From NCBI GenBank assembly GCA_030648295.1, contig JAUSID010000264.1, forward strand, positions 1 to 64,000: a stretch of DNA of 64,000 nt, in the 5' to 3' direction. Each line of letters opens with the position of its first letter. Position 1 is the stretch's first letter. The notes beneath the pieces were generated by a model that saw only the letters and a program-made list of their open reading frames with translations, ran no database searches and was not told the origin of the DNA. A program made the position numbers and the translations under genes. Shown here in pieces: positions 1 through 64,000 of the stretch. Origin of the DNA: Opitutaceae bacterium. GTDB lineage: Bacteria; Verrucomicrobiota; Verrucomicrobiia; Opitutales; Opitutaceae.

Positions 1-37
1 CTTTCGCCGGCGGATTTTCTGCGGCGATCATCAATCA

Positions 38-1441
38 TCATTGCTTGCTCGTCGCGGACGCCGCTCGCTCCGGCAATGGCAGCGTGTTCGTCTTGGGCAG
101 CCACTTCGCCAACGCTGCCTTCTGGGCGGCATGCTTCGGGTTGCTGACCAGATTGGTCCACTCATACTCGTCCTTGGTCTCGTCGTAGAGTTCTTCGTCG
201 CCGTTGTTGTAGCGAATATAACGCCACCTTTCGGAGCGCACCGCGTGATTATTGAACTGAAAGGTGGTGATCGCTGGCCGGTCCCAAGGTGCCTTGGGGT
301 CGACCAACAGGCGCTTGATGCTCTCGCCCTCGACATGGGCTGGCGTCGGTATGCCGCACAGGTCCAGCAGCGTAGGATAGATGCTCATATTATCGACCGT
401 GCGGTCGCAGCGCCCCGGCTTCATCCCCGGCACAACCCAAATCATCGGCACGCGTGTCTCCTCTTCCCACAGCGCGCACTTGCGCCAGTGGTGTTTCTCG
501 CCCAGACTAAAGCCGTGGTCACTCCAGAAGCAGATGATCGTGTTGTCCTTGTATTGAGACTTGTTAAAGGCGTCCATCAGCCGGCCCACCATGGCATCAC
601 AGAATGTAACGGTGGCCAGATAGGCCTGAAGCCCTTCCTTCCAACGGCCGGATTTCTGGATCAACTCGTGATCGGGCTCCGACAGCGCTAAATTTACGCC
701 TGCTTGCGGAATGTCATTCAGGTCATCGGCAAGGTAAGGTGGCAAATCGATCTTATCCAATGGGTACATGTTGTAATACTTTTGTGGTACGCACCAAGGA
801 AAGTGCGGCTTTCTCAAGCCCACGGCCAAGAAGAACGGTTTGTCATGCTTTTTCTGCAATTGCTGGATGCCGTAGTCCACGAACCGGTAGTCCTGCATAT
901 CCTCATCATTGCAATCCAGCTTCGCCAATGGCATGCCATTACCGATGGAATCCGGTTTCGTGGGCCGCGGATCGCCTACGAACGTTCTCGGGTAGTCGTC
1001 CCAATCCTCAGGCCGGAAATAATACCCGTGATAAATTTTCCCCACGCCATACACACCATAGCCCGCCTTGCGGAATTGCACGTTCAGCGACTGGTCCGCC
1101 GTGACCCCCGTGCGCCAGTCGATCAGGTTGTCGTAAATGCCACTAGTGGAGGGACGCATCCCTGACATCAGGGCCGTCCGCGAGGGATTGCAAAGCGGCG
1201 CGGCGCAGTAACTGTGCTTGAACCAGACCCCCTGCGCCGCCAGATTGTCGATATTGGGTGTCTTGACCTGACTATTGCGCCCCAGGTAGCCGACCCAATG
1301 ATTGAGGTCGTCGATTGCGATCATGAGCACGTTGGGGGTTTTACCCGTTTGGGCCTGCTGGGCGGCCATCAGTCGCTCCATCGGCAGCTTCATGGCCGCC
1401 GCGCCCATGCCCGCCGATTTAAGAAAGTCCCTGCGTTTCAT
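38..1441 (-). CDS. Sulfatase, iduronate-2-sulfatase-like, Tat-type signal
   Basis: N-term MKRRDFLKSAGMGAAAMKL (twin-Arg), NVLMIAIDDLNHWVGYLG, Cys-type formylglycine motif CNPSRTALMSG. Confidence 0.93.
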   Translation of the reverse strand: MKRRDFLKSAGMGAAAMKLPMERLMAAQQAQTGKTPNVLMIAIDDLNHWVGYLGRNSQVKTPNIDNLAAQGVWFKHSYCAAPLCNPSRTALMSGMRPSTSGIYDNLIDWRTGVTADQSLNVQFRKAGYGVYGVGKIYHGYYFRPEDWDDYPRTFVGDPRPTKPDSIGNGMPLAKLDCNDEDMQDYRFVDYGIQQLQKKHDKPFFLAVGLRKPHFPWCVPQKYYNMYPLDKIDLPPYLADDLNDIPQAGVNLALSEPDHELIQKSGRWKEGLQAYLATVTFCDAMVGRLMDAFNKSQYKDNTIICFWSDHGFSLGEKHHWRKCALWEEETRVPMIWVVPGMKPGRCDRTVDNMSIYPTLLDLCGIPTPAHVEGESIKRLLVDPKAPWDRPAITTFQFNNHAVRSERWRYIRYNNGDEELYDETKDEYEWTNLVSNPKHAAQKAALAKWLPKTNTLPLPERAASATSKQ

Positions 1442-1463
1442 CGTTATTCGATCCGTCCTTTCA

Positions 1464-2984
1464 TCATTGCCTTTTTACCTGCCACTTGGCCGCGTCCGGA
1501 CGGTGGGGCTGAGGGTCAAAAAATCGGGCGTTCTTACCCACGCGGTTGTAGTCCCCAATGTCTTCGCGTGCCCATTCGGCCAGTTCCAACAACCGCTGCA
1601 CGACATCGGGATGCTCCTTGGCCACGTCATGGCTCTCGCCAATGTCCGTCTCGAGGTCGAACAGCATCGGATTCTTGATTTCGATATCATCCTCGGGCTT
1701 GAACTGCCGCTTCCAATACAGCGGATTCGGCAGCCACGGCACGATAGCTGGACGCGGCAGATGCAGCTTCCAGCGTCCGCTGCGCACGGCCTCCAGGAAG
1801 GTGTGCGTGTAGTAATAAAACGCCTTGGTCGGGCTCTTGGCGCCAGGATCACCGCGCATCAACACGCTGATGTCGTGGCCGTCGATGACGCGGTCGGTCG
1901 GCGCGTGGCCGCCGCTGAGACGCGCGAGAGTCGGCAGGATGTCCATGGTCGTGGCGATTTCATCGCATGTCCTGCCCGCGGGAATGTGTCCGGGTGCCCA
2001 CATGATGCACGGGACGCGCATGCCGCCATCCCAGTTGCTCGCCTTGTTGCCCCGCAAGGGATCGGCACTGCCGCCGTATTCCGGTCCCCATCCTCCTCCG
2101 TTCAGCCACGGGCCATTGTCACTGGCGAATACGACGTAAGTGTCTTGATCCAGTTTCAATTCCTTGAGCGCATCCAGCAAGCGCCCGACGTTCCAGTCGA
2201 TTTCCTCCACGGCATCGCCGTATAACCCTCGCGGGGATTTGCCCCGGAACTGCTTCGAGGCCGCCAAGGGGACGTGCGGCATGTTGTATGCCAGGTAGAT
2301 GAAAAACGGGCGTTCCTTGGGGAAATGGTTGTTCCGAATGAAACCGATGGCCTCGTCGGTGTAGCGTTGGGTCAAAAGCGAGATGTCGGTGTCGGTCTCG
2401 ATCACTTTGTCGCCGCGCATCAGTTGCAGATGGTTCGGTTTGCGAACCGGCGCCACGTCCCCACTTCGGGCCGTGCCGAAGAAATAGTCGAACCCCTGAT
2501 GGATGGGCATCAGATCTGTAAGATAGTCGTCCTGGCGGGGGCCGGCCAAATGCCATTTGCCGAACATTCCCGTAGCGTAGCCCGCGGCCTTGAGCACCTC
2601 GGCCACGGTCACTTCACGCAGGTCCAAGCGCGGTTGAACTTCGTCGGAAATGTTGTGCCAGCGGGCCACCCGCAGCGGATAGCAACCCGTCATCAGTGAG
2701 GCTCGCGAGGGGCCGCAGACGGTCTGCGCATAGAAATTCGTGAAACGCATCCCCTCGCGCGCCATCTGGTCCAGTTGCGGCGTCCGGATCAGCTTGGACC
2801 CAAAACAACCCACGTCGGCGTAACCCTGGTCGTCGGTGTAGATCATGATGATATTGGGCTTCCGACTATCAGCCGCGCGAAGCCTTTCAGGCATCGCATG
2901 GGCCGCCAATTCCATCATTGTCGCACCGGACGCTCCGGCATACAGAAGCGTCGCGAGTAGGATGATGATACGGGACATGGTCAA
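1464..2984 (-). CDS. Sulfatase (arylsulfatase A-like)
   Basis: PNIIMIYTDDQGYADVG, CGPSRASLMTG sulfatase signature, GKWHLAG. Confidence 0.93.
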   Translation of the reverse strand: MTMSRIIILLATLLYAGASGATMMELAAHAMPERLRAADSRKPNIIMIYTDDQGYADVGCFGSKLIRTPQLDQMAREGMRFTNFYAQTVCGPSRASLMTGCYPLRVARWHNISDEVQPRLDLREVTVAEVLKAAGYATGMFGKWHLAGPRQDDYLTDLMPIHQGFDYFFGTARSGDVAPVRKPNHLQLMRGDKVIETDTDISLLTQRYTDEAIGFIRNNHFPKERPFFIYLAYNMPHVPLAASKQFRGKSPRGLYGDAVEEIDWNVGRLLDALKELKLDQDTYVVFASDNGPWLNGGGWGPEYGGSADPLRGNKASNWDGGMRVPCIMWAPGHIPAGRTCDEIATTMDILPTLARLSGGHAPTDRVIDGHDISVLMRGDPGAKSPTKAFYYYTHTFLEAVRSGRWKLHLPRPAIVPWLPNPLYWKRQFKPEDDIEIKNPMLFDLETDIGESHDVAKEHPDVVQRLLELAEWAREDIGDYNRVGKNARFFDPQPHRPDAAKWQVKRQ

Positions 2985-3021
2985 ATTTTGACGTTAGATA
3001 GCCTTTGGGGGACTATGCTGT

Positions 3022-6000
3022 TCAAAAGGTACCCTTTAGCCCAAACGTCCATTGTGATGGGATCTCGGTCCGCGAGCGGAATTGCCCATAAGCCGCCGTT
3101 GATGGGCCGTAAACTTCGACATCTTCGGGCGCGTCATCCACGTTTCTAAAGTTCACGAAAACGCCCAGCCTCTTTTTGAAGTAGTATTCGGCCAATAGGT
3201 CGATCGTGAGCCGTTCGGAACCCCAAAGGTAGGTTCCGGGCTCGATGCTTCGCCCAGCTGCGAGTAATTGGCGCCGCTGGTGCCCGCGATAGTGGTAATT
3301 CACCCGGACATTGTATCGCTCACGAGTGAAGCTTAACCCCCAGCTGGCGGTTCGCGGAATATGGTTGGAGCCCGTGAAGCCGGTCAAACCGGAGCCGGTC
3401 GCACGTTGACTGCTTCCGTTGGCAAACACCTGGAACCCCGATGCCCAGGAAGGCAGGAAGGTGAGGGCCTGTTTATAGCTGACACTAACGCCTGACATTC
3501 GCACAGGGCCATCCACATTGTATTGCGATGATATATCAAAGCCATCGTAAATTGCAGGATCCAAACCATAAAGCGACAGGAACTCAGGAGTCGCAGGAAA
3601 TATGGTGCTGCCGAAGAAATTCTCGAAATCGCGCCGGAAAGCTGCGATCGATACCTGCCCGACGCCGGCGAAGTAATATTCGACCCGGACGCTGGTGGTC
3701 CTGGCACTCCACGCCTTGATGCCTGCATTGTTCACCGTAATACGATTGCCCGCGCTGGGTGCAGATTCGATGTCTGGCAGCGTCAATCCACCGGCGTATT
3801 GGTTAAAGTTGGGACGACCGATGGATTGATAATATGCAACGCGTCCTATAAGATTGTCCAGGATACTATAGCTGGCATTTATATTCGGAAAGAGTCGTAA
3901 GTATTCCTTGTCTACATGGGTTCCACGTTCGATGAATGTGAGCTGGGAGGTTCCGAGCGGATCGGTCGTAATGGGCAGCGGCCGGCCAGTTGGGCCGATG
4001 ATGGGTTCTCCGTTGGCGCCGCGCTGAACATTGAGTGTGGGATCGGTGCGCGGACCTTCCGCGGCAATATTGGTTTGCTCCGCTCGCACCCCTCCGACAA
4101 ATTTAAGCCGGCGCTCCATGAATGAAATATCGGCTCGCAGATAAGCTGATGATATGGTCTCTTCCGCGTGTTTGGATTCGTTCACCAAGGCGCGATAGTC
4201 CGAATTTTGGTTGATCGTAAAATGACCTGGACTATTCTTGTAGAAATCATACAGGGTGCTGCTGCTTACTTTAGGTATGTGGGGAAAATCAAACGGGCCC
4301 GGGGCGTTGGAGAAACTGGCATTGTTAAATGGGGCGGCGCCGTCGTCGCTGCCGGCGGCGCTTGGGGTCGTAGTCTGACGTCCATCTGCTCCCACAAAGC
4401 TGCGGACCAAGGTGCCGCCGCGTACATCACGTGCCGAACCCCGAAAATCGAGGCCGCCCTTCAACTTGAACGGCCACCGCCATAAAAACTCACGTTGCAA
4501 ATTCACGTACGCGCTGCGTTGGAGATCATTCGACTCACTGGGAATATCGCTTGCGGAACCCACGACATAAGACGATGACGAGTACGGATCGACCGGAACG
4601 CCGCTGGTGCCTTCAGTTACCGTGATCGTGCGCGGGCTCAAAAAATAGATGTCATCAAAAGCAACCGTCACGCCAGTCCGCTGGGCGTCAACTCTCGAGA
4701 ACCCCGGATTACTGGCGCCATATGATCGGCCGTTCGTAACGGTGTTGTTACCGCGCGAAAATCCTAACCCGGCCACCGCTTTCCAGACCGGACCGTCGTG
4801 GCGCCAGACGATCGTCGGCGTGTAGGTCTGGTTGTCACGATCCCGCCCGGTCGTGGCCAACTGCAGGCTGCCGGCAGCTACGGCGCCGTGTACCGAGGTT
4901 GGGGTGAAGGTGGGCAATACTCGGTTGAGATTAAGCGTGAGTATCCGGCCGTTGGTCTCGCCGTAGAACGACGAATATAGAAAGGAAAGAGATATCCGAC
5001 TATTGTCCGTCAGCTTGTAATCCATTGTTGCGCCAGCTGAGCTTCGAGCCAGAAATTGCCCATCATCGCGAACTCTAAAGCTCGATAGATAAGGTTTGTC
5101 AGGCGTAGTGTCGGGAAATGTTCCTCCATTTGTAGCGAGTTCGGAGCCGCGCCAAAAGTTTTGAATCCCGGACCCGCCGTTGTATTGCCTGGAGTATCCG
5201 CCCGTGAGCGTGAAGCCGAAGCGCCTGTTCACCGGCCGGATGTAAGCGAAATCGAAACCGGGAAGGACTTTGCGCGTCGGCTCTTCGCGGGGTCCAGGGG
5301 TCTTGTTGAAGCTTCTTTGATCATGGGGCACTATCACGTAGGCGCTGGTGTTGAAGGCCGGGCGGGACCGTTCAAAAGCGCTGCGTGAGACCATATTGAC
5401 CGAACCAGCCAGCGCTCCGCCGGGAGACTCGGGGGTTGGGGTGTATGACACCTCGATCCGTGAAATATTGTTGATGGCGCCCATATCTATCTCGACAGAG
5501 CGCCCAGTGCCGGCCGCACCGGGGCCTCCTGGACCAGCACTCGCGAGGCTGAAATTGTCGATGGTGACAGGTACGTTGGCGGCAGGCACGCCGTCGATTG
5601 ACATCTCGCGCCCTGCGACTGTTATGCCAGGCAGGAACTTCAGGAACTCCAACATGCTGCCCCCTGCCACGTTGCCAAATTCCTCGGTTGAGACGACGTT
5701 TTTTATATTCGGGGCGAATCGTTGCTCATTAATTGCAATCGCGGTGCCTGCCATTTCGCGCGAGGCGCTTACCTCAAACTTGGAGAGCTTAGTAACAGCC
5801 TTTTCATCGGCATTTTCCAGCCCCGTTTGGATTTCGGAAAGCACAATGTCGCTAACCACAATTGCGCCAACTGATACTGTCAGGTCCTTCGTCCCCAAAA
5901 TCAGGCCGGTGAAAAATGCCTTCATCTTCACGGTTCCCGCCGGCACGTTGGTGAAACGGTACTTGCCAGCTGAATCGGTGTAAGTTTCTAGGGAAGTGCC

Positions 6001-6228
6001 GTCGACCGTAAGGCGAACGTTCTCCAAGAATTCACCTTCCGCGTTGGATACACGTCCTTCAATCGTCCCGGTAGATTCCTGCGCATGCACCGGCAGGCCT
6101 GAGGCGATCCAAGCGAAACTGCTGGCAAGCAGGAATAGAGTCCGCCAGCAAAGCACCGCTGCAACGAACGCAAAGATGGAGTGGATCTTCGGAATATTCA
6201 TTTTTGGTGGGGTGGAACTTTGGGGCAC
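3022..6228 (-). CDS. TonB-dependent receptor with carboxypeptidase-regulatory-like N-terminal domain
   Basis: Signal peptide, GTIEGRVSNAEGEFLENVRLTVDGT...YRFTNVPAGTV domain, plug and long beta-barrel, C-terminal aromatic (LKGTF). Confidence 0.92.
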   Translation of the reverse strand: MPQSSTPPKMNIPKIHSIFAFVAAVLCWRTLFLLASSFAWIASGLPVHAQESTGTIEGRVSNAEGEFLENVRLTVDGTSLETYTDSAGKYRFTNVPAGTVKMKAFFTGLILGTKDLTVSVGAIVVSDIVLSEIQTGLENADEKAVTKLSKFEVSASREMAGTAIAINEQRFAPNIKNVVSTEEFGNVAGGSMLEFLKFLPGITVAGREMSIDGVPAANVPVTIDNFSLASAGPGGPGAAGTGRSVEIDMGAINNISRIEVSYTPTPESPGGALAGSVNMVSRSAFERSRPAFNTSAYVIVPHDQRSFNKTPGPREEPTRKVLPGFDFAYIRPVNRRFGFTLTGGYSRQYNGGSGIQNFWRGSELATNGGTFPDTTPDKPYLSSFRVRDDGQFLARSSAGATMDYKLTDNSRISLSFLYSSFYGETNGRILTLNLNRVLPTFTPTSVHGAVAAGSLQLATTGRDRDNQTYTPTIVWRHDGPVWKAVAGLGFSRGNNTVTNGRSYGASNPGFSRVDAQRTGVTVAFDDIYFLSPRTITVTEGTSGVPVDPYSSSSYVVGSASDIPSESNDLQRSAYVNLQREFLWRWPFKLKGGLDFRGSARDVRGGTLVRSFVGADGRQTTTPSAAGSDDGAAPFNNASFSNAPGPFDFPHIPKVSSSTLYDFYKNSPGHFTINQNSDYRALVNESKHAEETISSAYLRADISFMERRLKFVGGVRAEQTNIAAEGPRTDPTLNVQRGANGEPIIGPTGRPLPITTDPLGTSQLTFIERGTHVDKEYLRLFPNINASYSILDNLIGRVAYYQSIGRPNFNQYAGGLTLPDIESAPSAGNRITVNNAGIKAWSARTTSVRVEYYFAGVGQVSIAAFRRDFENFFGSTIFPATPEFLSLYGLDPAIYDGFDISSQYNVDGPVRMSGVSVSYKQALTFLPSWASGFQVFANGSSQRATGSGLTGFTGSNHIPRTASWGLSFTRERYNVRVNYHYRGHQRRQLLAAGRSIEPGTYLWGSERLTIDLLAEYYFKKRLGVFVNFRNVDDAPEDVEVYGPSTAAYGQFRSRTEIPSQWTFGLKGTF

Positions 6229-6371
6229 CTTCTAGGCGTATGGGGAGCAGTCTGCAGAAGAGTATACGAAACTCTCCCTCATCTTGTGCGGTTGGACGGA
6301 TGATCGAATAAATATATCAGGATAATCCTTTGAATGCTATGTGAGATCCGTCAAACTTTGTGCCAAATGCG

Positions 6372-6681
6372 CTATCGTCGTCTATCGGACGACGGTAAGT
6401 CCTTCGTCCCAAAAATCAGGCCGGTAAAGAATGCCTTCACCCTCACGGTTCCCGCCGGCACGTTGGTGAACCGGTAAGTGCCAGTCGAACCGGTGTAAGT
6501 TTTCAAGGGGGTGCCATCGACAGCGAGGCGAGCGTTCTCAAGTTGATCGCCGTTGGCATTGTGCATGCAACGGCAAGCCTGAAGCGATCCTGGCGAAAGC
6601 ACTAACCAGCAAGAATGGCATCCGCCAGGAAATGGCCGATGCAATGGCCGCAAAGATAGAGTCGACCTTAGGGAAACTCAT
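6372..6681 (-). pseudogene. Truncated duplicate of the 5' end of the adjacent TonB receptor gene
   Basis: ENARLAVDGTPLKTYTGSTGTYRFTNVPAGTVRVKAFFTGLIFGTKDL closely matches the receptor N-term; frame broken after GLPLHAQ. Confidence 0.85.
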
Positions 6682-7117
6682 TTATTTCTTTGAGGGAGCG
6701 GAATTTGGGGTACTGGGTACTTTCGAGGCGTATGAGGAGCAGTCCGCAGAAGATGGATCGCGACTCTCCCCTCATCATATCTTGCGCATTGGAAAGTATA
6801 TCAGAATAATCCTTTGGATGCTATATATGAAATACATTTAAACTTCGTGTTAAATACACCATCGTTGTCTATCGAATGACGAGGGAGGCGAGTAAACACA
6901 GTTCTCGCTCTCCGACCTCAAAGCGGGCGGAATGACCAGCAAGTTGGATGCCCTGGCTGGGGGTTTCTGGAGTTTGGGAGGAAAATCCGTGGGCAGCGCA
7001 ATGGCGGAGGCTGATCTTGGAGCTAAACACAGAGTCCGATTCAAATACTCATCCGGCGGTCATTTCTCCTCTGTAGAAAACCCGAATATGTGCATTTAAT
7101 GTCTGTGACGGGGAAGG

Positions 7118-7712
7118 GGAGAAAATGCCCCGACTTTAGTCGGAGGATTCAGCATGGTAGGAGAGCGGGATGGAGAACTACAAGAGTGGGTCGCATACGA
7201 GGCACGATTTGAAGGTCCAGCTGGTGTGGATCACGAAGTACCGGAAGGCGGTGCTGCATGGGGAAGTGGCGCTGCGGGTGCGGGAACTGATCCGGGAGAT
7301 ATGCGCGGTGGAAGAGGTGACGATCTTGAAGGGGCACGTGAGCAAGGATCACGTGCATCTGTTCGTGGGGTATCCGCCACACGTAGCGGTGAGCAAGCTG
7401 GTGCAGCGACTGAAAGGGAAGAGTTCGTACATGCTGCTGGCGGGGTATACGGAGATGCGGCGGAAGTTTTGGGGGCAGAGACTGTGGGAGCGAAGATACT
7501 TTGCGGCGAGCAGCGGGAACGTGATGGACGAAGGCATCATGGCGTACATCGCGGGGCAGGATCAGGAGCGCAGCGACGACGAGTTTCGGGTGGGGGAGGA
7601 GACGCGGTGACTTCAGTGGGCTTGAGCCCAGCACTTGCAGACGGCTTCAGCCGTAATGGCCACTTGAGTGGCCGCCGCCGAAGCCCCCAACTTTAGTTGG
7701 GGGAGCATTCAC
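7118..7712 (+). mobile_element. IS200/IS605-family element (TnpA only) with end hairpins
   Basis: Left hairpin ccccgac-ttta-gtcggagg (7128-7146), right hairpin cccccaac-ttta-gttggggg (7684-7703), flanking a Y1 transposase ORF. Confidence 0.85.
7170..7610 (+). CDS. tnpA: IS200/IS605 family transposase TnpA (Y1 HUH)
   Basis: VWITKYRKAVL, HUH motif DHVHLFVGYPP, C-terminal MAYIAGQDQE. Confidence 0.93.
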   Translation: MENYKSGSHTRHDLKVQLVWITKYRKAVLHGEVALRVRELIREICAVEEVTILKGHVSKDHVHLFVGYPPHVAVSKLVQRLKGKSSYMLLAGYTEMRRKFWGQRLWERRYFAASSGNVMDEGIMAYIAGQDQERSDDEFRVGEETR

Positions 7713-7825
7713 TTATGACGCTGTGTTTAGAGTGGGGTGATTCAGCGGCTGATAAACTCGGCCGAAAGTCCCCCGCTGCAACTCACCTTGCCCACCGACA
7801 AACGCAATCCCTTCTTCAGTCTCGG

Positions 7826-7978
7826 GCTAGACGGTGGGCGTTGTCGCATATCGGTTCGGCCGTCGGCATGGTCGCGACGAATTCCGGCACGGCGCTTTGG
7901 CTTTGGCGATGTCGCAACAAACATAAACTTTGTCGTCACCTGTGGAGCGCTCAGTGGCGTATAATCGCATCACACCAC
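7826..7978 (+). repeat. Solo end-fragment of an element, homologous to 28975-29122
   Basis: Visual alignment: 'ccggcacggygctttg...gatgtcgcaa...aac-tttgtcgtcacctgt' and 'gctcagtggygtata-tcgca' shared. Confidence 0.75.
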
Positions 7979-7999
7979 AGTGATCAACAGGAGCTATCC

Positions 8000-8323
8000 A
8001 TGACAACTGATTCCATGACCGGCAGGTCCCTGACACTTGGCTGGCTGGCCCGGGCGGGAGTGGATCCGGTGAATTTCATCCGCCAATACGGCAAGCAGAT
8101 TGTCTTCCTGCACCTGCGCGATCAGAAGGATGGTCGTTGGTCCGAGACGCTGGGCGAGGGAAGCATGGATTACGCCGCGATTGGTCGGATGTTGCACGAG
8201 GTGGATTTTCAAGGCGATGCCGTCGTCGAGCTTGCACACGAAAAGAGCTTCGAGCAGGCCCATCCGTTGCGCGAAAGCATGAAGCAGAGCCGGGCTGTTG
8301 TGAAAGAGAAACTCGGTTACTGA
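8000..8323 (+). pseudogene. C-terminal part of a sugar phosphate isomerase/epimerase (xylose isomerase-like TIM barrel)
   Basis: GVDPVNFIRQYGKQIVFLHLRDQKDGRWSETLGEGSMDYAAIGRMLHEVDFQGDAVVELAHE is the barrel C-terminal part; the upstream half is replaced by mobile-element sequence. Confidence 0.75.
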
Positions 8324-8337
8324 GCCACCGAAATGCC

Positions 8338-9327
8338 ATGCCAGCCATGACGACAATTGCCCGCCAAGAACGCGTCCGGCGCGCCATCGAGTTCCGGCAG
8401 CCGGATCGGGTGCCGGTTGTATTCTGGAACCGCGACCAGACCGAGGGCGACGTGCTGCTCTATCACCTCGCGCTCGGTATGCCGGGCGATGGCTCCGCCA
8501 ACGCGTGGGATTGGTCGGTAAACGAGTGGGGTTATCATTTGGTGAAATCCGGCGACGGCACGATGGGCCATCCCGTCGAGCCGGTGTATCGCGAACTGCC
8601 GAGCGCGGACGAGATCAAGATGCCCGCGCTGCGCGAGAAGGAGCGGATGTCGGCCGCGCCGGCGTTTTTCGAGACGTGCGGCGATCGTTACCGGCTGGCA
8701 AGTTTCGACCTGAGCGGCTTCACGGTCTATACGTTCTTGCGCGGCTTCGAGAACGCGATGCAGGATTTCCTGTTGGAGCCGAATGGATTTGCGGCGCTGA
8801 TGGATCGGATCGTGGACTTCGAGTGCGACCTGATGCGGATTGCGGCAAGGCACGGGTTCCACGGGATTCATTTCGCCGACGACTGGGGCACGCAGTCCGG
8901 GATGATGATCTCGCCGGGGCTGTGGCGGGAGCTGTTCAAGCCCCGCTACGCCCGGCAGTTTGCGGTCGCGCACGAACTGGGGCTGCACACGTGGTATCAC
9001 TGCTGCGGCGAGTTTCTGCCGATCATGGAGGATTTCCGCGAGATCGGCGCCGACGTGCTCAACATCTCCCAGCCGAACGTGAACGACATCGCCGAAATCG
9101 GCCGGCGGTTGCGAGGCCGACAATGTTTCATGATGCCGATCAGCTATCAGACGGTCTCGATCACCGGGACGGTGGAAGAAATTTACGCGGAAGCAGAGCG
9201 TCTGCACCGGCTGCTGGGCACGCCGCAGGGCGGGTTCATCGGCTACGTGGAGGAATACAGCGTGATGGGCATGTCGGAGCGCAACTACTGCGCCTGCGGC
9301 GAAGCGTTTCGGCGGTTGTCCAATTGA
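8338..9327 (+). CDS. Uroporphyrinogen decarboxylase (URO-D) family protein, putative methyltransferase
   Basis: RVRRAIEFRQPDRVPV..., HFADDWGTQSGMMISPGLWRELFKPRYARQF, HCCGEF, MPISYQT. Confidence 0.9.
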   Translation: MPAMTTIARQERVRRAIEFRQPDRVPVVFWNRDQTEGDVLLYHLALGMPGDGSANAWDWSVNEWGYHLVKSGDGTMGHPVEPVYRELPSADEIKMPALREKERMSAAPAFFETCGDRYRLASFDLSGFTVYTFLRGFENAMQDFLLEPNGFAALMDRIVDFECDLMRIAARHGFHGIHFADDWGTQSGMMISPGLWRELFKPRYARQFAVAHELGLHTWYHCCGEFLPIMEDFREIGADVLNISQPNVNDIAEIGRRLRGRQCFMMPISYQTVSITGTVEEIYAEAERLHRLLGTPQGGFIGYVEEYSVMGMSERNYCACGEAFRRLSN

Positions 9328-9342
9328 AGAAGCGAGACATTT

Positions 9343-10341
9343 ATGATGAAACGTTTAATCACATTGGTCACCGGACAGTGGGCGGATTTGCCGCTGACGG
9401 TGCTGGCGGCCAAGGCCCGCGCATTCGGGTTCGACGGTCTGGAACTGGCCGCATGGGGCGACCACTTCGAGGTCGATAAGGCGCTCGCCGGGGCGGACTA
9501 CTGCGACGAGAAACGCGCGTTGCTCAAGAAGCACGGCATGGCGGTGCTGGCGATCAGCGGTCACGCGGTGGGCCAAGCGGTGCTCGACCCGATTGATGCG
9601 CGGCACCGCGGCCTACTACCAACCCACGTCTGGGGCGACGGCGACCCGGCGGGCGTGAACCGCCGCGCGGCGGAGGAGATGAAGAACACCGCGCGCGCCG
9701 CGCAGAAGCTCGGCGCGAAGGTCGTTACGGGTTTCACCGGGTCGAGCATTTGGCATCTGATGTATTCGTTTCCGCCCGTGCCGCCGGCGATGATCGAGGA
9801 CGGATACCGGTTGCTGGCGGAGCGATGGAACCCGATCCTGGACGTGTTCGGCGAGTGCGGCGTGAAGTTCGCGCTGGAGGTGCATCCTACCGAGATCGCG
9901 TTTGACCTCTATACGGCCGAACGGGCGCTGGCGGCGTTGCACCATCGGCCGGAGTTCGGCTTCAACTTCGATCCCAGCCATTTGTTTTGGCAGGGCGTCA
10001 ACCCTACGGAATTCATCCGCGCGTTTCCCGACCGCATTTATCATGTCCATATGAAGGACGCCATCGTCCGACTCAACGGACGCAGCGGGATTCTGGGCAG
10101 CCATCTGAACTTCGGCGACCCGCGGCGCGGGTGGGATTTTCGTTCGCCGGGTCGCGGGAGGGTGGACTTCGAGGAGATCATCCGCGCGTTAAATGAGATC
10201 GGCTACGAAGGTCCGCTCTCGGTCGAGTGGGAGGACTGTGACATGGACCGCGAGCACGGAGCGAAGGAAGCGTGCGACTTTGTGCGCAAGCTGGAGTTTC
10301 CAACCGCAGGCCGCGCCTTCGACGCCGCGTTTGAACGTTAA
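9343..10341 (+). CDS. Sugar phosphate isomerase/epimerase (TIM barrel)
   Basis: [56 protein letters not shown]. Confidence 0.93.
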
Positions 10342-10376
10342 CGGACGATACGCAGCAAATTACTGAACGGAACACC

Positions 10377-11669
10377 ATGATCGATCATCGAGTCTTGTCC
10401 GAAACACTCACCGCCTGCCGCGCCGCGGCGCGGCGCGATTTCATCCGCAACACGCTTTGCGCCGCCGTCGTGCCGACCCTCGGCGCTCTGGTTGCTGCCG
10501 CCGCGGATGCCAAATCGAAACCCAGAGCGGCTGCCGAACCGGCGGTTATTACCAAGAAGTTCAAAGTCGGCGTCATCGGACTTGGCGGCCGCGGCAACTG
10601 GGTCGCCAAGTTCTTCAAGCAACATGGTGGCTTCGAGATTCACGCCGGCTGCGATTATTTTCAGGAGGAAGCCGACAAGTTCGGCGGGACCTACGGCATT
10701 CCGAAGGAACGGCTTTTCGCCGGCTTGGGCGGCTACAAGAAACTCATCGAGAGCGGGGTGGATATCGTGGCTGCCGAGACGGTGCCGTATTTTCTGCCCG
10801 AGATCGTGACGGCCGCGGTGGCCGCCGCCAAACACGTCTATATGGCCAAGCCCGTCGCGGTGGACGTGCCCGGCTGTCTGGCGGTGCGCGCTGCCGCCAG
10901 GGACGCCAGCGCGCGGAAGCAGATGTTCATGGTGGACTTTCAAGCGCCGACCGATCCGTTGCTGATCGAGTTGCGACAGGGAATTCGCGACGGCGGTCTG
11001 GGTCAAATCGCCTACGTCTGCACCTACGGGGTAGTCGGCCAGCAGTGTGCCGAGCCGGCGCGAGAGATGCCCAAACCCGAACGGCTGCGCAAACAGCTCT
11101 GGGCTTTCGACCGCGTGCTCGGCGCCGACGTCTGCGCGCAGTTCGACGTGCACGCGATTGACCTGGCGGTTTGGGTGTTGGGCAAGACGCCGATCGAGGC
11201 CATGGGCTTCGCGGCGATAAAGCGGCCCAATCCGGTGCTCGACGGAGTTGATGTGCTGCAAACGGTCGCGCGGTTCGACGACGGCGTGATCTGGACGCAC
11301 CAGCATCAGTCGCTCAAGAACAACAGCGACCTGACCGGCGGCGGCGGTTTGGTCTGCAAGATCATGGGCAATGCCACGAGCGCCGTGCTGCCGTATGTCG
11401 GCAAGGCGTTCATCCGTGGCGGCGAGAAACATCGCGTCGGCACGGTGGAGAACACCTACGCCGCTGGCGTGGAGCGCAACGTGGCGCAGTATTACAAGAA
11501 TCTGATCGAAGGCCGCTTTGAAAGCGAGACCGCCCCGCGCGCCGTGGACACACAGTTGACCGCGATTCTCTTTCGCGAAGCCGGCCGCCGTGGCGCACGG
11601 CTGACGATGAGTGAACTGCTGAAGGAAAACAAGAAACTCGATTATGACCTCAGTGGGTTCGATGTGTGA
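10377..11669 (+). CDS. Gfo/Idh/MocA family oxidoreductase with Tat-like N-terminus
   Basis: RRDFIRNTLCAAVVP; Rossmann KVGVIGLGGRGNWV; HVYMAKPVAVDVPG; FDVHAIDLAVWVLGK. Confidence 0.93.
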   Translation: MIDHRVLSETLTACRAAARRDFIRNTLCAAVVPTLGALVAAAADAKSKPRAAAEPAVITKKFKVGVIGLGGRGNWVAKFFKQHGGFEIHAGCDYFQEEADKFGGTYGIPKERLFAGLGGYKKLIESGVDIVAAETVPYFLPEIVTAAVAAAKHVYMAKPVAVDVPGCLAVRAAARDASARKQMFMVDFQAPTDPLLIELRQGIRDGGLGQIAYVCTYGVVGQQCAEPAREMPKPERLRKQLWAFDRVLGADVCAQFDVHAIDLAVWVLGKTPIEAMGFAAIKRPNPVLDGVDVLQTVARFDDGVIWTHQHQSLKNNSDLTGGGGLVCKIMGNATSAVLPYVGKAFIRGGEKHRVGTVENTYAAGVERNVAQYYKNLIEGRFESETAPRAVDTQLTAILFREAGRRGARLTMSELLKENKKLDYDLSGFDV

Positions 11670-11704
11670 TTCGTGATTCGTAACTCGCAATTCGCAACTC
11701 GGAG

Positions 11705-12580
11705 ATGAATATGAACCTCAGAACATTTGCAGTCATTGCACTGGTAACAGCGTTTTGTTTTTCCTCAGCCCTTGTGGCCTCGGATAAAGCGCCACCCAAA
11801 TTTTACGCCTTCGCCGTGGAAGCCGGCGTGCGAGGTGTCAAGCCCCGAGCCTTGCCGGAACAAGCCGCTATGCTGCGCAACATCGGCTTCGACGGCATGG
11901 GCGACCTGTTCTGGCTCGACGGCCAACTCGAACCAAATCTGCATACACTCGATGCAGCGGGTCTCCAGCTTTACTTGCTGCAAGCCGGCATTGACATCAG
12001 TCCGAAAGCTGCCGCGCCCTATGACAAGCGCCTGCCGAATGCCATCCGCAAACTCAAAGGCCGGTCCGTCACTGTCGTCGTCACCATCCACGGGCTCCAG
12101 CCCGGTGATCCCGCCGGCGTCGAGCCGGCTGTCCGGGCGTTGCGCGAACTCGGCGATGTTGCTGCCGAAACCGGGGTGCGCGTCTCCGTCTATAATCACG
12201 TCAACAGCTGGGCCGAGAGCGTGCCGTTCATCGTCGAAGTGGTGCGGAAGGTCAGCCACCCGCAAGTCGGCTTTAATTTCAACCTCTATCATTGGTTGAA
12301 GGTTGACGGCGACAAAGACTACCGGCCTTTGCTCCGTGACAACGTTGCCAAGTTGTTTAGCGTGATCATCTGCGGCTCGCAAGTTGGCGCGAGCACGTGG
12401 GTCAACGGCATTATCCAGCCGCTCGATAAAGGCGACTTTGACAACCGCAAGCTGCTCGCCATGCTCGACGAGATGGGCTACCACGGGCCGATTGGCCTGA
12501 TGTGCTACGCCATCCCCGACGACCCGCGTGAGCATCTCACGCGCTCAATGAACGTTTGGAGGAGTTGGTTCGCGAAATGA
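11705..12580 (+). CDS. Secreted sugar phosphate isomerase/epimerase-like protein
   Basis: Signal peptide; MLRNIGFDGMGDLFW; VGFNFNLYHWLKVDG; MLDEMGYHGPIGLMCY. Confidence 0.88.
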   Translation: MNMNLRTFAVIALVTAFCFSSALVASDKAPPKFYAFAVEAGVRGVKPRALPEQAAMLRNIGFDGMGDLFWLDGQLEPNLHTLDAAGLQLYLLQAGIDISPKAAAPYDKRLPNAIRKLKGRSVTVVVTIHGLQPGDPAGVEPAVRALRELGDVAAETGVRVSVYNHVNSWAESVPFIVEVVRKVSHPQVGFNFNLYHWLKVDGDKDYRPLLRDNVAKLFSVIICGSQVGASTWVNGIIQPLDKGDFDNRKLLAMLDEMGYHGPIGLMCYAIPDDPREHLTRSMNVWRSWFAK

Positions 12581-12629
12581 AGGAGTCATCATACCGATCA
12601 AGCAACCCGGAACGAAAGAGAACCGTGCA

Positions 12630-13379
12630 ATGAACGCGAACGCGTTTGTCATTGGAGCAAGCTCTCTGCTCGCCGCGCTGACGCTGGCTGCCAAAGAACC
12701 GGCGCCTTTGATAACCAACCCCGGCAACGCGCTGCTCAGCGAGGATTTCAGCGGCGCATCACTCCTCGCGAAGTGGCAGACCGGCGGCCGACCGAAAAGC
12801 TTCAACATCGTGGATGGCGCGTTGCAGGGCGTCTGTGCGCCCGACGACGGCCACGGGCCATCCGTCGCCCTGCCGATCGAGGGTCGCGATCTCATCATCC
12901 GGTTTTCGGTGAAGCTGGCAAAGCCCGGTCTCGCGCTGTTCCTGGTGGACGGCGAGAGTCAGTTCGGCGGCACGGCGCACCTGCTGCGCGTCGGCCTCGG
13001 CAGCAGGGCCGCCGTGTTGCAGCAAGATCGCGGCAGCCTGGAGTCAAGGCAAGCCCGAGCCACCGAGCGGGCCAAGGCCGCGAAGGAAGGCCGCAAGCCC
13101 GCCCCTCCCACGAAGGAGCAACTGGCCGACTCGAAGTTCTATCGCACGGAGACTCTGGACCAAGAATCCGTAGAGCTGGACGACGGCCAGTGGCACCACG
13201 TGCTGGTCGAGATAAACGGCAACGAATCCGTCGCACAAGTGGACGGCGTGGTGCTGCGCGCCAGGAGCGCCGTTTTCGACGCGAAGAAATCCCGCCTTGC
13301 CTTTCTCGTCGGCCGGGCCGGCACGATGCTGATTGACGACGTGAAGGTGTGGGCGAATTCCACCGCTACAAAACAATGA
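12630..13379 (+). CDS. Secreted LamG/DUF1080-like domain protein
   Basis: Signal peptide; LLSEDFSGASLLAKWQ...FNIVDGALQGV; DDGQWHHVLVEINGNESVAQVDGVVL. Confidence 0.75.
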   Translation: MNANAFVIGASSLLAALTLAAKEPAPLITNPGNALLSEDFSGASLLAKWQTGGRPKSFNIVDGALQGVCAPDDGHGPSVALPIEGRDLIIRFSVKLAKPGLALFLVDGESQFGGTAHLLRVGLGSRAAVLQQDRGSLESRQARATERAKAAKEGRKPAPPTKEQLADSKFYRTETLDQESVELDDGQWHHVLVEINGNESVAQVDGVVLRARSAVFDAKKSRLAFLVGRAGTMLIDDVKVWANSTATKQ

Positions 13380-13437
13380 AACTGTCAAATTGTTCCAGCG
13401 AGGAGATACAAAAAATGAAACACGATAGAGGAGACGC

Positions 13438-13932
13438 AAATTTGAAACATAACAACCGTTTCACCTTCGCCTTGCTTGTCCTTCCTTTCGTCGCCGTCCG
13501 GCTGGCGGTGTTGGACGCGCCAGCATTGTGAGTCCGGCCAATAATGCGATCGGTCATATGCAATATCCGAATTTCACCTGGACGGCGGTTTCCGGCGTCG
13601 CTTCTTACAAAATCCAAATATCCGACACGTCCAGTTTTGCGACCATTGTCAGGCAGAGCACGTCGGATATTGCCCGATACGTTCCAAGCGCTGCGCTTGC
13701 TGTGACCATCGAGGCGCTCATCCGCGGCGAATGGAAGCTGGTTCTCGACAGCCCGTGCGCCCTGTTGGAACTTTACAACCTCAAACGCGACCCGCAGGAA
13801 ACCACCGACTTTGCCGCGAAAGAGAAGGCCGTGGTTCGTGATCTTACCGCGGCGTTGCGCCACAACAAGTCCAGCGCGGTGGTGCGGTGCCGTGGCAGGC
13901 GCCAACAAAATAAGGCTTCATCATGGGACTGA
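13438..13932 (+). pseudogene. Chimeric remnant: polysaccharide-lyase-like/Fn3-type N-terminal piece joined to a sulfatase C-terminal piece
   Basis: LKHNNRFTFALLVLPFVAVRLAVLDAPAL, then VSPANNAIGHMQYPNFTWTAVSGVASYKIQISDTSSFATIV, then LIRGEWKLVLDSPCALLELYNLKRDPQETTDFAAKE (typical sulfatase C-term). Confidence 0.7.
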
Positions 13933-14960
13933 GTTCACGAGAGAGAGTGTTGGCCGCATTGCGGCACGAAGAACCCGACCGCACACCGCGCGATTTTTGG
14001 GCGGAGCCACCGACGATAAAGCGGCTGTTCGCCCACCTCGGCCACAACGACAAAGACAAGCTGCTCGACACGCTCGGCGTGGACGTGCGTCATCTGGAAG
14101 CGCCCGCGCCGCCCGAACGAGAAGTCGGTAGCGGTGAGTTCCAAAACTTTTGGGGCGAACGCTACGTGTATAACCATACACCCTGGGGACCGATGCGCGA
14201 GGATACGAAGGGCGCGCTCGCCGGTGCGACAAGCTTTGACGAATTGGAAGCGTTCCCGTGGCCGAAGCCGGATTGCCTCGACCGCTCGCAACTCAAGGCG
14301 CAGTGTGCGCGCTACGAGCAGCACGCACTGCTCTACGGCTTCGCCGACATCTGGCAGCGGCCGGCGCTGGTGCGCGGCTGGGAGGAGATGTTCCTCGACA
14401 TGGCGGAGCAGCCGGAGTGGGTCCACTTCCTCAGCCGCAAGTTCACCGACTTCTACCTCGAAGACTACACGCGAGCCGCGGAGATCACAGGGGGGAGGAT
14501 TGATCTCTATCTCGTCATCAGCGACATCGGCACGCAGCGCGGACCGCTCATTTCCACGGCGATGTTCCGCGAGTTCATTGCGCCATACTTGAAGGAGATG
14601 ACCGACCGCATCCACAGTCTGGGCGGACGGGCGCTCTATCATAGTTGCGGCACGATCCAGGCGTTCATCCCCGGATTGATCGCTTGCGGCGTGGACGTAC
14701 TCGATCCGATCCAGCCAACGTGTCTCGCCATGCAGCCGGAGAGTCTCAAGCGCGAGTTCGGCGACCGGCTGAGTTTCCACGGAGGCATTGACATGCAGGA
14801 GTTGTTGCCGCGGGGCACCCCCACGCAGGTGGAGGCCGAGGTGCGCCGCTACTGCAAGGTGCTCGGCGCCGGAGGCGGCTACATCCTCGGTCCTGCGCAT
14901 CTGTTCCAGCCCGACGTGCCGCCGGAGAACATCCTCGCGGTCTATCGCGCTGCGTGTTGA
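13923..14960 (+). CDS. URO-D family corrinoid/methyltransferase-type protein
   Basis: SSRERVLAALRHEEPDRTPRDF, YHSCGTIQAFIPGLIACGVDVLDPIQP, SFHGGIDMQELLPRGTP, YILGPAHLFQPDVPPENI. Confidence 0.92.
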   Translation: MGLSSRERVLAALRHEEPDRTPRDFWAEPPTIKRLFAHLGHNDKDKLLDTLGVDVRHLEAPAPPEREVGSGEFQNFWGERYVYNHTPWGPMREDTKGALAGATSFDELEAFPWPKPDCLDRSQLKAQCARYEQHALLYGFADIWQRPALVRGWEEMFLDMAEQPEWVHFLSRKFTDFYLEDYTRAAEITGGRIDLYLVISDIGTQRGPLISTAMFREFIAPYLKEMTDRIHSLGGRALYHSCGTIQAFIPGLIACGVDVLDPIQPTCLAMQPESLKREFGDRLSFHGGIDMQELLPRGTPTQVEAEVRRYCKVLGAGGGYILGPAHLFQPDVPPENILAVYRAAC

Positions 14961-15111
14961 GAAACGCTTTCAGCCGCCAGCCCGGACACGTGCTGATCAT
15001 CGACCCGCATCCGAGAAGTGGAGGCGGGCGCAAGCTGCTGGAGCTTGCGCCCGCGCAGCGCTTCAAGAGACGCCGCGCGGCTGGTTCAGTTACGAACAAC
15101 CTCTCCGTCCC

Positions 15112-15837
15112 ATGAATTCTCGTTCAGCGTTCTCCACCCCAATTTGGCTTAGGAACACTGGACAGTTGTTGTCAATTTCCATTCTGTCAGTGCTGGCGCT
15201 GGGCGGATTGGGCGCGCCGGCGACGGTGCATCCGAAGCCCGGCACTCCGGTCACGCGCAGCGAGCGCGATGACCTGACCTTCGCCATGGTGCGGGAGGCG
15301 TTCGCCGCCTTTGCCCGCGAGGTGCGCCAGCATGATCCGCATCTGCTCATCGACACCGGCGACGCGATTCTGCGTCCCAGCGCCTGGCATCAGGAGCACG
15401 AGGGCAGATGGACGCACGACACGCCGGAGCAATACGCGCAGATGCTGACGCTCGCAAACCCCGATCCCGTCAGCGCCATCAGCCTGCACGTGGATGAGGA
15501 TGACAAGCAGCGCATCGCCAAATCGCTCGAAATCGCGCGCCTGCTCAACAAGCCCCTGTTCATTGGCAAATTCGGCGCCGGGGGCACGGAAGCCGCGCAG
15601 GCGGTCAAGTTCCGCTGCCTGCTCACCGCCATCGAAGATAGCGGCGTCCCGCTCGCCGCGCTAGGGGTGTTCGACTTATCGAGCCAGAAGGACTGGACCG
15701 TTACCGCCACCAACGCCCGGTCCTGGCAGTTTCAAGAGATTGCGGAAGCCAACGCGCGCCTGCGCCAGCCCAAGGCGGAATCTGCCAGGCAGAAAACCTC
15801 AACACCGAAGCAACCATTGAAATACCCCATCGTTTTC
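15112..15837 (+). pseudogene. C-terminal part of a cellulase/mannanase-like (GH5-type) secreted protein behind a signal-like segment
   Basis: LTFAMVREAFAAFAREVRQHDPHLLIDTGDAILR...NKPLFIGKFGAGG resembles a (beta/alpha)8 glycosidase C-terminal half; N-terminal catalytic half absent. Confidence 0.55.
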
Positions 15838-16040
15838 ATCACCCATTTGATCTCTGCGGCGGGGATACACGCTGCTGCCAAACCCAACATTCTCCTCATC
15901 CTCGCCGACGGCCAAGGCTACGACGATTTAAGTCGCACGGGCAACCCGCAACTCAGGAAACCGAAGGTCGATCGCCTCGCCGCGCAAGGCGTCCGATCCG
16001 AGCGATTCACGTGAACTCGTTCTGTTTGCCAACCCGCGCG
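15838..16040 (+). pseudogene. Sulfatase N-terminal fragment, frameshifted and truncated just after the catalytic CxPxR motif
   Basis: KPNILLILADGQGYDDLSRTGNPQLRKPKVDRLAAQGVRSERFT, then +1-frame NSFCLPTRA. Confidence 0.82.
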
Positions 16041-16046
16041 GCGCAC

Positions 16047-16823
16047 ATGGTCGATCCACCCGCAGGCACCCATCCCGTTGTTGCTCGCGCGATCGCCGTG
16101 GTGGCGTGCCGCGTGCTCGAGGCGGAAATCGTCGCGCTGACACGCGGCGCGACGCACATTGTCCGTCGCGAGAACTTCGAGATGGGCCTGCACGACCAGC
16201 CGACGGCGCTGCGCACCCGGCTCGCGGGCGCGATCGAGCGCGCCGAGGCCGATCCCGCGGTGGAGGCGATCGTGCTCGTTTACGGTCTCTGCGGGCTCGC
16301 GCTTGTCGATCTCGCGCCCCGGCGCTGTACACTCGTCGTGCCACGCGCGCATGACTGCGTCACGCTTTTCCTCGGCAGTAAGGAACGCTACGCGGCGTGC
16401 ATGCAAGCCGATCCGGGACTCTACTGGTATTCACCCGGCTGGAACCGCGACAAACGGGTGCCTGGCCCCGACCGCGAGGCGCAGCTCCGCGCCGCCTACA
16501 CCGAAAAATTCGGTGCCGAGGACGCGGAGTCGCTGCTCGAAATGGAGCGTGAGAGTTTCGCCCAGCACACCGGCGCCGGCTACACCGATCTTGGCCTGCC
16601 CGACGACGAGCAACAGCGCGACTATGCCGCGCGTTGCGCCGCGTCGCTCGGCTGGAGCCTTACCGCGCATCGTGGCGATCCGTCGTTGCTCCGCGATTTG
16701 TTGCACGGGCCGTGGGACGAGGCGCGCTTTCTCGTGGTTCCACCTGGCCAGCGCATCGCGATGTCAGTCGATGCCGCCGTGATGAAGGCCGTGCCGGTCG
16801 CTCCGCCCGGCGCCGCACCGTGA
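16047..16823 (+). CDS. DUF1638 family protein
   Basis: IAVVACRVLEAEIVAL, AIVLVYGLCGLALVDL, VVPRAHDCVTLFLGSKERY, YWYSPGWNRDKRVPGPDRE; annotated ORF may start at GTG 16011. Confidence 0.85.
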   Translation: MVDPPAGTHPVVARAIAVVACRVLEAEIVALTRGATHIVRRENFEMGLHDQPTALRTRLAGAIERAEADPAVEAIVLVYGLCGLALVDLAPRRCTLVVPRAHDCVTLFLGSKERYAACMQADPGLYWYSPGWNRDKRVPGPDREAQLRAAYTEKFGAEDAESLLEMERESFAQHTGAGYTDLGLPDDEQQRDYAARCAASLGWSLTAHRGDPSLLRDLLHGPWDEARFLVVPPGQRIAMSVDAAVMKAVPVAPPGAAP

Positions 16824-18263
16824 GCCAGCCGCCATCCATCCATGTGCAATGGCCTGACGGCGCGTCGACGCTCCCGCTGCCCGTCGCGCACCACGATGGC
16901 GCGACGCTCGCCGATCAACTCGCCGACGCCGGCCACCCGCTCAATACCCGCTGCGGCCGGCACGGACTTTGCGCCGGCTGCTCCGTGCAGCTCGTGGCGG
17001 GGAAATTCCTCGGCCGTGATGGCACCGAGGCAGTCGCGCCCGCCGAGTTCAAGGCCTGCCAGGGCCGGCTCGCACCGGACGCCGACGCGATGATCGCTGT
17101 TCCGTCGCGCTCGCTCGCGACGCACCGGCCGCAGGTCGTCACGACATTCAAGGTCGGCGTGCCGGTCGCGGACCAGCCGCTCGTGCCTGTCGTTCCCGGC
17201 GAGAGCGATCACGGGCTCGCGATCGACATCGGCACGACCACGGTCGTGGTTTCGCTGATCGATCTTCGCACGGGCAGCATCGTGCGCGAAGAGGCGTCGC
17301 TCAACCGCCAGATCGAGTTCGGCGACGACATCCTCACGCGTATCCAGCTCGCCGGTCAGCCGGGCAAGCTCGCCGCTCTCCGCGACGCCATCGTCCTGCG
17401 CACACTCGCACCACTAATCGAAAGCGCGTGCGTCGGCGCGGCCATCGCGCCAACCCGGCTGGTCGGCGCAACCGTCGCGGGCAACACGACGATGCTCCAC
17501 CTGCTCACCCGCACCGATCCTACGCCGATGGGCATCGCGCCGTTCCGCGCCGCGTTTCTCGGGCACCGCGTGCTGACCGCCGCGGAAATCGGCCTTCCCA
17601 CTCCTCCGCCGGCCATGCCCGTCCACCTGCTGCCGGGCATCAGTGCCTATGTGGGCGCCGATCTCGTCGGCGGGCTGCGTATGCACGGGGCTCAACCACT
17701 GCGACAAACCCAGCCTGCTCGTGGACATCGGCACGAACGGCGAGATTCTCCTCATGCATCGTAGACGGCTGCTCGCCACGGCGACCGCGGCCGGCCCGGC
17801 ATTCGAGGGCGGCCGGCTCGCCCGTGGCACGCGCGCCGTGGCCGTCGCCGTCGCCCATGTGCATTTCGACAGCGATTTTCCGCCTGCGCTTGAGGTGATT
17901 CCCCCTGCAAGGGGCATCGTGGGTCTCTGTGGTTCGGCCTACGTCGATTTTCTCGCGCAGGGCCGGCCGGATCTCGTTGCTCGAGCCCACAGGCCGGATT
18001 TCCCAATCGGCCTGGCGGATGCTGCCGGCCGAACATCAGCATCATTGCGGCACCACGCGATCGAAAGCGGATTGCTGCCGGGTTTTCGGCCGGAGCAAAT
18101 CGACGTTGTCGGCAACACCGCGCTCGGCGGCGCCTGGCTCGCATTGATCGACCGCACCGTGCTGCCGGAAATGATTGCGGCAAGCACGGCCGCCGAGGTG
18201 GTCGAACTGAACCTCGAACCCGGATTCGAAGACACGTACATCGATCACCTCGCGCTGCCATGA
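16820..18263 (+). pseudogene. Corrinoid reductive-activation protein (2Fe-2S ferredoxin + ASKHA), RamA/RACE-like, frameshifted
   Basis: CGRHGLCAGCSVQL ferredoxin cysteines; LAIDIGTTTVVVSLIDL; VAGNTTMLHLL; frame changes near 17680-17700, then SLLVDIGTNGEILL...AGPAFEGG...GLCGSAYVDFL...NTALGGA. Confidence 0.87.
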
Positions 18264-19594
18264 ACCGCGCCATCGCAGATGCCGACATTTTTCCTGGCGT
18301 CCTCGCGGCAGCGCAGTTCGACGCGCTGGCGGTGCGGCATCGTTGCGCCACCGGGCTCAACCTGGGCGCAATCGATGCCAACGGTACGCTCCTCCGCGGC
18401 CGGGGCGAGCGGGGCGCATGCGTGCGCGACGAAGCATGCCGGCCGTTTCGCGCGCAGGCCATTGCGGAGGCCGCGTGCTGGGGCGAACCGTGCGTCCTGT
18501 GCTGCGCCTGCAATCGCGCGCTCTGGGCCGTCCCGGTGACGCAGAACCAGCGCGTCTGCGGCGGACTGCTCGTCGCCGGTGTCGCACTGCACCGCCCACG
18601 GCGAGCCGGCTCGCTCGACCGGAAAATCCTGCGCGCCTGCCGCGTCCTGCTCGACCTTGCTACCGAGCACAATCTCACCAACGCCGCGCAGCTCGCGGAG
18701 CGCCGCCAGTTCGCCCACCGCGAGCGCGAGAAAGCCGAGGCGATGCACGCGTTGAAGGGCCGGCTGCACGACGACATCCGCAGCACCTACCTGCACGAGG
18801 AGCCGGCGCTCCTCGCGGCCATCCGCCGAGGCGAACGCCCCGAAGCACGGCGCATCCTCAACCGCGTGCTGGTCGGCATCTACGCCGCCGGCGAGTCGCA
18901 CACCGCGTTGCTCAAGAGCCTCGCGCTCGAACTCGTCGTCATGATGACTCGCGCCGCGGTGCAGGCCGGCGGCAACCCGGAAAAAATCCTCGGGCTGAAC
19001 TTCCAGTCGCTCACCGCGCTCGCCCGCGTGACTGACCAGGAGACGCTCGCGCCCTGGCTGTGCGACATGCTCGAGCAGCTCATCGACGCGATTCAGGCGA
19101 ACACCCGCCGGCCCAACTCCGTGCAGCTCGTCCGCGCGCTCGAGTTCATGCAGGAGCACCTCGCGGACGAACTCGCGCGCGAGGACGTCGCCCGCGCGGC
19201 CGGGCTCTCGCCGAGCCACTTCTCGCATCTGATGCGGGCAAGGACGAACTGGTCGTTCACCGAATTGCTCGCCCATCTCCGGATCGATCGGGCCTGTCAT
19301 CTTCTGGCGCACACCGAACACCCGCTGGCAAGCATTGCGCAGGATTGCGGCTTCAGCGACCAGAGTTACTTCACGCGGGTCTTCCGCAAGCGCACGGGCC
19401 AGACGCCGGGCGACTACCGGGAGGGGAGAGGGTCGGCGGAGCACGGCCGTGACGCAGGACCACGTCGCGATGCGGCTCCGGTAAACATCCTCGGGCCGAG
19501 CACCAAAGTCCTAAACAAAAGCACCGGAGTCCAAGCGCCGGGCCGTCGTTTCATGCTAGGGTCTGCGGTACCCAATCATCATGACCACGCTTGA
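18260..19594 (+). CDS. AraC-family regulator with PocR-like sensory domain
   Basis: Cys-rich PocR-like N-term (FRAQAIAEAACWGEPCVLCCACNRALWAVPV); AraC HTH LAREDVARAAGLSPSHFSHLMR...IAQDCGFSDQSYFTRVFRKRTGQTPGDYR. Confidence 0.9.
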   Translation: MNRAIADADIFPGVLAAAQFDALAVRHRCATGLNLGAIDANGTLLRGRGERGACVRDEACRPFRAQAIAEAACWGEPCVLCCACNRALWAVPVTQNQRVCGGLLVAGVALHRPRRAGSLDRKILRACRVLLDLATEHNLTNAAQLAERRQFAHREREKAEAMHALKGRLHDDIRSTYLHEEPALLAAIRRGERPEARRILNRVLVGIYAAGESHTALLKSLALELVVMMTRAAVQAGGNPEKILGLNFQSLTALARVTDQETLAPWLCDMLEQLIDAIQANTRRPNSVQLVRALEFMQEHLADELAREDVARAAGLSPSHFSHLMRARTNWSFTELLAHLRIDRACHLLAHTEHPLASIAQDCGFSDQSYFTRVFRKRTGQTPGDYREGRGSAEHGRDAGPRRDAAPVNILGPSTKVLNKSTGVQAPGRRFMLGSAVPNHHDHA

Positions 19595-19658
19595 ACTGTT
19601 ATCCCAAGTCGTCGGTGCCGGGAAAGCGAAAGACGCCAGGGACATCGCGATGTCATGA
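19370..19658 (+). repeat. Left copy of duplicated araC-3'/intergenic/corrinoid-gene-5' junction (second copy 24425-24650)
   Basis: Shared 'aaagtcctaaacaaaagcaccgga', 'cccaatcatcatgaccac.cttgaac.gttatccca', '..gcgaargacgcca'. Confidence 0.9.
19581..19658 (+). pseudogene. Truncated 5' end of a corrinoid-protein gene (25 codons)
   Basis: MTTLELLSQVVGAGKAKDARDIAMS* versus intact MTTLEQLSQAIGNGKAKDAK at 24580. Confidence 0.85.
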
Positions 19659-21241
19659 TCGATTTGCGATCCAACCTGCGGTTGAAGGAAATCCTCTCGG
19701 AAACGGATCGTTTTCCGATCGGGGTCGAGTTGGTTTCCACGCGCGGTACCATGACGCAAACGCAAACGCTGAAAACCCGGAGTTTTTCAGCAGACCTGAC
19801 GCATAGCCCGCGAGTTGCTTGGGTGTCGATCACTGATAATGCCGGGGGAAATCCGCAACTCGCCCCCATCGCCTTGGGCACGCCGATTCTGTATGCCGGG
19901 AAAGAGGTGGTCATTCATCTGACGTGCAAAGATATGAACCGTTATGCGCTGGAAAGCCAACTCTGGCTGCTGGCCAGTCAGGGGTTTCATAATATTTTGG
20001 CGTTAACCGGAGATTACCCGATCGAGAGTTTTGCAGGGCGCGCCAAGCCGGTCTTCGACATCGATTCCGTCGCGTTGTTGACCATGATGGAGAAGATGAA
20101 TGAGGGGCTGGAAGTCACCTCTGGCAGCGCCAAAACCCAGACGACGCTCGATGCGACCCATTTTTTTGCCGGCGCGGTGGCGAGTAATTTCAAATTCCAT
20201 GAGAACACCCTGCTGCCACAGTATTACAAGTTGGAAAAAAAGATTAAAAGCGGGGCGAAATTCATCATCAATCAGATCGGCTTCGATTCCCGCAAGGGCC
20301 ACGAACTGCTCGAATACCTCCGACTGCGTCAACTCGATCACCTCCCGGTGATTGGCAACGTCTATGTATTAAGTCCTTTCGTAGCGCGCCTGTTCAATCA
20401 AATGAAAATTCCGGGCGTTATCCTCACGGATGAGCTCAACGGAATCTGTCAAAAGCAGGGCGCTTCCCCCGATAAGGGCAAGAGGTTTTTCCACGAATTT
20501 GCCGCGAAGCAACTAGCGATCTATCGGGGACTCGGTTACAGGGCGGGCTACTTGGGCGGGGTTCACAGCTACGCGGCAATCGAAGAAATCCTTGAGTTGG
20601 AAAAATCCTTCGCCTCGGATGATTGGAAACTATTTGCCCGGGAAATCCTGTTTTCCCGCCCCGGTGAATTCTTCCTTTTTGAACAAGATAAAGATACCGG
20701 CCTGTCTCGTCCGGGCGAAGTGAATCGGGAGTGGAAGAAAGGCCTGCCCGAAAGGCATACCAACAAAAATGTCACCTTGGGCTACCACCTCTCGAAGCAC
20801 GTTCATTCGTTGATGTTCGAAAAAGGAAAAGGCCTTGCGCCACTGGCCGAAAAGATCTGCCAAAAAGCAAAGGATCCCGGCCAAGGCCCGCCCTGGATGC
20901 GCTTCATCGAGCATCTCTCAAAATCGGTCCTGTTTTCCTGTCAGGATTGCGGCGATTGCTCTTTGGGGGAGACCGCTTTCCTGTGTCCCGAATCGCAGTG
21001 CGCGAAAAATCAGCGCAATGGCCCCTGCGGCGGAACGCGGGACGGAAAATGCGAGGTCTTTGACTATGAGTGCATTTGGGCGCGGGCCTATGACCGCATG
21101 AAATACGAGGGGAAATCCGAACAGCTGCTCGATCATGCCCCCGTCATCCAGAATCAGGGGCTGCGCGGAACATCGAGTTGGGCCAATTTTTGGCTGGGAA
21201 AAGATCATGCTTCAAAAAAATCCGCGGCGAAATCCTCATGA
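19655..21241 (+). CDS. metF: Methylenetetrahydrofolate reductase with C-terminal MTHFR_C cysteine-rich domain
   Basis: GVELVSTRG...VTCKDMNRYALESQLWLLASQGFHNILALTGDYP; C-term CQDCGDCSLGETAFLCPESQCAKNQRNGPCGGTRDGKCEV. Confidence 0.92.
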   Translation: MIDLRSNLRLKEILSETDRFPIGVELVSTRGTMTQTQTLKTRSFSADLTHSPRVAWVSITDNAGGNPQLAPIALGTPILYAGKEVVIHLTCKDMNRYALESQLWLLASQGFHNILALTGDYPIESFAGRAKPVFDIDSVALLTMMEKMNEGLEVTSGSAKTQTTLDATHFFAGAVASNFKFHENTLLPQYYKLEKKIKSGAKFIINQIGFDSRKGHELLEYLRLRQLDHLPVIGNVYVLSPFVARLFNQMKIPGVILTDELNGICQKQGASPDKGKRFFHEFAAKQLAIYRGLGYRAGYLGGVHSYAAIEEILELEKSFASDDWKLFAREILFSRPGEFFLFEQDKDTGLSRPGEVNREWKKGLPERHTNKNVTLGYHLSKHVHSLMFEKGKGLAPLAEKICQKAKDPGQGPPWMRFIEHLSKSVLFSCQDCGDCSLGETAFLCPESQCAKNQRNGPCGGTRDGKCEVFDYECIWARAYDRMKYEGKSEQLLDHAPVIQNQGLRGTSSWANFWLGKDHASKKSAAKSS

Positions 21242-22164
21242 ATCCTCCTGAACTTCACGTCATCGGCGAACTGATGAACAATTCCTACGGGCGCGCCCGG
21301 AAAGCGTGGCAGGCACGCCATGTCGCCGGCTACCAGGAGTTGGCCAAAATTCAGACGGATCTGGGAGTCTCCTTCTTGACCCTCAACGTGGACGGCACCC
21401 AAAGGCTCTCCGTCACGCTCCAGGAGATGCTCGACTTTCTGCCTCACGTCATTCCGGCCATTCAGGAAGTGACCGATGTGCCCCTCAGTTTTGACAATCC
21501 AAACGTCGCCTTTCATCGCGAATGTCTCAGGCACTACAATCCGGCGAAATCCAAGGGTCGCGCCATCCTTAATTCAATTTCAATTTCTCGAAATAATATT
21601 GCCGAAATGATTCAGCTGGTACGGGAGTACAACCTGAACGTCATCGTCATGGCTTCCGAGTGTTTGCTGCCGGACGGCTCCCATGGTTCGGCCAGAACCG
21701 TTGGGGATATATTGAACGCGACAAAGCATTTTGTCTCCATGCTTCGCGAGCAGGCCGGCATTGCCAATGAGCGCATCATCATCGATCCCGGGCTGGCGCC
21801 CGTTGCTTCTGACACCAGCGGGCTGATCAATCTCTGCCTCGATTCGATCCGGGCGATTCGTTCTGAAAAGAATCTGGCAGGTATTCATATCTCGGTCGGA
21901 CTTTCAAACTTCGCCATTGGCGCCCCCAAGCCGATGCAAGTTCCTCTGGAACGAGCCTTCCTGGCCCTGGCGATGGAAGCAGGCCTGGACTTTGCGCTCT
22001 CAAATCCCGAGAAAAATACGGTCCCGATGTCCCAGGACGAGAAGCTCGTTCAAGATTTAATCCGTATTCTTGAGGCGGGTAGAGTTCGATTAGGCGAGAC
22101 CCAGGAAGATGCGGGATACCGACAACTGGATGCATTGATGGAACTTTGGGGCGATCGGAATTGA
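21238..22164 (+). CDS. Pterin-binding (DHPS-like) methyltetrahydrofolate:corrinoid methyltransferase-type protein
   Basis: HVIGELMNNSYGRARKAW, LGVSFLTLNVDG, ILNSISISRNNIAEMIQLVREYNLNVIVM, ERIIIDPGLAP; ATGA overlap with metF. Confidence 0.88.
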   Translation: MNPPELHVIGELMNNSYGRARKAWQARHVAGYQELAKIQTDLGVSFLTLNVDGTQRLSVTLQEMLDFLPHVIPAIQEVTDVPLSFDNPNVAFHRECLRHYNPAKSKGRAILNSISISRNNIAEMIQLVREYNLNVIVMASECLLPDGSHGSARTVGDILNATKHFVSMLREQAGIANERIIIDPGLAPVASDTSGLINLCLDSIRAIRSEKNLAGIHISVGLSNFAIGAPKPMQVPLERAFLALAMEAGLDFALSNPEKNTVPMSQDEKLVQDLIRILEAGRVRLGETQEDAGYRQLDALMELWGDRN

Positions 22165-22186
22165 TTCGTTCACAGCAGCCAAAGCG

Positions 22187-23473
22187 ATGAATCCAAACAT
22201 ACTGGCCCATTTACGAGTCACCCCGGCAAATCCGACACGTTGGATTGTGGTGGGGCAATTGCTGGATGCGAAAAACCGGCGCATGCTAAAAAATGCCCAC
22301 TTGATCTTTGATCAAGACCACATTTTGCATGTGGGCTCCGCAGCACCGGAGGCGGCGATTCTAAGCGGGCAAAGGACTCCCGATTTGACCCTTCTTGAAG
22401 CTACGGCGATGCCCGGATTGATCGAAGGTCACTCACATATTTTTCTCGAAGGCTCGGAGTTGGCTGCCGAAAAGCGGGCCGACTACCAGAAGCAAGATCC
22501 CCAAACGCTTTATCAGAATGCCGAAACTCGCCTTCGCACCCTGGCGCGCTTGGGAATTATCGCCATGCGCGACGGAGGGGACAAAGATCAGGTTGGTCTG
22601 CGCTTGAGCAAGCTTACCGCCGCCAAAGATTGCCTGCCGTTCACCGCCAAAGTCTTCAGTCCTGGGGCAGGTATCCACCGGCAGGGACGCTACGGTGGTT
22701 TTTTTGGAAAACCATTGGAAGACCACGCCAATATTGAGAGCTGCGTGCAAGCGCGGGTTGCCGCAGGCGCGGATCATATCAAGATCGTTCCCACCGGAAT
22801 TATTAATTTCGCCAAAGGCCTGGTCGTCGCCAAACCCCAGTTCAGCATAGAAGAAATTCAACAGTTTAAGCAGGCGGCACACGCGCAGCAAAAGCATCTC
22901 ATGGCCCATGCTTCGGGTGATATCGGCGTAGGGTATGCCATTGAGGGCGGAGTTGACACCGTGGAACATGGTTTCTTTATTACCGACGATCAATTGGCAG
23001 GAATGCGCGACAAAGAAATTGCGTGGGTGCCGACCTTTACGCCCGTGCAGGAACAGTTGGATCATGCCGACCTCATGGGCTGGACCGGCGAAACGCTGGA
23101 CCACTTGAGCAGGATTCTCGAAAACCACGCGTGCAGTCTTCAAAAAGCAATGGCGCTGGGCGTCAACGTGCTCGTGGGCAGTGATGCCGGATCGTGTGGC
23201 GTCGCTCACGGGACCGGGTTGTTTTACGAGATGGAACTGCTCGAAAAAGCGGGGATGCCCACCCTCAATATTCTCTGTCAGGCGACGCATGGAAACAATA
23301 ATGTGTTAACCGGTAAACAGCCTTACGGCTCGCTCGAAAAAGGTTTTAGGCCGCGATTTATCGTGACGGGAAACAATCCGCTGGAGACGGTAAAGAACCT
23401 TTCTCGCGAGCGGTTGGTGGTGTTTGATGGCGCGGCTGAAAGCAGCGCCACGGTCAGTCTGGAAAATTTGTAA
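22187..23473 (+). CDS. Metal-dependent amidohydrolase (imidazolonepropionase/prolidase-like fold)
   Basis: AMPGLIEGHSHIF (HxH), HLMAHASGDIGVGYAIEGGVDTVEHGFFI, VLVGSDAGSCGVAHG. Confidence 0.9.
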   Translation: MNPNILAHLRVTPANPTRWIVVGQLLDAKNRRMLKNAHLIFDQDHILHVGSAAPEAAILSGQRTPDLTLLEATAMPGLIEGHSHIFLEGSELAAEKRADYQKQDPQTLYQNAETRLRTLARLGIIAMRDGGDKDQVGLRLSKLTAAKDCLPFTAKVFSPGAGIHRQGRYGGFFGKPLEDHANIESCVQARVAAGADHIKIVPTGIINFAKGLVVAKPQFSIEEIQQFKQAAHAQQKHLMAHASGDIGVGYAIEGGVDTVEHGFFITDDQLAGMRDKEIAWVPTFTPVQEQLDHADLMGWTGETLDHLSRILENHACSLQKAMALGVNVLVGSDAGSCGVAHGTGLFYEMELLEKAGMPTLNILCQATHGNNNVLTGKQPYGSLEKGFRPRFIVTGNNPLETVKNLSRERLVVFDGAAESSATVSLENL

Positions 23474-23499
23474 AACGCATAGCTCGACAGCTAAAAGCA

Positions 23500-24513
23500 A
23501 TGCCCGCCAAATTACTTAAAGGAACGGAAATCCGGGAAGAAATTCTTGCCGAGATCAAACAAGAGGTTGAGGCAATCAAGGCCGCGCACGGCGTCGTGCC
23601 CGGCCTGGTCACCATCCTCGTCGGCAGCAATCCCGCGTCGCTTTCCTATGTTTCCCTGAAGATTGAAACCGCGCACAGACTCGGCTTCAAAGAAATCCAG
23701 GACAACCAACCGCCGGATATTTCCGAAGCGGCGCTGCTGGCCTTGCTCGAGAAATACAAACAGGACGACACTCTTCACGGCATCCTCGTCCAGCTGCCTT
23801 TGCCGCCCCATATCAATGAGAAGAAGGTGCTCAACGCCATTGATCCCGACAAGGACGTGGACGGCTTCCATCCCGTCAACGTGGGACGGTTGTTGATTGG
23901 CGGCAGCGAGGTGAAATTCCCGCCCTGCACGCCAGCAGGAATTCAGGAGATGATCCGGCGTTCCGGAGTCGAAACCAGCGGAGCGGAAGTGGTCGTCGTC
24001 GGGCGCTCCAACATCGTCGGCAAACCCATCGCGAACATGCTCATGCAAAAAGGCCCGGGCGCGAATGCCACGGTGACCGTCGTGCATACCGCCACCCGTG
24101 ATCTCGCGGCCCATTGTCAGCGGGCCGATATTCTCATCGTCGCCGCCGGAGTTCCGGGACTGGTCAAGCCGGAGTGGATCAAGCCGGGCGCGTGTGTCAT
24201 TGATGTCGGCGTGAACCGGGTGGGAGAAAAGATCAGCGAAAGCACGGGCCGGAAGGTCGCCATTTTGAGGGGCGATGTGGATTTCGACGAAGCCGCAAGA
24301 ATCGCCGGTTTTATCACGCCCGTTCCCGGTGGCGTTGGCCCTATGACGATTGCCATGCTCATGCGGAACACCCTCAACTCGCTGAAATTCAAGTTGGGAA
24401 TCCAGCCGGGAGCCGCTAGCAGCCGCAGGCTGACGCGAGGCCTTTTCCAGCGCGCGGGCCGGACGCCCGGCGATTACCGGGGCGCCCCGCAGGCACCCGC
24501 ACTAAAGTCCTAA
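23500..24513 (+). CDS. folD: Bifunctional methylenetetrahydrofolate dehydrogenase/cyclohydrolase FolD with an AraC-derived C-terminal tail
   Basis: YVSLKIETAHRLGF, ILVQLPLPPHINEKKVLNAIDPDKDVDGFHPVNVG, VVGRSNIVGKPIANML, PVPGGVGPMTIAMLMRNTL; tail RRLTRGLFQRAGRTPGDYR resembles AraC C-term. Confidence 0.95.
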   Translation: MPAKLLKGTEIREEILAEIKQEVEAIKAAHGVVPGLVTILVGSNPASLSYVSLKIETAHRLGFKEIQDNQPPDISEAALLALLEKYKQDDTLHGILVQLPLPPHINEKKVLNAIDPDKDVDGFHPVNVGRLLIGGSEVKFPPCTPAGIQEMIRRSGVETSGAEVVVVGRSNIVGKPIANMLMQKGPGANATVTVVHTATRDLAAHCQRADILIVAAGVPGLVKPEWIKPGACVIDVGVNRVGEKISESTGRKVAILRGDVDFDEAARIAGFITPVPGGVGPMTIAMLMRNTLNSLKFKLGIQPGAASSRRLTRGLFQRAGRTPGDYRGAPQAPALKS

Positions 24514-24650
24514 ACAAAAGCACCGGAATCCTAGCACCGGACCGTCGTCTTTAGGTAGGATTCGCGGCACCCAATCATCATGACCACACTTGAACAGTTA
24601 TCCCAGGCCATCGGTAATGGAAAAGCGAAGGACGCCAAGGTTTTTGCCCA
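24425..24650 (+). repeat. Right copy of the araC-3'/intergenic/corrinoid-gene-5' junction
   Basis: See 19370-19658. Confidence 0.9.
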
Positions 24651-25215
24651 ACGCGCCCTCGACGAGGGCACCGCTCCCGGCGATATCGTTGACCAGGCCC
24701 TCGTCCCGGCCATGGCCGCCGTGGGCGAGAAATTCAAGAACAACGAGATCTTCGTCCCCGAGATGCTCGTCGCCGCGCGCGCGATGAAGGAAGCCATGCT
24801 GCTCCTTGAGCCGCGCCTCGTGGCCGCCGGCATCACACCCAAATTCACCGCCCTCATCGGCACCGTGCAGGGCGACCTGCACGACATCGGCAAGAACCTC
24901 GTCGGCGTGATGTTGAAGGGCGCCAACTTCAAGGTCGTCGATCTCGGCACCAATGTCCCCGCGGCGAAATTCGTCGCCGCGATCAACGAACACCGGCCGC
25001 AGATTGTCGGGCTCTCCGCGCTCCTGACCACCACGATGCCCGCAATGGTCGAAACCGTGCGCACGATCCGCGCGAGCGGTTGCCCGCCCGTGAAGATCAT
25101 GATCGGCGGCGCGCCAATCAGCCAGCAGTTCGCCGACGAGATCGGCGCCGACGGCTTCGCGCCCGACGCCGGCTCCGCCGTCGATCGCGCCCGCGAGCTC
25201 GTCGGCGCCATATAA
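24580..25215 (+). CDS. Corrinoid (B12-binding) protein, MtaC/MtbC/MtmC family
   Basis: PAMAAVGEKFKNNEIFVPEMLVAARAMKEAM; GTVQGDLHDIGKNLVGVMLKGANF (DxHDIG); LSALLTTTM; IGGAPIS. Confidence 0.95.
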   Translation: MTTLEQLSQAIGNGKAKDAKVFAQRALDEGTAPGDIVDQALVPAMAAVGEKFKNNEIFVPEMLVAARAMKEAMLLLEPRLVAAGITPKFTALIGTVQGDLHDIGKNLVGVMLKGANFKVVDLGTNVPAAKFVAAINEHRPQIVGLSALLTTTMPAMVETVRTIRASGCPPVKIMIGGAPISQQFADEIGADGFAPDAGSAVDRARELVGAI

Positions 25216-25240
25216 CAACCTTGCGACGCCATCGCTCTTC

Positions 25241-25427
25241 ATGAAATTCCGGCAACTCGCCATTCCGCGCGCCGGCGACACCGCGTGCGGCTTCGGCAAC
25301 ACCGCGATGGTGCCTCGCCGAGCAAAAGATAATCCCGCGCGTTTTCGCCACCGTCGTCCGTGCGGTCACCGCGGCGCGCACCCTCGTCACTTCCGCCAAC
25401 TATCTCCCGGCGGAATATGCGCTCTGA
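25241..25427 (+). pseudogene. Remnant of a corrinoid methyltransferase gene (MtaB-like?)
   Basis: AGDTACGFGNTAMV | frameshift | LAEQKIIPRVFATVVRAVTAARTLV*; sits immediately 3' of the corrinoid gene. Confidence 0.5.
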
Positions 25428-25432
25428 CGTCG

Positions 25433-26035
25433 ATGCCCGCTCCTACGGCAATACTCGCGAACAGATCGGGTGCACCCCGGGCAAAACCGACGGAAGTTGC
25501 GCTGCCGCGTTGCATCGTCATCACCGGTCCGCGCTGCGCCGGCAAAACGCGCTGGCTCCAGCAGTGTGTGCGCAGTCTCGTCGAATGGCAGCCGACGGCC
25601 CGACCCGCGGTCCTGCTCGCCGAGGGAGGGCGGACGCGCATGGAGCTTTTCTCTCAGAGCACGCCTGGCGTCGCGGTGCGGAAGCTTTTTTTGACATGCA
25701 CGTGCTGCCCGGCAGTCGCCAATTTGCCCGGTAACGTGCGCGCGCTGGTTGAGACGGCGCAAGCCGACTGGCTCTTTGTCGAACTGCCGGTGATCGCCGC
25801 GCCGGGTTTGCTAGCGGAGATCGACCGCACCCTCCGCTGGCCGCGGTCGCTCGTCGCTTGTCTCACACCCGCGTGGGCGAAAGCGCAGCGCGCGAAGTTG
25901 CTTTCGCCGTTTCAATCGCTGTTGCTCAAGGAGGCGAGCACCGTGATCGCCAGTCCGCTCGACGCCGCGCAGGCCGTTGACCGGCTGCTGCCAGCGTGCC
26001 GCGCCCGCACGGCCACGTGCACTATCTCTCCATGA
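25433..26035 (+). CDS. CobW-like P-loop protein
   Basis: CIVITGPRCAGKTRWLQQ (Walker A), CTCCPAVANLPGNVRAL Cys cluster, ADWLFVELPVIAAPGLLAEID. Confidence 0.68.
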   Translation: MPAPTAILANRSGAPRAKPTEVALPRCIVITGPRCAGKTRWLQQCVRSLVEWQPTARPAVLLAEGGRTRMELFSQSTPGVAVRKLFLTCTCCPAVANLPGNVRALVETAQADWLFVELPVIAAPGLLAEIDRTLRWPRSLVACLTPAWAKAQRAKLLSPFQSLLLKEASTVIASPLDAAQAVDRLLPACRARTATCTISP

Positions 26036-26610
26036 AAACCAACCTCCTCGCCCTCGCCCTGATGCTCGTGGCCGCGCTCTGGCGCGTTGCGAACGTGTTC
26101 GAGCCGTCGCTGTTCAACATTGCACCGATCACGGCGCTCGCATTTTGCGGCGCGGTGTATTTCCGCGACTGGCGCTGGTGGCTCGTTCCGTTTCTGGCAC
26201 TCACGGCCTCCGATCTCTGGCTGAATCATTATCACGAGAGCCGGTTCGGCTACACGTGGTCTTGGAACGAGATGTTTTTGCGCATGGCGTGCGTGGCCGT
26301 CGCAGTTGGCATCGGCCGGCTCGTCGCGCGCCGCCGCAACCTGCTCACGCTGGCCGCAGGGACCCTCGGCAGCGCGCTGATTTTCTACTTCGGCACCAAT
26401 TCTGTGTCGTGGTTCGCCGATCCGTATTACGCGAAGACCATGGCGGGTTGGTGGCAGGCGCTCACGATTGGTCATCCGGAATTTCCGCCCACGCTGTGGT
26501 TTTTCCGCAACACGCTGATCGGAGATGTCCTCTTCACGATCCTGTTCGCCACCGCCTTTGAATTCGCCGCGGCGCGCGAACCCGTGATCGCACGCGCCGC
26601 TCGGGGGTGA
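26032..26610 (+). CDS. Small multi-spanning membrane protein (DUF6580/ECF S-component-like)
   Basis: Several hydrophobic spans; ITALAFCGAVYFRDWRWWLVPFLALTASDLWLN; ATGA overlap with the upstream CobW-like gene. Confidence 0.7.
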   Translation: MKTNLLALALMLVAALWRVANVFEPSLFNIAPITALAFCGAVYFRDWRWWLVPFLALTASDLWLNHYHESRFGYTWSWNEMFLRMACVAVAVGIGRLVARRRNLLTLAAGTLGSALIFYFGTNSVSWFADPYYAKTMAGWWQALTIGHPEFPPTLWFFRNTLIGDVLFTILFATAFEFAAAREPVIARAARG

Positions 26611-26680
26611 CCGTACCGGCCAAAGCTCATGCGTCTGCACGTGACGCTCGGGCACCGACGGCGCAATCTTTCGCCCGGTC

Positions 26681-26875
26681 TTGGAGAAAATCGGCGCGAT
26701 TCAGATGATCGACGTACACCTGCCGACGACTGACGGCCGCAACGTGATCCTCACACGCTCCACGCAACCGAAGCTGGATGGGGACCTTTTGTTGGAGAAG
26801 CTGAAGCTGAAACTACCTGAGCAACCACCGCCGAAAATCACCGCCGCCCAACTCAGGGCAAACGAGCCGGCGTAG
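26681..26875 (+). pseudogene. C-terminal remnant of an IS1634/IS4-like transposase
   Basis: EKIGAIQMIDVHLPTTDGRNVILTRSTQPKLDGDLLLEKLKLKLPEQPPPKI aligns with EKLATLQMLDVCVPTLDGRELLLVRHTEPSIEVALLLEQLNLTLPPQAPPKI of the neighbouring full copy. Confidence 0.88.
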
Positions 26876-26959
26876 TGCGGACTTTTGAAACGCCTGACTT
26901 AATTTGCCGCTACTTGCGTTTTTTCGGAGCTCGAATCCGCCAAGTTGGGTTAATGTTAG

Positions 26960-28950
26960 CCCGACTTCCGCTACTGGGGCCAGAAAGCTGTGATTTTTGG
27001 CCTCTGGGGCGACGCAAGTGATTGTGCGGCAGGCGACGGATTTTTCAAAAGGCGTGTAGTCCCGACCAACTCCCTATCCGACGAAGGCGTGCTCTGGTAA
27101 GCTACGGCCATGTTCCTCAAGTGCCGCGAGCGGCGCAAGGACGGGAAAACCCACCGGAGCTGGTCGATCGTCGAGAGCCGGCGCTATGCGGGCAACAAGG
27201 TCGCGCATCGGCACGTGTTTTATCTTGGGGAAATCAACGACAGCCAGCGGCGGGCTTGGGAGCGGACGATCGCGGTGATCGACGAGCGCGACGGGACGCC
27301 GCGGCAACTGGCGCTATTCCCCGCCGACCGCACGCCTCCGCCAAGCGAGGTGGAAGCCGTGCAGGTGCGGTTGAGCGAATTGACGCTGGCACATCCGCGG
27401 CAGTGGGGTGCCTGCTGGCTGGCCAACGAGCTGTGGCGCACGCTGCATCTGGACGACTTCTTCGGCGCGAGACTGCCGGTCAGCCGCGAGGATACCGACT
27501 GGGAAAAAGTTCTGCGCATCCTCGTCATCTACCGGCTGCTGTCAGCCGGCAGCGAGTGGCGGCTGCACCGTCATTGGTTTGGCACTACAGCGCTCGGCGA
27601 TTTGCTCGGCGTGGACGAGCGCGCCGTGCAGGACGACACGCTCTACCGCTGCCACGATCTGCTCCTGCCACTCAAAGAAGAGCTGTTCGGCCACCTGCGC
27701 CAGCGCTGGAGCGATCTGTTCGGCGCTCGTTACGACGTGCTGCTCTACGACCTGACGAGCACCTACTTCGAGTGCGACGTGCCGGCCGATGAAACCGATC
27801 CCCGCCGCTTCGGCTACAGCCGCGACCGGCGCAGCGACTGCGTGCAGGTGGTCATTGCCCTGGTCGTTACGCCTGAGGGCCTGCCGCTCGCCTACGAGAT
27901 GCTGCCGGGCAACACGGCCGACAAGACGACCCTGCGCCAGATGCTCGCCACCATCCGCCGCCGCTACGGCGCGGCCGAACGGATCTGGATCATGGATCGC
28001 GGCATCCCCACCGAAGAAATCCTCGCCGAGTTGCGCGCCGCCGACTCCGGCGTGCGTTATCTGGTCGGCACACCCAAGGGCCGGCTCACCCGCTACGAAG
28101 CGGCGCTGGCCGAGAAACCCTGGCAGACGGTGCGTCCGCAGTTGCGCGTCAAACTCCTGCCGCAGGAGGGCGAACTCTACGTCCTGGCCGAGAGCCACGC
28201 GCGCATCGCAAAGGAGCGCGCCATGCGCCGGCGGCGGCTCAAAGCCTATTGGAAACGTCTGCGCGAACTGCAGCGTCAGCGCCCCGACCGCGACGAGTTG
28301 TTGAAAAAACTCGGTGCCGCGCAGGACCGCGCCGGCCCCGTTGCGACGAGCCTGGTGACCATCGAGATCACCGCCGACGGCGCGCTCTCGTATCAGCTCA
28401 AACGTGACAAGTTGCGCGCCGTACGCTCCCGCGAGGGGCGCTATCTGCTGCGCACCAACCTCGCGGCCGACGATCCCGAGCTGATTTGGCGCTGTTATAT
28501 GCAACTGTGTTTTGTCGAGGAGGCGTTTCGCACGCTCAAGGGCGACCTGGGGCTGAGGCCCATTTTTCATCAGAAGCCAGAGCGGATTGAAGCGCACCTG
28601 TTCGTCGCGTTCCTCGCCTACTGCCTGTCGATCACCCTGCGCCAGCCACTGCGCGGCCTGGCTGGTGGATTGATGCCGCGCGTCGTGTTCGAAAAACTGG
28701 CGACCCTGCAAATGCTCGATGTCTGCGTGCCTACGCTCGACGGCCGCGAGCTGCTCCTGGTGCGACACACTGAACCCAGCATCGAAGTGGCCCTGCTGCT
28801 CGAGCAACTCAATCTCACCCTTCCGCCTCAAGCTCCGCCCAAGATCCGATACCCTGCCACCAAATCGGCCGTGTAGTCCCGACCTTTGGGAAACCCGACC
28901 GATGAACCAACGACTTCTGTTGTCGTCATGCCCCAGTAGCGGAAGTCGGG
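26960..28950 (+). mobile_element. Intact IS1634-like insertion sequence
   Basis: Perfect 20-bp TIRs cccgacttccgctactgggg (26960-26979) / ccccagtagcggaagtcggg (28931-28950), flanked by TTAG on both sides. Confidence 0.9.
27110..28876 (+). CDS. IS1634/IS4-like family transposase
   Basis: VLLYDLTSTYFE, RRFGYSRDRRSDCVQVVIALVVTPEGLPLAYEMLPGNTADKTTL, WIMDRGIPT, CFVEEAFRTLKGDLGLRPIFHQKPERIEAHLFVAFLAYCL. Confidence 0.94.
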   Translation: MFLKCRERRKDGKTHRSWSIVESRRYAGNKVAHRHVFYLGEINDSQRRAWERTIAVIDERDGTPRQLALFPADRTPPPSEVEAVQVRLSELTLAHPRQWGACWLANELWRTLHLDDFFGARLPVSREDTDWEKVLRILVIYRLLSAGSEWRLHRHWFGTTALGDLLGVDERAVQDDTLYRCHDLLLPLKEELFGHLRQRWSDLFGARYDVLLYDLTSTYFECDVPADETDPRRFGYSRDRRSDCVQVVIALVVTPEGLPLAYEMLPGNTADKTTLRQMLATIRRRYGAAERIWIMDRGIPTEEILAELRAADSGVRYLVGTPKGRLTRYEAALAEKPWQTVRPQLRVKLLPQEGELYVLAESHARIAKERAMRRRRLKAYWKRLRELQRQRPDRDELLKKLGAAQDRAGPVATSLVTIEITADGALSYQLKRDKLRAVRSREGRYLLRTNLAADDPELIWRCYMQLCFVEEAFRTLKGDLGLRPIFHQKPERIEAHLFVAFLAYCLSITLRQPLRGLAGGLMPRVVFEKLATLQMLDVCVPTLDGRELLLVRHTEPSIEVALLLEQLNLTLPPQAPPKIRYPATKSAV

Positions 28951-28974
28951 TTAGCGCTGGTGGCCAGTTGGGCT

Positions 28975-29600
28975 GAACGGTGGGCGGCGTCGCATCCCGA
29001 TTCGGCCGTGGACACGGTCGCGGCGGACTCCGGCACGGTGCTTTGACTTTGATGATGTCGCAAAAGATATAACATTTGTCGTCACCTGTTGAATGCTCAG
29101 TGGTGTATAGTCGCAGCACAAACCAAACCCCGCCATGCGCCATCGTACCGGGACCGAATTTTGTCGGTTTCGCATTTCAGGGAATGCCCCGGCCCAACAA
29201 CGAACACACCGCCAGATGTTTACTCGAATGGAAAATCCACTACGCCCATTCGCCCCGCACCATCGCGACGATCGCCTGCAGCACATCGCGGGCACCAGCC
29301 GGGCGACACTATGTCCACGACCGGCAGGTCCAAAACGCCAGCCGGGAGGCGCCGCCCATTTATGGCCGCGTGCCCATCGTGTCGTCTCCCTGCTCAAACG
29401 TTGGCTGCTCGGGACGCATCAGGGTGCGGTTGGTTCGGACTACCTCCAGGATTATCTCGACGAGTTCACGTTTCGATTCAATCGCCGCACCTGGGGCTCA
29501 CGTGGAAAACTGTTCTATCGGGCTGGCGCAACAGGCCGTGCAGGTCGTGACGACGACCTACGATGCCCTCGGCAAATACCATCTGTAGTGGCTTATGGTG
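28975..29600 (+). pseudogene. IS1595 (ISXO2-like) family element remnant
   Basis: HRVVSLLKRWLLGTHQGAVGSDYLQDYLDEFTFRFNRRTWGSRGKLFYR is an ISXO2-like transposase C-terminus; N-terminal and zinc-finger parts missing. Confidence 0.85.
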
Positions 29601-29666
29601 CCACGTAAACAATGGGTTGAAATCCTTCCCGGCCGCGACATCCCTCCCCGCTTTCTCCCACGTCAC

Positions 29667-31067
29667 ATGAAAATCACGGATAACCTCAGCCAGATCGTCT
29701 CCAAGTCAGTCATTCCCACCGTCCGCGTCGCCGGCCAACTCGAGGCCGCCCTCAAGCGCAAAGCCTGCTACCCGTTCAAGTTCCCCCGCGACTCCCGCCC
29801 GCTCGGCGGCCAGTTCACGGTCCAGGAAAACTCCCGCCGGCTCCTCCGCTACTTCTACTTCGAACGCCGCCTCATGCAGGCCCTCGGCGCATGGACGCTC
29901 ACCATCCCCGAGTTCGAGGTGAAACTCGAGACCGGCCGCCACATCTTCTGGCACGCCGATGCCGCCCGCTTCCTGCGCGAACGCCTCACCGAGCAGGAGA
30001 TGCGTCCCAAGGCCATCGACGCCTTTCGCGATCCTGAGATCGACCGCCTCATCGAGGAAATTCTCAGCGCCAATTCCGCCGCCGAGTTCCTTGTCGGCGT
30101 CAATCAGGTCGCCGGCCGCGCCCTCACCACGGCCTACCGCCATCACTGCGACCTCACCGACCAGGTCACCGACATCCCCACCATCCGCTGCCTGCGTCGC
30201 ATTCTCTCCGACCAGGAGCCCATGCTCGCCTGGGCCGAGGCCGCGATCGCCGCCTATATCGAGGGCGGTGTGGACGAGGCCGGCCTGGCCCAATGGCGCT
30301 GGCACCTCGACCGGCTGCTCCGCTCCATCGGCGGCGTCACCGGCGCCGATCCCCGCAGCGAGGCTCCCACCCCGCTGCGCATCGACGCCAAGCCCTTCGA
30401 GCGCGGCACCGTGCCAAACCGCGATGTGCGCTTCGACACCTTCAAGAACACCGGCGACTACGATGCCGCCGACGGTGGCGAACGCTTCCCCGCCGATTCC
30501 TACGAATCCCTCCGCCTCCGCTTCATCCGCACGCAGCGTGACGAAGTCGATGCGATCGAGGCCTTCGGCACCTTCATCTGGGACATCCGCTTCAAGGACT
30601 TCGATGCCGAATACGACCTCGCCCGTATCACTTGGGACGAGGCCCGCCACACCGAGATCGGCCACCGCGCCATGCTCATCGCGGGCTACGATCCCTTTGA
30701 GCTCCGCAACCGCCTCACCGGCTCCACCTGTCGCGGGCCGATGGACCCGGCCTTCGCCATGGCCGAGATCAATCTCTTCGGCGAAGTCGGCGTCCTCAAG
30801 ACCATCAACCAGCTCATTGATGCCGCCGCCGACCGCAACGACGAGGTCCTCCGCCATGTCGCCGACTACATCCGTTCCGACGAGCGCACCCATGTCCGCA
30901 AGGGCGGCCGCATCATCGGCGTGATGACCAACCTCGAGGCCAAAGCGCTCGAACAGCGCACTCGCGAACTCTTCACCGAATGCCTTGTGAGCCTTGGCGC
31001 GGTGAAAAAAGACATGGACGTCTTCACGGTATCCCGCGAGGACATCGAGCGTCTCGTCGGGGAGTAA
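29667..31067 (+). CDS. Ferritin-like / DUF455-type protein
   Basis: ERRLMQALGAWT..., LARITWDEARHTEIGHRAMLIAGYDPFE, DYIRSDERTHVRKGGRIIG. Confidence 0.75.
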   Translation: MKITDNLSQIVSKSVIPTVRVAGQLEAALKRKACYPFKFPRDSRPLGGQFTVQENSRRLLRYFYFERRLMQALGAWTLTIPEFEVKLETGRHIFWHADAARFLRERLTEQEMRPKAIDAFRDPEIDRLIEEILSANSAAEFLVGVNQVAGRALTTAYRHHCDLTDQVTDIPTIRCLRRILSDQEPMLAWAEAAIAAYIEGGVDEAGLAQWRWHLDRLLRSIGGVTGADPRSEAPTPLRIDAKPFERGTVPNRDVRFDTFKNTGDYDAADGGERFPADSYESLRLRFIRTQRDEVDAIEAFGTFIWDIRFKDFDAEYDLARITWDEARHTEIGHRAMLIAGYDPFELRNRLTGSTCRGPMDPAFAMAEINLFGEVGVLKTINQLIDAAADRNDEVLRHVADYIRSDERTHVRKGGRIIGVMTNLEAKALEQRTRELFTECLVSLGAVKKDMDVFTVSREDIERLVGE

Positions 31068-31306
31068 CGTTACCATCGTCAATCTTTGTGCGGCCTGCCA
31101 CGGCCGCCCTTCTTCTATGGGTTCTTCCGGAGAGACGCGGGCGGCCGCGAGCGCGTCGGTCAGCGACGTGGTGAAATCGGCCGACCCTGGCCAGCAAGGC
31201 GAGGGCCCGGCTTCCGCCGGGCGCAAGAGTTGAGGCTACCATGTCGACAACGTACAGGCGACCATCGGGGCCGAATTCGACGTCCGTTGGAACGGCGTTA
31301 CTGGAA

Positions 31307-32878
31307 ATGATACGCGCAAACAATGAGGAAGATGTATACCTCCGAGATGCCGGAGTCGTAGCGCTCGCCCGCCTCGCCGCGTCGGGCCAACGGAACGAGG
31401 TTTTCGCACCTTTACAGAATTCCTCAACAGCGGTCCGGATGGCGTTGCTGCTGGCGCAGCGACAACTGTCAGCGTCAGAAATCGCCAGCTTTCTCAATGA
31501 CCCGGAGCCGCGTCTCGTTGCCGACGCTGTGCGCGCGATTCATGACACCCCTCTTGCGGCGGTTGCCCTGCCTCAACTTGCTGCGTTAACGACGAGGCTC
31601 TCCAGTTTCGACGACACCACTGGGCGTCGCGTGCTGAACGCCCGCTTTCGACTGGGTCGCGCCGAAGACGCAGAGGCATTGGCTGACGTGGCAACTTCGT
31701 CGGACGTTTCCCCCATCCTTCGTCGCGAGGCCCTGGCGCTACTCAGCGAATGGTCCAAGCCGTCCCCCGTGGAACGGGTATACTGGTGTGTGGGCCCCAC
31801 TGGAGCAGCGGGGGGCGACACCGGCCACTGCGGCGGTCCGCCCCGAGTTCTTTCCAAACTGATGCAGTCAGCGCCCATCGAGGTGGCCGCCGTTGCCGTG
31901 GCGTTAGCAGCGCAATATAAAATTACCGAAGCTGTTGATACCGTTTCGGCAGTCGCCCGCGATACAGCACAATCGCCGGCGAATCGCGCTGCCGCGGTGC
32001 GGGCATCGACCTTCCTGCCGGACAGTCGCGCCAACAGTGTAGCTCGCGAGTTACTGGTGCATGCATCACCGCTTCTGCGAGCAGCCGGTCGCGATTTGTT
32101 GGTGGCGCGGGATTCGGTGGCCGCGCTAGATGAGCTTTCTGCCGTGTTTCGGAGCGGCACGCTAACTGAACAGCAGTCCGCTGCAACCACACTCAGAGCG
32201 CGTGTTGAGCCACGTGCATATAATATATTGAACGCGCAAGCGGGCGAGGTTGCACAGGGGAAACTACCACTTGCGCTGGCCCTTGACTTGCATGAGGCTC
32301 TGGACCACGGAACGAGCTTGAGTGGACTAAACGGGGAGCGCAGTCGGAGGCAGTCTCAGTTTAGCAAACAACAGGAAGCGTGGAAGGCGACATTACAGGC
32401 TGGAGACCCGCTGCGTGTCTACCGGATGGCGCTCGAAGGAGGGGACGTGCCTCGGGGCCGGGATCTGTTTTATACCAAGGTAGAGTTTCAATGCGTCCGT
32501 TGCCACCGAGTCGGGGGAAGCGGAACCTCAGACGTTGGTCCCGATTTAACCGGTATTGGCGGAAGGCAATCACGTGAATATCTGCTGCGTTCAATTGTTG
32601 ATCCAGGAGCAGAAATTGCTCCCGGTTTCGTATATACTACACTCACCTTGACGGACGGTAGTTTCATTTCAGGTGTTCTACATTCCGAGTCCGCTACGGA
32701 CCTGCGCTTGGTTACGACGGGCGCGAAGCCAGGCGAAACTTTTTCCGTGCCCAAGTTAGAGATCAAATCCCGGGTATCGGCGTCGGCGATGCCGCCCCTT
32801 GTATCGCGGATGACGTTACATGAGCTTCGCGATCTTGTAGAGTATCTTGTAGTCCAATCTGGAACGCCAAAGTCGTAA
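31307..32878 (+). CDS. N-truncated PVC-type membrane-bound dehydrogenase/HEAT-repeat protein with C-terminal c-type heme domain
   Basis: HEAT-like repeats; RGRDLFYTKVEFQCVRCHRVGGSGTSDVGPDLTGIGGRQSREYLLRSIVDPGAEIAPGF (CxxCH). Confidence 0.85.
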   Translation: MIRANNEEDVYLRDAGVVALARLAASGQRNEVFAPLQNSSTAVRMALLLAQRQLSASEIASFLNDPEPRLVADAVRAIHDTPLAAVALPQLAALTTRLSSFDDTTGRRVLNARFRLGRAEDAEALADVATSSDVSPILRREALALLSEWSKPSPVERVYWCVGPTGAAGGDTGHCGGPPRVLSKLMQSAPIEVAAVAVALAAQYKITEAVDTVSAVARDTAQSPANRAAAVRASTFLPDSRANSVARELLVHASPLLRAAGRDLLVARDSVAALDELSAVFRSGTLTEQQSAATTLRARVEPRAYNILNAQAGEVAQGKLPLALALDLHEALDHGTSLSGLNGERSRRQSQFSKQQEAWKATLQAGDPLRVYRMALEGGDVPRGRDLFYTKVEFQCVRCHRVGGSGTSDVGPDLTGIGGRQSREYLLRSIVDPGAEIAPGFVYTTLTLTDGSFISGVLHSESATDLRLVTTGAKPGETFSVPKLEIKSRVSASAMPPLVSRMTLHELRDLVEYLVVQSGTPKS

Positions 32879-32898
32879 TCCGATCCCTTCCTCTTTCC

Positions 32899-33723
32899 AT
32901 GACCTTCGTCACTTCGTTTCTCAAATGCCGTTTCAGAATTCTTTCGACGTTGGCCTTGGGCGCCATATCTACCGGGCAGGCGGCAGATTTACCGCCTCAA
33001 CGTGAATGGACAGTCGACGGGGTAGTGCGCTCGGCGTTGGTTTACGTTCCGACTGCGGTAAGAACGCACGTTACGCCAGTTGTCTTCGCGTTTCACGGCC
33101 ACGGAGGGAACATGCGGCAGGCAGCCCGGAGTTTCGCGATTCACACGCATTGGCCTGAAGCGATTGTGGTCTATATGCAGGGCCTCAATACGCCCGGCGG
33201 AAACGATCCCGATGGCAAGTTGCCCGGCTGGCAAAACGCTCCGGGAGTCCTAGGCGACCGCGATTTGACATTTTTCGATGCCGTGCTCGCAGATTTGCGG
33301 CACGATTACCGCGTCGACGACCGTCGAATCTATTCTACCGGCCACTCAAACGGCGGCGGTTTCACGTATTTGTTGTGGCGCACGCGCGGTAACACGTTTG
33401 CGGCGGTCGCACCTTCGGGATCAGCCATTTCAGCCGCGGAGGAAAACCTAAGACCAAAACCCGTGATGCACGTGGCGGGAAGGAAGGATGAACGCGTGAA
33501 GTTCGCCGCGCAGGAGCAGACGATGGAGGCTCTGCGGACGCTCAACCAATGTGGCGAGGGTCTGGCGTGGGATAAGGATTGCACGCTTTATCCTTCGGCC
33601 ATCGGCGCGCCCGTGGTGACGATGATCTATGACGGCCCTCACGCCTATCCTGCGTCCGCATCTGCTCTAATCGTGAGATTTCTCAAGGAGCAAACGAAAC
33701 ATCGAGGTGGGAATACACAGTGA
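32899..33723 (+). CDS. Secreted esterase / PHB-depolymerase-like alpha/beta hydrolase
   Basis: PVVFAFHGHGGNMRQAARSF, DDRRIYSTGHSNGGGFTYLLW (GxSxG), DGPHAYP. Confidence 0.88.
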   Translation: MTFVTSFLKCRFRILSTLALGAISTGQAADLPPQREWTVDGVVRSALVYVPTAVRTHVTPVVFAFHGHGGNMRQAARSFAIHTHWPEAIVVYMQGLNTPGGNDPDGKLPGWQNAPGVLGDRDLTFFDAVLADLRHDYRVDDRRIYSTGHSNGGGFTYLLWRTRGNTFAAVAPSGSAISAAEENLRPKPVMHVAGRKDERVKFAAQEQTMEALRTLNQCGEGLAWDKDCTLYPSAIGAPVVTMIYDGPHAYPASASALIVRFLKEQTKHRGGNTQ

Positions 33724-34108
33724 AACTGGCCAGGCGTGATTCGACGAGAGAGAAATCGGTCGATGCGGATTCGCCATCGCTGGATAAACATGGCGTCATC
33801 GACATGATCGAGATGCTATTGAAGTGTGGTGACTTCGGCCGCGCAGATTTCAACGCCGGCGAGAACGTGCGCGGCATGCTGAACAGCGACCAACAAGCTT
33901 CAAATATTATGATGATCAGCGGGCTGCAGATTAACGGCCCCTCCGCGATGGTTTCCTGCGCCCTGATCTGACGCTGCCCGGCTCATTCGAGATTGAACGG
34001 GCTGAGGGCTTCGGCAGCTCCGAATGGCGCATCTGACATAAAAAACGCCGCTTCCCACATAGACAGAGTTACGCGAGAGATTTATTCTTTTGAGCTAATT
34101 ACTGGCGC

Positions 34109-34630
34109 ATGATCCCCATCCGAAAATCTATTTCCTCTTGGCCGTTCAAGAGCGAACGATGTTCAGCCTTTTCGAGTCCCGCCACGGTGGCAAGACTGCC
34201 CTTAGTGCCATCGAGCCCTTGGGTGCCGCGGAGATGGCACCTAGAAATTGTTCGCGCTGCCGTTGGCCTGCTTTTCATTGTTGGCATCGTTCGTGGCGAG
34301 CCGACATTCTTCGCAAGTCGCGTGGCTCCTATTTTGGACAAGCATTGCGCCGTTTGCCACGAGGAGAAAAATTATGGTCGAGACCATCACCCGCGATGCT
34401 TCACGATGTGGCTGGCCGGCGGCGGGTTAAAGCCCGGGTTTGTATATGGGGAGACGGACGCTTCCTCCTACAATATTGTTAAAGACGACATGCATGTCCG
34501 TGACTTGCATGCCACTATCCTCCACCAATGTTGCATCGATCATAACAAATATGCATTCAACGTTCAAGGGCTTGATCAGAGGCTCACTGGTGTGGTGCGA
34601 GCGAAGATAAATTATGATATTCTGAGCTGA
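34109..34630 (+). pseudogene. In-frame chimera of a planctomycete-cytochrome N-term and a DUF1501 C-term
   Basis: FFASRVAPILDKHCAVCHEEKN followed directly by GRDHHPRCFTMWLAGGGLKPGFVYGETDASSYNI...VRDLHATILHQCCIDH...FNVQGLDQRLT. Confidence 0.8.
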
Positions 34631-34637
34631 ATCACAC

Positions 34638-37469
34638 ATGAGCGCGCACGAATCTCACGATGGAAGGATGTCACCTCGGGTGACCATGCATCGCCTTGCT
34701 CCCGTGCATTGCACAGTTATGAGACTACGTCGGGCTTTTAATCTTCCAATAAGGGCCTTGTGCCAAGCCGAAGGCGGCCACGGGACTTGCGCCGTGGCTA
34801 TAGGCCTCCGACTTTCAGCTATTATATGTTCAACCGGCGTTAGTCGAGAAACTGGTCGACGGCCAAGCTCTCCGATCTCGATCCAACCGACTTTGGCCGT
34901 TGGTTCTCGGTGGACAGCCGTGCTGGCAATCTTTGTCGGTTCGATTCTTTGCTGCCACGCGAAGGAGCTTCTCCTCAGTCCTTCGCAGCGGGTTTTTCTG
35001 GAGGACAACTGTTTCGACTGCCACGACAGCGAAACGCACAAAGGAGGACTGGATTTGGAGACGCTCCCTTTTGATCTGAAAGAAGAGATGTCATTGGCAA
35101 AGTGGATTGAGGTCTATGATCGTGTGCGCGAGGGGGAGATGCCGCCAAAAAAGCGTCCGCGCCCTGCGCCGACTGATGTTTATGATTTTCTGGGTCACTT
35201 GGCCGAACCGTTAGTTGCCGCCGACCGCGCCTGGCAGATGGCGGACGGACGCGCCATGTTGCGCCGATTAAACCGGCAGGAGTTCGAAAACGCGCTGCGC
35301 GACCTGCTTCAGGCGCCGTGGTTGCAGATAAAGGATATCCTTCCGGAAGACCGCGTAATGTACGGTTTCAACAAAGTTGGCGCGGCTCTGGACGTTTCTT
35401 ATATAGAGATGGGGCGGTATCTCTCCGCCGTCGATTACGCCTTGCGTCAGGTTGTGGCCCGCCAAGCCTCGCGGCCGGAAGCCAAGGTAGTGCGCTACTA
35501 CGCACGCGAGCAGAAAGAATTTACACAGAATATGAACTCGCTCCGGCTGTCTTACCGGAGCACGTTTCCTGTCCTCGGGGCACGGGGGCAGCCGGACGTG
35601 AGATTGGGGAAGGTCCCTATCACGGTCGGCGCGGCTGATCCTGAAACGCGCGAGCAGGAGGGAATGGGCGTTGTGGCGAGCAGTTACCAGCCGCTCGAAC
35701 CTGCTTTCGACTCGTTCACGGCGCCCGTTGCCGGACGGTACCGCATTCGTGTCTGTGCCCATTCAATCTGGGTCGGTCCCGGACCGAGCAAAATGTGGTG
35801 GCTGCCGAACTTGGATGATATATCGCCAGGCCGACGCTCCGAGCCCGTGGTCATTTACGCAGTATTGCTCCCGAACCTGATGCGCCGCATCGGCCAATTT
35901 GATTTCACGTCCGAGCCCGCGGTAAAGGAGATCGAGACATGGTTGCTCGAGGGCGAGACGATTCGTCCTGATGCAGTGCGTTTTTTTCGATCGCGCGGGT
36001 CGAACGATCGAAACCCCCTCGCCAAAGAAGAGGGTATGCCAGGGGTGTCATTCCGCTGGGTGGAAGTTGAGGGACCGCTCTACGACGCGTGGCCAACGAC
36101 GGGGCACCGGCTGCTGTTCGGCGATCTGCCGCTTGAAAAGCCAGAACCTGGCTCAGCGGAACAAGTCGAGTTGATTTCCCGCCATCCTGACGCCGATGCC
36201 GAGCGATTACTCAGGGGATTCTTACAACATGCGTGTCGGCGGCCGGTGGGCGAAGTGGAGTTGCAGCGATTCCTGCCGTTAGTCGATCACGCGCTCAAAG
36301 GGGGAGCAAGCTTCGTAAATGCAATGATTGCCTGCTATTCCGCCGTGCTTTGCTCGCCGGAGTTCATTTATCTCCATGAAACGCCGGGGGAGATCGACGA
36401 TCATGCGTTGGCGTCCCGGTTGAGTTTTTTTCTCGAGAACTCCGCGCCAGATGACGAGCTGCGCGGGCTAGCGACGCAAGGTGTGCTGGGACATTCAGAC
36501 ACGTTGCGCGCGCAAACCAACCGCTTGCTGGACGGCCCTACCTCGCGCCGGTTTAGCGACGCGTTTCTCGATTATTGGCTCGACCTGCGCAAGATTGCGG
36601 CCACTTCGCCTGACTCGACCCTCTATCCCGACTATTATCTGGATGACTTCCTCACTGAGTCGGCGCTGGAGGAGACCCGATTGTACTTTGCCGAGTTGAT
36701 TCGCAAAGACCTTCCGGCTCGCTATATTGTTTCCTCGGATTTCGCCTTTGTGAACGAACGGCTGGCCGTCCACTATGGTTTGCCTCCAATGGAGGGCGTC
36801 GCCCTGCGTCGTGTCGCGCTGCCGCCCGACAGTTTTCGGGGCGGCCTTCTCACGCAGGCGAGTGTGCTAAAGGTGACCGCCAACGGCACCACGACATCGC
36901 CTGTTGTGCGCGGCGCATGGATCATGGGGCGAATCCTTGGGCAGCCTCCTCGCCCGCCCCCGCCCGGCACACCGGCGGTCGAGCCGGACATCCGGGGAGC
37001 CGTTACGATCAGGCAGCAACTTGACAGCCATCGCGCGCAAGAAAGCTGTGCCGTGTGTCACACGAAAATCGATCCGGCGGGATTTGCACTCGAAAACTTC
37101 GATATTATGGGGGGATGGCGGGATCGCTATCGCGCAGTGGCGCCAGGCGTACCGACGATGGCTGGCTTCGGTCACAATGGCCACAAATACCTCTTTCATC
37201 TGGCTCTGCCAGTCGATACGAGCGGCCAGTTGCCCGATGGCCGCAGGTTCAACGATATCAGGGAATTTAAGCGACTCCTTCTCAGCGACGAAAAGGCGAT
37301 CGCGCGCAACCTCGTGCGGCAACTTGTGGTCTTCGCAACCGGCGAACCTGTGCGTTTCAGCGATCGTATTAAGATCGAAGAAATCCTTGAACGAAGCGGC
37401 GCACAGCAATTTGGCGTGCGGACGCTGATCCATGAGACTATACAGAGCGATATGTTCCGCAACAAATGA
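34638..37469 (+). CDS. DUF1587/DUF1592/DUF1588/DUF1585 planctomycete-type cytochrome protein
   Basis: NCFDCHDSETHKGGLDLE, MLRRLNRQEFENALRDLL, VLCSPEFIYL, CAVCHTKIDPAGFALENFD, DGRRFNDIREFKRLLL; true start probably downstream of 34638. Confidence 0.92.
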   Translation: MSAHESHDGRMSPRVTMHRLAPVHCTVMRLRRAFNLPIRALCQAEGGHGTCAVAIGLRLSAIICSTGVSRETGRRPSSPISIQPTLAVGSRWTAVLAIFVGSILCCHAKELLLSPSQRVFLEDNCFDCHDSETHKGGLDLETLPFDLKEEMSLAKWIEVYDRVREGEMPPKKRPRPAPTDVYDFLGHLAEPLVAADRAWQMADGRAMLRRLNRQEFENALRDLLQAPWLQIKDILPEDRVMYGFNKVGAALDVSYIEMGRYLSAVDYALRQVVARQASRPEAKVVRYYAREQKEFTQNMNSLRLSYRSTFPVLGARGQPDVRLGKVPITVGAADPETREQEGMGVVASSYQPLEPAFDSFTAPVAGRYRIRVCAHSIWVGPGPSKMWWLPNLDDISPGRRSEPVVIYAVLLPNLMRRIGQFDFTSEPAVKEIETWLLEGETIRPDAVRFFRSRGSNDRNPLAKEEGMPGVSFRWVEVEGPLYDAWPTTGHRLLFGDLPLEKPEPGSAEQVELISRHPDADAERLLRGFLQHACRRPVGEVELQRFLPLVDHALKGGASFVNAMIACYSAVLCSPEFIYLHETPGEIDDHALASRLSFFLENSAPDDELRGLATQGVLGHSDTLRAQTNRLLDGPTSRRFSDAFLDYWLDLRKIAATSPDSTLYPDYYLDDFLTESALEETRLYFAELIRKDLPARYIVSSDFAFVNERLAVHYGLPPMEGVALRRVALPPDSFRGGLLTQASVLKVTANGTTTSPVVRGAWIMGRILGQPPRPPPPGTPAVEPDIRGAVTIRQQLDSHRAQESCAVCHTKIDPAGFALENFDIMGGWRDRYRAVAPGVPTMAGFGHNGHKYLFHLALPVDTSGQLPDGRRFNDIREFKRLLLSDEKAIARNLVRQLVVFATGEPVRFSDRIKIEEILERSGAQQFGVRTLIHETIQSDMFRNK

Positions 37470-37574
37470 CCGCATGAATGCTTTAGCAAGAAAGCGGCGC
37501 CTGTCAGAGCGGCGTAGCCCGCTAACATTCGCGACTATATTACAAGTCAAACCCTTCGAGGAGAGATTGAGCCG

Positions 37575-38924
37575 ATGAAATCACCTTCCCGGTCAAAGCC
37601 CGCAAACAGCGCCTTTGTCTCGACATTTCGCCTGATGTCACGCCGGCGGTTTCTGCGGGGCGCCGGGGTCGCCCTTTCGCTGCCCTTATTCGAGTCGATG
37701 GCCCCCGTTTTTGCCAGGCCGAGTTCGGCGTCTTCTGTGAACGGCGTTGGGAAGCCGCGGCGGATGCTCGGAATCTGCAATAATCTTGGACTGCTGCCAG
37801 AACACTTTTTTCCACAACAACGCGGGCGCGGTTATGAGCCCTCAACCTACTTGAATATTCTGGCGAAGCACCGCAACGACCTTACGGTATTCAGCGGAGT
37901 CTCGCATCCTGAAGTAGACGGCGGGCACCCCACCGATGTTTGCTTTCTAACCGGCGCCCCCCATCCGGGTGGGACTAGTTTTCGCAACACCATCTCGCTC
38001 GATCAATATGTTGCTGAGCGTCTCGGTCATTTGACGCGCTTTCCATCGCTGACGCTCGGCGTAAACGTGCAGCAAGGCGAGCGCGGTTTGTCTTGGACGG
38101 CTGCGGGAACCCTCATTCCTTGCGAGGAAAAGCCATCGGAGGTATTCAAGCAGCTGTTTGTTCAGGGAACACCGGAAGAGATGGAGGCACAGGTTCACAA
38201 GCTCGATCTAGGCCATAGCATTCTCGATGTTGTTGCCGGCCAGGCGAAGGATCTCGCGCGCAGCCTGGGGCGGCGTGACCGCGATCGTCTGGACCAATAC
38301 TTTACCTCTGTGCGAGAACTCGAGCAACGATTGCAGATGTCCAAGGTATGGGAAAGGAAACCGAAGCCAGTCGTAAATGCGCCGGTGCCGTTCGATCCGC
38401 CGAGCCCACGCCTTTATATGGAGAAGACCAAAGCGATGTACGATCTTGCGCGGCTCGCTTTCGAAACGGATTCTACCCGTTCGATTTCGCTGATGCTCGA
38501 CAGCGTGAATTCGCCGACGATCGAGCTCGGCCAGATGAAGACCACGGACGGATATCACAACCTTTCTCACCACGGCAAATCGGAGGCGAAGCTCAGTCAG
38601 CTCCGAACGATTGACGAATGGCACATGAGGCTCCTTGCGCAATTATTGGCCGATCTCACGGCAATTCGGGAAGACGGAGAGACACTCCTCGATCGTACGA
38701 TGGTCCTCTACGGCTCAAATCTTGGGAATGCCAACACGCATGCGAATACGAATTTGCCCCTGCTACTCGCAGGTGGCGGCTTCCGGCATGGCCAGCATCT
38801 CGCGTTCGACCCGCTCCGAAACTATCCCCTGGCAAATCTTTTTGTCTCGATTCTCCAGCAATTCGGCATCGAAGCTGACAGGTTTGCAACGGGCTCCGGC
38901 ACTCTGCGCGGGTTAGAAACCTAG
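37575..38924 (+). CDS. DUF1552 domain protein, Tat-type signal
   Basis: [104 protein letters not shown]. Confidence 0.93.
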
Positions 38925-39189
38925 AGCTAGTCCGAAGAACTATGGCCTATGGCCGAAACCAACGCGTATCTTTTAGTCGTTTTTTAAAGTATTGTTCGAT
39001 CATTGGGTCTCCTTTACTCGATCAGCCAACAGGAGACCTCGACTCCGACGGAGCCGTTAATTATGTGCCCAACCGCACGCAGTCCACCGAGGGGGGCGTC
39101 GCTCGCGGCCACATAAAGCGGTCGGGAACAAAATACTGACAACGGTCCGTGTTTCAAAAGCCAGCACCTCGGCATCGTCTGCGCGAACC

Positions 39190-39728
39190 CTCCGGAGGCG
39201 GGCAAGCCTCGGCATCTGGCTCATCCATTGTCGGCCGTACCACGCGTGGTCGAAGGGGAAAATCGAAAAACGGTTCCAGGGATGCCAGTCGCAGTGTCTG
39301 CCGACGCTCGTGTTTGATCCCGTGCACTCGCTCGAGGAGTTGAACCGGCGGTTTTGGAAATGGGTGGAGACCGACTACAACCAGCGTCCCCACACGGCGC
39401 TCGCCGGCGAATCCCCTCCGCGCAACGCTTCGCGCGGCTGGGCACGTCGCTGCGGCTCTTGGAGCCGAATGCCGACCTCGATCGATTGTTCTTCATGCAG
39501 GTGAAGCGTCGCGTGCGCAAGGACGCGACGTTCTCCCTCGGGGCGGAGTGCTGGGAGGTCGCCGCGCATCTGCGCGGTCAAATCATCCTCGCGCGTTTCG
39601 ATCCCATCACGTTCGCGCGGGTCGAAGTCTGGCTCGGCGAGCGGTTCGTCGGCCTGGCGGTCAAGTGCGACAAGCAGCGCAACCCGCGAATCTTTAGAAC
39701 GAACGACTATGACCGCGAAGTCTACTGA
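39190..39728 (+). pseudogene. DDE (IS481/Mu/TniA-like) transposase C-terminal part, frameshifted
   Basis: WLIHCRPYHAWSKGKIEKRFQGC...NRRFWKWVETDYNQRPHTALAGESP | frameshift | QRFARLGTSLRLLEPNADLDRLFFMQVKRRVRKDATFSLGAECWEVAAHLRGQIILARFDP. Confidence 0.85.
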
Positions 39729-40558
39729 GGGTCCCTCGCTGGACATCGCGCTCAAAACCCTCTGGGGCGCGAGCCGCTGGCCGGGCATGGCCGATGGTGA
39801 AGTCGTGCTGTCGCACCCGTCGTGGCAAGAGGCGTATCGACGGCACGATCAGTTGGCCGGCGTGCGGGCGAGCAGCATCCTGCATGGCCCGAACGGGGTC
39901 GGAAAAAGCAAGCTGCTCCATCACTGGAGCTCACGTCTCAGCGAGAAGCAATATCGGTTGCTGCGGGTGGCGCATAGTTCGCGTGATGGGATCCGATCTG
40001 CTCCGTCACCTGGTCAAGCTGGGCGGCAAGGAGCCGCTGTATCGCCGCGGCGACAACGTGCTCCTCCTAGCCGAACTGTGGCAGGACTGGGCGCCGGCGT
40101 GGCCGATCTTGATCGTCGAGGAAGCGCAGGATCTCGCCGTCGCCTCGCTGGAGGAACTGCGACTGCTCACGTGCGCGCGATCGGACGCGACCCCGCCGTT
40201 CTCGCTGCTCCTCTGCGGCGACGAGGAGCTGCTCGGGCGGCTCGAGCTGAACGTGAACAAGCCGGTCGTGTCGCGTCTGGGGTTTTGCTTTCACCTCTCG
40301 CCCTGGCCGGCGGAAAGCTTCTCCGCGTACCTGCATCAGCGACTCGCAGAAGTCGGGATCCACACCAGTCCGTTCGAGCCCGCTGCTGAAACGCTGCTGT
40401 TGCAGGCGGCACAGGGCATCCCCCGCACGCTCAACGCGCTTTTGCAGCGGGCGATGGAACAAGCCGCGTTGGCGAACCGTCGCGTCGTCACCTCTGGCGA
40501 CGTCCAGCTCGCGTTGGACACGCTGCCGTGGCTCGCGCGCGCACGGCCCACCGGATGA
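39709..40558 (+). pseudogene. AAA ATPase transposition partner (TniB/ExeA-like), frameshifted near 39985
   Basis: ILHGPNGVGKSKLLHHW (Walker A) in one frame; MGSDLLRHLVKLGG...PILIVEEAQDL (Walker B)...GIPRTLNALLQRAMEQA in another. Confidence 0.85.
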
Positions 40559-40565
40559 CGCCGCC

Positions 40566-40850
40566 ATGCCGAATTGCGACGAAACCATCGATGCGATGGG
40601 CGACACGGTGCGGCAGCTGCTCGGCACAGTGCAGCGCCGGTTTTATGCCGCGCAATCTCCACGCGACCACGCCGAAGGACGGGCAAGCTTCCACCGCGAT
40701 AGACGGATGTTGCTGTACGCACTCACGTGGCCCGCGGTGTGGCTCGAACGCCGCGGGCTCACGTGCTCGTCGACGCGTTACCACGACCTCGTCGCCGATC
40801 GCCTCGCAGAAATCGCGTTGCACGGCGATCCGGCGCGTTATGGCGCGTAA
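40566..40850 (+). CDS. Small ORF of the transposon module (unknown function)
   Basis: MPNCDETIDAMGDTVRQLLGTVQRRF...; starts 5 nt after the AAA gene stop. Confidence 0.6.
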   Translation: MPNCDETIDAMGDTVRQLLGTVQRRFYAAQSPRDHAEGRASFHRDRRMLLYALTWPAVWLERRGLTCSSTRYHDLVADRLAEIALHGDPARYGA

Positions 40851-41091
40851 CTTTCCCACCTATCTGCTGAAATGCCTCCAGGATTGGTTTCAGCACCACG
40901 GCGACGAGTTTTACGACGAACTCAAGCACATCCGCAACGCGCTCGACCAAGTGCTCGCATCGGACCGCTTCGCTGTCGCGGTGCAGCGTGACGCGCGGCA
41001 CGTCGAGCTGCTCGCTTCCGTCCATCGCCTGATCCGGGCGCAGCGTGAAAAACGACAGAAGAGCGACGACCGTCAGCTGTCGCTGTTCTGA
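40843..41091 (+). CDS. Small ORF of the transposon module (unknown function)
   Basis: MARNFPTYLLKCLQDWFQHHGDEFYDELKHIRNALDQVL...; in-frame part of ORF 40528-41091, overlaps the upstream gene end. Confidence 0.6.
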   Translation, partial: ARNFPTYLLKCLQDWFQHHGDEFYDELKHIRNALDQVLASDRFAVAVQRDARHVELLASVHRLIRAQREKRQKSDDRQLSLF

Positions 41092-41159
41092 GTATCGTCG
41101 CGATTACCGTGGTGCCGCCAATCACTGCTTGCTGAAACGTCACGCTTTGCACGGCGCGC

Positions 41160-41610
41160 CGTGAACAGCGTGACGTAGCGCCGACTTCGTCACGATGAAA
41201 AGTCCCTGGAATAGCGTGACGCGGAACAACAAGGTGCGAACGGCGCGAATGGCCATGGGCGGGTGAAAAGAGGCATGCAGGAGACCGACAGCGTGGAGCT
41301 GCTGCAGCCACTGAGCGTCGGCGACATCGGTCTTGCGACCGGGAACGTTCTTGAGGTGCCGGGCGTTGACCAGGCAGATCTCGATGCCGGCGTCCTCGAG
41401 CATGGTGTAGAGAGGAATCCAATACACGCTGGTCGCCTCCATCGCGACCGTGCCGATGCCGCTCTCCTTGAACCACGCGACCAGCGCCAGCAGGTCCTGT
41501 CCAAGCTGGGACAGGATTTGGCGACCGCGCGGCGCAAGCGCCAGCTCACCGTCGCCATGATGGTGGAGCGGATGGGCGTGGCCACGAACACCTATCGCCG
41601 CGTGGAGAAA
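41160..41610 (-). pseudogene. IS110-family transposase N-terminal fragment
   Basis: ALVAWFKESGIGTVAMEATSVYWIPLYTMLEDAGIEICLVNARHLKNVPGRKTDVADAQWLQQLHAVGLLHASF. Confidence 0.88.
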
Positions 41611-41776
41611 GGCGATCCGTCCATCAGGGTGCGTATACGATGGCGCTCTTGGTTTTGGGTTTCGGCAACGCGTTGGGCGATCAGATCGATCCCAAGCGCA
41701 ATGATGTCGGCCTGCAACCGGACGAAGCTCGGCTCCCGAAACAGGTACGGGTGAAAAAGGCACCGACCTCGCTGTG
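41495..41776 (+). pseudogene. hipB: XRE/HipB-like antitoxin remnant
   Basis: LSKLGQDLATARRKRQLTVAMMVERMGVATNTYRRVEKGDPSI | frameshift | YTMALLVLGFGNALGDQIDPKRNDVGLQPDEARLPKQVRVKKAPTSL*. Confidence 0.75.
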
Positions 41777-42900
41777 AAGCACGCCCTCCAGGTTTATATC
41801 GGCGACGAATCCTGGCTGGCGGCGGCGGGTCGCTTCGCGCTCGAGCCGATCTTCCGCTCGTGGCAGGTACGCAGTTTCATAAGACGCCGGCGGGGTTCGT
41901 GTTTCACGCGGCGATTGCCGACACGGAACCGGATGGCTGGGGCCGGCGCGTGATTTTGAGAGACCACGCCAGGCGCCGGCAAAAAGCGCGGCGCGCGGGA
42001 GGCGACGCGGGATCGGCTCAACTGAATGCGGTCGATTTTCTCTTGGCTGCGGACGACGGCAGCCGGGTGGGCGCGCTGCGGTTTTGTGACGAAGCTGGCG
42101 CGTTTCAGCGCGCGGCCGAACCCGGCCCGGCGCACCGCTCTACCCTTGGTGGAATTGGCCCACCTGATGAGCGCCTCGCACGCGGTCGAAACCGAGACGG
42201 AAACCGCCGCGGACCTCGCCTACCTGTGCGGGCGCGGCACATCGCTCGGCGGCTTGCGACGGAAATGCACGGTGGTCGATGACGACGGCCTGCTCGCGAT
42301 TGGAAAATTTCCGAGCGTACAGAGGACGAACGCGCCGTCACCAAGGGTGAGGTGCTGGCGATGACGCTCGCCAAGACGGCCGGCCGGCCTGATGGTCGCG
42401 GCGGCGCGGCTCGTCGACAGCGATGGCGTGCCCGTGACGCTGGTCCGCCGCTTCGATCGCACGCTCGACGGCAAGCGGTTCATGTATGTCTCGGCCGCTA
42501 CCCTGCTCGGCGTCGAGGCAAGCGAGTCCCAAGAGCACGTCTACACCGAAATCGTCGATGCGCTCCGCATGCACGGCGCCGCAGCGCAAGCCGACATTGA
42601 GGAGCTCTGGCGACGCATGGCATCGACCTCAATCCGTTTCCGGATCGCGCACGCGAATTGAAAACGTGGGTGTCGGCGGACAGCGGGCCAGAGGCAACGA
42701 TCGATGCGCTGATGCCCGTCATCGCCTTTTTCCGAGTCTCCGCCCGCCGCGCGAAAGAGATGCTGCGTGAGGTGGAGCGCGCCGTGGCCGGGTGGCGGAA
42801 GATCGGGCGGGCGCTGGGGATGTCGAATCGGGAGTTGGGGGAGTTCGCCAACGCATTTGAGCATCCCGAACGCTGCCGCCGCCCAAAAGCGTTTGGGCTG
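41774..42900 (+). pseudogene. hipA: HipA-family kinase toxin remnant with frameshifts and core deletions
   Basis: GFVFHAAIADTEPDGWGRRVILRDHARR, AQLNAVDFLLAADDGSRVGALRF, VAAARLVDSDGVPVTLVRRFDRTLDGKRFMYVSAATLLG, IDLNPFPDRARELKTWV; found in at least three frames. Confidence 0.85.
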
Positions 42901-43090
42901 ACCGGCTGCTCCGAATGTTTTGCGTGGTAGCTACAGTCACGGCCGAGGCTTAAACTCCTCACGACCACGGCCGCGATGCGCGCCCAAAACAGGAAGAAAA
43001 ATTCAGAAAATTCGGCAACTATTTCACACAAAAAAGCAGAAAAGTGTGAACTGCTGTTGTAACACTTTCAAAGCCAGCAACTCTATGATT

Positions 43091-43132
43091 CGTCCCGAAC
43101 GTAGCGCTCTACCAGGCTAAGCTACGCCCCGA
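43091..43132 (-). tRNA. 5' half of a tRNA-Pro(CGG) gene, truncated in the anticodon stem
   Basis: Minus strand CGGGGCGTAGCTTAGCCTGGTAGAGCGCTACGTTCGGGACG: acceptor 5' strand, D-arm and anticodon loop TTCGGGA; no T-arm or 3' acceptor follows. Confidence 0.75.
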
Positions 43133-43270
43133 CATCACTGCGACAGCCGAATGCTCCGGCTGAGTCGTTCAAGGAGTCGCACGGCTACCGTTGGCGCAAG
43201 CAGAAAATCCGGTTTTGTCCGCCGCGTCGCGAAAAGATTCGGGCGGCCGGACGCGCCGATCACCACCCAT

Positions 43271-43297
43271 AAAAAACCCCGGACAAGGCGTCCGGGG
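43271..43297 (-). terminator. Rho-independent terminator of the TonB operon
   Basis: Minus strand ccccggac-gcctt-gtccgggg followed by TTTTTT. Confidence 0.85.
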
Positions 43298-43317
43298 TGG
43301 GAGAGGGTTACCCCACT

Positions 43318-43863
43318 TCAGCTGCGGGGCGCCGCGGGCAGGGGCGGCGGTGCCGGCGGCCGGACGAGCGAGCTGGCCTGCGCGCGGCGGGCGATCATTT
43401 CCACCATCCGCTGCGATTCGAGTTCGGCATTGCGCCGGGCCACCTTCGCGAGTTCGACCTGCTTCGCCAGATCGAAAGCCTCGCGCGTGAGCCGGTCGCG
43501 TTCCTTATGCAGCCGGTCGAGTTCGACCTCGAGCGCCTGGGCGCCTTTGGCGGCCTTGTCGGCGTCGGCGCGGGCCGTGTCGATCTCCGCCTTCAGGTCG
43601 GCGTCGATCTTCGCCTGCTTGGCGCGACGATCCTCCTCCTTCTTCTTTTCCTCGGCTTCGCGCTCGGCCTGCTTTTTCGCCGCCTCGTCGCGGGCCTGCT
43701 GCTCCGCCTGCTCCTTCTGCTGTTTCTCGTCCGCGATCTTTTTTGCGAGTGTCGTGGCGCGGGTATGCTCACGCTGCGCGGCCTCCTTCTGGTGGGTGAA
43801 GTAAACGACGAGGAATAGCCCGAGCAAAACGCTGGGGACGGCCAAATAGATCCACTTTTTCAT
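43318..43863 (-). CDS. Single-TM, Glu/Lys/Ala-rich coiled-coil protein
   Basis: MKKWIYLAVPSVLLGLFLVVYF TM followed by a long charged coiled coil. Confidence 0.75.
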   Translation of the reverse strand: MKKWIYLAVPSVLLGLFLVVYFTHQKEAAQREHTRATTLAKKIADEKQQKEQAEQQARDEAAKKQAEREAEEKKKEEDRRAKQAKIDADLKAEIDTARADADKAAKGAQALEVELDRLHKERDRLTREAFDLAKQVELAKVARRNAELESQRMVEMIARRAQASSLVRPPAPPPLPAAPRS

Positions 43864-43885
43864 CTTTGAGTTGTCTGGAGGGGAA

Positions 43886-44449
43886 TTACTTCTTGGCCGC
43901 GGCGGCGGCGGCAACGGCGGCGGCAGCGGCGGCCCGGGCCGCGTCCTCGGCCGCCTTGTCGGCGGCGGCGATACGCTCGAGCACTCCGCTGAGACTCTGG
44001 GTGTTGGCCTCGGCTTTCTTCACGAACTCACGTTGGAACTTCTGCTCATCGACGGACCGTTTCTTGTCCTCCTCGATCTTCGCGAGCTCCTTCTTGTTCT
44101 CTTCGACTTCCTTCGAGAGACGTTTGACCTGGTCCTGGAATTTGCGCGCGTCCTCGCGCGCCTTGACGCGGGCCTGTTGGGCCAGTTCGCGCTGCTCCTT
44201 CTCCTTCGCGTCACGTTCCTCGCGCGCCCTCTTCTCCTTCTTGCGCTTATCCTGGGCCTCGAGCGCCGCCCTCACGGCTCCGGCCTTGGCGAGGTTTTCC
44301 TGCCGGATCTTCTCGTTCTTCTGCTCGATCCTGGCCTTATCGGCCGCCACCAGCTTTTCCTCGTAGCCGGAGGCGTATTTCCAATATACGGCGGCGAACA
44401 GCACGAGACCTGCCACAGGGGCAATGACATACACGTAGTTTTTCTTCAT
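43886..44449 (-). CDS. Single-TM coiled-coil protein with poly-Ala C-terminus
   Basis: MKKNYVYVIAPVAGLVLFAAVYW TM; EQKNEKIRQENLAK...; AARAAAAAAVAAAAAAKK tail. Confidence 0.75.
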   Translation of the reverse strand: MKKNYVYVIAPVAGLVLFAAVYWKYASGYEEKLVAADKARIEQKNEKIRQENLAKAGAVRAALEAQDKRKKEKRAREERDAKEKEQRELAQQARVKAREDARKFQDQVKRLSKEVEENKKELAKIEEDKKRSVDEQKFQREFVKKAEANTQSLSGVLERIAAADKAAEDAARAAAAAAVAAAAAAKK

Positions 44450-44465
44450 TGGAGATGGACGGGGA

Positions 44466-45950
44466 TCACAAGGTTGTGTCCGGTTTCTTCTTCTTCTTCG
44501 CTTCTTCGGCTTCCTTGTTCTTTCGGGTTTCTTCGCGATCTCTCACCGTGTCTTCGATGTGTTTCTTGAGATTCACCATCTGCTGGTCCTTCGCGAATTC
44601 GGGATGCTTGGCCGCCTCGGTGATGGCGCGCAACGCCTCAACCCAATCGTCGAGCTCCATCGAGGTATAGGCGATCAGCTGATACGCCACCTGCGGTTTC
44701 TCGATGCTGCCCTTCTTGAGCGCGCTCTGGTAGAACTGGCGCGCTTCGCGCGTCTTCTCCAGCTGGCGGTAAATCTCGCCGATGTGCAGATCGATCATCC
44801 CCTCCTTGGGGAACAGCTTCGTCGCTTCCTTCAGCGCCTCGATGGCCTGAAGCTCCTTGTTCGCCTGCTGGTAGTAGGACCCGAGCAGCCGCCAGTTTGC
44901 CAGCGTCGACTCGATCGCGCCGTTCTTCAGGCCGGCGTGGAGGATGTCCGTCGCCTTGCCGAACTGGCCGGCGGTCAGGTAGATCGTGACCAGGTTGTAG
45001 TTGTCCTTCGGCGTCTTCATGTAGCCGAGGGCTTGGGCCCGCTCGAGTGAGTTGATTGCCCGCACGTACAACTCGCGTTTTCGGAGTTCGTTCGTCTCAG
45101 TCGAGGCGAGATTCAGATAGGTCGCCATCACCAGCGGCCAGTAATCCTTCTTTTGCGGGAACTTCTTGACCAGCAACTCGAGCAGGTCGGCCGAGCGCAC
45201 CATGTCGTTCTCCTGCTGATAAACGGCGAGCAGCAGCATGTACCAGCCTTCCTTGGGCTGGAGTTGCGACTGCATGCCGCGATCGATCACGGCACGCGCC
45301 TGCCGCAGGATATCCGGGTTGATATTCTTTTGGTCGCTCACGGCCTGTTGGTACAGCAACTGGGCGTAGAACATCTGCGTCTCGACTGACGGCTTCGGAT
45401 TGTTCTCCAGATGCCGCTTCAAATTGGCGGCCGCACGCGCGATGTACTCGCGCTGTTTGGGCGGATCCTTGATGCCGGCCGCTTCGCCAAAGAGGATCTG
45501 GGCGAGATACAGGACAATCTCGTTGATCTCCTTCGGGTCGATGTAGTGGTACTGGTCGTTCAGCTTCACGACCTGCTCCCAAATTGGGATTGCGGCGGCA
45601 TACTTGTCCATGCCGAGCATGATCTTGGCCTGGATGTTCAGGAGGAACACCTGATCGTAGCTGCCGGCCGGGGCGGTCGCCAGCACGCCTTGGATCAAGG
45701 CCAGCATTTGGTCGTAGGGAATCGGCTTTTGCTGCTGGAGCGGACCGAGGTTTTTCAGCGCCTCGCTCGTCTTTTCGCCGAGGCTGTGCGGCTGCTTTTC
45801 CTTTTGCTGCGATGCCGCCGGCGGTGGCGGCGGCTGGGACCGCCCCCTCTGTCCGCGCTGCGCGGCTCGCATGGCCGGCGCTGCGACCAGCGCAAGGGCG
45901 AGCGCCAGTCCTGCGGAGAGACGCAAAGTCGATGTGGTTTTCACGGACAA
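44466..45950 (-). CDS. Tetratricopeptide repeat protein of a TonB operon
   Basis: Repeated TPR-like helical pairs (AIPIWEQVVKLNDQY, ATDILHAGLKNGAIE, AIEALKEATKLFPKEGMIDLHIGEIYRQLEK). Confidence 0.88.
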   Translation of the reverse strand: MSVKTTSTLRLSAGLALALALVAAPAMRAAQRGQRGRSQPPPPPAASQQKEKQPHSLGEKTSEALKNLGPLQQQKPIPYDQMLALIQGVLATAPAGSYDQVFLLNIQAKIMLGMDKYAAAIPIWEQVVKLNDQYHYIDPKEINEIVLYLAQILFGEAAGIKDPPKQREYIARAAANLKRHLENNPKPSVETQMFYAQLLYQQAVSDQKNINPDILRQARAVIDRGMQSQLQPKEGWYMLLLAVYQQENDMVRSADLLELLVKKFPQKKDYWPLVMATYLNLASTETNELRKRELYVRAINSLERAQALGYMKTPKDNYNLVTIYLTAGQFGKATDILHAGLKNGAIESTLANWRLLGSYYQQANKELQAIEALKEATKLFPKEGMIDLHIGEIYRQLEKTREARQFYQSALKKGSIEKPQVAYQLIAYTSMELDDWVEALRAITEAAKHPEFAKDQQMVNLKKHIEDTVRDREETRKNKEAEEAKKKKKPDTTL

Positions 45951-46607
45951 TTACTCTTCGTTAAGGGTGAACACGATGGGCACCTGCATGTGGGTGTTCA
46001 CATTCCGGCCGCTCTTGCGGCCCGGCTTGAACTTCCATTTGCCGACGGCCTGCACGGCGGAGGCCTCGAACTCGCGTTGTGAGGAACGGATCGCATACGC
46101 GTTCTGGACGTCGCCGTTGGTGTCGACGATGAAGTCGACCACCACCTCGCCCGCGATGCCGGCACGCCGCATTTCAAAGGGATACTGCGGCCGGGCCTGA
46201 AACCGCGGCACGGGTTGCTGGTCGAGTTTGGAGATGTCGAACACTTCCATGCCGCGGAAGCGGGACATGTCACGGTTCTCGGGAATCGCGATGATGCCGG
46301 CAGCCGGTTTGACGTTTTCCGGCGGCGGCGGCTGGATTTTCTGGACAAACGCGTCGGGCGGCACGGCCTGCGGCACGTCGGTCTGCATCGGCGGCGCGAA
46401 GTCCATCGGCTTGATTGGCTCGTCGGTTGCCTCGACCACTTCCGGCTCCTCGGGCTCGAGCTTCGGCATCTCGATCAACTCGATGGTGGGGAGCGGCGCT
46501 TCCTTCTTCTTCTCCGGCGGTCGCGATGGGAAGAACTTGTTTCCAAACAGCACCCCGCCGTGCAGCAGCAGGGAAATGACCAAACCGATGATGAGATCGC
46601 GGCGCAT
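45951..46607 (-). CDS. tonB: TonB family energy transducer
   Basis: N-terminal TM, Pro-rich linker, C-term PVPRFQARPQYPFEMRRAGIAGEVVVDFIVDTNGDVQNAYAIRSSQREFEASAVQAVGKWKFKPG. Confidence 0.95.
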   Translation of the reverse strand: MRRDLIIGLVISLLLHGGVLFGNKFFPSRPPEKKKEAPLPTIELIEMPKLEPEEPEVVEATDEPIKPMDFAPPMQTDVPQAVPPDAFVQKIQPPPPENVKPAAGIIAIPENRDMSRFRGMEVFDISKLDQQPVPRFQARPQYPFEMRRAGIAGEVVVDFIVDTNGDVQNAYAIRSSQREFEASAVQAVGKWKFKPGRKSGRNVNTHMQVPIVFTLNEE

Positions 46608-46614
46608 GGGGAAA

Positions 46615-47076
46615 TTATTTGCCCGTCGGACTGGTGACGGTTTCGACCGAAACCTGGTCGATGCCCGCCCGACGCACTTCGTCGAGGACCATCACGGCGG
46701 CGCCGAATTTGGCGCGGTTGTCGCCCCGCACCAACACGCGCGGGGGCGCGCTGGCAAAACGCATCCTGTAATCCTCGAGCCGGGGAGGAATTTCGGCCGC
46801 GGAGATGAGCTCCACCTGGCCGCTCTGCCCGACCTTCCAGTAGAAGGTGCCGGAATCGGACACCTGGATGCTCAGCATCGTCTCGTCCTTCGTGACCGTC
46901 TGGGGCACATCCACCGCCTTGGGCAGTTGCACGGGTACGGACGCGATCTTGTCGAGCGACAGCGTGAACAGCACGAAGGTCGCCAGCAGAAAGAAGATGA
47001 CGTCGATCAGCGGTATGATCTCGATGCGGGCCTTCTTCTTGACTTCTTCCGCCGCCTTGGGACTTGGACCAGCCAT
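46615..47076 (-). CDS. exbD: ExbD/TolR family protein
   Basis: ARIEIIPLIDVIFFLLATFVLFTLSLDK. Confidence 0.95.
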   Translation of the reverse strand: MAGPSPKAAEEVKKKARIEIIPLIDVIFFLLATFVLFTLSLDKIASVPVQLPKAVDVPQTVTKDETMLSIQVSDSGTFYWKVGQSGQVELISAAEIPPRLEDYRMRFASAPPRVLVRGDNRAKFGAAVMVLDEVRRAGIDQVSVETVTSPTGK

Positions 47077-47115
47077 GAGGGAGAGTGGTTAGGAGTTGAT
47101 CGGAGCGGACGCGGC

Positions 47116-47547
47116 TTACTGTTTTCCGGGGGCTCGCACCTTGGTTTCAATCAGGACTTTTTCGATGCCGGCCTTGCGGGCCTCGTCGAACACGTAGATC
47201 GCGGCATTGAACAACGCGTTCTCGTCGCCGTTGATCAGCAGCTTTCCCTCCGGATTGCGGGCGTGAAAGTCCTTCAGCCGGTTCAGGAACTCGTCGAGAC
47301 TGACGGGATCCTTGTCCCACGCGAGCGTGCCATGCTCGGTCACGGTCACGGTGGCGGTGCCCTCGGTTCTGCGCGCTTCCCCCGTGACCGACATCGGCAG
47401 GGTGACCTTTATGCCCTCCGTCTTGTTCAGCGAGAGCGTGAACAACACGAACGTGGCGAGCAGGAAGAAGATCACATCGATCAGTGGAATGATCTCGATG
47501 CGGGCCTTCTTCTTTGGCCCACCGCCTGACATACTTGTTCCGGCCAT
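47116..47547 (-). CDS. exbD: ExbD/TolR family protein (second copy)
   Basis: ARIEIIPLIDVIFFLLATFVLFTLSLNK. Confidence 0.95.
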   Translation of the reverse strand: MAGTSMSGGGPKKKARIEIIPLIDVIFFLLATFVLFTLSLNKTEGIKVTLPMSVTGEARRTEGTATVTVTEHGTLAWDKDPVSLDEFLNRLKDFHARNPEGKLLINGDENALFNAAIYVFDEARKAGIEKVLIETKVRAPGKQ

Positions 47548-47601
47548 GATGAGAAGTGCTTAAAGGATGACGAAGACGCAGCCGATTTATTAGGGCGAAA
47601 C

Positions 47602-48288
47602 TCAGCGGGTGAACGGCGCGCCGGTCTCGGACTTCTTCAGGAGGATTTCCAGCGCGTGCGATGCGTCCGCCACTTCCTGCTTCGCCTGCTCGGCGCGGGC
47701 GTTCAGGTAATTGTAGGGCAGCAGGCCCATGATGGCGATCGCGAGACCGCAGGCCGTGGCGATCAGCGCCTCGGCGACACCACCGGTGATGGTGGAGGCC
47801 GCGCCGGTGACGTCGCCGCCGCCGAGCGCGCCGAAGGTTCTCATCATGCCCGTGACCGTGCCGAGCAGACCAAGGAGCGGGGCGGCCGTGATGCACGTAT
47901 CGAGCGTGGCCATGCCCTGCTGATAACGAGCGAGCTCCTGGCCGGAGGCGCGGACGAACGCATTGGAGAGGGAGTATTCGCGGTTGGTCAGGCTGTAGAC
48001 CAGAATCTTCGCGATGAAATCCTTGCTCTTGCGGCCGATGGCGAGCGCGCCCTCGATGTCGCGGCGCTCGACCGCTTCGAGCATCTTCTCGACGACTTCC
48101 GGCTCCCGGCTTGTATTTTCGCGAGCGATGAAGAGCAGCCGCTCAATCACGACGGTGATGGCGACGAACGAGAGCAGCAGAATCGGCCACATGATTTCTT
48201 TTCCGGCGTGGAAAAGATCCATGGCACTCATGGGCGTGCCGTCGTTGTTCACGAGCAGGAACGCGAAGACGATACTATTGGTAATCAT
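47602..48288 (-). CDS. exbB: ExbB/MotA/TolQ proton channel family protein
   Basis: LLSFVAITVVIERLLFI; TAAPLLGLLGTVTGMMRTFGALGGG; GVAEALIATACGLAIAI. Confidence 0.95.
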   Translation of the reverse strand: MITNSIVFAFLLVNNDGTPMSAMDLFHAGKEIMWPILLLSFVAITVVIERLLFIARENTSREPEVVEKMLEAVERRDIEGALAIGRKSKDFIAKILVYSLTNREYSLSNAFVRASGQELARYQQGMATLDTCITAAPLLGLLGTVTGMMRTFGALGGGDVTGAASTITGGVAEALIATACGLAIAIMGLLPYNYLNARAEQAKQEVADASHALEILLKKSETGAPFTR

Positions 48289-48706
48289 AGGAGGAAGATT
48301 GAAGGGTGATGATTCGTGAGGAAGGGGGCCGGCGGGCCGTAATCAGACACCGCCCAGGAATTGCTCGGGGGAGGCTGGAGTGTCACCCGACATTGTAGAA
48401 CCGGCTTGCTGGCTTGCTGTTTTGCAACGCAGCGACAATCGGAGAAACCTTTTGGCACCGCCGTCCGTCCTTATGCGGGGATACTGTGATTATCAGCATG
48501 CGCTGAGGTAAAATCTTGGGGGAAAAACTAGGTAGATCGCGAACTACGGGTCATCGAAAGTTGGCTGTCAACTTACTTTCATATCTGCGCTGGAATTTCA
48601 TAATTGCAACCGGGTGCAATTAGAACGGGCGCTCCTTGATTGGCGGACGCGGAGAAAGTCTGATGCAAAATTGAAGCCGCAATCGTCAGGGGGCGGGGAA
48701 GGATTT

Positions 48707-48780
48707 TGGCTGCCCGACTAGGAGTCGAACCTAGACAGAACGAGTCAGAGTCGTTCGTGCTACCATTACACTATCGGGCA
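48707..48780 (-). tRNA. tRNA-Gln(CTG)
   Basis: Cloverleaf TGCCCGA/TCGGGCA, anticodon loop CTCTGAC, T-loop GTTCGACTC, encoded CCA. Confidence 0.93.
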
Positions 48781-48867
48781 TCGGAAAAGGATTTGACCTG
48801 CGGCGCGCCCGGCTGTCGGGCCGAGGCTCCCGGCCGGGAATCCGCTCCCGCGGCGGGAGCGCAGAGG

Positions 48868-48942
48868 TGGAGCCGGCGATGGGATTCGAACCCGCAACCG
48901 CCTGTTTACAAAACAGGTGCTCGACCATTGAGCTACGCCGGC
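48868..48942 (-). tRNA. tRNA-Thr(TGT)
   Basis: GCCGGCG.../CGCCGGC, anticodon loop TTTGTAA in CCTGT...ACAGG, T-loop GGTTCGAATCC. Confidence 0.93.
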
Positions 48943-49104
48943 AAGGAGAAGCGCTGCGCCTGCCAAACTTGACTGGGAAAAAACGGGAAGAAAGTGCGCG
49001 TTTGGCCCTCCTTCGCCAAGGCGTCAGAGGGCATCCTGCACTGTCGGAACCTGACTGTGTGAAACAACCAAATGCGCCATCCGTAGCTGCGAAACAGCGC
49101 CGGA

Positions 49105-49179
49105 TGGTGGCTCCCCGGGGACTCGAACCCCGAACCTACTGATTAAGAGTCAGCTGCTCTACCATTGAGCTAGGAAGCC
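49105..49179 (-). tRNA. tRNA-Lys(CTT)
   Basis: GGCTTCC/GGGAGCC acceptor, anticodon loop CTCTTAA, GGGTTCGAGTCCC T-arm, encoded CCA. Confidence 0.93.
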
Positions 49180-49450
49180 GAAAACCAAGAGGCCGAAAAG
49201 CTCATGAAGGAGGTCCGGTTGTCAACAGCGATCCTCGGCGCCGCCCTCTGAAAACGGGCGGGTTAAACGATCAGTAGCTGGGCGGTTCGCGCCCGATGAA
49301 AACCTTCAATCGCAGAATGAGCGCTCCGCCCTCCCGACGCCGGCCGATGAACCGGCCGGCCGGCTGGCCACGCGTGTCGTCCGGCCCGCGAAACGCGGTC
49401 CTAGCGGGTGACGTTGGTATCCTGATACGCGCGTCAGCGGGACCGTCGCA

Positions 49451-52252
49451 TCACTGCTGCGAATTCGCCGCCGGTGCCGCGTTCCTCGCGCCGGCGAGGT
49501 GAAGCGCGTTGAACAACAGCTTGAACGTGCCGTGCGGCTGGGCGCGAAATGCCACCTCGCTGCCCATCAGGTGAAGCTTCCCTGCGCCGACCGAGACCGT
49601 CGCGACCGTGACGCTGTCCTTCAGGTACTTTTGTCCCCATGCCCAGCCGCTGCGCAGCGGCTTGTCCGAGTCGAACCACGCCACGGATTTGACTGCGCCC
49701 GCCGCTCCGGGATTGGCGAGGGTGAACGCGGCGCTCTTTTCGAAATAAAAATTCGCGCGTTCGGGCATGCCCCACGCCAGCGGATCGTTCGTATCGACGC
49801 GCGCCTCGAGCACGCTGCCGGGAACGTAGAACTTTTCGTCCGGAAGATTTTTCAGTTTTCCATCGGCTGACCGTTCCGTCAGCGCGCTCTGAAGCGGCAG
49901 TCCGAGCTGGTACGCCAGGTTCGTGGACGAACCGATGGTTACGATGGTGCCGCCCGCTTCGAGAAATTCCTTCAACGCCGGCACGGATTTGTCGGGCGAA
50001 ATGCGGCCAATCTGCGCCTCGTATCCCGGCGGCAGGTTGCGCGGCCGGCTCACCGCCGGCGGCCGCACTCCGGCGGCCGGGATGGCTCCCGAAGCAAACA
50101 CGATGGCATCGTACTTCTCGCGCAGTTTGCCGGCGTCGATTTCCGGCGCATAAATCACGCTGAAGGGAAACTCGAAGCGTTCGAGCAGCCAGCGAGTCCA
50201 GCCCGACTGCATCGAGCCGCCGTAACGATCCCACAACGCAATCCGCACCGGCGTCAGCCGGATCAACTCCCCGGCTGCCGGCGTCTTGATCGCGTGGACA
50301 TCCAATCCGAGTTGAGCGGCGGCATTCTCGACCACGCCGCGGGCGATGCCGCGATCCGGAACATAAATCGCGCCGCTGCCCGCCGAGGGCGCGTCGGCCG
50401 GCGGATTTTTCAACCAGTACACTTCGGCGCCGGCCTTCAACAGCCGGTTGACGAGGATGAATCCATCGTTCTGCCGGTGGCTGATCGCGAATCCCGAGCC
50501 TTCGCCGGCGATTCTGCCCGCTGGCGGTGATTGCAGTTGGCCGTAGGGCAGCCGTTCGAATGGTCCGTCGAACGCGTCGAGCACGCGGTCGAATTGCACG
50601 CCCATCTGGAGCGCGAGGGTCCAGCCGGCGACATCGTACGGCTTGTTCGGCGGTCCGCCGTCGAACTTGAAATCATTCGGGTGATCCTGCGGCTCGAACA
50701 TGTCCAGCACGTGCGGCCGGAATGCCTGCGCCGTTTTCGCGATGTACGAGCCGGCGGGGTAGTGCCGGCCGGCGACGCTGAAGTCGCTTGTCGCGCGATG
50801 CAGCACCACGCCCGTTTTCACCAGCGTGTTGATGAATTTCACCGCGGTCGGAAAATCCGGCTGATCGGCCGGCACGATGTACCCGCGGGGATCGCGCCAC
50901 TCGGGTTTGCGCAGCACGTCGTAAAACTTCGAGGCGAGCCGTGGCGGAGCATTGGTCGACGGGGTGTCGGTGGTGTCGGTCGGCTCCTCGGGCTCCTTGC
51001 CCGAGGCGCGATCCGCCGCCGCCAGTTTCACGATTTCGTCGATGCGCGTCGGACGCGGCGTCCAATGATCGCGGCTCCCGCGCTCGATCGAGTTCCGGCC
51101 CATCCGGTAGATATTATAGAGCAGCCGATCGCGGTGCCGGGAGGCATGGTCGAGCACCGCCCGGTTTGCGCTCACGGAGTAGTCGATCGACTGGCGGTAA
51201 TGCCAGAGCTGCGGCGCTATCGGCGCGGTGAGGTCGTTCGACGGCAGCTGGCGCTTGGCCACGAGTGGAATCCGCATCGGCGTCGGGCTGCCGACAATCT
51301 CGGTGAGCAGCCCGATCATGTTGTGAAAATAGGTCGTGGTACGCAGACCGCCGTTCCACCACGTCGAGTAGTTGGCCCCGCTGCGCGAGGTCGCACCGGC
51401 CTTCGCCTCCTCGAGGAACCGCGTCTGGATCGCGTTGCCCAGCGTCTCCACGCCCACGACGACCATCGGATCGAAGTTGTAATTGAAGGGGTCGCGGAAC
51501 GGCGGCACGAAGATGATCGTTCCGGCCGGGCCCGACTGGTGATGATTGTACACCACCTGCGGAAACCATTCGAGGTAGAGCTGCCGGTTGATGTTCGTGC
51601 TCTCGCTCATCGCCGACAGGTAGAAGTCCCGGTTGTTGTCGTGGCCGATGTATTTTTGGTACAGCCGTGGCAGCCCGCTGGTGGATCGCTTGGTTGGATC
51701 CGGGTCGCGCATATACCAGTTGCTGACGAGTTCCTGGCCGTCGGGATTGGCGTGGGTGCAAAGCACGATCACGTCTTTCAGGATCCGGAGCATCTCGGGA
51801 TCCTTCGCACTCGCGAGCTGCCACGCCGTCTCGATCAATTGATGCGTGCCGACCGTCTCGGTCGCGTGCAACCCGCCGTCGATCCACACGACGGCCTTGC
51901 CCTCGGCGGCCAACGCGCGCGCCTGCTCGTCGGTCACGCCTTCCGCGCGCGCGAGCTTTTGCGCGATGTCCTTGTAGCGTGCGAGCGACTTCAGGTTTTC
52001 CGGCGCCGTGATGACGAGCATCCACTGGATGCGATTCTCCTCCGTCCGGCCCATGTCAACGAGTTGCACCCGATCCGATTCCGCGGCGAGTTTCTTGAAA
52101 TACGCCTCGGTCTGGGTGTAGGTCGCGAGATGGTAATCGTCGCCGATGTTGAAACCGAAGTGCTCTTTCGGCGAGGTGACCTTGGCCTCCGCACTCGTAA
52201 AAACGGAGAATGCGAAAGTGAGCGCGAGGAGTGGCAGCAGGGGCAATTTCAT
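49451..52252 (-). CDS. M14 family zinc carboxypeptidase-like peptidase, secreted
   Basis: MKLPLLPLLALTFAFSVF signal; WIDGGLHATETVGTHQLIETAWQ; VLCTHANPDGQELVSNWY; VYNHHQSGP. Confidence 0.92.
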   Translation of the reverse strand: MKLPLLPLLALTFAFSVFTSAEAKVTSPKEHFGFNIGDDYHLATYTQTEAYFKKLAAESDRVQLVDMGRTEENRIQWMLVITAPENLKSLARYKDIAQKLARAEGVTDEQARALAAEGKAVVWIDGGLHATETVGTHQLIETAWQLASAKDPEMLRILKDVIVLCTHANPDGQELVSNWYMRDPDPTKRSTSGLPRLYQKYIGHDNNRDFYLSAMSESTNINRQLYLEWFPQVVYNHHQSGPAGTIIFVPPFRDPFNYNFDPMVVVGVETLGNAIQTRFLEEAKAGATSRSGANYSTWWNGGLRTTTYFHNMIGLLTEIVGSPTPMRIPLVAKRQLPSNDLTAPIAPQLWHYRQSIDYSVSANRAVLDHASRHRDRLLYNIYRMGRNSIERGSRDHWTPRPTRIDEIVKLAAADRASGKEPEEPTDTTDTPSTNAPPRLASKFYDVLRKPEWRDPRGYIVPADQPDFPTAVKFINTLVKTGVVLHRATSDFSVAGRHYPAGSYIAKTAQAFRPHVLDMFEPQDHPNDFKFDGGPPNKPYDVAGWTLALQMGVQFDRVLDAFDGPFERLPYGQLQSPPAGRIAGEGSGFAISHRQNDGFILVNRLLKAGAEVYWLKNPPADAPSAGSGAIYVPDRGIARGVVENAAAQLGLDVHAIKTPAAGELIRLTPVRIALWDRYGGSMQSGWTRWLLERFEFPFSVIYAPEIDAGKLREKYDAIVFASGAIPAAGVRPPAVSRPRNLPPGYEAQIGRISPDKSVPALKEFLEAGGTIVTIGSSTNLAYQLGLPLQSALTERSADGKLKNLPDEKFYVPGSVLEARVDTNDPLAWGMPERANFYFEKSAAFTLANPGAAGAVKSVAWFDSDKPLRSGWAWGQKYLKDSVTVATVSVGAGKLHLMGSEVAFRAQPHGTFKLLFNALHLAGARNAAPAANSQQ

Positions 52253-52353
52253 TGGTGACGAAGGCAAAATGTCGCTGCGCGACGAAGCGCGAACGGCGTC
52301 AGCACGCGGACGCTGGCAAATGAAAACGGCGCCGACGAGACTGTTTCTGCGTC

Positions 52354-53139
52354 TCAATACGCCTTCACCATCCCGCCATCGACGAGCAGCGTCTGGCCCG
52401 TGACGTAGCTGTTTGCCGGCGAACCGAGGAAGACCGCGACCTTCGCATACTCCCCGGCGGTGCCGTAGCGACCGAGCGGAATCCCTTTCAACGCGTCGCT
52501 TCTGATCTGCTCGAGCGGCAGGCCGCTCTTTTCGGCCCGACGTTGATCAAGCTGGTCAAGCCGCGCCGTGTGGATTCGTCCCGGCCCGAGCACGTTCACG
52601 AGAATGCCATCGGGTGCGAGTTCGGCCGCCAGCGTTTTCGCCAGCCCCATCACGCCGGTGCGAAATGTGTTTGAGAGGATGAGATTCTCGATCGGGCTGC
52701 GCACACTCGAGGACGTGAAGGTGACGATCCGGCCGCGGGCCTGGCGCAAATGCGGCAACGCCGCGCGGATCGTGCGCACGTAGCTGAGCAGGTTGAGTTC
52801 GAACGCGCCCTGCCACGCGGCGTCGTCGAATTGCTCGAAGGTTCCCGCGGGAGGCCCGCCGCTGTTGTTCACGAGCGCAAACACGCCGCCGAACGCTGCG
52901 ACCGTCTGTTCGACCAGCTGCACGATGTCGCCGGGTTTCGTCATGTCCGCCACGACGTGTCGCGGCTCGTTGCCGGTTGCGGATTTGATCTCGTCGACGG
53001 CCCGCCGCAGCTCCGATTCGCGCCGGGCGCAGAGCATGACCCTTGCGCCTTCACGGGCGTATTCGAGCGCGGTCGCCTTGCCGAGTCCGGCGCTCGACGC
53101 GCAGACGATGACGGGTTTGTCGGTGAGGCCGAGGTTCAT
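52354..53139 (-). CDS. SDR family oxidoreductase
   Basis: PVIVCASSAGLGKATALEYAREGARV, VNNSGGPPAG, SYVTGQTLLVDGGMVKAY. Confidence 0.93.
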   Translation of the reverse strand: MNLGLTDKPVIVCASSAGLGKATALEYAREGARVMLCARRESELRRAVDEIKSATGNEPRHVVADMTKPGDIVQLVEQTVAAFGGVFALVNNSGGPPAGTFEQFDDAAWQGAFELNLLSYVRTIRAALPHLRQARGRIVTFTSSSVRSPIENLILSNTFRTGVMGLAKTLAAELAPDGILVNVLGPGRIHTARLDQLDQRRAEKSGLPLEQIRSDALKGIPLGRYGTAGEYAKVAVFLGSPANSYVTGQTLLVDGGMVKAY

Positions 53140-53422
53140 GGCCGTGATTTGTTCATCGATGGGAGCACGGCCACAAGTTGGCCAAGCGGGCCGGACCCTT
53201 CGAGCGCGGAATTGGCCGGATGATGATCGCAGAGGAGACGCGATCCATCGGGGTCGCTGGCGGGTTCACGCATCTTCGATCTCGCCGCCGAACGGGATCG
53301 TGCTACCTACGAGGCGCCGCCCAGTCCGCCGGAGATCAGTGCTGTCGTGACCGCCGCAGCGATTCAAATGAATGGCTCGCCGACTCACCATCGCGCCACG
53401 CTTGCCGGTGAGCGGAAAGAAG

Positions 53423-54853
53423 TCCGGCAACCGACACCCCTCATGAGACCTCGCGTTACGGCTCCGATGCCGCGGCCGGCGTCGTGAACACGATCTTGCG
53501 CACTGATTACGACGGCACTTCACTCTCGTTCGGCGGCAGTATGCCGGAAAAGGAAGGCGGGGCCGATCGGCGGATGACGCTGACCTGGGGCAAGCGGATC
53601 AACAGCGGGCGCACCGCGCTCACGTTCATGGCCACTCGTTCAACGAGCGGCTGGCGTTGCGCGGCGAACTGTTCGTTTACGACGCGCGTTCCGAAACCCG
53701 CCGCGAGAAGCCGGCGGTGGACGGCCAGGACGAGTTCTACATCCACGCTGGAATCGACAATCCTTTCAATCCATTCGGCTCGCGCTTCTATCATCCGACT
53801 GGCGCGCCGAATCCCGATGGCACGAGGCGGCTCGTGGGCAAACGCAACCGGCTGCCCTTCGTGCGCGCGCTCGACCTTTCCGCCGCGGTGCGCACGGAGC
53901 GATTCAGCACCGCGGGCACCGCCACCAAGCCGAAAGTCGCGGTCGCTTACCGACCCAGCCGCACGCTGCTCTTCCGCGGCAGCTACAACCAATCATTCCG
54001 CGCCCCGAATCTCGTCCAGACGAACACGCAGCCGCTCCAGCGGAACGGCGCCTCCGCCGATCCTTACCGGGCTGACGTGACGCCGCTCCTCACCGACGAC
54101 TCGAGCAACCGGACGAATCTTCGGATCGGCAACGAAAACCTCACGCCGGAGGAATCCGACACGTGGACCGCCGGCCTCGTGGTCGAGGTGCCATTCGTAA
54201 AGGGGCTTTCGATGACGTTCGATTATTTCGAATTGAAGCAGCGCGGAGTCGTCGGCCGGGCGGTGATCATCACCGAGAACTACATCAATCTCGCCGGCCG
54301 CGACGTCCGCGGCTGGGAGGCATCGATGCAATATCGTTTCCCGCGCACGCGTCTCGGGCGGTTCAGCCTGCGCTCGGACGTGACCTATGCGCTGCGGTTC
54401 AAAACCAAGGAGAATCCAGGTTCGAATTGGGAGTCGTCGCGCGAGGAAAACGGCCGGCCGAAATGGCGGGCTACCGCGAGCCTCGCGTGGCGGCAGGGCG
54501 GCTGGTTCGCGAGCTGGTTCACGAACTATGCGGGCGAATTCGTCGACACCTCCGCGGCGACTACCGCCGCCGTGTGGCAGGCGCTGGGTTATCCGGATTA
54601 CATCCGCCACTACGACAATGACGGACTGGATCGCTACTACTTCCGCGTCGAGCCGGCGATTTCACACACGGTGAACGTCGGTTACGAGTTCAGCCGCCCG
54701 CGAGGCTGGCTGCGCCACACCTCCGTGCGGGCAGGCGTGAGCAACGTCCTCGGCGCGGAGCCGCCGTTCCTCGACAACACGACCGCCGGTTCGACCGGCA
54801 CGATTGCGTCGCGCGGCCGCACCTACACGACGCACGCCTCCAAACGCTTTTGA
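53423..54853 (+). pseudogene. TonB-dependent receptor, N-truncated and frameshifted
   Basis: SRYGSDAAAGVVNTILRTDYDGTSLSFGG (plug) in one frame; NERLALRGELFVYD...SYNQSFRAPNLVQ...THASKRF barrel in another. Confidence 0.85.
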
Positions 54854-55038
54854 CCCCGTTTTGACGACGAGCGGCCAATGGCGGATGAATCGCGCGGCCA
54901 TCAAGACGGCACGGTGAGCGCGCGAGGTAGGATGTATTATCTGGAGACTGCCAGGGAGCGGTCATGACGCGCCGCGACCGGCGAGGTTGTCGGGTTGCGG
55001 TCGGAGCAAATCGCTGCCACGTATGCCGCCTTTCTTTC

Positions 55039-56778
55039 ATGGCCCGAATACTGCTCGCCGCTGTTTTTGTTTTTGTCGCCACCGGCGTCACCGCCGTCCC
55101 CGTCACGCTGAAGCCGGTCACCTCGAAGAACGGCACGGTTGTCGCGGCCCATCCGCAGGCGGCCGAGGCCGGGCTCGCGGTGCTGAAGGCGGGCGGAAAC
55201 GCGATTGATGCGGCGGTGGCGACATCGCTCGCCGTGAGCGTGGCCGAGCCCTACGGCTCCGGGCTCGGCGGGAAATTGATGCTCCTGTTTTACGAGGCAA
55301 AGAGCGGCAGGACTTACGCCGTCGACGCGATGGATGCGGCGGGAAGCGTTGACGTTCCCGCATACGTGCAACGGCCGGTTGAGGATCGAAGTTATGGATA
55401 CGGGTCGGTTTGCGTGCCGGGGCTGGGTGCCGGGCTCTGGGCCGCGCATGAACGATGGGGCCGCCGAAAATGGGCGGCCAATGTGCAGCCGGCGATCGAA
55501 CTGGCACGCGACGGATTTCGCGTGCTGCCGAAGACGCGGGAATTTTTCGGCGAACAGGAGAAGAAGCTACGCCGCGGTGATGCCGAAATCGCGCGGCTGT
55601 TCCTGCCGGATGGAAAACTCCCCGCGGTGGACACGTTGCTCGCGAATCCCGATCTCGCCCTGACGTTTGAGCTCTACGCGAAACACGGACGCGACGGCAT
55701 TTATCGCGGCCCCGTGGCGGAGGCGATTGTCGCCGCCGCCCAACAGGGCGGCGGCGTGCTCACGCTCCAGGATTTCGCGCGCTATCAGGCGCGGATCACG
55801 GAACCGATTTTCGCCCCGTTTCGCGGCTACACGCTGGTGTGCGCGCCGCCACCCGCCAGCGGCGCCGCGCTGTTTCTGCCGATCATGAAGGCGCTGGAGC
55901 AGGAGACGTTTGGCGGCGGACCACTTCGGACGGCGGCCAACCTGGATCGGATTGGCCGCGTGTGGCGTGCGGTCGGACCCGAAGTGTCGCGCACGATCGC
56001 CGACGTGCCGGAGTCACGTTTTCTGTTCGAAAAACTCCTCGCGCCGGACTCGATCGCCAGGATTCGCGAAAAGGCGTTCGGTCCGGCGGAGAAACAGCGC
56101 AAGGTGTCCGCGCTGGGGCGGGGAGCCGTGCCATTCGCCGCATCGTTGTCAGCCCGCGCGGTGATCGACGAGTCGCCATTCTACGAGAGCGAAATGGCCG
56201 CGACGACGCACTGGATCGTGGTTGATCGCGAGGGCAACATCGTGTGCGCGACCCAATCGCAAAGCCTGCATTTTGGCGCGGGCGTGGTGCCGCCGGGAAC
56301 GGGGATCGTGATGAACGACTCGATGAGCAACTTCAGTTTCGCCGAGCCGAAGAGCATCAATTACGTTGCGCCCGGCAAACGCTCGCGGAGCACGATCGCG
56401 CCGACGATCGTGTTGCGCGATGGCAAGCCTGTCCTCGCCATCGGGATTCCGGGCGCGTCGCGGATTCCGACCGCGCTGCTCCAGGTACTGTTGGATCGGC
56501 TTGCACTCAACCGGCCGCTGGCCGAGGCGATCGGCGACACGCGCGTGCATTACTATTCACCGTTTCGCAGCGAGGAACCCGAGGCCTTCGAAGCCGAGCA
56601 GTCGCTGCCGCACGCCGAAGCCGAGGCGTTGCAGGCGCTCGGGTGGAAGGTCGTGCTATTCGAACCCGCGGGCACCGGCCGGCATTTCGGCGGAATCAAC
56701 GCCATCGAATTCAACGCTGACGGCACGCGGACAGGTTACGCCGATCCGCGCCGGACCAACGCGGCGGTCGGGTACTAG
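55039..56778 (+). CDS. ggt: Gamma-glutamyltransferase
   Basis: GTVVAAHPQAAEAGLAVLKAGGNAIDAAVATSLAVSVAEPYGSGLGG; TTHWIVVDREGNIVCATQSQS; GTGIVMNDSMSNFSF. Confidence 0.95.
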   Translation: MARILLAAVFVFVATGVTAVPVTLKPVTSKNGTVVAAHPQAAEAGLAVLKAGGNAIDAAVATSLAVSVAEPYGSGLGGKLMLLFYEAKSGRTYAVDAMDAAGSVDVPAYVQRPVEDRSYGYGSVCVPGLGAGLWAAHERWGRRKWAANVQPAIELARDGFRVLPKTREFFGEQEKKLRRGDAEIARLFLPDGKLPAVDTLLANPDLALTFELYAKHGRDGIYRGPVAEAIVAAAQQGGGVLTLQDFARYQARITEPIFAPFRGYTLVCAPPPASGAALFLPIMKALEQETFGGGPLRTAANLDRIGRVWRAVGPEVSRTIADVPESRFLFEKLLAPDSIARIREKAFGPAEKQRKVSALGRGAVPFAASLSARAVIDESPFYESEMAATTHWIVVDREGNIVCATQSQSLHFGAGVVPPGTGIVMNDSMSNFSFAEPKSINYVAPGKRSRSTIAPTIVLRDGKPVLAIGIPGASRIPTALLQVLLDRLALNRPLAEAIGDTRVHYYSPFRSEEPEAFEAEQSLPHAEAEALQALGWKVVLFEPAGTGRHFGGINAIEFNADGTRTGYADPRRTNAAVGY

Positions 56779-56866
56779 CCCGCATTTTTTTCGCGACGGC
56801 GCTCGAATAAGATGGCGAGGCGCGAGCCGCCTTGCGCCGGACGCCGGACCGCATCTCAATCCCTGC

Positions 56867-58300
56867 ATGCGCATGCAACGCCTTCCGGCCCTCTTGATCG
56901 TCACGCTCCTGCCGCTTGCCGCCCAAGCGACCAAGCCGGAGGTGCTCCGGCGGATCGACGCCACCAAGGGGATCTACGAGGAGATGGCGCTGAAAATCTG
57001 GTCGTATGCGGAGGTCGGCTACAAAGAGACGCGCAGTTCGGCCCTTCTCCAGGAACAGCTGCGGCGGGAGGGTTTCAGGATCGAGGCGGGCGTGGCCGGC
57101 ATGCCGACCGCGTTCGTCGCGGCCCATGGCAGCGGCCGACCGGTGATTGCGATTCTGGGGGAGTACGATGCGTTGCCCGGTGTTTCCCAGGAGGCGGTGC
57201 CCGAAAAGAAGGAGCGGCCGGGAGCGAGCGCGGGACATGCGTGCGGGCATCACCTGTTCGGTGCGGCGTCGTTGCAGGCGGCGGCGGCGGTCAGGGAATG
57301 GATGATCGCGACGGGGCAGCGGGGCACGATTCGGTATTACGGCACCCCGGCGGAGGAAGGCGGTTCGGGCAAGGTCTACATGGTCCGCGCCGGGCTGTTC
57401 AACGATGTGGACATCACGCTCCACTGGCACCCGTCGGACCGCAACGGCATCCAGATGGCGTCCTCCCTGGCGAACAAGTCGGCGAAGTTCCGGTTCCGCG
57501 GCGTCGCGGCGCACGCGGCCGGCTCGCCCGACCGCGGCCGTTCGGCGCTGGACGGCGTGGAGGCGATGAATCACATGGTCAACCTGATGCGCGAGCACGT
57601 GCCGGATTCGACGCGCATCCATTATGTGATTACGCGGGGGGGCGAGGCTCCCAACGTCGTGCCCGCCTTTGCGGAGGTGTATTACTACGCCCGCAGCCCC
57701 GGCCGCGAAGTGCTGGCGGAAATCTGGGACCGGCTGGAAAACGCCGCGCGCGGCGCCGCGCTCGGCACCGGGACGAAGGTCGAGTGGGAGGTCACGGGCG
57801 GCGTTTACGAACTCCTGCCCAACGAGGTGCTCGGCCGGTTGATGCACGACAATCTGTCCGCGATCGGAGGCGTGAAGTATGACGAAGCGGAAAAGGCCTT
57901 TGCGCTGAAGATTGCGAAGACGGTGTTCGGCAAACCGCCGGCACCCGAAGCGGCCGCCATCGTGCCGACCTTCGTCGCGAACCCGCCGCGCGAAGGGGGT
58001 GGCTCGACCGATGTCGGGGATGTGAGCTGGGTCGTCCCCACGGTTGGGCTGCGGGCTGCGACGTGGGCTCCCGGCACTCCCGCGCACAGCTGGCAGGCGG
58101 TCGCTTGCGGAGGAACGACGCTCGGCTTGAAGGGAATGAACGTGGCGGCCAAGACCCTTGCGGCCACGGCGATCGACTTGTTCACGCGGCCGGAAACGGT
58201 CGCCAAGGCGCGCGCGGAACTCGAAAAGCGCCGCGGTCCCGATTTCAAATACACCGCGTTGGTCGGCGATCGGCCACCGGCATTGAATTATCGGGACTGA
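56867..58300 (+). CDS. M20 family amidohydrolase (AbgB-like), secreted
   Basis: YAEVGYKETRSSALL; GEYDALPGVSQ; GHACGHHLFG; TPAEEGGSGKVYMV; VGDVSWVVPT. Confidence 0.94.
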   Translation: MRMQRLPALLIVTLLPLAAQATKPEVLRRIDATKGIYEEMALKIWSYAEVGYKETRSSALLQEQLRREGFRIEAGVAGMPTAFVAAHGSGRPVIAILGEYDALPGVSQEAVPEKKERPGASAGHACGHHLFGAASLQAAAAVREWMIATGQRGTIRYYGTPAEEGGSGKVYMVRAGLFNDVDITLHWHPSDRNGIQMASSLANKSAKFRFRGVAAHAAGSPDRGRSALDGVEAMNHMVNLMREHVPDSTRIHYVITRGGEAPNVVPAFAEVYYYARSPGREVLAEIWDRLENAARGAALGTGTKVEWEVTGGVYELLPNEVLGRLMHDNLSAIGGVKYDEAEKAFALKIAKTVFGKPPAPEAAAIVPTFVANPPREGGGSTDVGDVSWVVPTVGLRAATWAPGTPAHSWQAVACGGTTLGLKGMNVAAKTLAATAIDLFTRPETVAKARAELEKRRGPDFKYTALVGDRPPALNYRD

Positions 58301-58410
58301 CCCCGCTGGCAGGGCAGACGAAAGCTTCCGGTGCTCCATACGCTGCCCGGAAGTTTCCGGACAAAACTCTTGCCAAGGGGGCGCGGCGTCTCTGTTTTCG
58401 ACCGCTCTCC

Positions 58411-58605
58411 ATGCAAAAGACCAAGAAGTCCGTTGCCAAGCGGTTCAAATTAACCGCCAGGGGCAAGCTCATGCGCCGCACGCCTGGCTTCCGTCACCTG
58501 CTTGGCGCAAAGAGCACGAAGTCCAAACGACGTGCTTCCCGCGACAAGCTCGTGGCCGAGGGCCATGCCCGGGCACTCAAGCGCTGCCTGCCGTTCGGCC
58601 TGTAA
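58411..58605 (+). CDS. rpmI: 50S ribosomal protein L35
   Basis: MQKTKKSVAKRFKLTARGKLMRRTPGFRHLLGAKSTKSKRRASRDKLV. Confidence 0.96.
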   Translation: MQKTKKSVAKRFKLTARGKLMRRTPGFRHLLGAKSTKSKRRASRDKLVAEGHARALKRCLPFGL

Positions 58606-58694
58606 GTCGTTAGCCGACCGCGCATCCACCATAACTTCGCCGGCGGGTGAAATCAAAAGCCGACCCACCGCGATTAACCTAAAAGGAAAATAAC

Positions 58695-59096
58695 ATGGCT
58701 CGTGCAACCAACTCCCCCGCGTCGCGCAAGCGGCGCAAGAAAGTGCTGAAATACGCCAAGGGCTATTTCGGCAACAAGTCCAAGCTCTTCCGCTACGCGA
58801 AAGAAGCCGTCCAGCACGCCTGGCAGTATGCCTACGCGGCGCGCCGCAAGAAGAAGGGCGATCGTCGTTCCCTCTGGATCGTCCGGCTCAACGCCGCCTG
58901 CCGCAACAACGGCATCAGCTACAGCCGGTTCATCGAGGGCCTGCATGCCGCGAACATCCAGCTCGATCGCAAGGTCCTGAGCGATCTCGCGATTCGCGAC
59001 GAGGTGGCCTTTACCGGCCTGGTCAAACAAGCCCAAGACGCGTTGAAGACCAAGGCAGGCGCGGCCAAGAAGGCCCCCGCCGCCGCCAAGGCCTGA
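58695..59096 (+). CDS. rplT: 50S ribosomal protein L20
   Basis: RKRRKKVLKYAKGYFGNKSKLFRYAKEAVQHAWQYAYAARRKKKGDRRSLWIVRLNAA. Confidence 0.97.
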   Translation: MARATNSPASRKRRKKVLKYAKGYFGNKSKLFRYAKEAVQHAWQYAYAARRKKKGDRRSLWIVRLNAACRNNGISYSRFIEGLHAANIQLDRKVLSDLAIRDEVAFTGLVKQAQDALKTKAGAAKKAPAAAKA

Positions 59097-59152
59097 GTCA
59101 GTTTCTCAACGCGAGCCCCGGCGGGCTCGCCTCCCTGTTTCCAATTTCAGGA

Positions 59153-59195
59153 AGGACGGGTCCCGCGCCGCGGGATTCCGTCCTTTATTTTTGGC
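59153..59195 (+). terminator. Rho-independent terminator after rplT (or attenuator upstream of pheS)
   Basis: aggacggg-tcccgc-gccgcgggattccgtccttt followed by a T-rich tract. Confidence 0.65.
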
Positions 59196-59314
59196 CACTC
59201 ACGAATCTTTCTCTTTCCTCTTTCTCTTAATCTTCCTCCCTCCGATTCTGTTTTGAGAGAAAGAAGAAAGATAAAGATTAAGAGAAAGGCATTTCGTCCG
59301 CCTCTGCACTTTCC

Positions 59315-60358
59315 ATGCAAGATCAACTTTCCGCCCTTCTCGCCAAAGCCTCGGCCGAATTGCCCGGGCTGAAGGCGCGTCCCGAGTTCGAGGCCGCCAA
59401 GGCCCGCTATGTCGGCCCGAACGGCGAGCTCACCGCGCTGATGAAGCAGATGGGCACCGTGCCGAAGGAGCAGCGGCCGGCCGCCGGCAAGCTGATTAAC
59501 GAAACGAAGACACAGCTCCAGGCGCAGCTCGACGCCGCGCTTGCCCGCATCGGTGCGGCGGAACTTGCCGCGCAACTCGGGCCGGCGGTCGATCCGACGC
59601 TGCCTTCACCTGACGTCGGGCCCGGCACGTATCATCCGCTGACCCTCGTCCGCGAGGAGATGTGCCGGATTCTGCGCAAGGTCGGCTTCGTGGTGGCCGA
59701 CGGACCGGAGGTTGAAACCGAATACTACTGCTTCGATGCGCTGAACACGCCGTCCGATCACCCGGCACGCGACGAGAAGGACACGTTCTATTTCCCGGAC
59801 TCGGCGCGTTTCGGCAACGTGTCGAAGAAAACTCCCGAGGAGAAATACCTGCTCCGCACGCACACCTCGTCGGTGCAGATCCGCACCATGCTGAAGGGGC
59901 CGCCTCCGATCCGGATCGTTTCGCCCGGTCGCGTTTACCGGCGCGACACCACGGACGCGACGCACAGCGCGAACTTCCACCAGCTGGAGTGCCTCTACGT
60001 CGACCGCAACGTCACGGTCCGCGACCTCAAGGCGCTGCTCGATTACATCTTCGCGTCATTGCTCGGCAAGGACACCAAGACGCGATTCCGGCCGCACTAT
60101 TTCGGCTACACGGAGCCGAGCTTCGAGGTGGACCTCAGCGCGCGTCACCTGCCGAAGGTGAAGAAGGAATGGATTGAAATCGGCGGCTGCGGGATGGTCG
60201 ACCCGACCGTGTTCGAGGCGGTCGGCTACGATCCCGATATCTGGAGCGGCTATGCGTTCGGCATGGGCCTCGAGCGGCTGGCGATGCTCCTCTACGGCAT
60301 CGATGACATCCGTTACTTTTACCAAAACGATCTGCGGTTTTTGAAACAATTTGCCTGA
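59315..60358 (+). CDS. pheS: Phenylalanine--tRNA ligase alpha subunit
   Basis: GTYHPLTLVREEMCRILRKVGFVVADGPEVETEYYCFDALNTPSDHPARDEKDTFY; LLRTHTSSVQIRTM; GMGLERLAMLLYGIDDIR. Confidence 0.97.
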   Translation: MQDQLSALLAKASAELPGLKARPEFEAAKARYVGPNGELTALMKQMGTVPKEQRPAAGKLINETKTQLQAQLDAALARIGAAELAAQLGPAVDPTLPSPDVGPGTYHPLTLVREEMCRILRKVGFVVADGPEVETEYYCFDALNTPSDHPARDEKDTFYFPDSARFGNVSKKTPEEKYLLRTHTSSVQIRTMLKGPPPIRIVSPGRVYRRDTTDATHSANFHQLECLYVDRNVTVRDLKALLDYIFASLLGKDTKTRFRPHYFGYTEPSFEVDLSARHLPKVKKEWIEIGGCGMVDPTVFEAVGYDPDIWSGYAFGMGLERLAMLLYGIDDIRYFYQNDLRFLKQFA

Positions 60359-60365
60359 AGTTACT

Positions 60366-60570
60366 CCCGCGAATCACGCGAATGAACGCGAATACACCCC
60401 GGTTTGTCATTCTGAGGCTTGGCGAAGAATCCAGCACACTGTCCGCACGCGGTCGCGCCGCTGGATTCTTCGGCAGCCCTCAGAATGACAGGTGTTGGGT
60501 ATTCATCGCCTCGTTCACGCAATCCCACCTGCTCCAGCACTCATTCGCGTAAATTGGCGTGATTCGCGGG
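60366..60570. repeat. Nested inverted repeats between pheS and pheT
   Basis: Outer 28-nt arms 60366-60393 / 60543-60570; inner 30-nt arms 60406-60435 / 60460-60489. Confidence 0.88.
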
Positions 60571-60584
60571 CCACAAATTTTCCA

Positions 60585-63047
60585 GTGAAAATCTCTCTCA
60601 ATTGGCTGAAGGACTACGTGCAGCTCGACGCGTCCGTCGACGAGATAACCCGCGCGATCACTTTCCTTGGCTTCGAGGTCGAGGGTGTTCAGCCCACCGG
60701 TGCGCCGAAGCTCGAGCACGTCGTGGTCGGCGAAATCCTCACGCGCGCGCGGCACCCGAACGCCGACAAGCTTTCCGTATGTACGGTCGATGTCGGCCCG
60801 GCCGGCGGGGTGAAGACGATCGTCTGCGGGGCGCACAATTGCGATGCCGGCAATCGCGTCCTGGTGGCGCTGCCCGGCGCGGTGTTGCCCGGCAATTTCC
60901 AGATCAAGGAGTCGAAGATTCGCGGCCAGGCTTCGGCCGGCATGATGTGTTCACCGGACGAAATCGGCATGGGCTCGGATCACAGCGGGCTCCTGATCCT
61001 CGACGGGAAGCCCGCCCTCGGTACGTCGATCAACGAGGCACTGCCACCGGGCGACACGGTTTTCGACATCGAGATTACGCCGAATCGTCCGGACGCTCTC
61101 TCGCACCTCGGCATCGCGCGGGAATTGGCCGCGTGGTTCAAGCTGCGGCTGATGTACCCTCAGGAAAAATTCCACGGCGCGCTCGCCGACGAGGGCCCCC
61201 GTCCTGATTTGCTTGCCGGCGTCCGGGTCGACGCACCGGAGGACTGCCCGCTCTACACGGCTCACGTCATCACCGGAATCAAGATTGGCCCGAGCCCGGG
61301 CTGGATGCAGGAACGGCTCAAGGCCGTGGGCCTGCGTCCGATCAACAACGTCGTCGACGTCGGCAACTACGTCATGCTCGAGACCGGCCAGCCGCTGCAC
61401 GCCTTCGATGCGCGCAAGCTGGGCGGCAACCAGATCGTGGTTCGTCGCGCGACCGACGGCGAAAAGATCGTCACGCTCGACGGCAAGGAACGCACGCTCA
61501 GCAGCCGGATGCTCGTCATCGCCGATGCCAGCCGGCCGGTGGTGATTGCCGGAATCATGGGCGGCGAGAATTCCGGTGTGAGCGACGACACGACCGATCT
61601 GGTGCTCGAGTGCGCGATCTTCAAACGCCAGTCGATCCGCTGGACCTCGCGCAAGGTCGGGCTCACTTCCGATTCCTCCTATCGTTACGAGCGCGGCGTC
61701 GATCCGCATGGCGCACTCGAAGCGGCGTACCGCGCGATTGACCTCATCATCGAGACGGCGGGCGGCCGGGTGGTCGGACCGGCGTATCGGATTGGCGGTG
61801 ACATCCCGTGGCAGCGCGAAATCGTGGTCACGCACGACTACATCACGGAAAAAATCGGTTTCGACATCCCGGCCGAGGAAATGCGCGCCGCGTTCGAAGC
61901 GCTCGAGCTCACGGTGACGCGCGAGGAGGAAACCGAGCATCCGGCTCGCGGGCCCGCGTGGACGGTCAGCATTCCCAGCTGGCGTGATGACCTCGATCGC
62001 CCGATCGACCTCGTGGAGGAAGTACTGCGGTTGTACGGCACGGAAAAAATCCCGGTAACGGCGGTGACCTCGCCCGGTTTGCTGGTCGACGATGATCCCA
62101 TCGTACTCTTCAACCGGCGCGTGACCGATTACCTCGTCGGCCACGATTTCCACGAGTGCGTGAACTACACGCTGCGTCCGGCGAAGGAGATCGCCACGTG
62201 GGTGTCGCAGACCGCGGCCCAGGAACTCGCGCTCGCGAATCCGTTCGTCGAGGATCAGTCGCACCTGCGGCCAACGCTGATCACGGGATTGATGGAATCG
62301 CTGCGGCTCAACCAGTCTCGCGGCGTCACCGTGTCGCGGTTATGCGAGACGGGCCGGATATTCATCGAACACAACGGGCAGAACCTCGAGTGCGCGGCGG
62401 CCGGATTCATCATCGCCGAACCGGTCGGCGCGCGCAACTGGCTGCGTCGCGAGCCGGCCGACTTCTACGCGGTCAAACATCACGTTGGGGCGATCGCCGC
62501 GATCGGTGGAGTCGATCTAAACTGGCAGCCGCTCACACCTGTGATCGGCCCCTACGGCTGGCAGGAGGGGCACTCCGCGTGCGCCGGCGACATGGCTGAC
62601 GGCTGGGTGGCGCGGTTCGGGCTGCTGAATCTCGCGATGGTCAAGTCGCTCGGCATCGAGGGGAAAGTGTACGCCGGAATTTTCGCGCTGCGGCCGGAAA
62701 AGCTGTCGGCGGCCGAAACGCGCCGCCGGTATTCGGACTTCAGCCTGTTCCCCGCGGCCTGGCGCGATCTCGCACTGGTCGTCGACACCGCCATGCCGGC
62801 GGCCGACGTGGAAAAAACGCTGGCGAAGGTCGCGCGCGCCGCGACGGGCAATGCGTTTTCCGTCGAAGCCGTGAGCGTGTTCGATGTCTACCAGGGCAAG
62901 GGGCTGCCGGACGGAAAGAAGAGCCTGGCCTTCAATCTCGTGTTCCGCTCGTCCGAGCGAACGCTCACCGACGACGAAGTGAACGCCGCGTTCACGAAGA
63001 TCCAGAGGGACATCACGGCCGACGGGAAGATCGCGATCCGGGCCTGA
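60585..63047 (+). CDS. pheT: Phenylalanine--tRNA ligase beta subunit (GTG start)
   Basis: MKISLNWLKDYVQLD, VVVGEILTRARHPNADKLSVCTVDVG, FDIEITPNRPDALSHLGIARE, RPINNVVDVGNYVMLETGQPLHAFDA. Confidence 0.97.
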   Translation: MKISLNWLKDYVQLDASVDEITRAITFLGFEVEGVQPTGAPKLEHVVVGEILTRARHPNADKLSVCTVDVGPAGGVKTIVCGAHNCDAGNRVLVALPGAVLPGNFQIKESKIRGQASAGMMCSPDEIGMGSDHSGLLILDGKPALGTSINEALPPGDTVFDIEITPNRPDALSHLGIARELAAWFKLRLMYPQEKFHGALADEGPRPDLLAGVRVDAPEDCPLYTAHVITGIKIGPSPGWMQERLKAVGLRPINNVVDVGNYVMLETGQPLHAFDARKLGGNQIVVRRATDGEKIVTLDGKERTLSSRMLVIADASRPVVIAGIMGGENSGVSDDTTDLVLECAIFKRQSIRWTSRKVGLTSDSSYRYERGVDPHGALEAAYRAIDLIIETAGGRVVGPAYRIGGDIPWQREIVVTHDYITEKIGFDIPAEEMRAAFEALELTVTREEETEHPARGPAWTVSIPSWRDDLDRPIDLVEEVLRLYGTEKIPVTAVTSPGLLVDDDPIVLFNRRVTDYLVGHDFHECVNYTLRPAKEIATWVSQTAAQELALANPFVEDQSHLRPTLITGLMESLRLNQSRGVTVSRLCETGRIFIEHNGQNLECAAAGFIIAEPVGARNWLRREPADFYAVKHHVGAIAAIGGVDLNWQPLTPVIGPYGWQEGHSACAGDMADGWVARFGLLNLAMVKSLGIEGKVYAGIFALRPEKLSAAETRRRYSDFSLFPAAWRDLALVVDTAMPAADVEKTLAKVARAATGNAFSVEAVSVFDVYQGKGLPDGKKSLAFNLVFRSSERTLTDDEVNAAFTKIQRDITADGKIAIRA

Positions 63048-63116
63048 CCTCAGGGCAGACCCTGGCAGGCCGCTCCACGGCCGACTCCCGTCGGCCCCGT
63101 TCAGGCTGGACGGCTC

Positions 63117-63280
63117 AGGCGAGCGCCTCGCGACAGTACTGAACGCACTTCGCCACTTCCGCGACCGGATTTGAACCCTCCGGGATCTTGTATTCGAGTT
63201 CGATGTCGCCCGGGAACGTCCACTTTTCCTTCCGCATCAGCTGGCACGCGCTGCTTGTTCTTTCCAACCCAATCGCGGCG
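63117..63280 (-). pseudogene. C-terminal remnant of a sugar phosphate isomerase/epimerase
   Basis: Minus-strand QLMRKEKWTFPGDIELEYKIPEGSNPVAEVAKCVQYCREALA*. Confidence 0.6.
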
Positions 63281-63340
63281 GTTGACGCCGTCTCCCTGAA
63301 GACAACGCATTTGGCCCTTCAAGGTTTCTGGTTCCGGCAA

Positions 63341-64000
63341 TCACCGGCCCGGGCCGGGTGGCTTTCCCGGCGGCGTGATGTTCCGCCAGAGTTCGACCTT
63401 GTTGGACTGATGATTCGCCCCGAAGAGGCTCGGTGCGCCGTTGCCGTCCAGGTCGACGATTCGCATGCTGTGATTGCCGTTCGTGCCGATCACCTGTTTC
63501 GTCCAGCGCTTACCACCGCCGTGGTTGAGATAGACGGAGACATTCTGCGGGGCGTCGCCCTGCAGCATTGCAGCCGCGACGATATCAGGCCGGCCGTCGA
63601 GGTTGAAGTCGGCGATGCCAACGAAGTGCTGCACCGTCTCGATGTCCGGCTCGACGACGTGCTCGATCCACCGGCCCGACTTTGCGTTCGCGGGCGCCTC
63701 GAACCAGGAGATCCGATACCGCTGGCCTTTGGGTTCCGACGGCGACAGCGCGATATCGAGCCGGCCGTCGCCGTTGAGATCGCCTGTGGCGACGAAAACC
63801 TTGTCCTGTTTCCATTCGGGTCCGAACACGCGGACCGGCCAGCGGCCCAACAGGTCGCCGCGATTCTCGAGCCAGGTGCCGTTGATCACGACGTCGAGGT
63901 CCCCGTCGCGATCAAGATCCGCTGCCGCCAGGCCCTCGCCATCGGAGATGGTCTCGGTGGCACGGGTCCATGTATCCAGCGACTCCTGACGATAGATGAA
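63341..64000 (-). CDS. FG-GAP/VCBS repeat protein (partial, runs off the window)
   Basis: Repeats of ADLDRDGDLDVVING / GDLNGDGRLDIALS / ADFNLDGRPDIVAA / VDLDGNGAPSLFG; frame stays open to position 64000. Confidence 0.9.
   Translation of the reverse strand, partial: FIYRQESLDTWTRATETISDGEGLAAADLDRDGDLDVVINGTWLENRGDLLGRWPVRVFGPEWKQDKVFVATGDLNGDGRLDIALSPSEPKGQRYRISWFEAPANAKSGRWIEHVVEPDIETVQHFVGIADFNLDGRPDIVAAAMLQGDAPQNVSVYLNHGGGKRWTKQVIGTNGNHSMRIVDLDGNGAPSLFGANHQSNKVELWRNITPPGKPPGPGR

Follow-up and report, generated by a model that had tools for sequence, protein, structure and literature searches.

An mtaB pseudogene behind an intact corrinoid protein gene in an Opitutaceae bacterium

In an uncultured Opitutaceae bacterium, an intact gene for an MtaC-type corrinoid protein (24580-25215, + strand; B12-binding_2 PF02607 and B12-binding PF02310) is followed by a short stretch that reads like a broken methyltransferase gene, raising the question of what once stood there, how it was lost and with which enzyme the corrinoid protein now works. 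We addressed this question in a 64,000-nucleotide stretch of one contig (the window), to which coordinates refer unless a locus is named. A preliminary description had seen here, in a peptide with one frame change and then a stop, the leftover of a substrate-specific methyltransferase gene of an mtaC-mtaB type pair, tentatively of the MtaB family, and had proposed that its specificity was lost and perhaps taken over by URO-D proteins.

Identity and extent of the relic

The relic occupies 187 nt (25241-25427, + strand), beginning 25 nt after the corrinoid stop and ending shortly before the ATG of a CobW-type GTPase gene (25433). Read with one frame change, it encodes MKFRQLAIPR-AGDTACGFGNTAMV and then, in the next frame, LAEQKIIPRVFATVVRAVTAARTLV-TSANYLPAEYAL and a stop. 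Three pieces of an mtaB gene can be told apart, all on the + strand. The first (25241-25270) holds codons 1-10, MKFRQLAIPR, which are identical in protein to those of mtaB in the closest related locus (L057) and begin as does the intact mtaB elsewhere in this genome, on contig C205. The second, placed by the PF12176 profile, starts with codons 215-228 (25271-25312), including Cys220, and continues with codons 229-253 (25314-25388) in the next frame, the shift being caused by an extra C at ~25313 that is evident in an alignment with six intact mtaB genes. The third (25389-25427) comprises the last ~12 codons (about 447-458) and the stop TGA, and matches the C-termini (...YLPAEYGL) of intact mtaB genes. 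The peptide of the preliminary description, frame change included, is present exactly as given and corresponds to the middle piece, to which our comparison adds both ends of the gene, the start and the C-terminus with its TGA.

Joined across the frame change, the 61-aa peptide matches PF12176, the Pfam family of MtaB, with E=5.2e-12 and 45.8 bits, above the family cut-off of 25 bits; in a profile search of the raw genome without frame joining, the relic scores only 11.7 bits. Its DNA shares 83% identity with the intact C205 mtaB over 119 nt (E=1e-30 pairwise, 2.7e-27 genome-wide). Judged by these profile and DNA matches, the peptide is not a chance reading. A literature search found no report of this mtaB pseudogene. 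It is a dead gene of an already known family, and where an intact paralog exists, a pseudogene is by itself nothing unusual.

That paralog (G000:C205:57800-59173; L001/L037) is complete and open at 458 codons. Like the relic, it has a regulator of the AraC type, a corrinoid gene and a DUF6580 gene as neighbours, the first two before it and the last after; unlike the relic, it has no cobW behind it. Its product matches a single solved structure, Methanosarcina barkeri MtaB (2I2X, E=1.4e-85), and a PF12176 search of the genome (9.1 Mb, 294 contigs, 4% contamination) found no gene besides it and the relic. The loss of specificity suggested earlier therefore applies to the locus and not to the genome, which keeps an intact corrinoid-mtaB pair; this pair probably made the loss of mtaB tolerable through redundancy.

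Position in the operon

By its named relatives, the locus belongs to the Opitutaceae. In related loci, a full mtaB of 458 codons lies between the corrinoid gene and the CobW GTPase gene, and the order corrinoid gene, then mtaB, is common to them. A complete mtaB followed by cobW stands at the same place in seven loci (L032, L034, L035, L059, L060, L062 and L064), and the two genes adjoin in L032, L034, L035, L059, L062, L064 and L071. The longer order regulator-corrinoid-mtaB-cobW-DUF6580 is seen in L059, L060, L062, L064 and L067 and in the congeneric contigs L034 and L035, while L032 shows the mtaB-cobW part of the operon. The closest locus, L057 (87% for the corrinoid gene), starts its mtaB 28 nt past the corrinoid gene. 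The match to that mtaB ends at codon 122, about 100 bp from the end of the contig, which stops inside the gene; its completeness cannot be judged because sequence at the contig end recurs inverted at the other end. This recurrence involves the last ~117 bases (L057 11010-11129) and is possibly an assembly artefact.

By synteny, then, the relic sits exactly at the place of mtaB. Together with the PF12176 match and the intact paralog, this bears out both the tentative MtaB assignment and the view that the relic is left over from the substrate-specific methyltransferase gene of an mtaC-mtaB type pair. We are nearly certain that a full methanol:corrinoid methyltransferase gene once stood here and was reduced by internal deletion to a pseudogene. 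Among 57 loci without a full-length mtaB, a search for other remnants behind corrinoid genes returned only the mtaB genes cut by contig ends in L057 and L061. Separately, a locus from a Puniceicoccaceae metagenome-assembled genome (L114, 10896-11138) carries a second, degraded mtaB 3' end directly behind an intact mtaB, and in L059, L062, L097 and L113 the gap from the corrinoid gene to the intact mtaB measures 1.1-1.5 kb, in which another gene may lie.

Downstream, the operon continues with the usual 3' neighbour of mtaB, an open CobW/COG0523-type GTPase gene (25433-26035, + strand; PF02492, E=4e-8) whose product carries the CXCC motif as CTCC in LFLTCTCCPA, and with a gene for a DUF6580 membrane protein (26029-26610, + strand; PF20221), the next gene of the ancestral operon by synteny. 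COG0523 GTPases have been linked to zinc-dependent methanol methyltransferases, mtaABC (PMC2770081), and a CobW-type gene next to mtaB reproduces that linkage, at the level of COG0523 rather than of the subfamily; unlike the reported case, the gene in the window has outlived its mtaB. The close spacing, with cobW starting 6 nt past the relic stop, also bears on whether the relic is still translated. A single open frame runs from 25241 to 26035 and the deletions are in frame, so that translation initiated at the former mtaB start could, past the frame change, enter the cobW frame and yield an N-extended CobW or translation coupling. Such agreement of frames arises one time in three by chance in a G+C-rich stretch, however; a separate ATG opens cobW, and comparable cobW frames of relatives mostly show no extension of this kind, making continued translation extremely unlikely.

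Decay of the gene

Of an intact mtaB, codons 1-10, 215-253 and about 447-458 are left in the relic, about 60 of 458 codons. The first deletion removed about 612 nt (codons ~11-214, about 205 codons) in frame. Its junction (25260-25280, + strand) carries an 11-bp near-perfect repeat, GCGCCGRCGAC, that is common to the N-terminal part of L057 mtaB (...CCGCGCGCCGACGAC) and the middle part of C205 mtaB (...TGCGCCGGCGACACG), the flanks being GCGCCGACGAC, as in L057, and GCGCCGGCGAC, as in C205. This short repeat suggests that the deletion arose by slippage or short-repeat recombination. The second deletion, also in frame, took about 579 nt (about 193 codons), and no clear repeat was found at its junction.

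Where an open frame of about 458 codons would be expected of a full-length gene, the locus holds 187 nt with a frame change. We take the zinc ligands of MtaB to be Glu164, Cys220 and Cys269 (M. barkeri numbering). Of these, only Cys220 survives, a residue invariant across an alignment of 28 intact homologues; the equivalents of Glu164 and Cys269 (Glu164 and Cys266 in C205 MtaB) fall in the deleted parts. With about 400 of 458 residues gone, including two of the three ligands, no working enzyme can come from the relic. It thus shares with M. barkeri MtaB (2I2X) the PF12176 family, the place behind an MtaC-type corrinoid gene and the Cys220 motif GDTAC, and differs from it in its lost ligands and broken frame.

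How long ago the gene decayed is less clear. At residue 249, the relic has A where V is invariant in the 28 intact homologues, and its nonsynonymous/synonymous ratio is weakly relaxed at 0.12 versus 0.07 among intact genes, on a 39-codon piece too small for dating decay. This mildly raised nonsynonymous share would fit decay that is either recent or weakly resolved. Both deletions preserve the frame, an outcome with a chance expectation of about 1 in 9, and the middle piece is conserved at most of its residues, pointing to recent decay or to some lingering constraint.

A collapsed or chimeric contig from an organism with an intact mtaB here could in principle mimic such a relic, and the genome is apparently a draft, with its 294 contigs and 4% contamination, so that the extra C might reflect faulty assembly. 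Both deletions would stand nonetheless. The junction repeat, the substitutions at conserved positions and the independent decay of another gene of the operon, described below, all fit real mutation, and the relic's 17% difference from C205 mtaB, the sole further copy in the genome, excludes a chimera between the two. We give an assembly artefact next to no probability.

Other changes in the operon

The regulator of the operon is intact (AraC type; 18260-19594, + strand; PF12833 and synteny), and upstream of it the gene for a RACo-type corrinoid activase (16814-18263, + strand) is also a pseudogene. Against the intact L057 gene, it has gained single nucleotides at ~17669 and ~17967 and lost 193 bp at ~18057; open copies occur in L057 and, judging by one-frame matches, on contig C183 of the same genome.

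An inserted module (19655-24513, + strand) separates the regulator from the corrinoid gene and consists of genes for MetF (19655-21241), a pterin-binding methyltransferase (21235-22164) and an amidohydrolase (22187-23473), all named by Pfam, and FolD (23500-24513), named from its sequence rather than by a Pfam scan. Solved relatives of the pterin-binding methyltransferase include methyl-THF:corrinoid and methionine-synthase enzymes. The module is bracketed by a 142-bp direct repeat (82%), of which one copy (19500-19641, + strand), between regulator and module, repeats the promoter region of the corrinoid gene with its first ~23 codons, and the other (24499-24640, + strand) contains the real corrinoid start. 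A scrap resembling the 3' end of the AraC regulator gene precedes this second copy, and the FolD frame runs into it (TPGDYRG, 24430-24513). The duplicated promoter and the regulator-like scrap indicate insertion into a duplicated promoter region. Searching the whole genome for the duplicated promoter element gave no copies beyond these two and thus revealed no wider regulon.

The module is absent at this place in mtaB-bearing relatives. It is present without FolD in one other genome (G003, locus L058). The locus there has an intact corrinoid gene but no mtaB and no cobW, and genome-wide no MtaB (E<=1) and no MTTB were found. The relic looks like an intermediate between the relatives with full operons and this genome. 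Across the Opitutaceae AraC-corrinoid loci, both module-bearing loci lack mtaB and all nine module-free loci have it (two of the nine running off the contig inside the gene), an association that with 2 versus 9 loci is suggestive only. On a tree of regulator and corrinoid protein, the window groups with L057 (75% support) and G003 with L060 (100%); as the two loci that carry the module do not group together, it was either acquired on two occasions or spread by transfer.

Partner of the corrinoid protein

The corrinoid gene is under purifying selection (dN/dS 0.10-0.16 versus relatives), so its product probably continues to work with a partner enzyme. The best candidate is the pterin-binding methyltransferase; C205 MtaB acting in trans is possible, and the URO-D proteins are the least supported candidates. 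With the module inserted beside its gene, the corrinoid protein may exchange methyl groups with the folate pool.

A broader proposal holds that the arrival of the folate module made mtaB dispensable and that the corrinoid protein was re-purposed, working now with the pterin methyltransferase on the methyl-THF side and with a different methyl donor. It is compatible with the pseudogene explanation and would supply the loss with a cause and the corrinoid protein with a new role. The loss of mtaB from both module loci and its presence in the nine others, the separate positions of these two loci on the tree, the intact corrinoid gene of G003 in a genome without MtaB and MTTB, and the selection on the corrinoid gene in the window all speak for it. 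Yet the cases number only two and may be connected through a transfer of the module, C205 MtaB could still serve the corrinoid protein of the window, and the broken RACo-type gene fits plain decay of the locus. We therefore regard re-purposing as possible but lean against it.

The preliminary description had instead looked to the URO-D proteins, two of whose genes (8338-9327 and 13923-14960) lie 10-16 kb upstream. Members of this superfamily (MtvB, OdmB, VdmB, MtoB and CdmB) are corrinoid-linked methyltransferases (PMC13222342), and like MtaB they give methyl groups to corrinoid proteins; they belong to a different family, have no part in the relic and are not conserved with the operon. Neither of the two genes in the window borders the corrinoid gene, the loci of relatives lack a close homologue of them (at most 37% identity), their products have no close solved methyltransferase relative by sequence, and a separate corrinoid-URO-D neighbourhood exists on C183. 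Near the corrinoid gene of G003/L058, where a conserved neighbour might be sought, no URO-D homologue was found. The new neighbours of the corrinoid gene that has lost mtaB are instead the MetF, pterin methyltransferase, amidohydrolase and FolD genes. A takeover by URO-D proteins is not supported, and we consider it very unlikely that they replaced MtaB as the methyl-donating enzyme.

Discussion

The safe reading of this locus is the decay of a redundant methanol methyltransferase gene. The ancestral operon ran activase-regulator-corrinoid-mtaB-cobW-DUF6580. A deletion between short direct repeats, a second internal deletion and the gain of one base reduced mtaB to its relic, with the module entering between regulator and corrinoid gene at around that period, either before or after these events. 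The corrinoid protein left behind may now trade methyl groups mainly with the folate pool via the pterin-binding methyltransferase.

Whether this amounts to a repeated switch in the Opitutaceae, in which a folate-linked MetF/pterin methyltransferase/amidohydrolase module takes the promoter of the regulator by duplication of the corrinoid 5' region and mtaB is then discarded, seems doubtful on present evidence. If true, it would mean that an MtaC-type corrinoid protein was turned from a methanol acceptor into a carrier between methyl-THF and another substrate. The relic shows, in a clean case caught midway, how a corrinoid operon loses its substrate-specific methyltransferase, and it raises the testable question of whether the orphaned corrinoid protein has changed its methyl donor.
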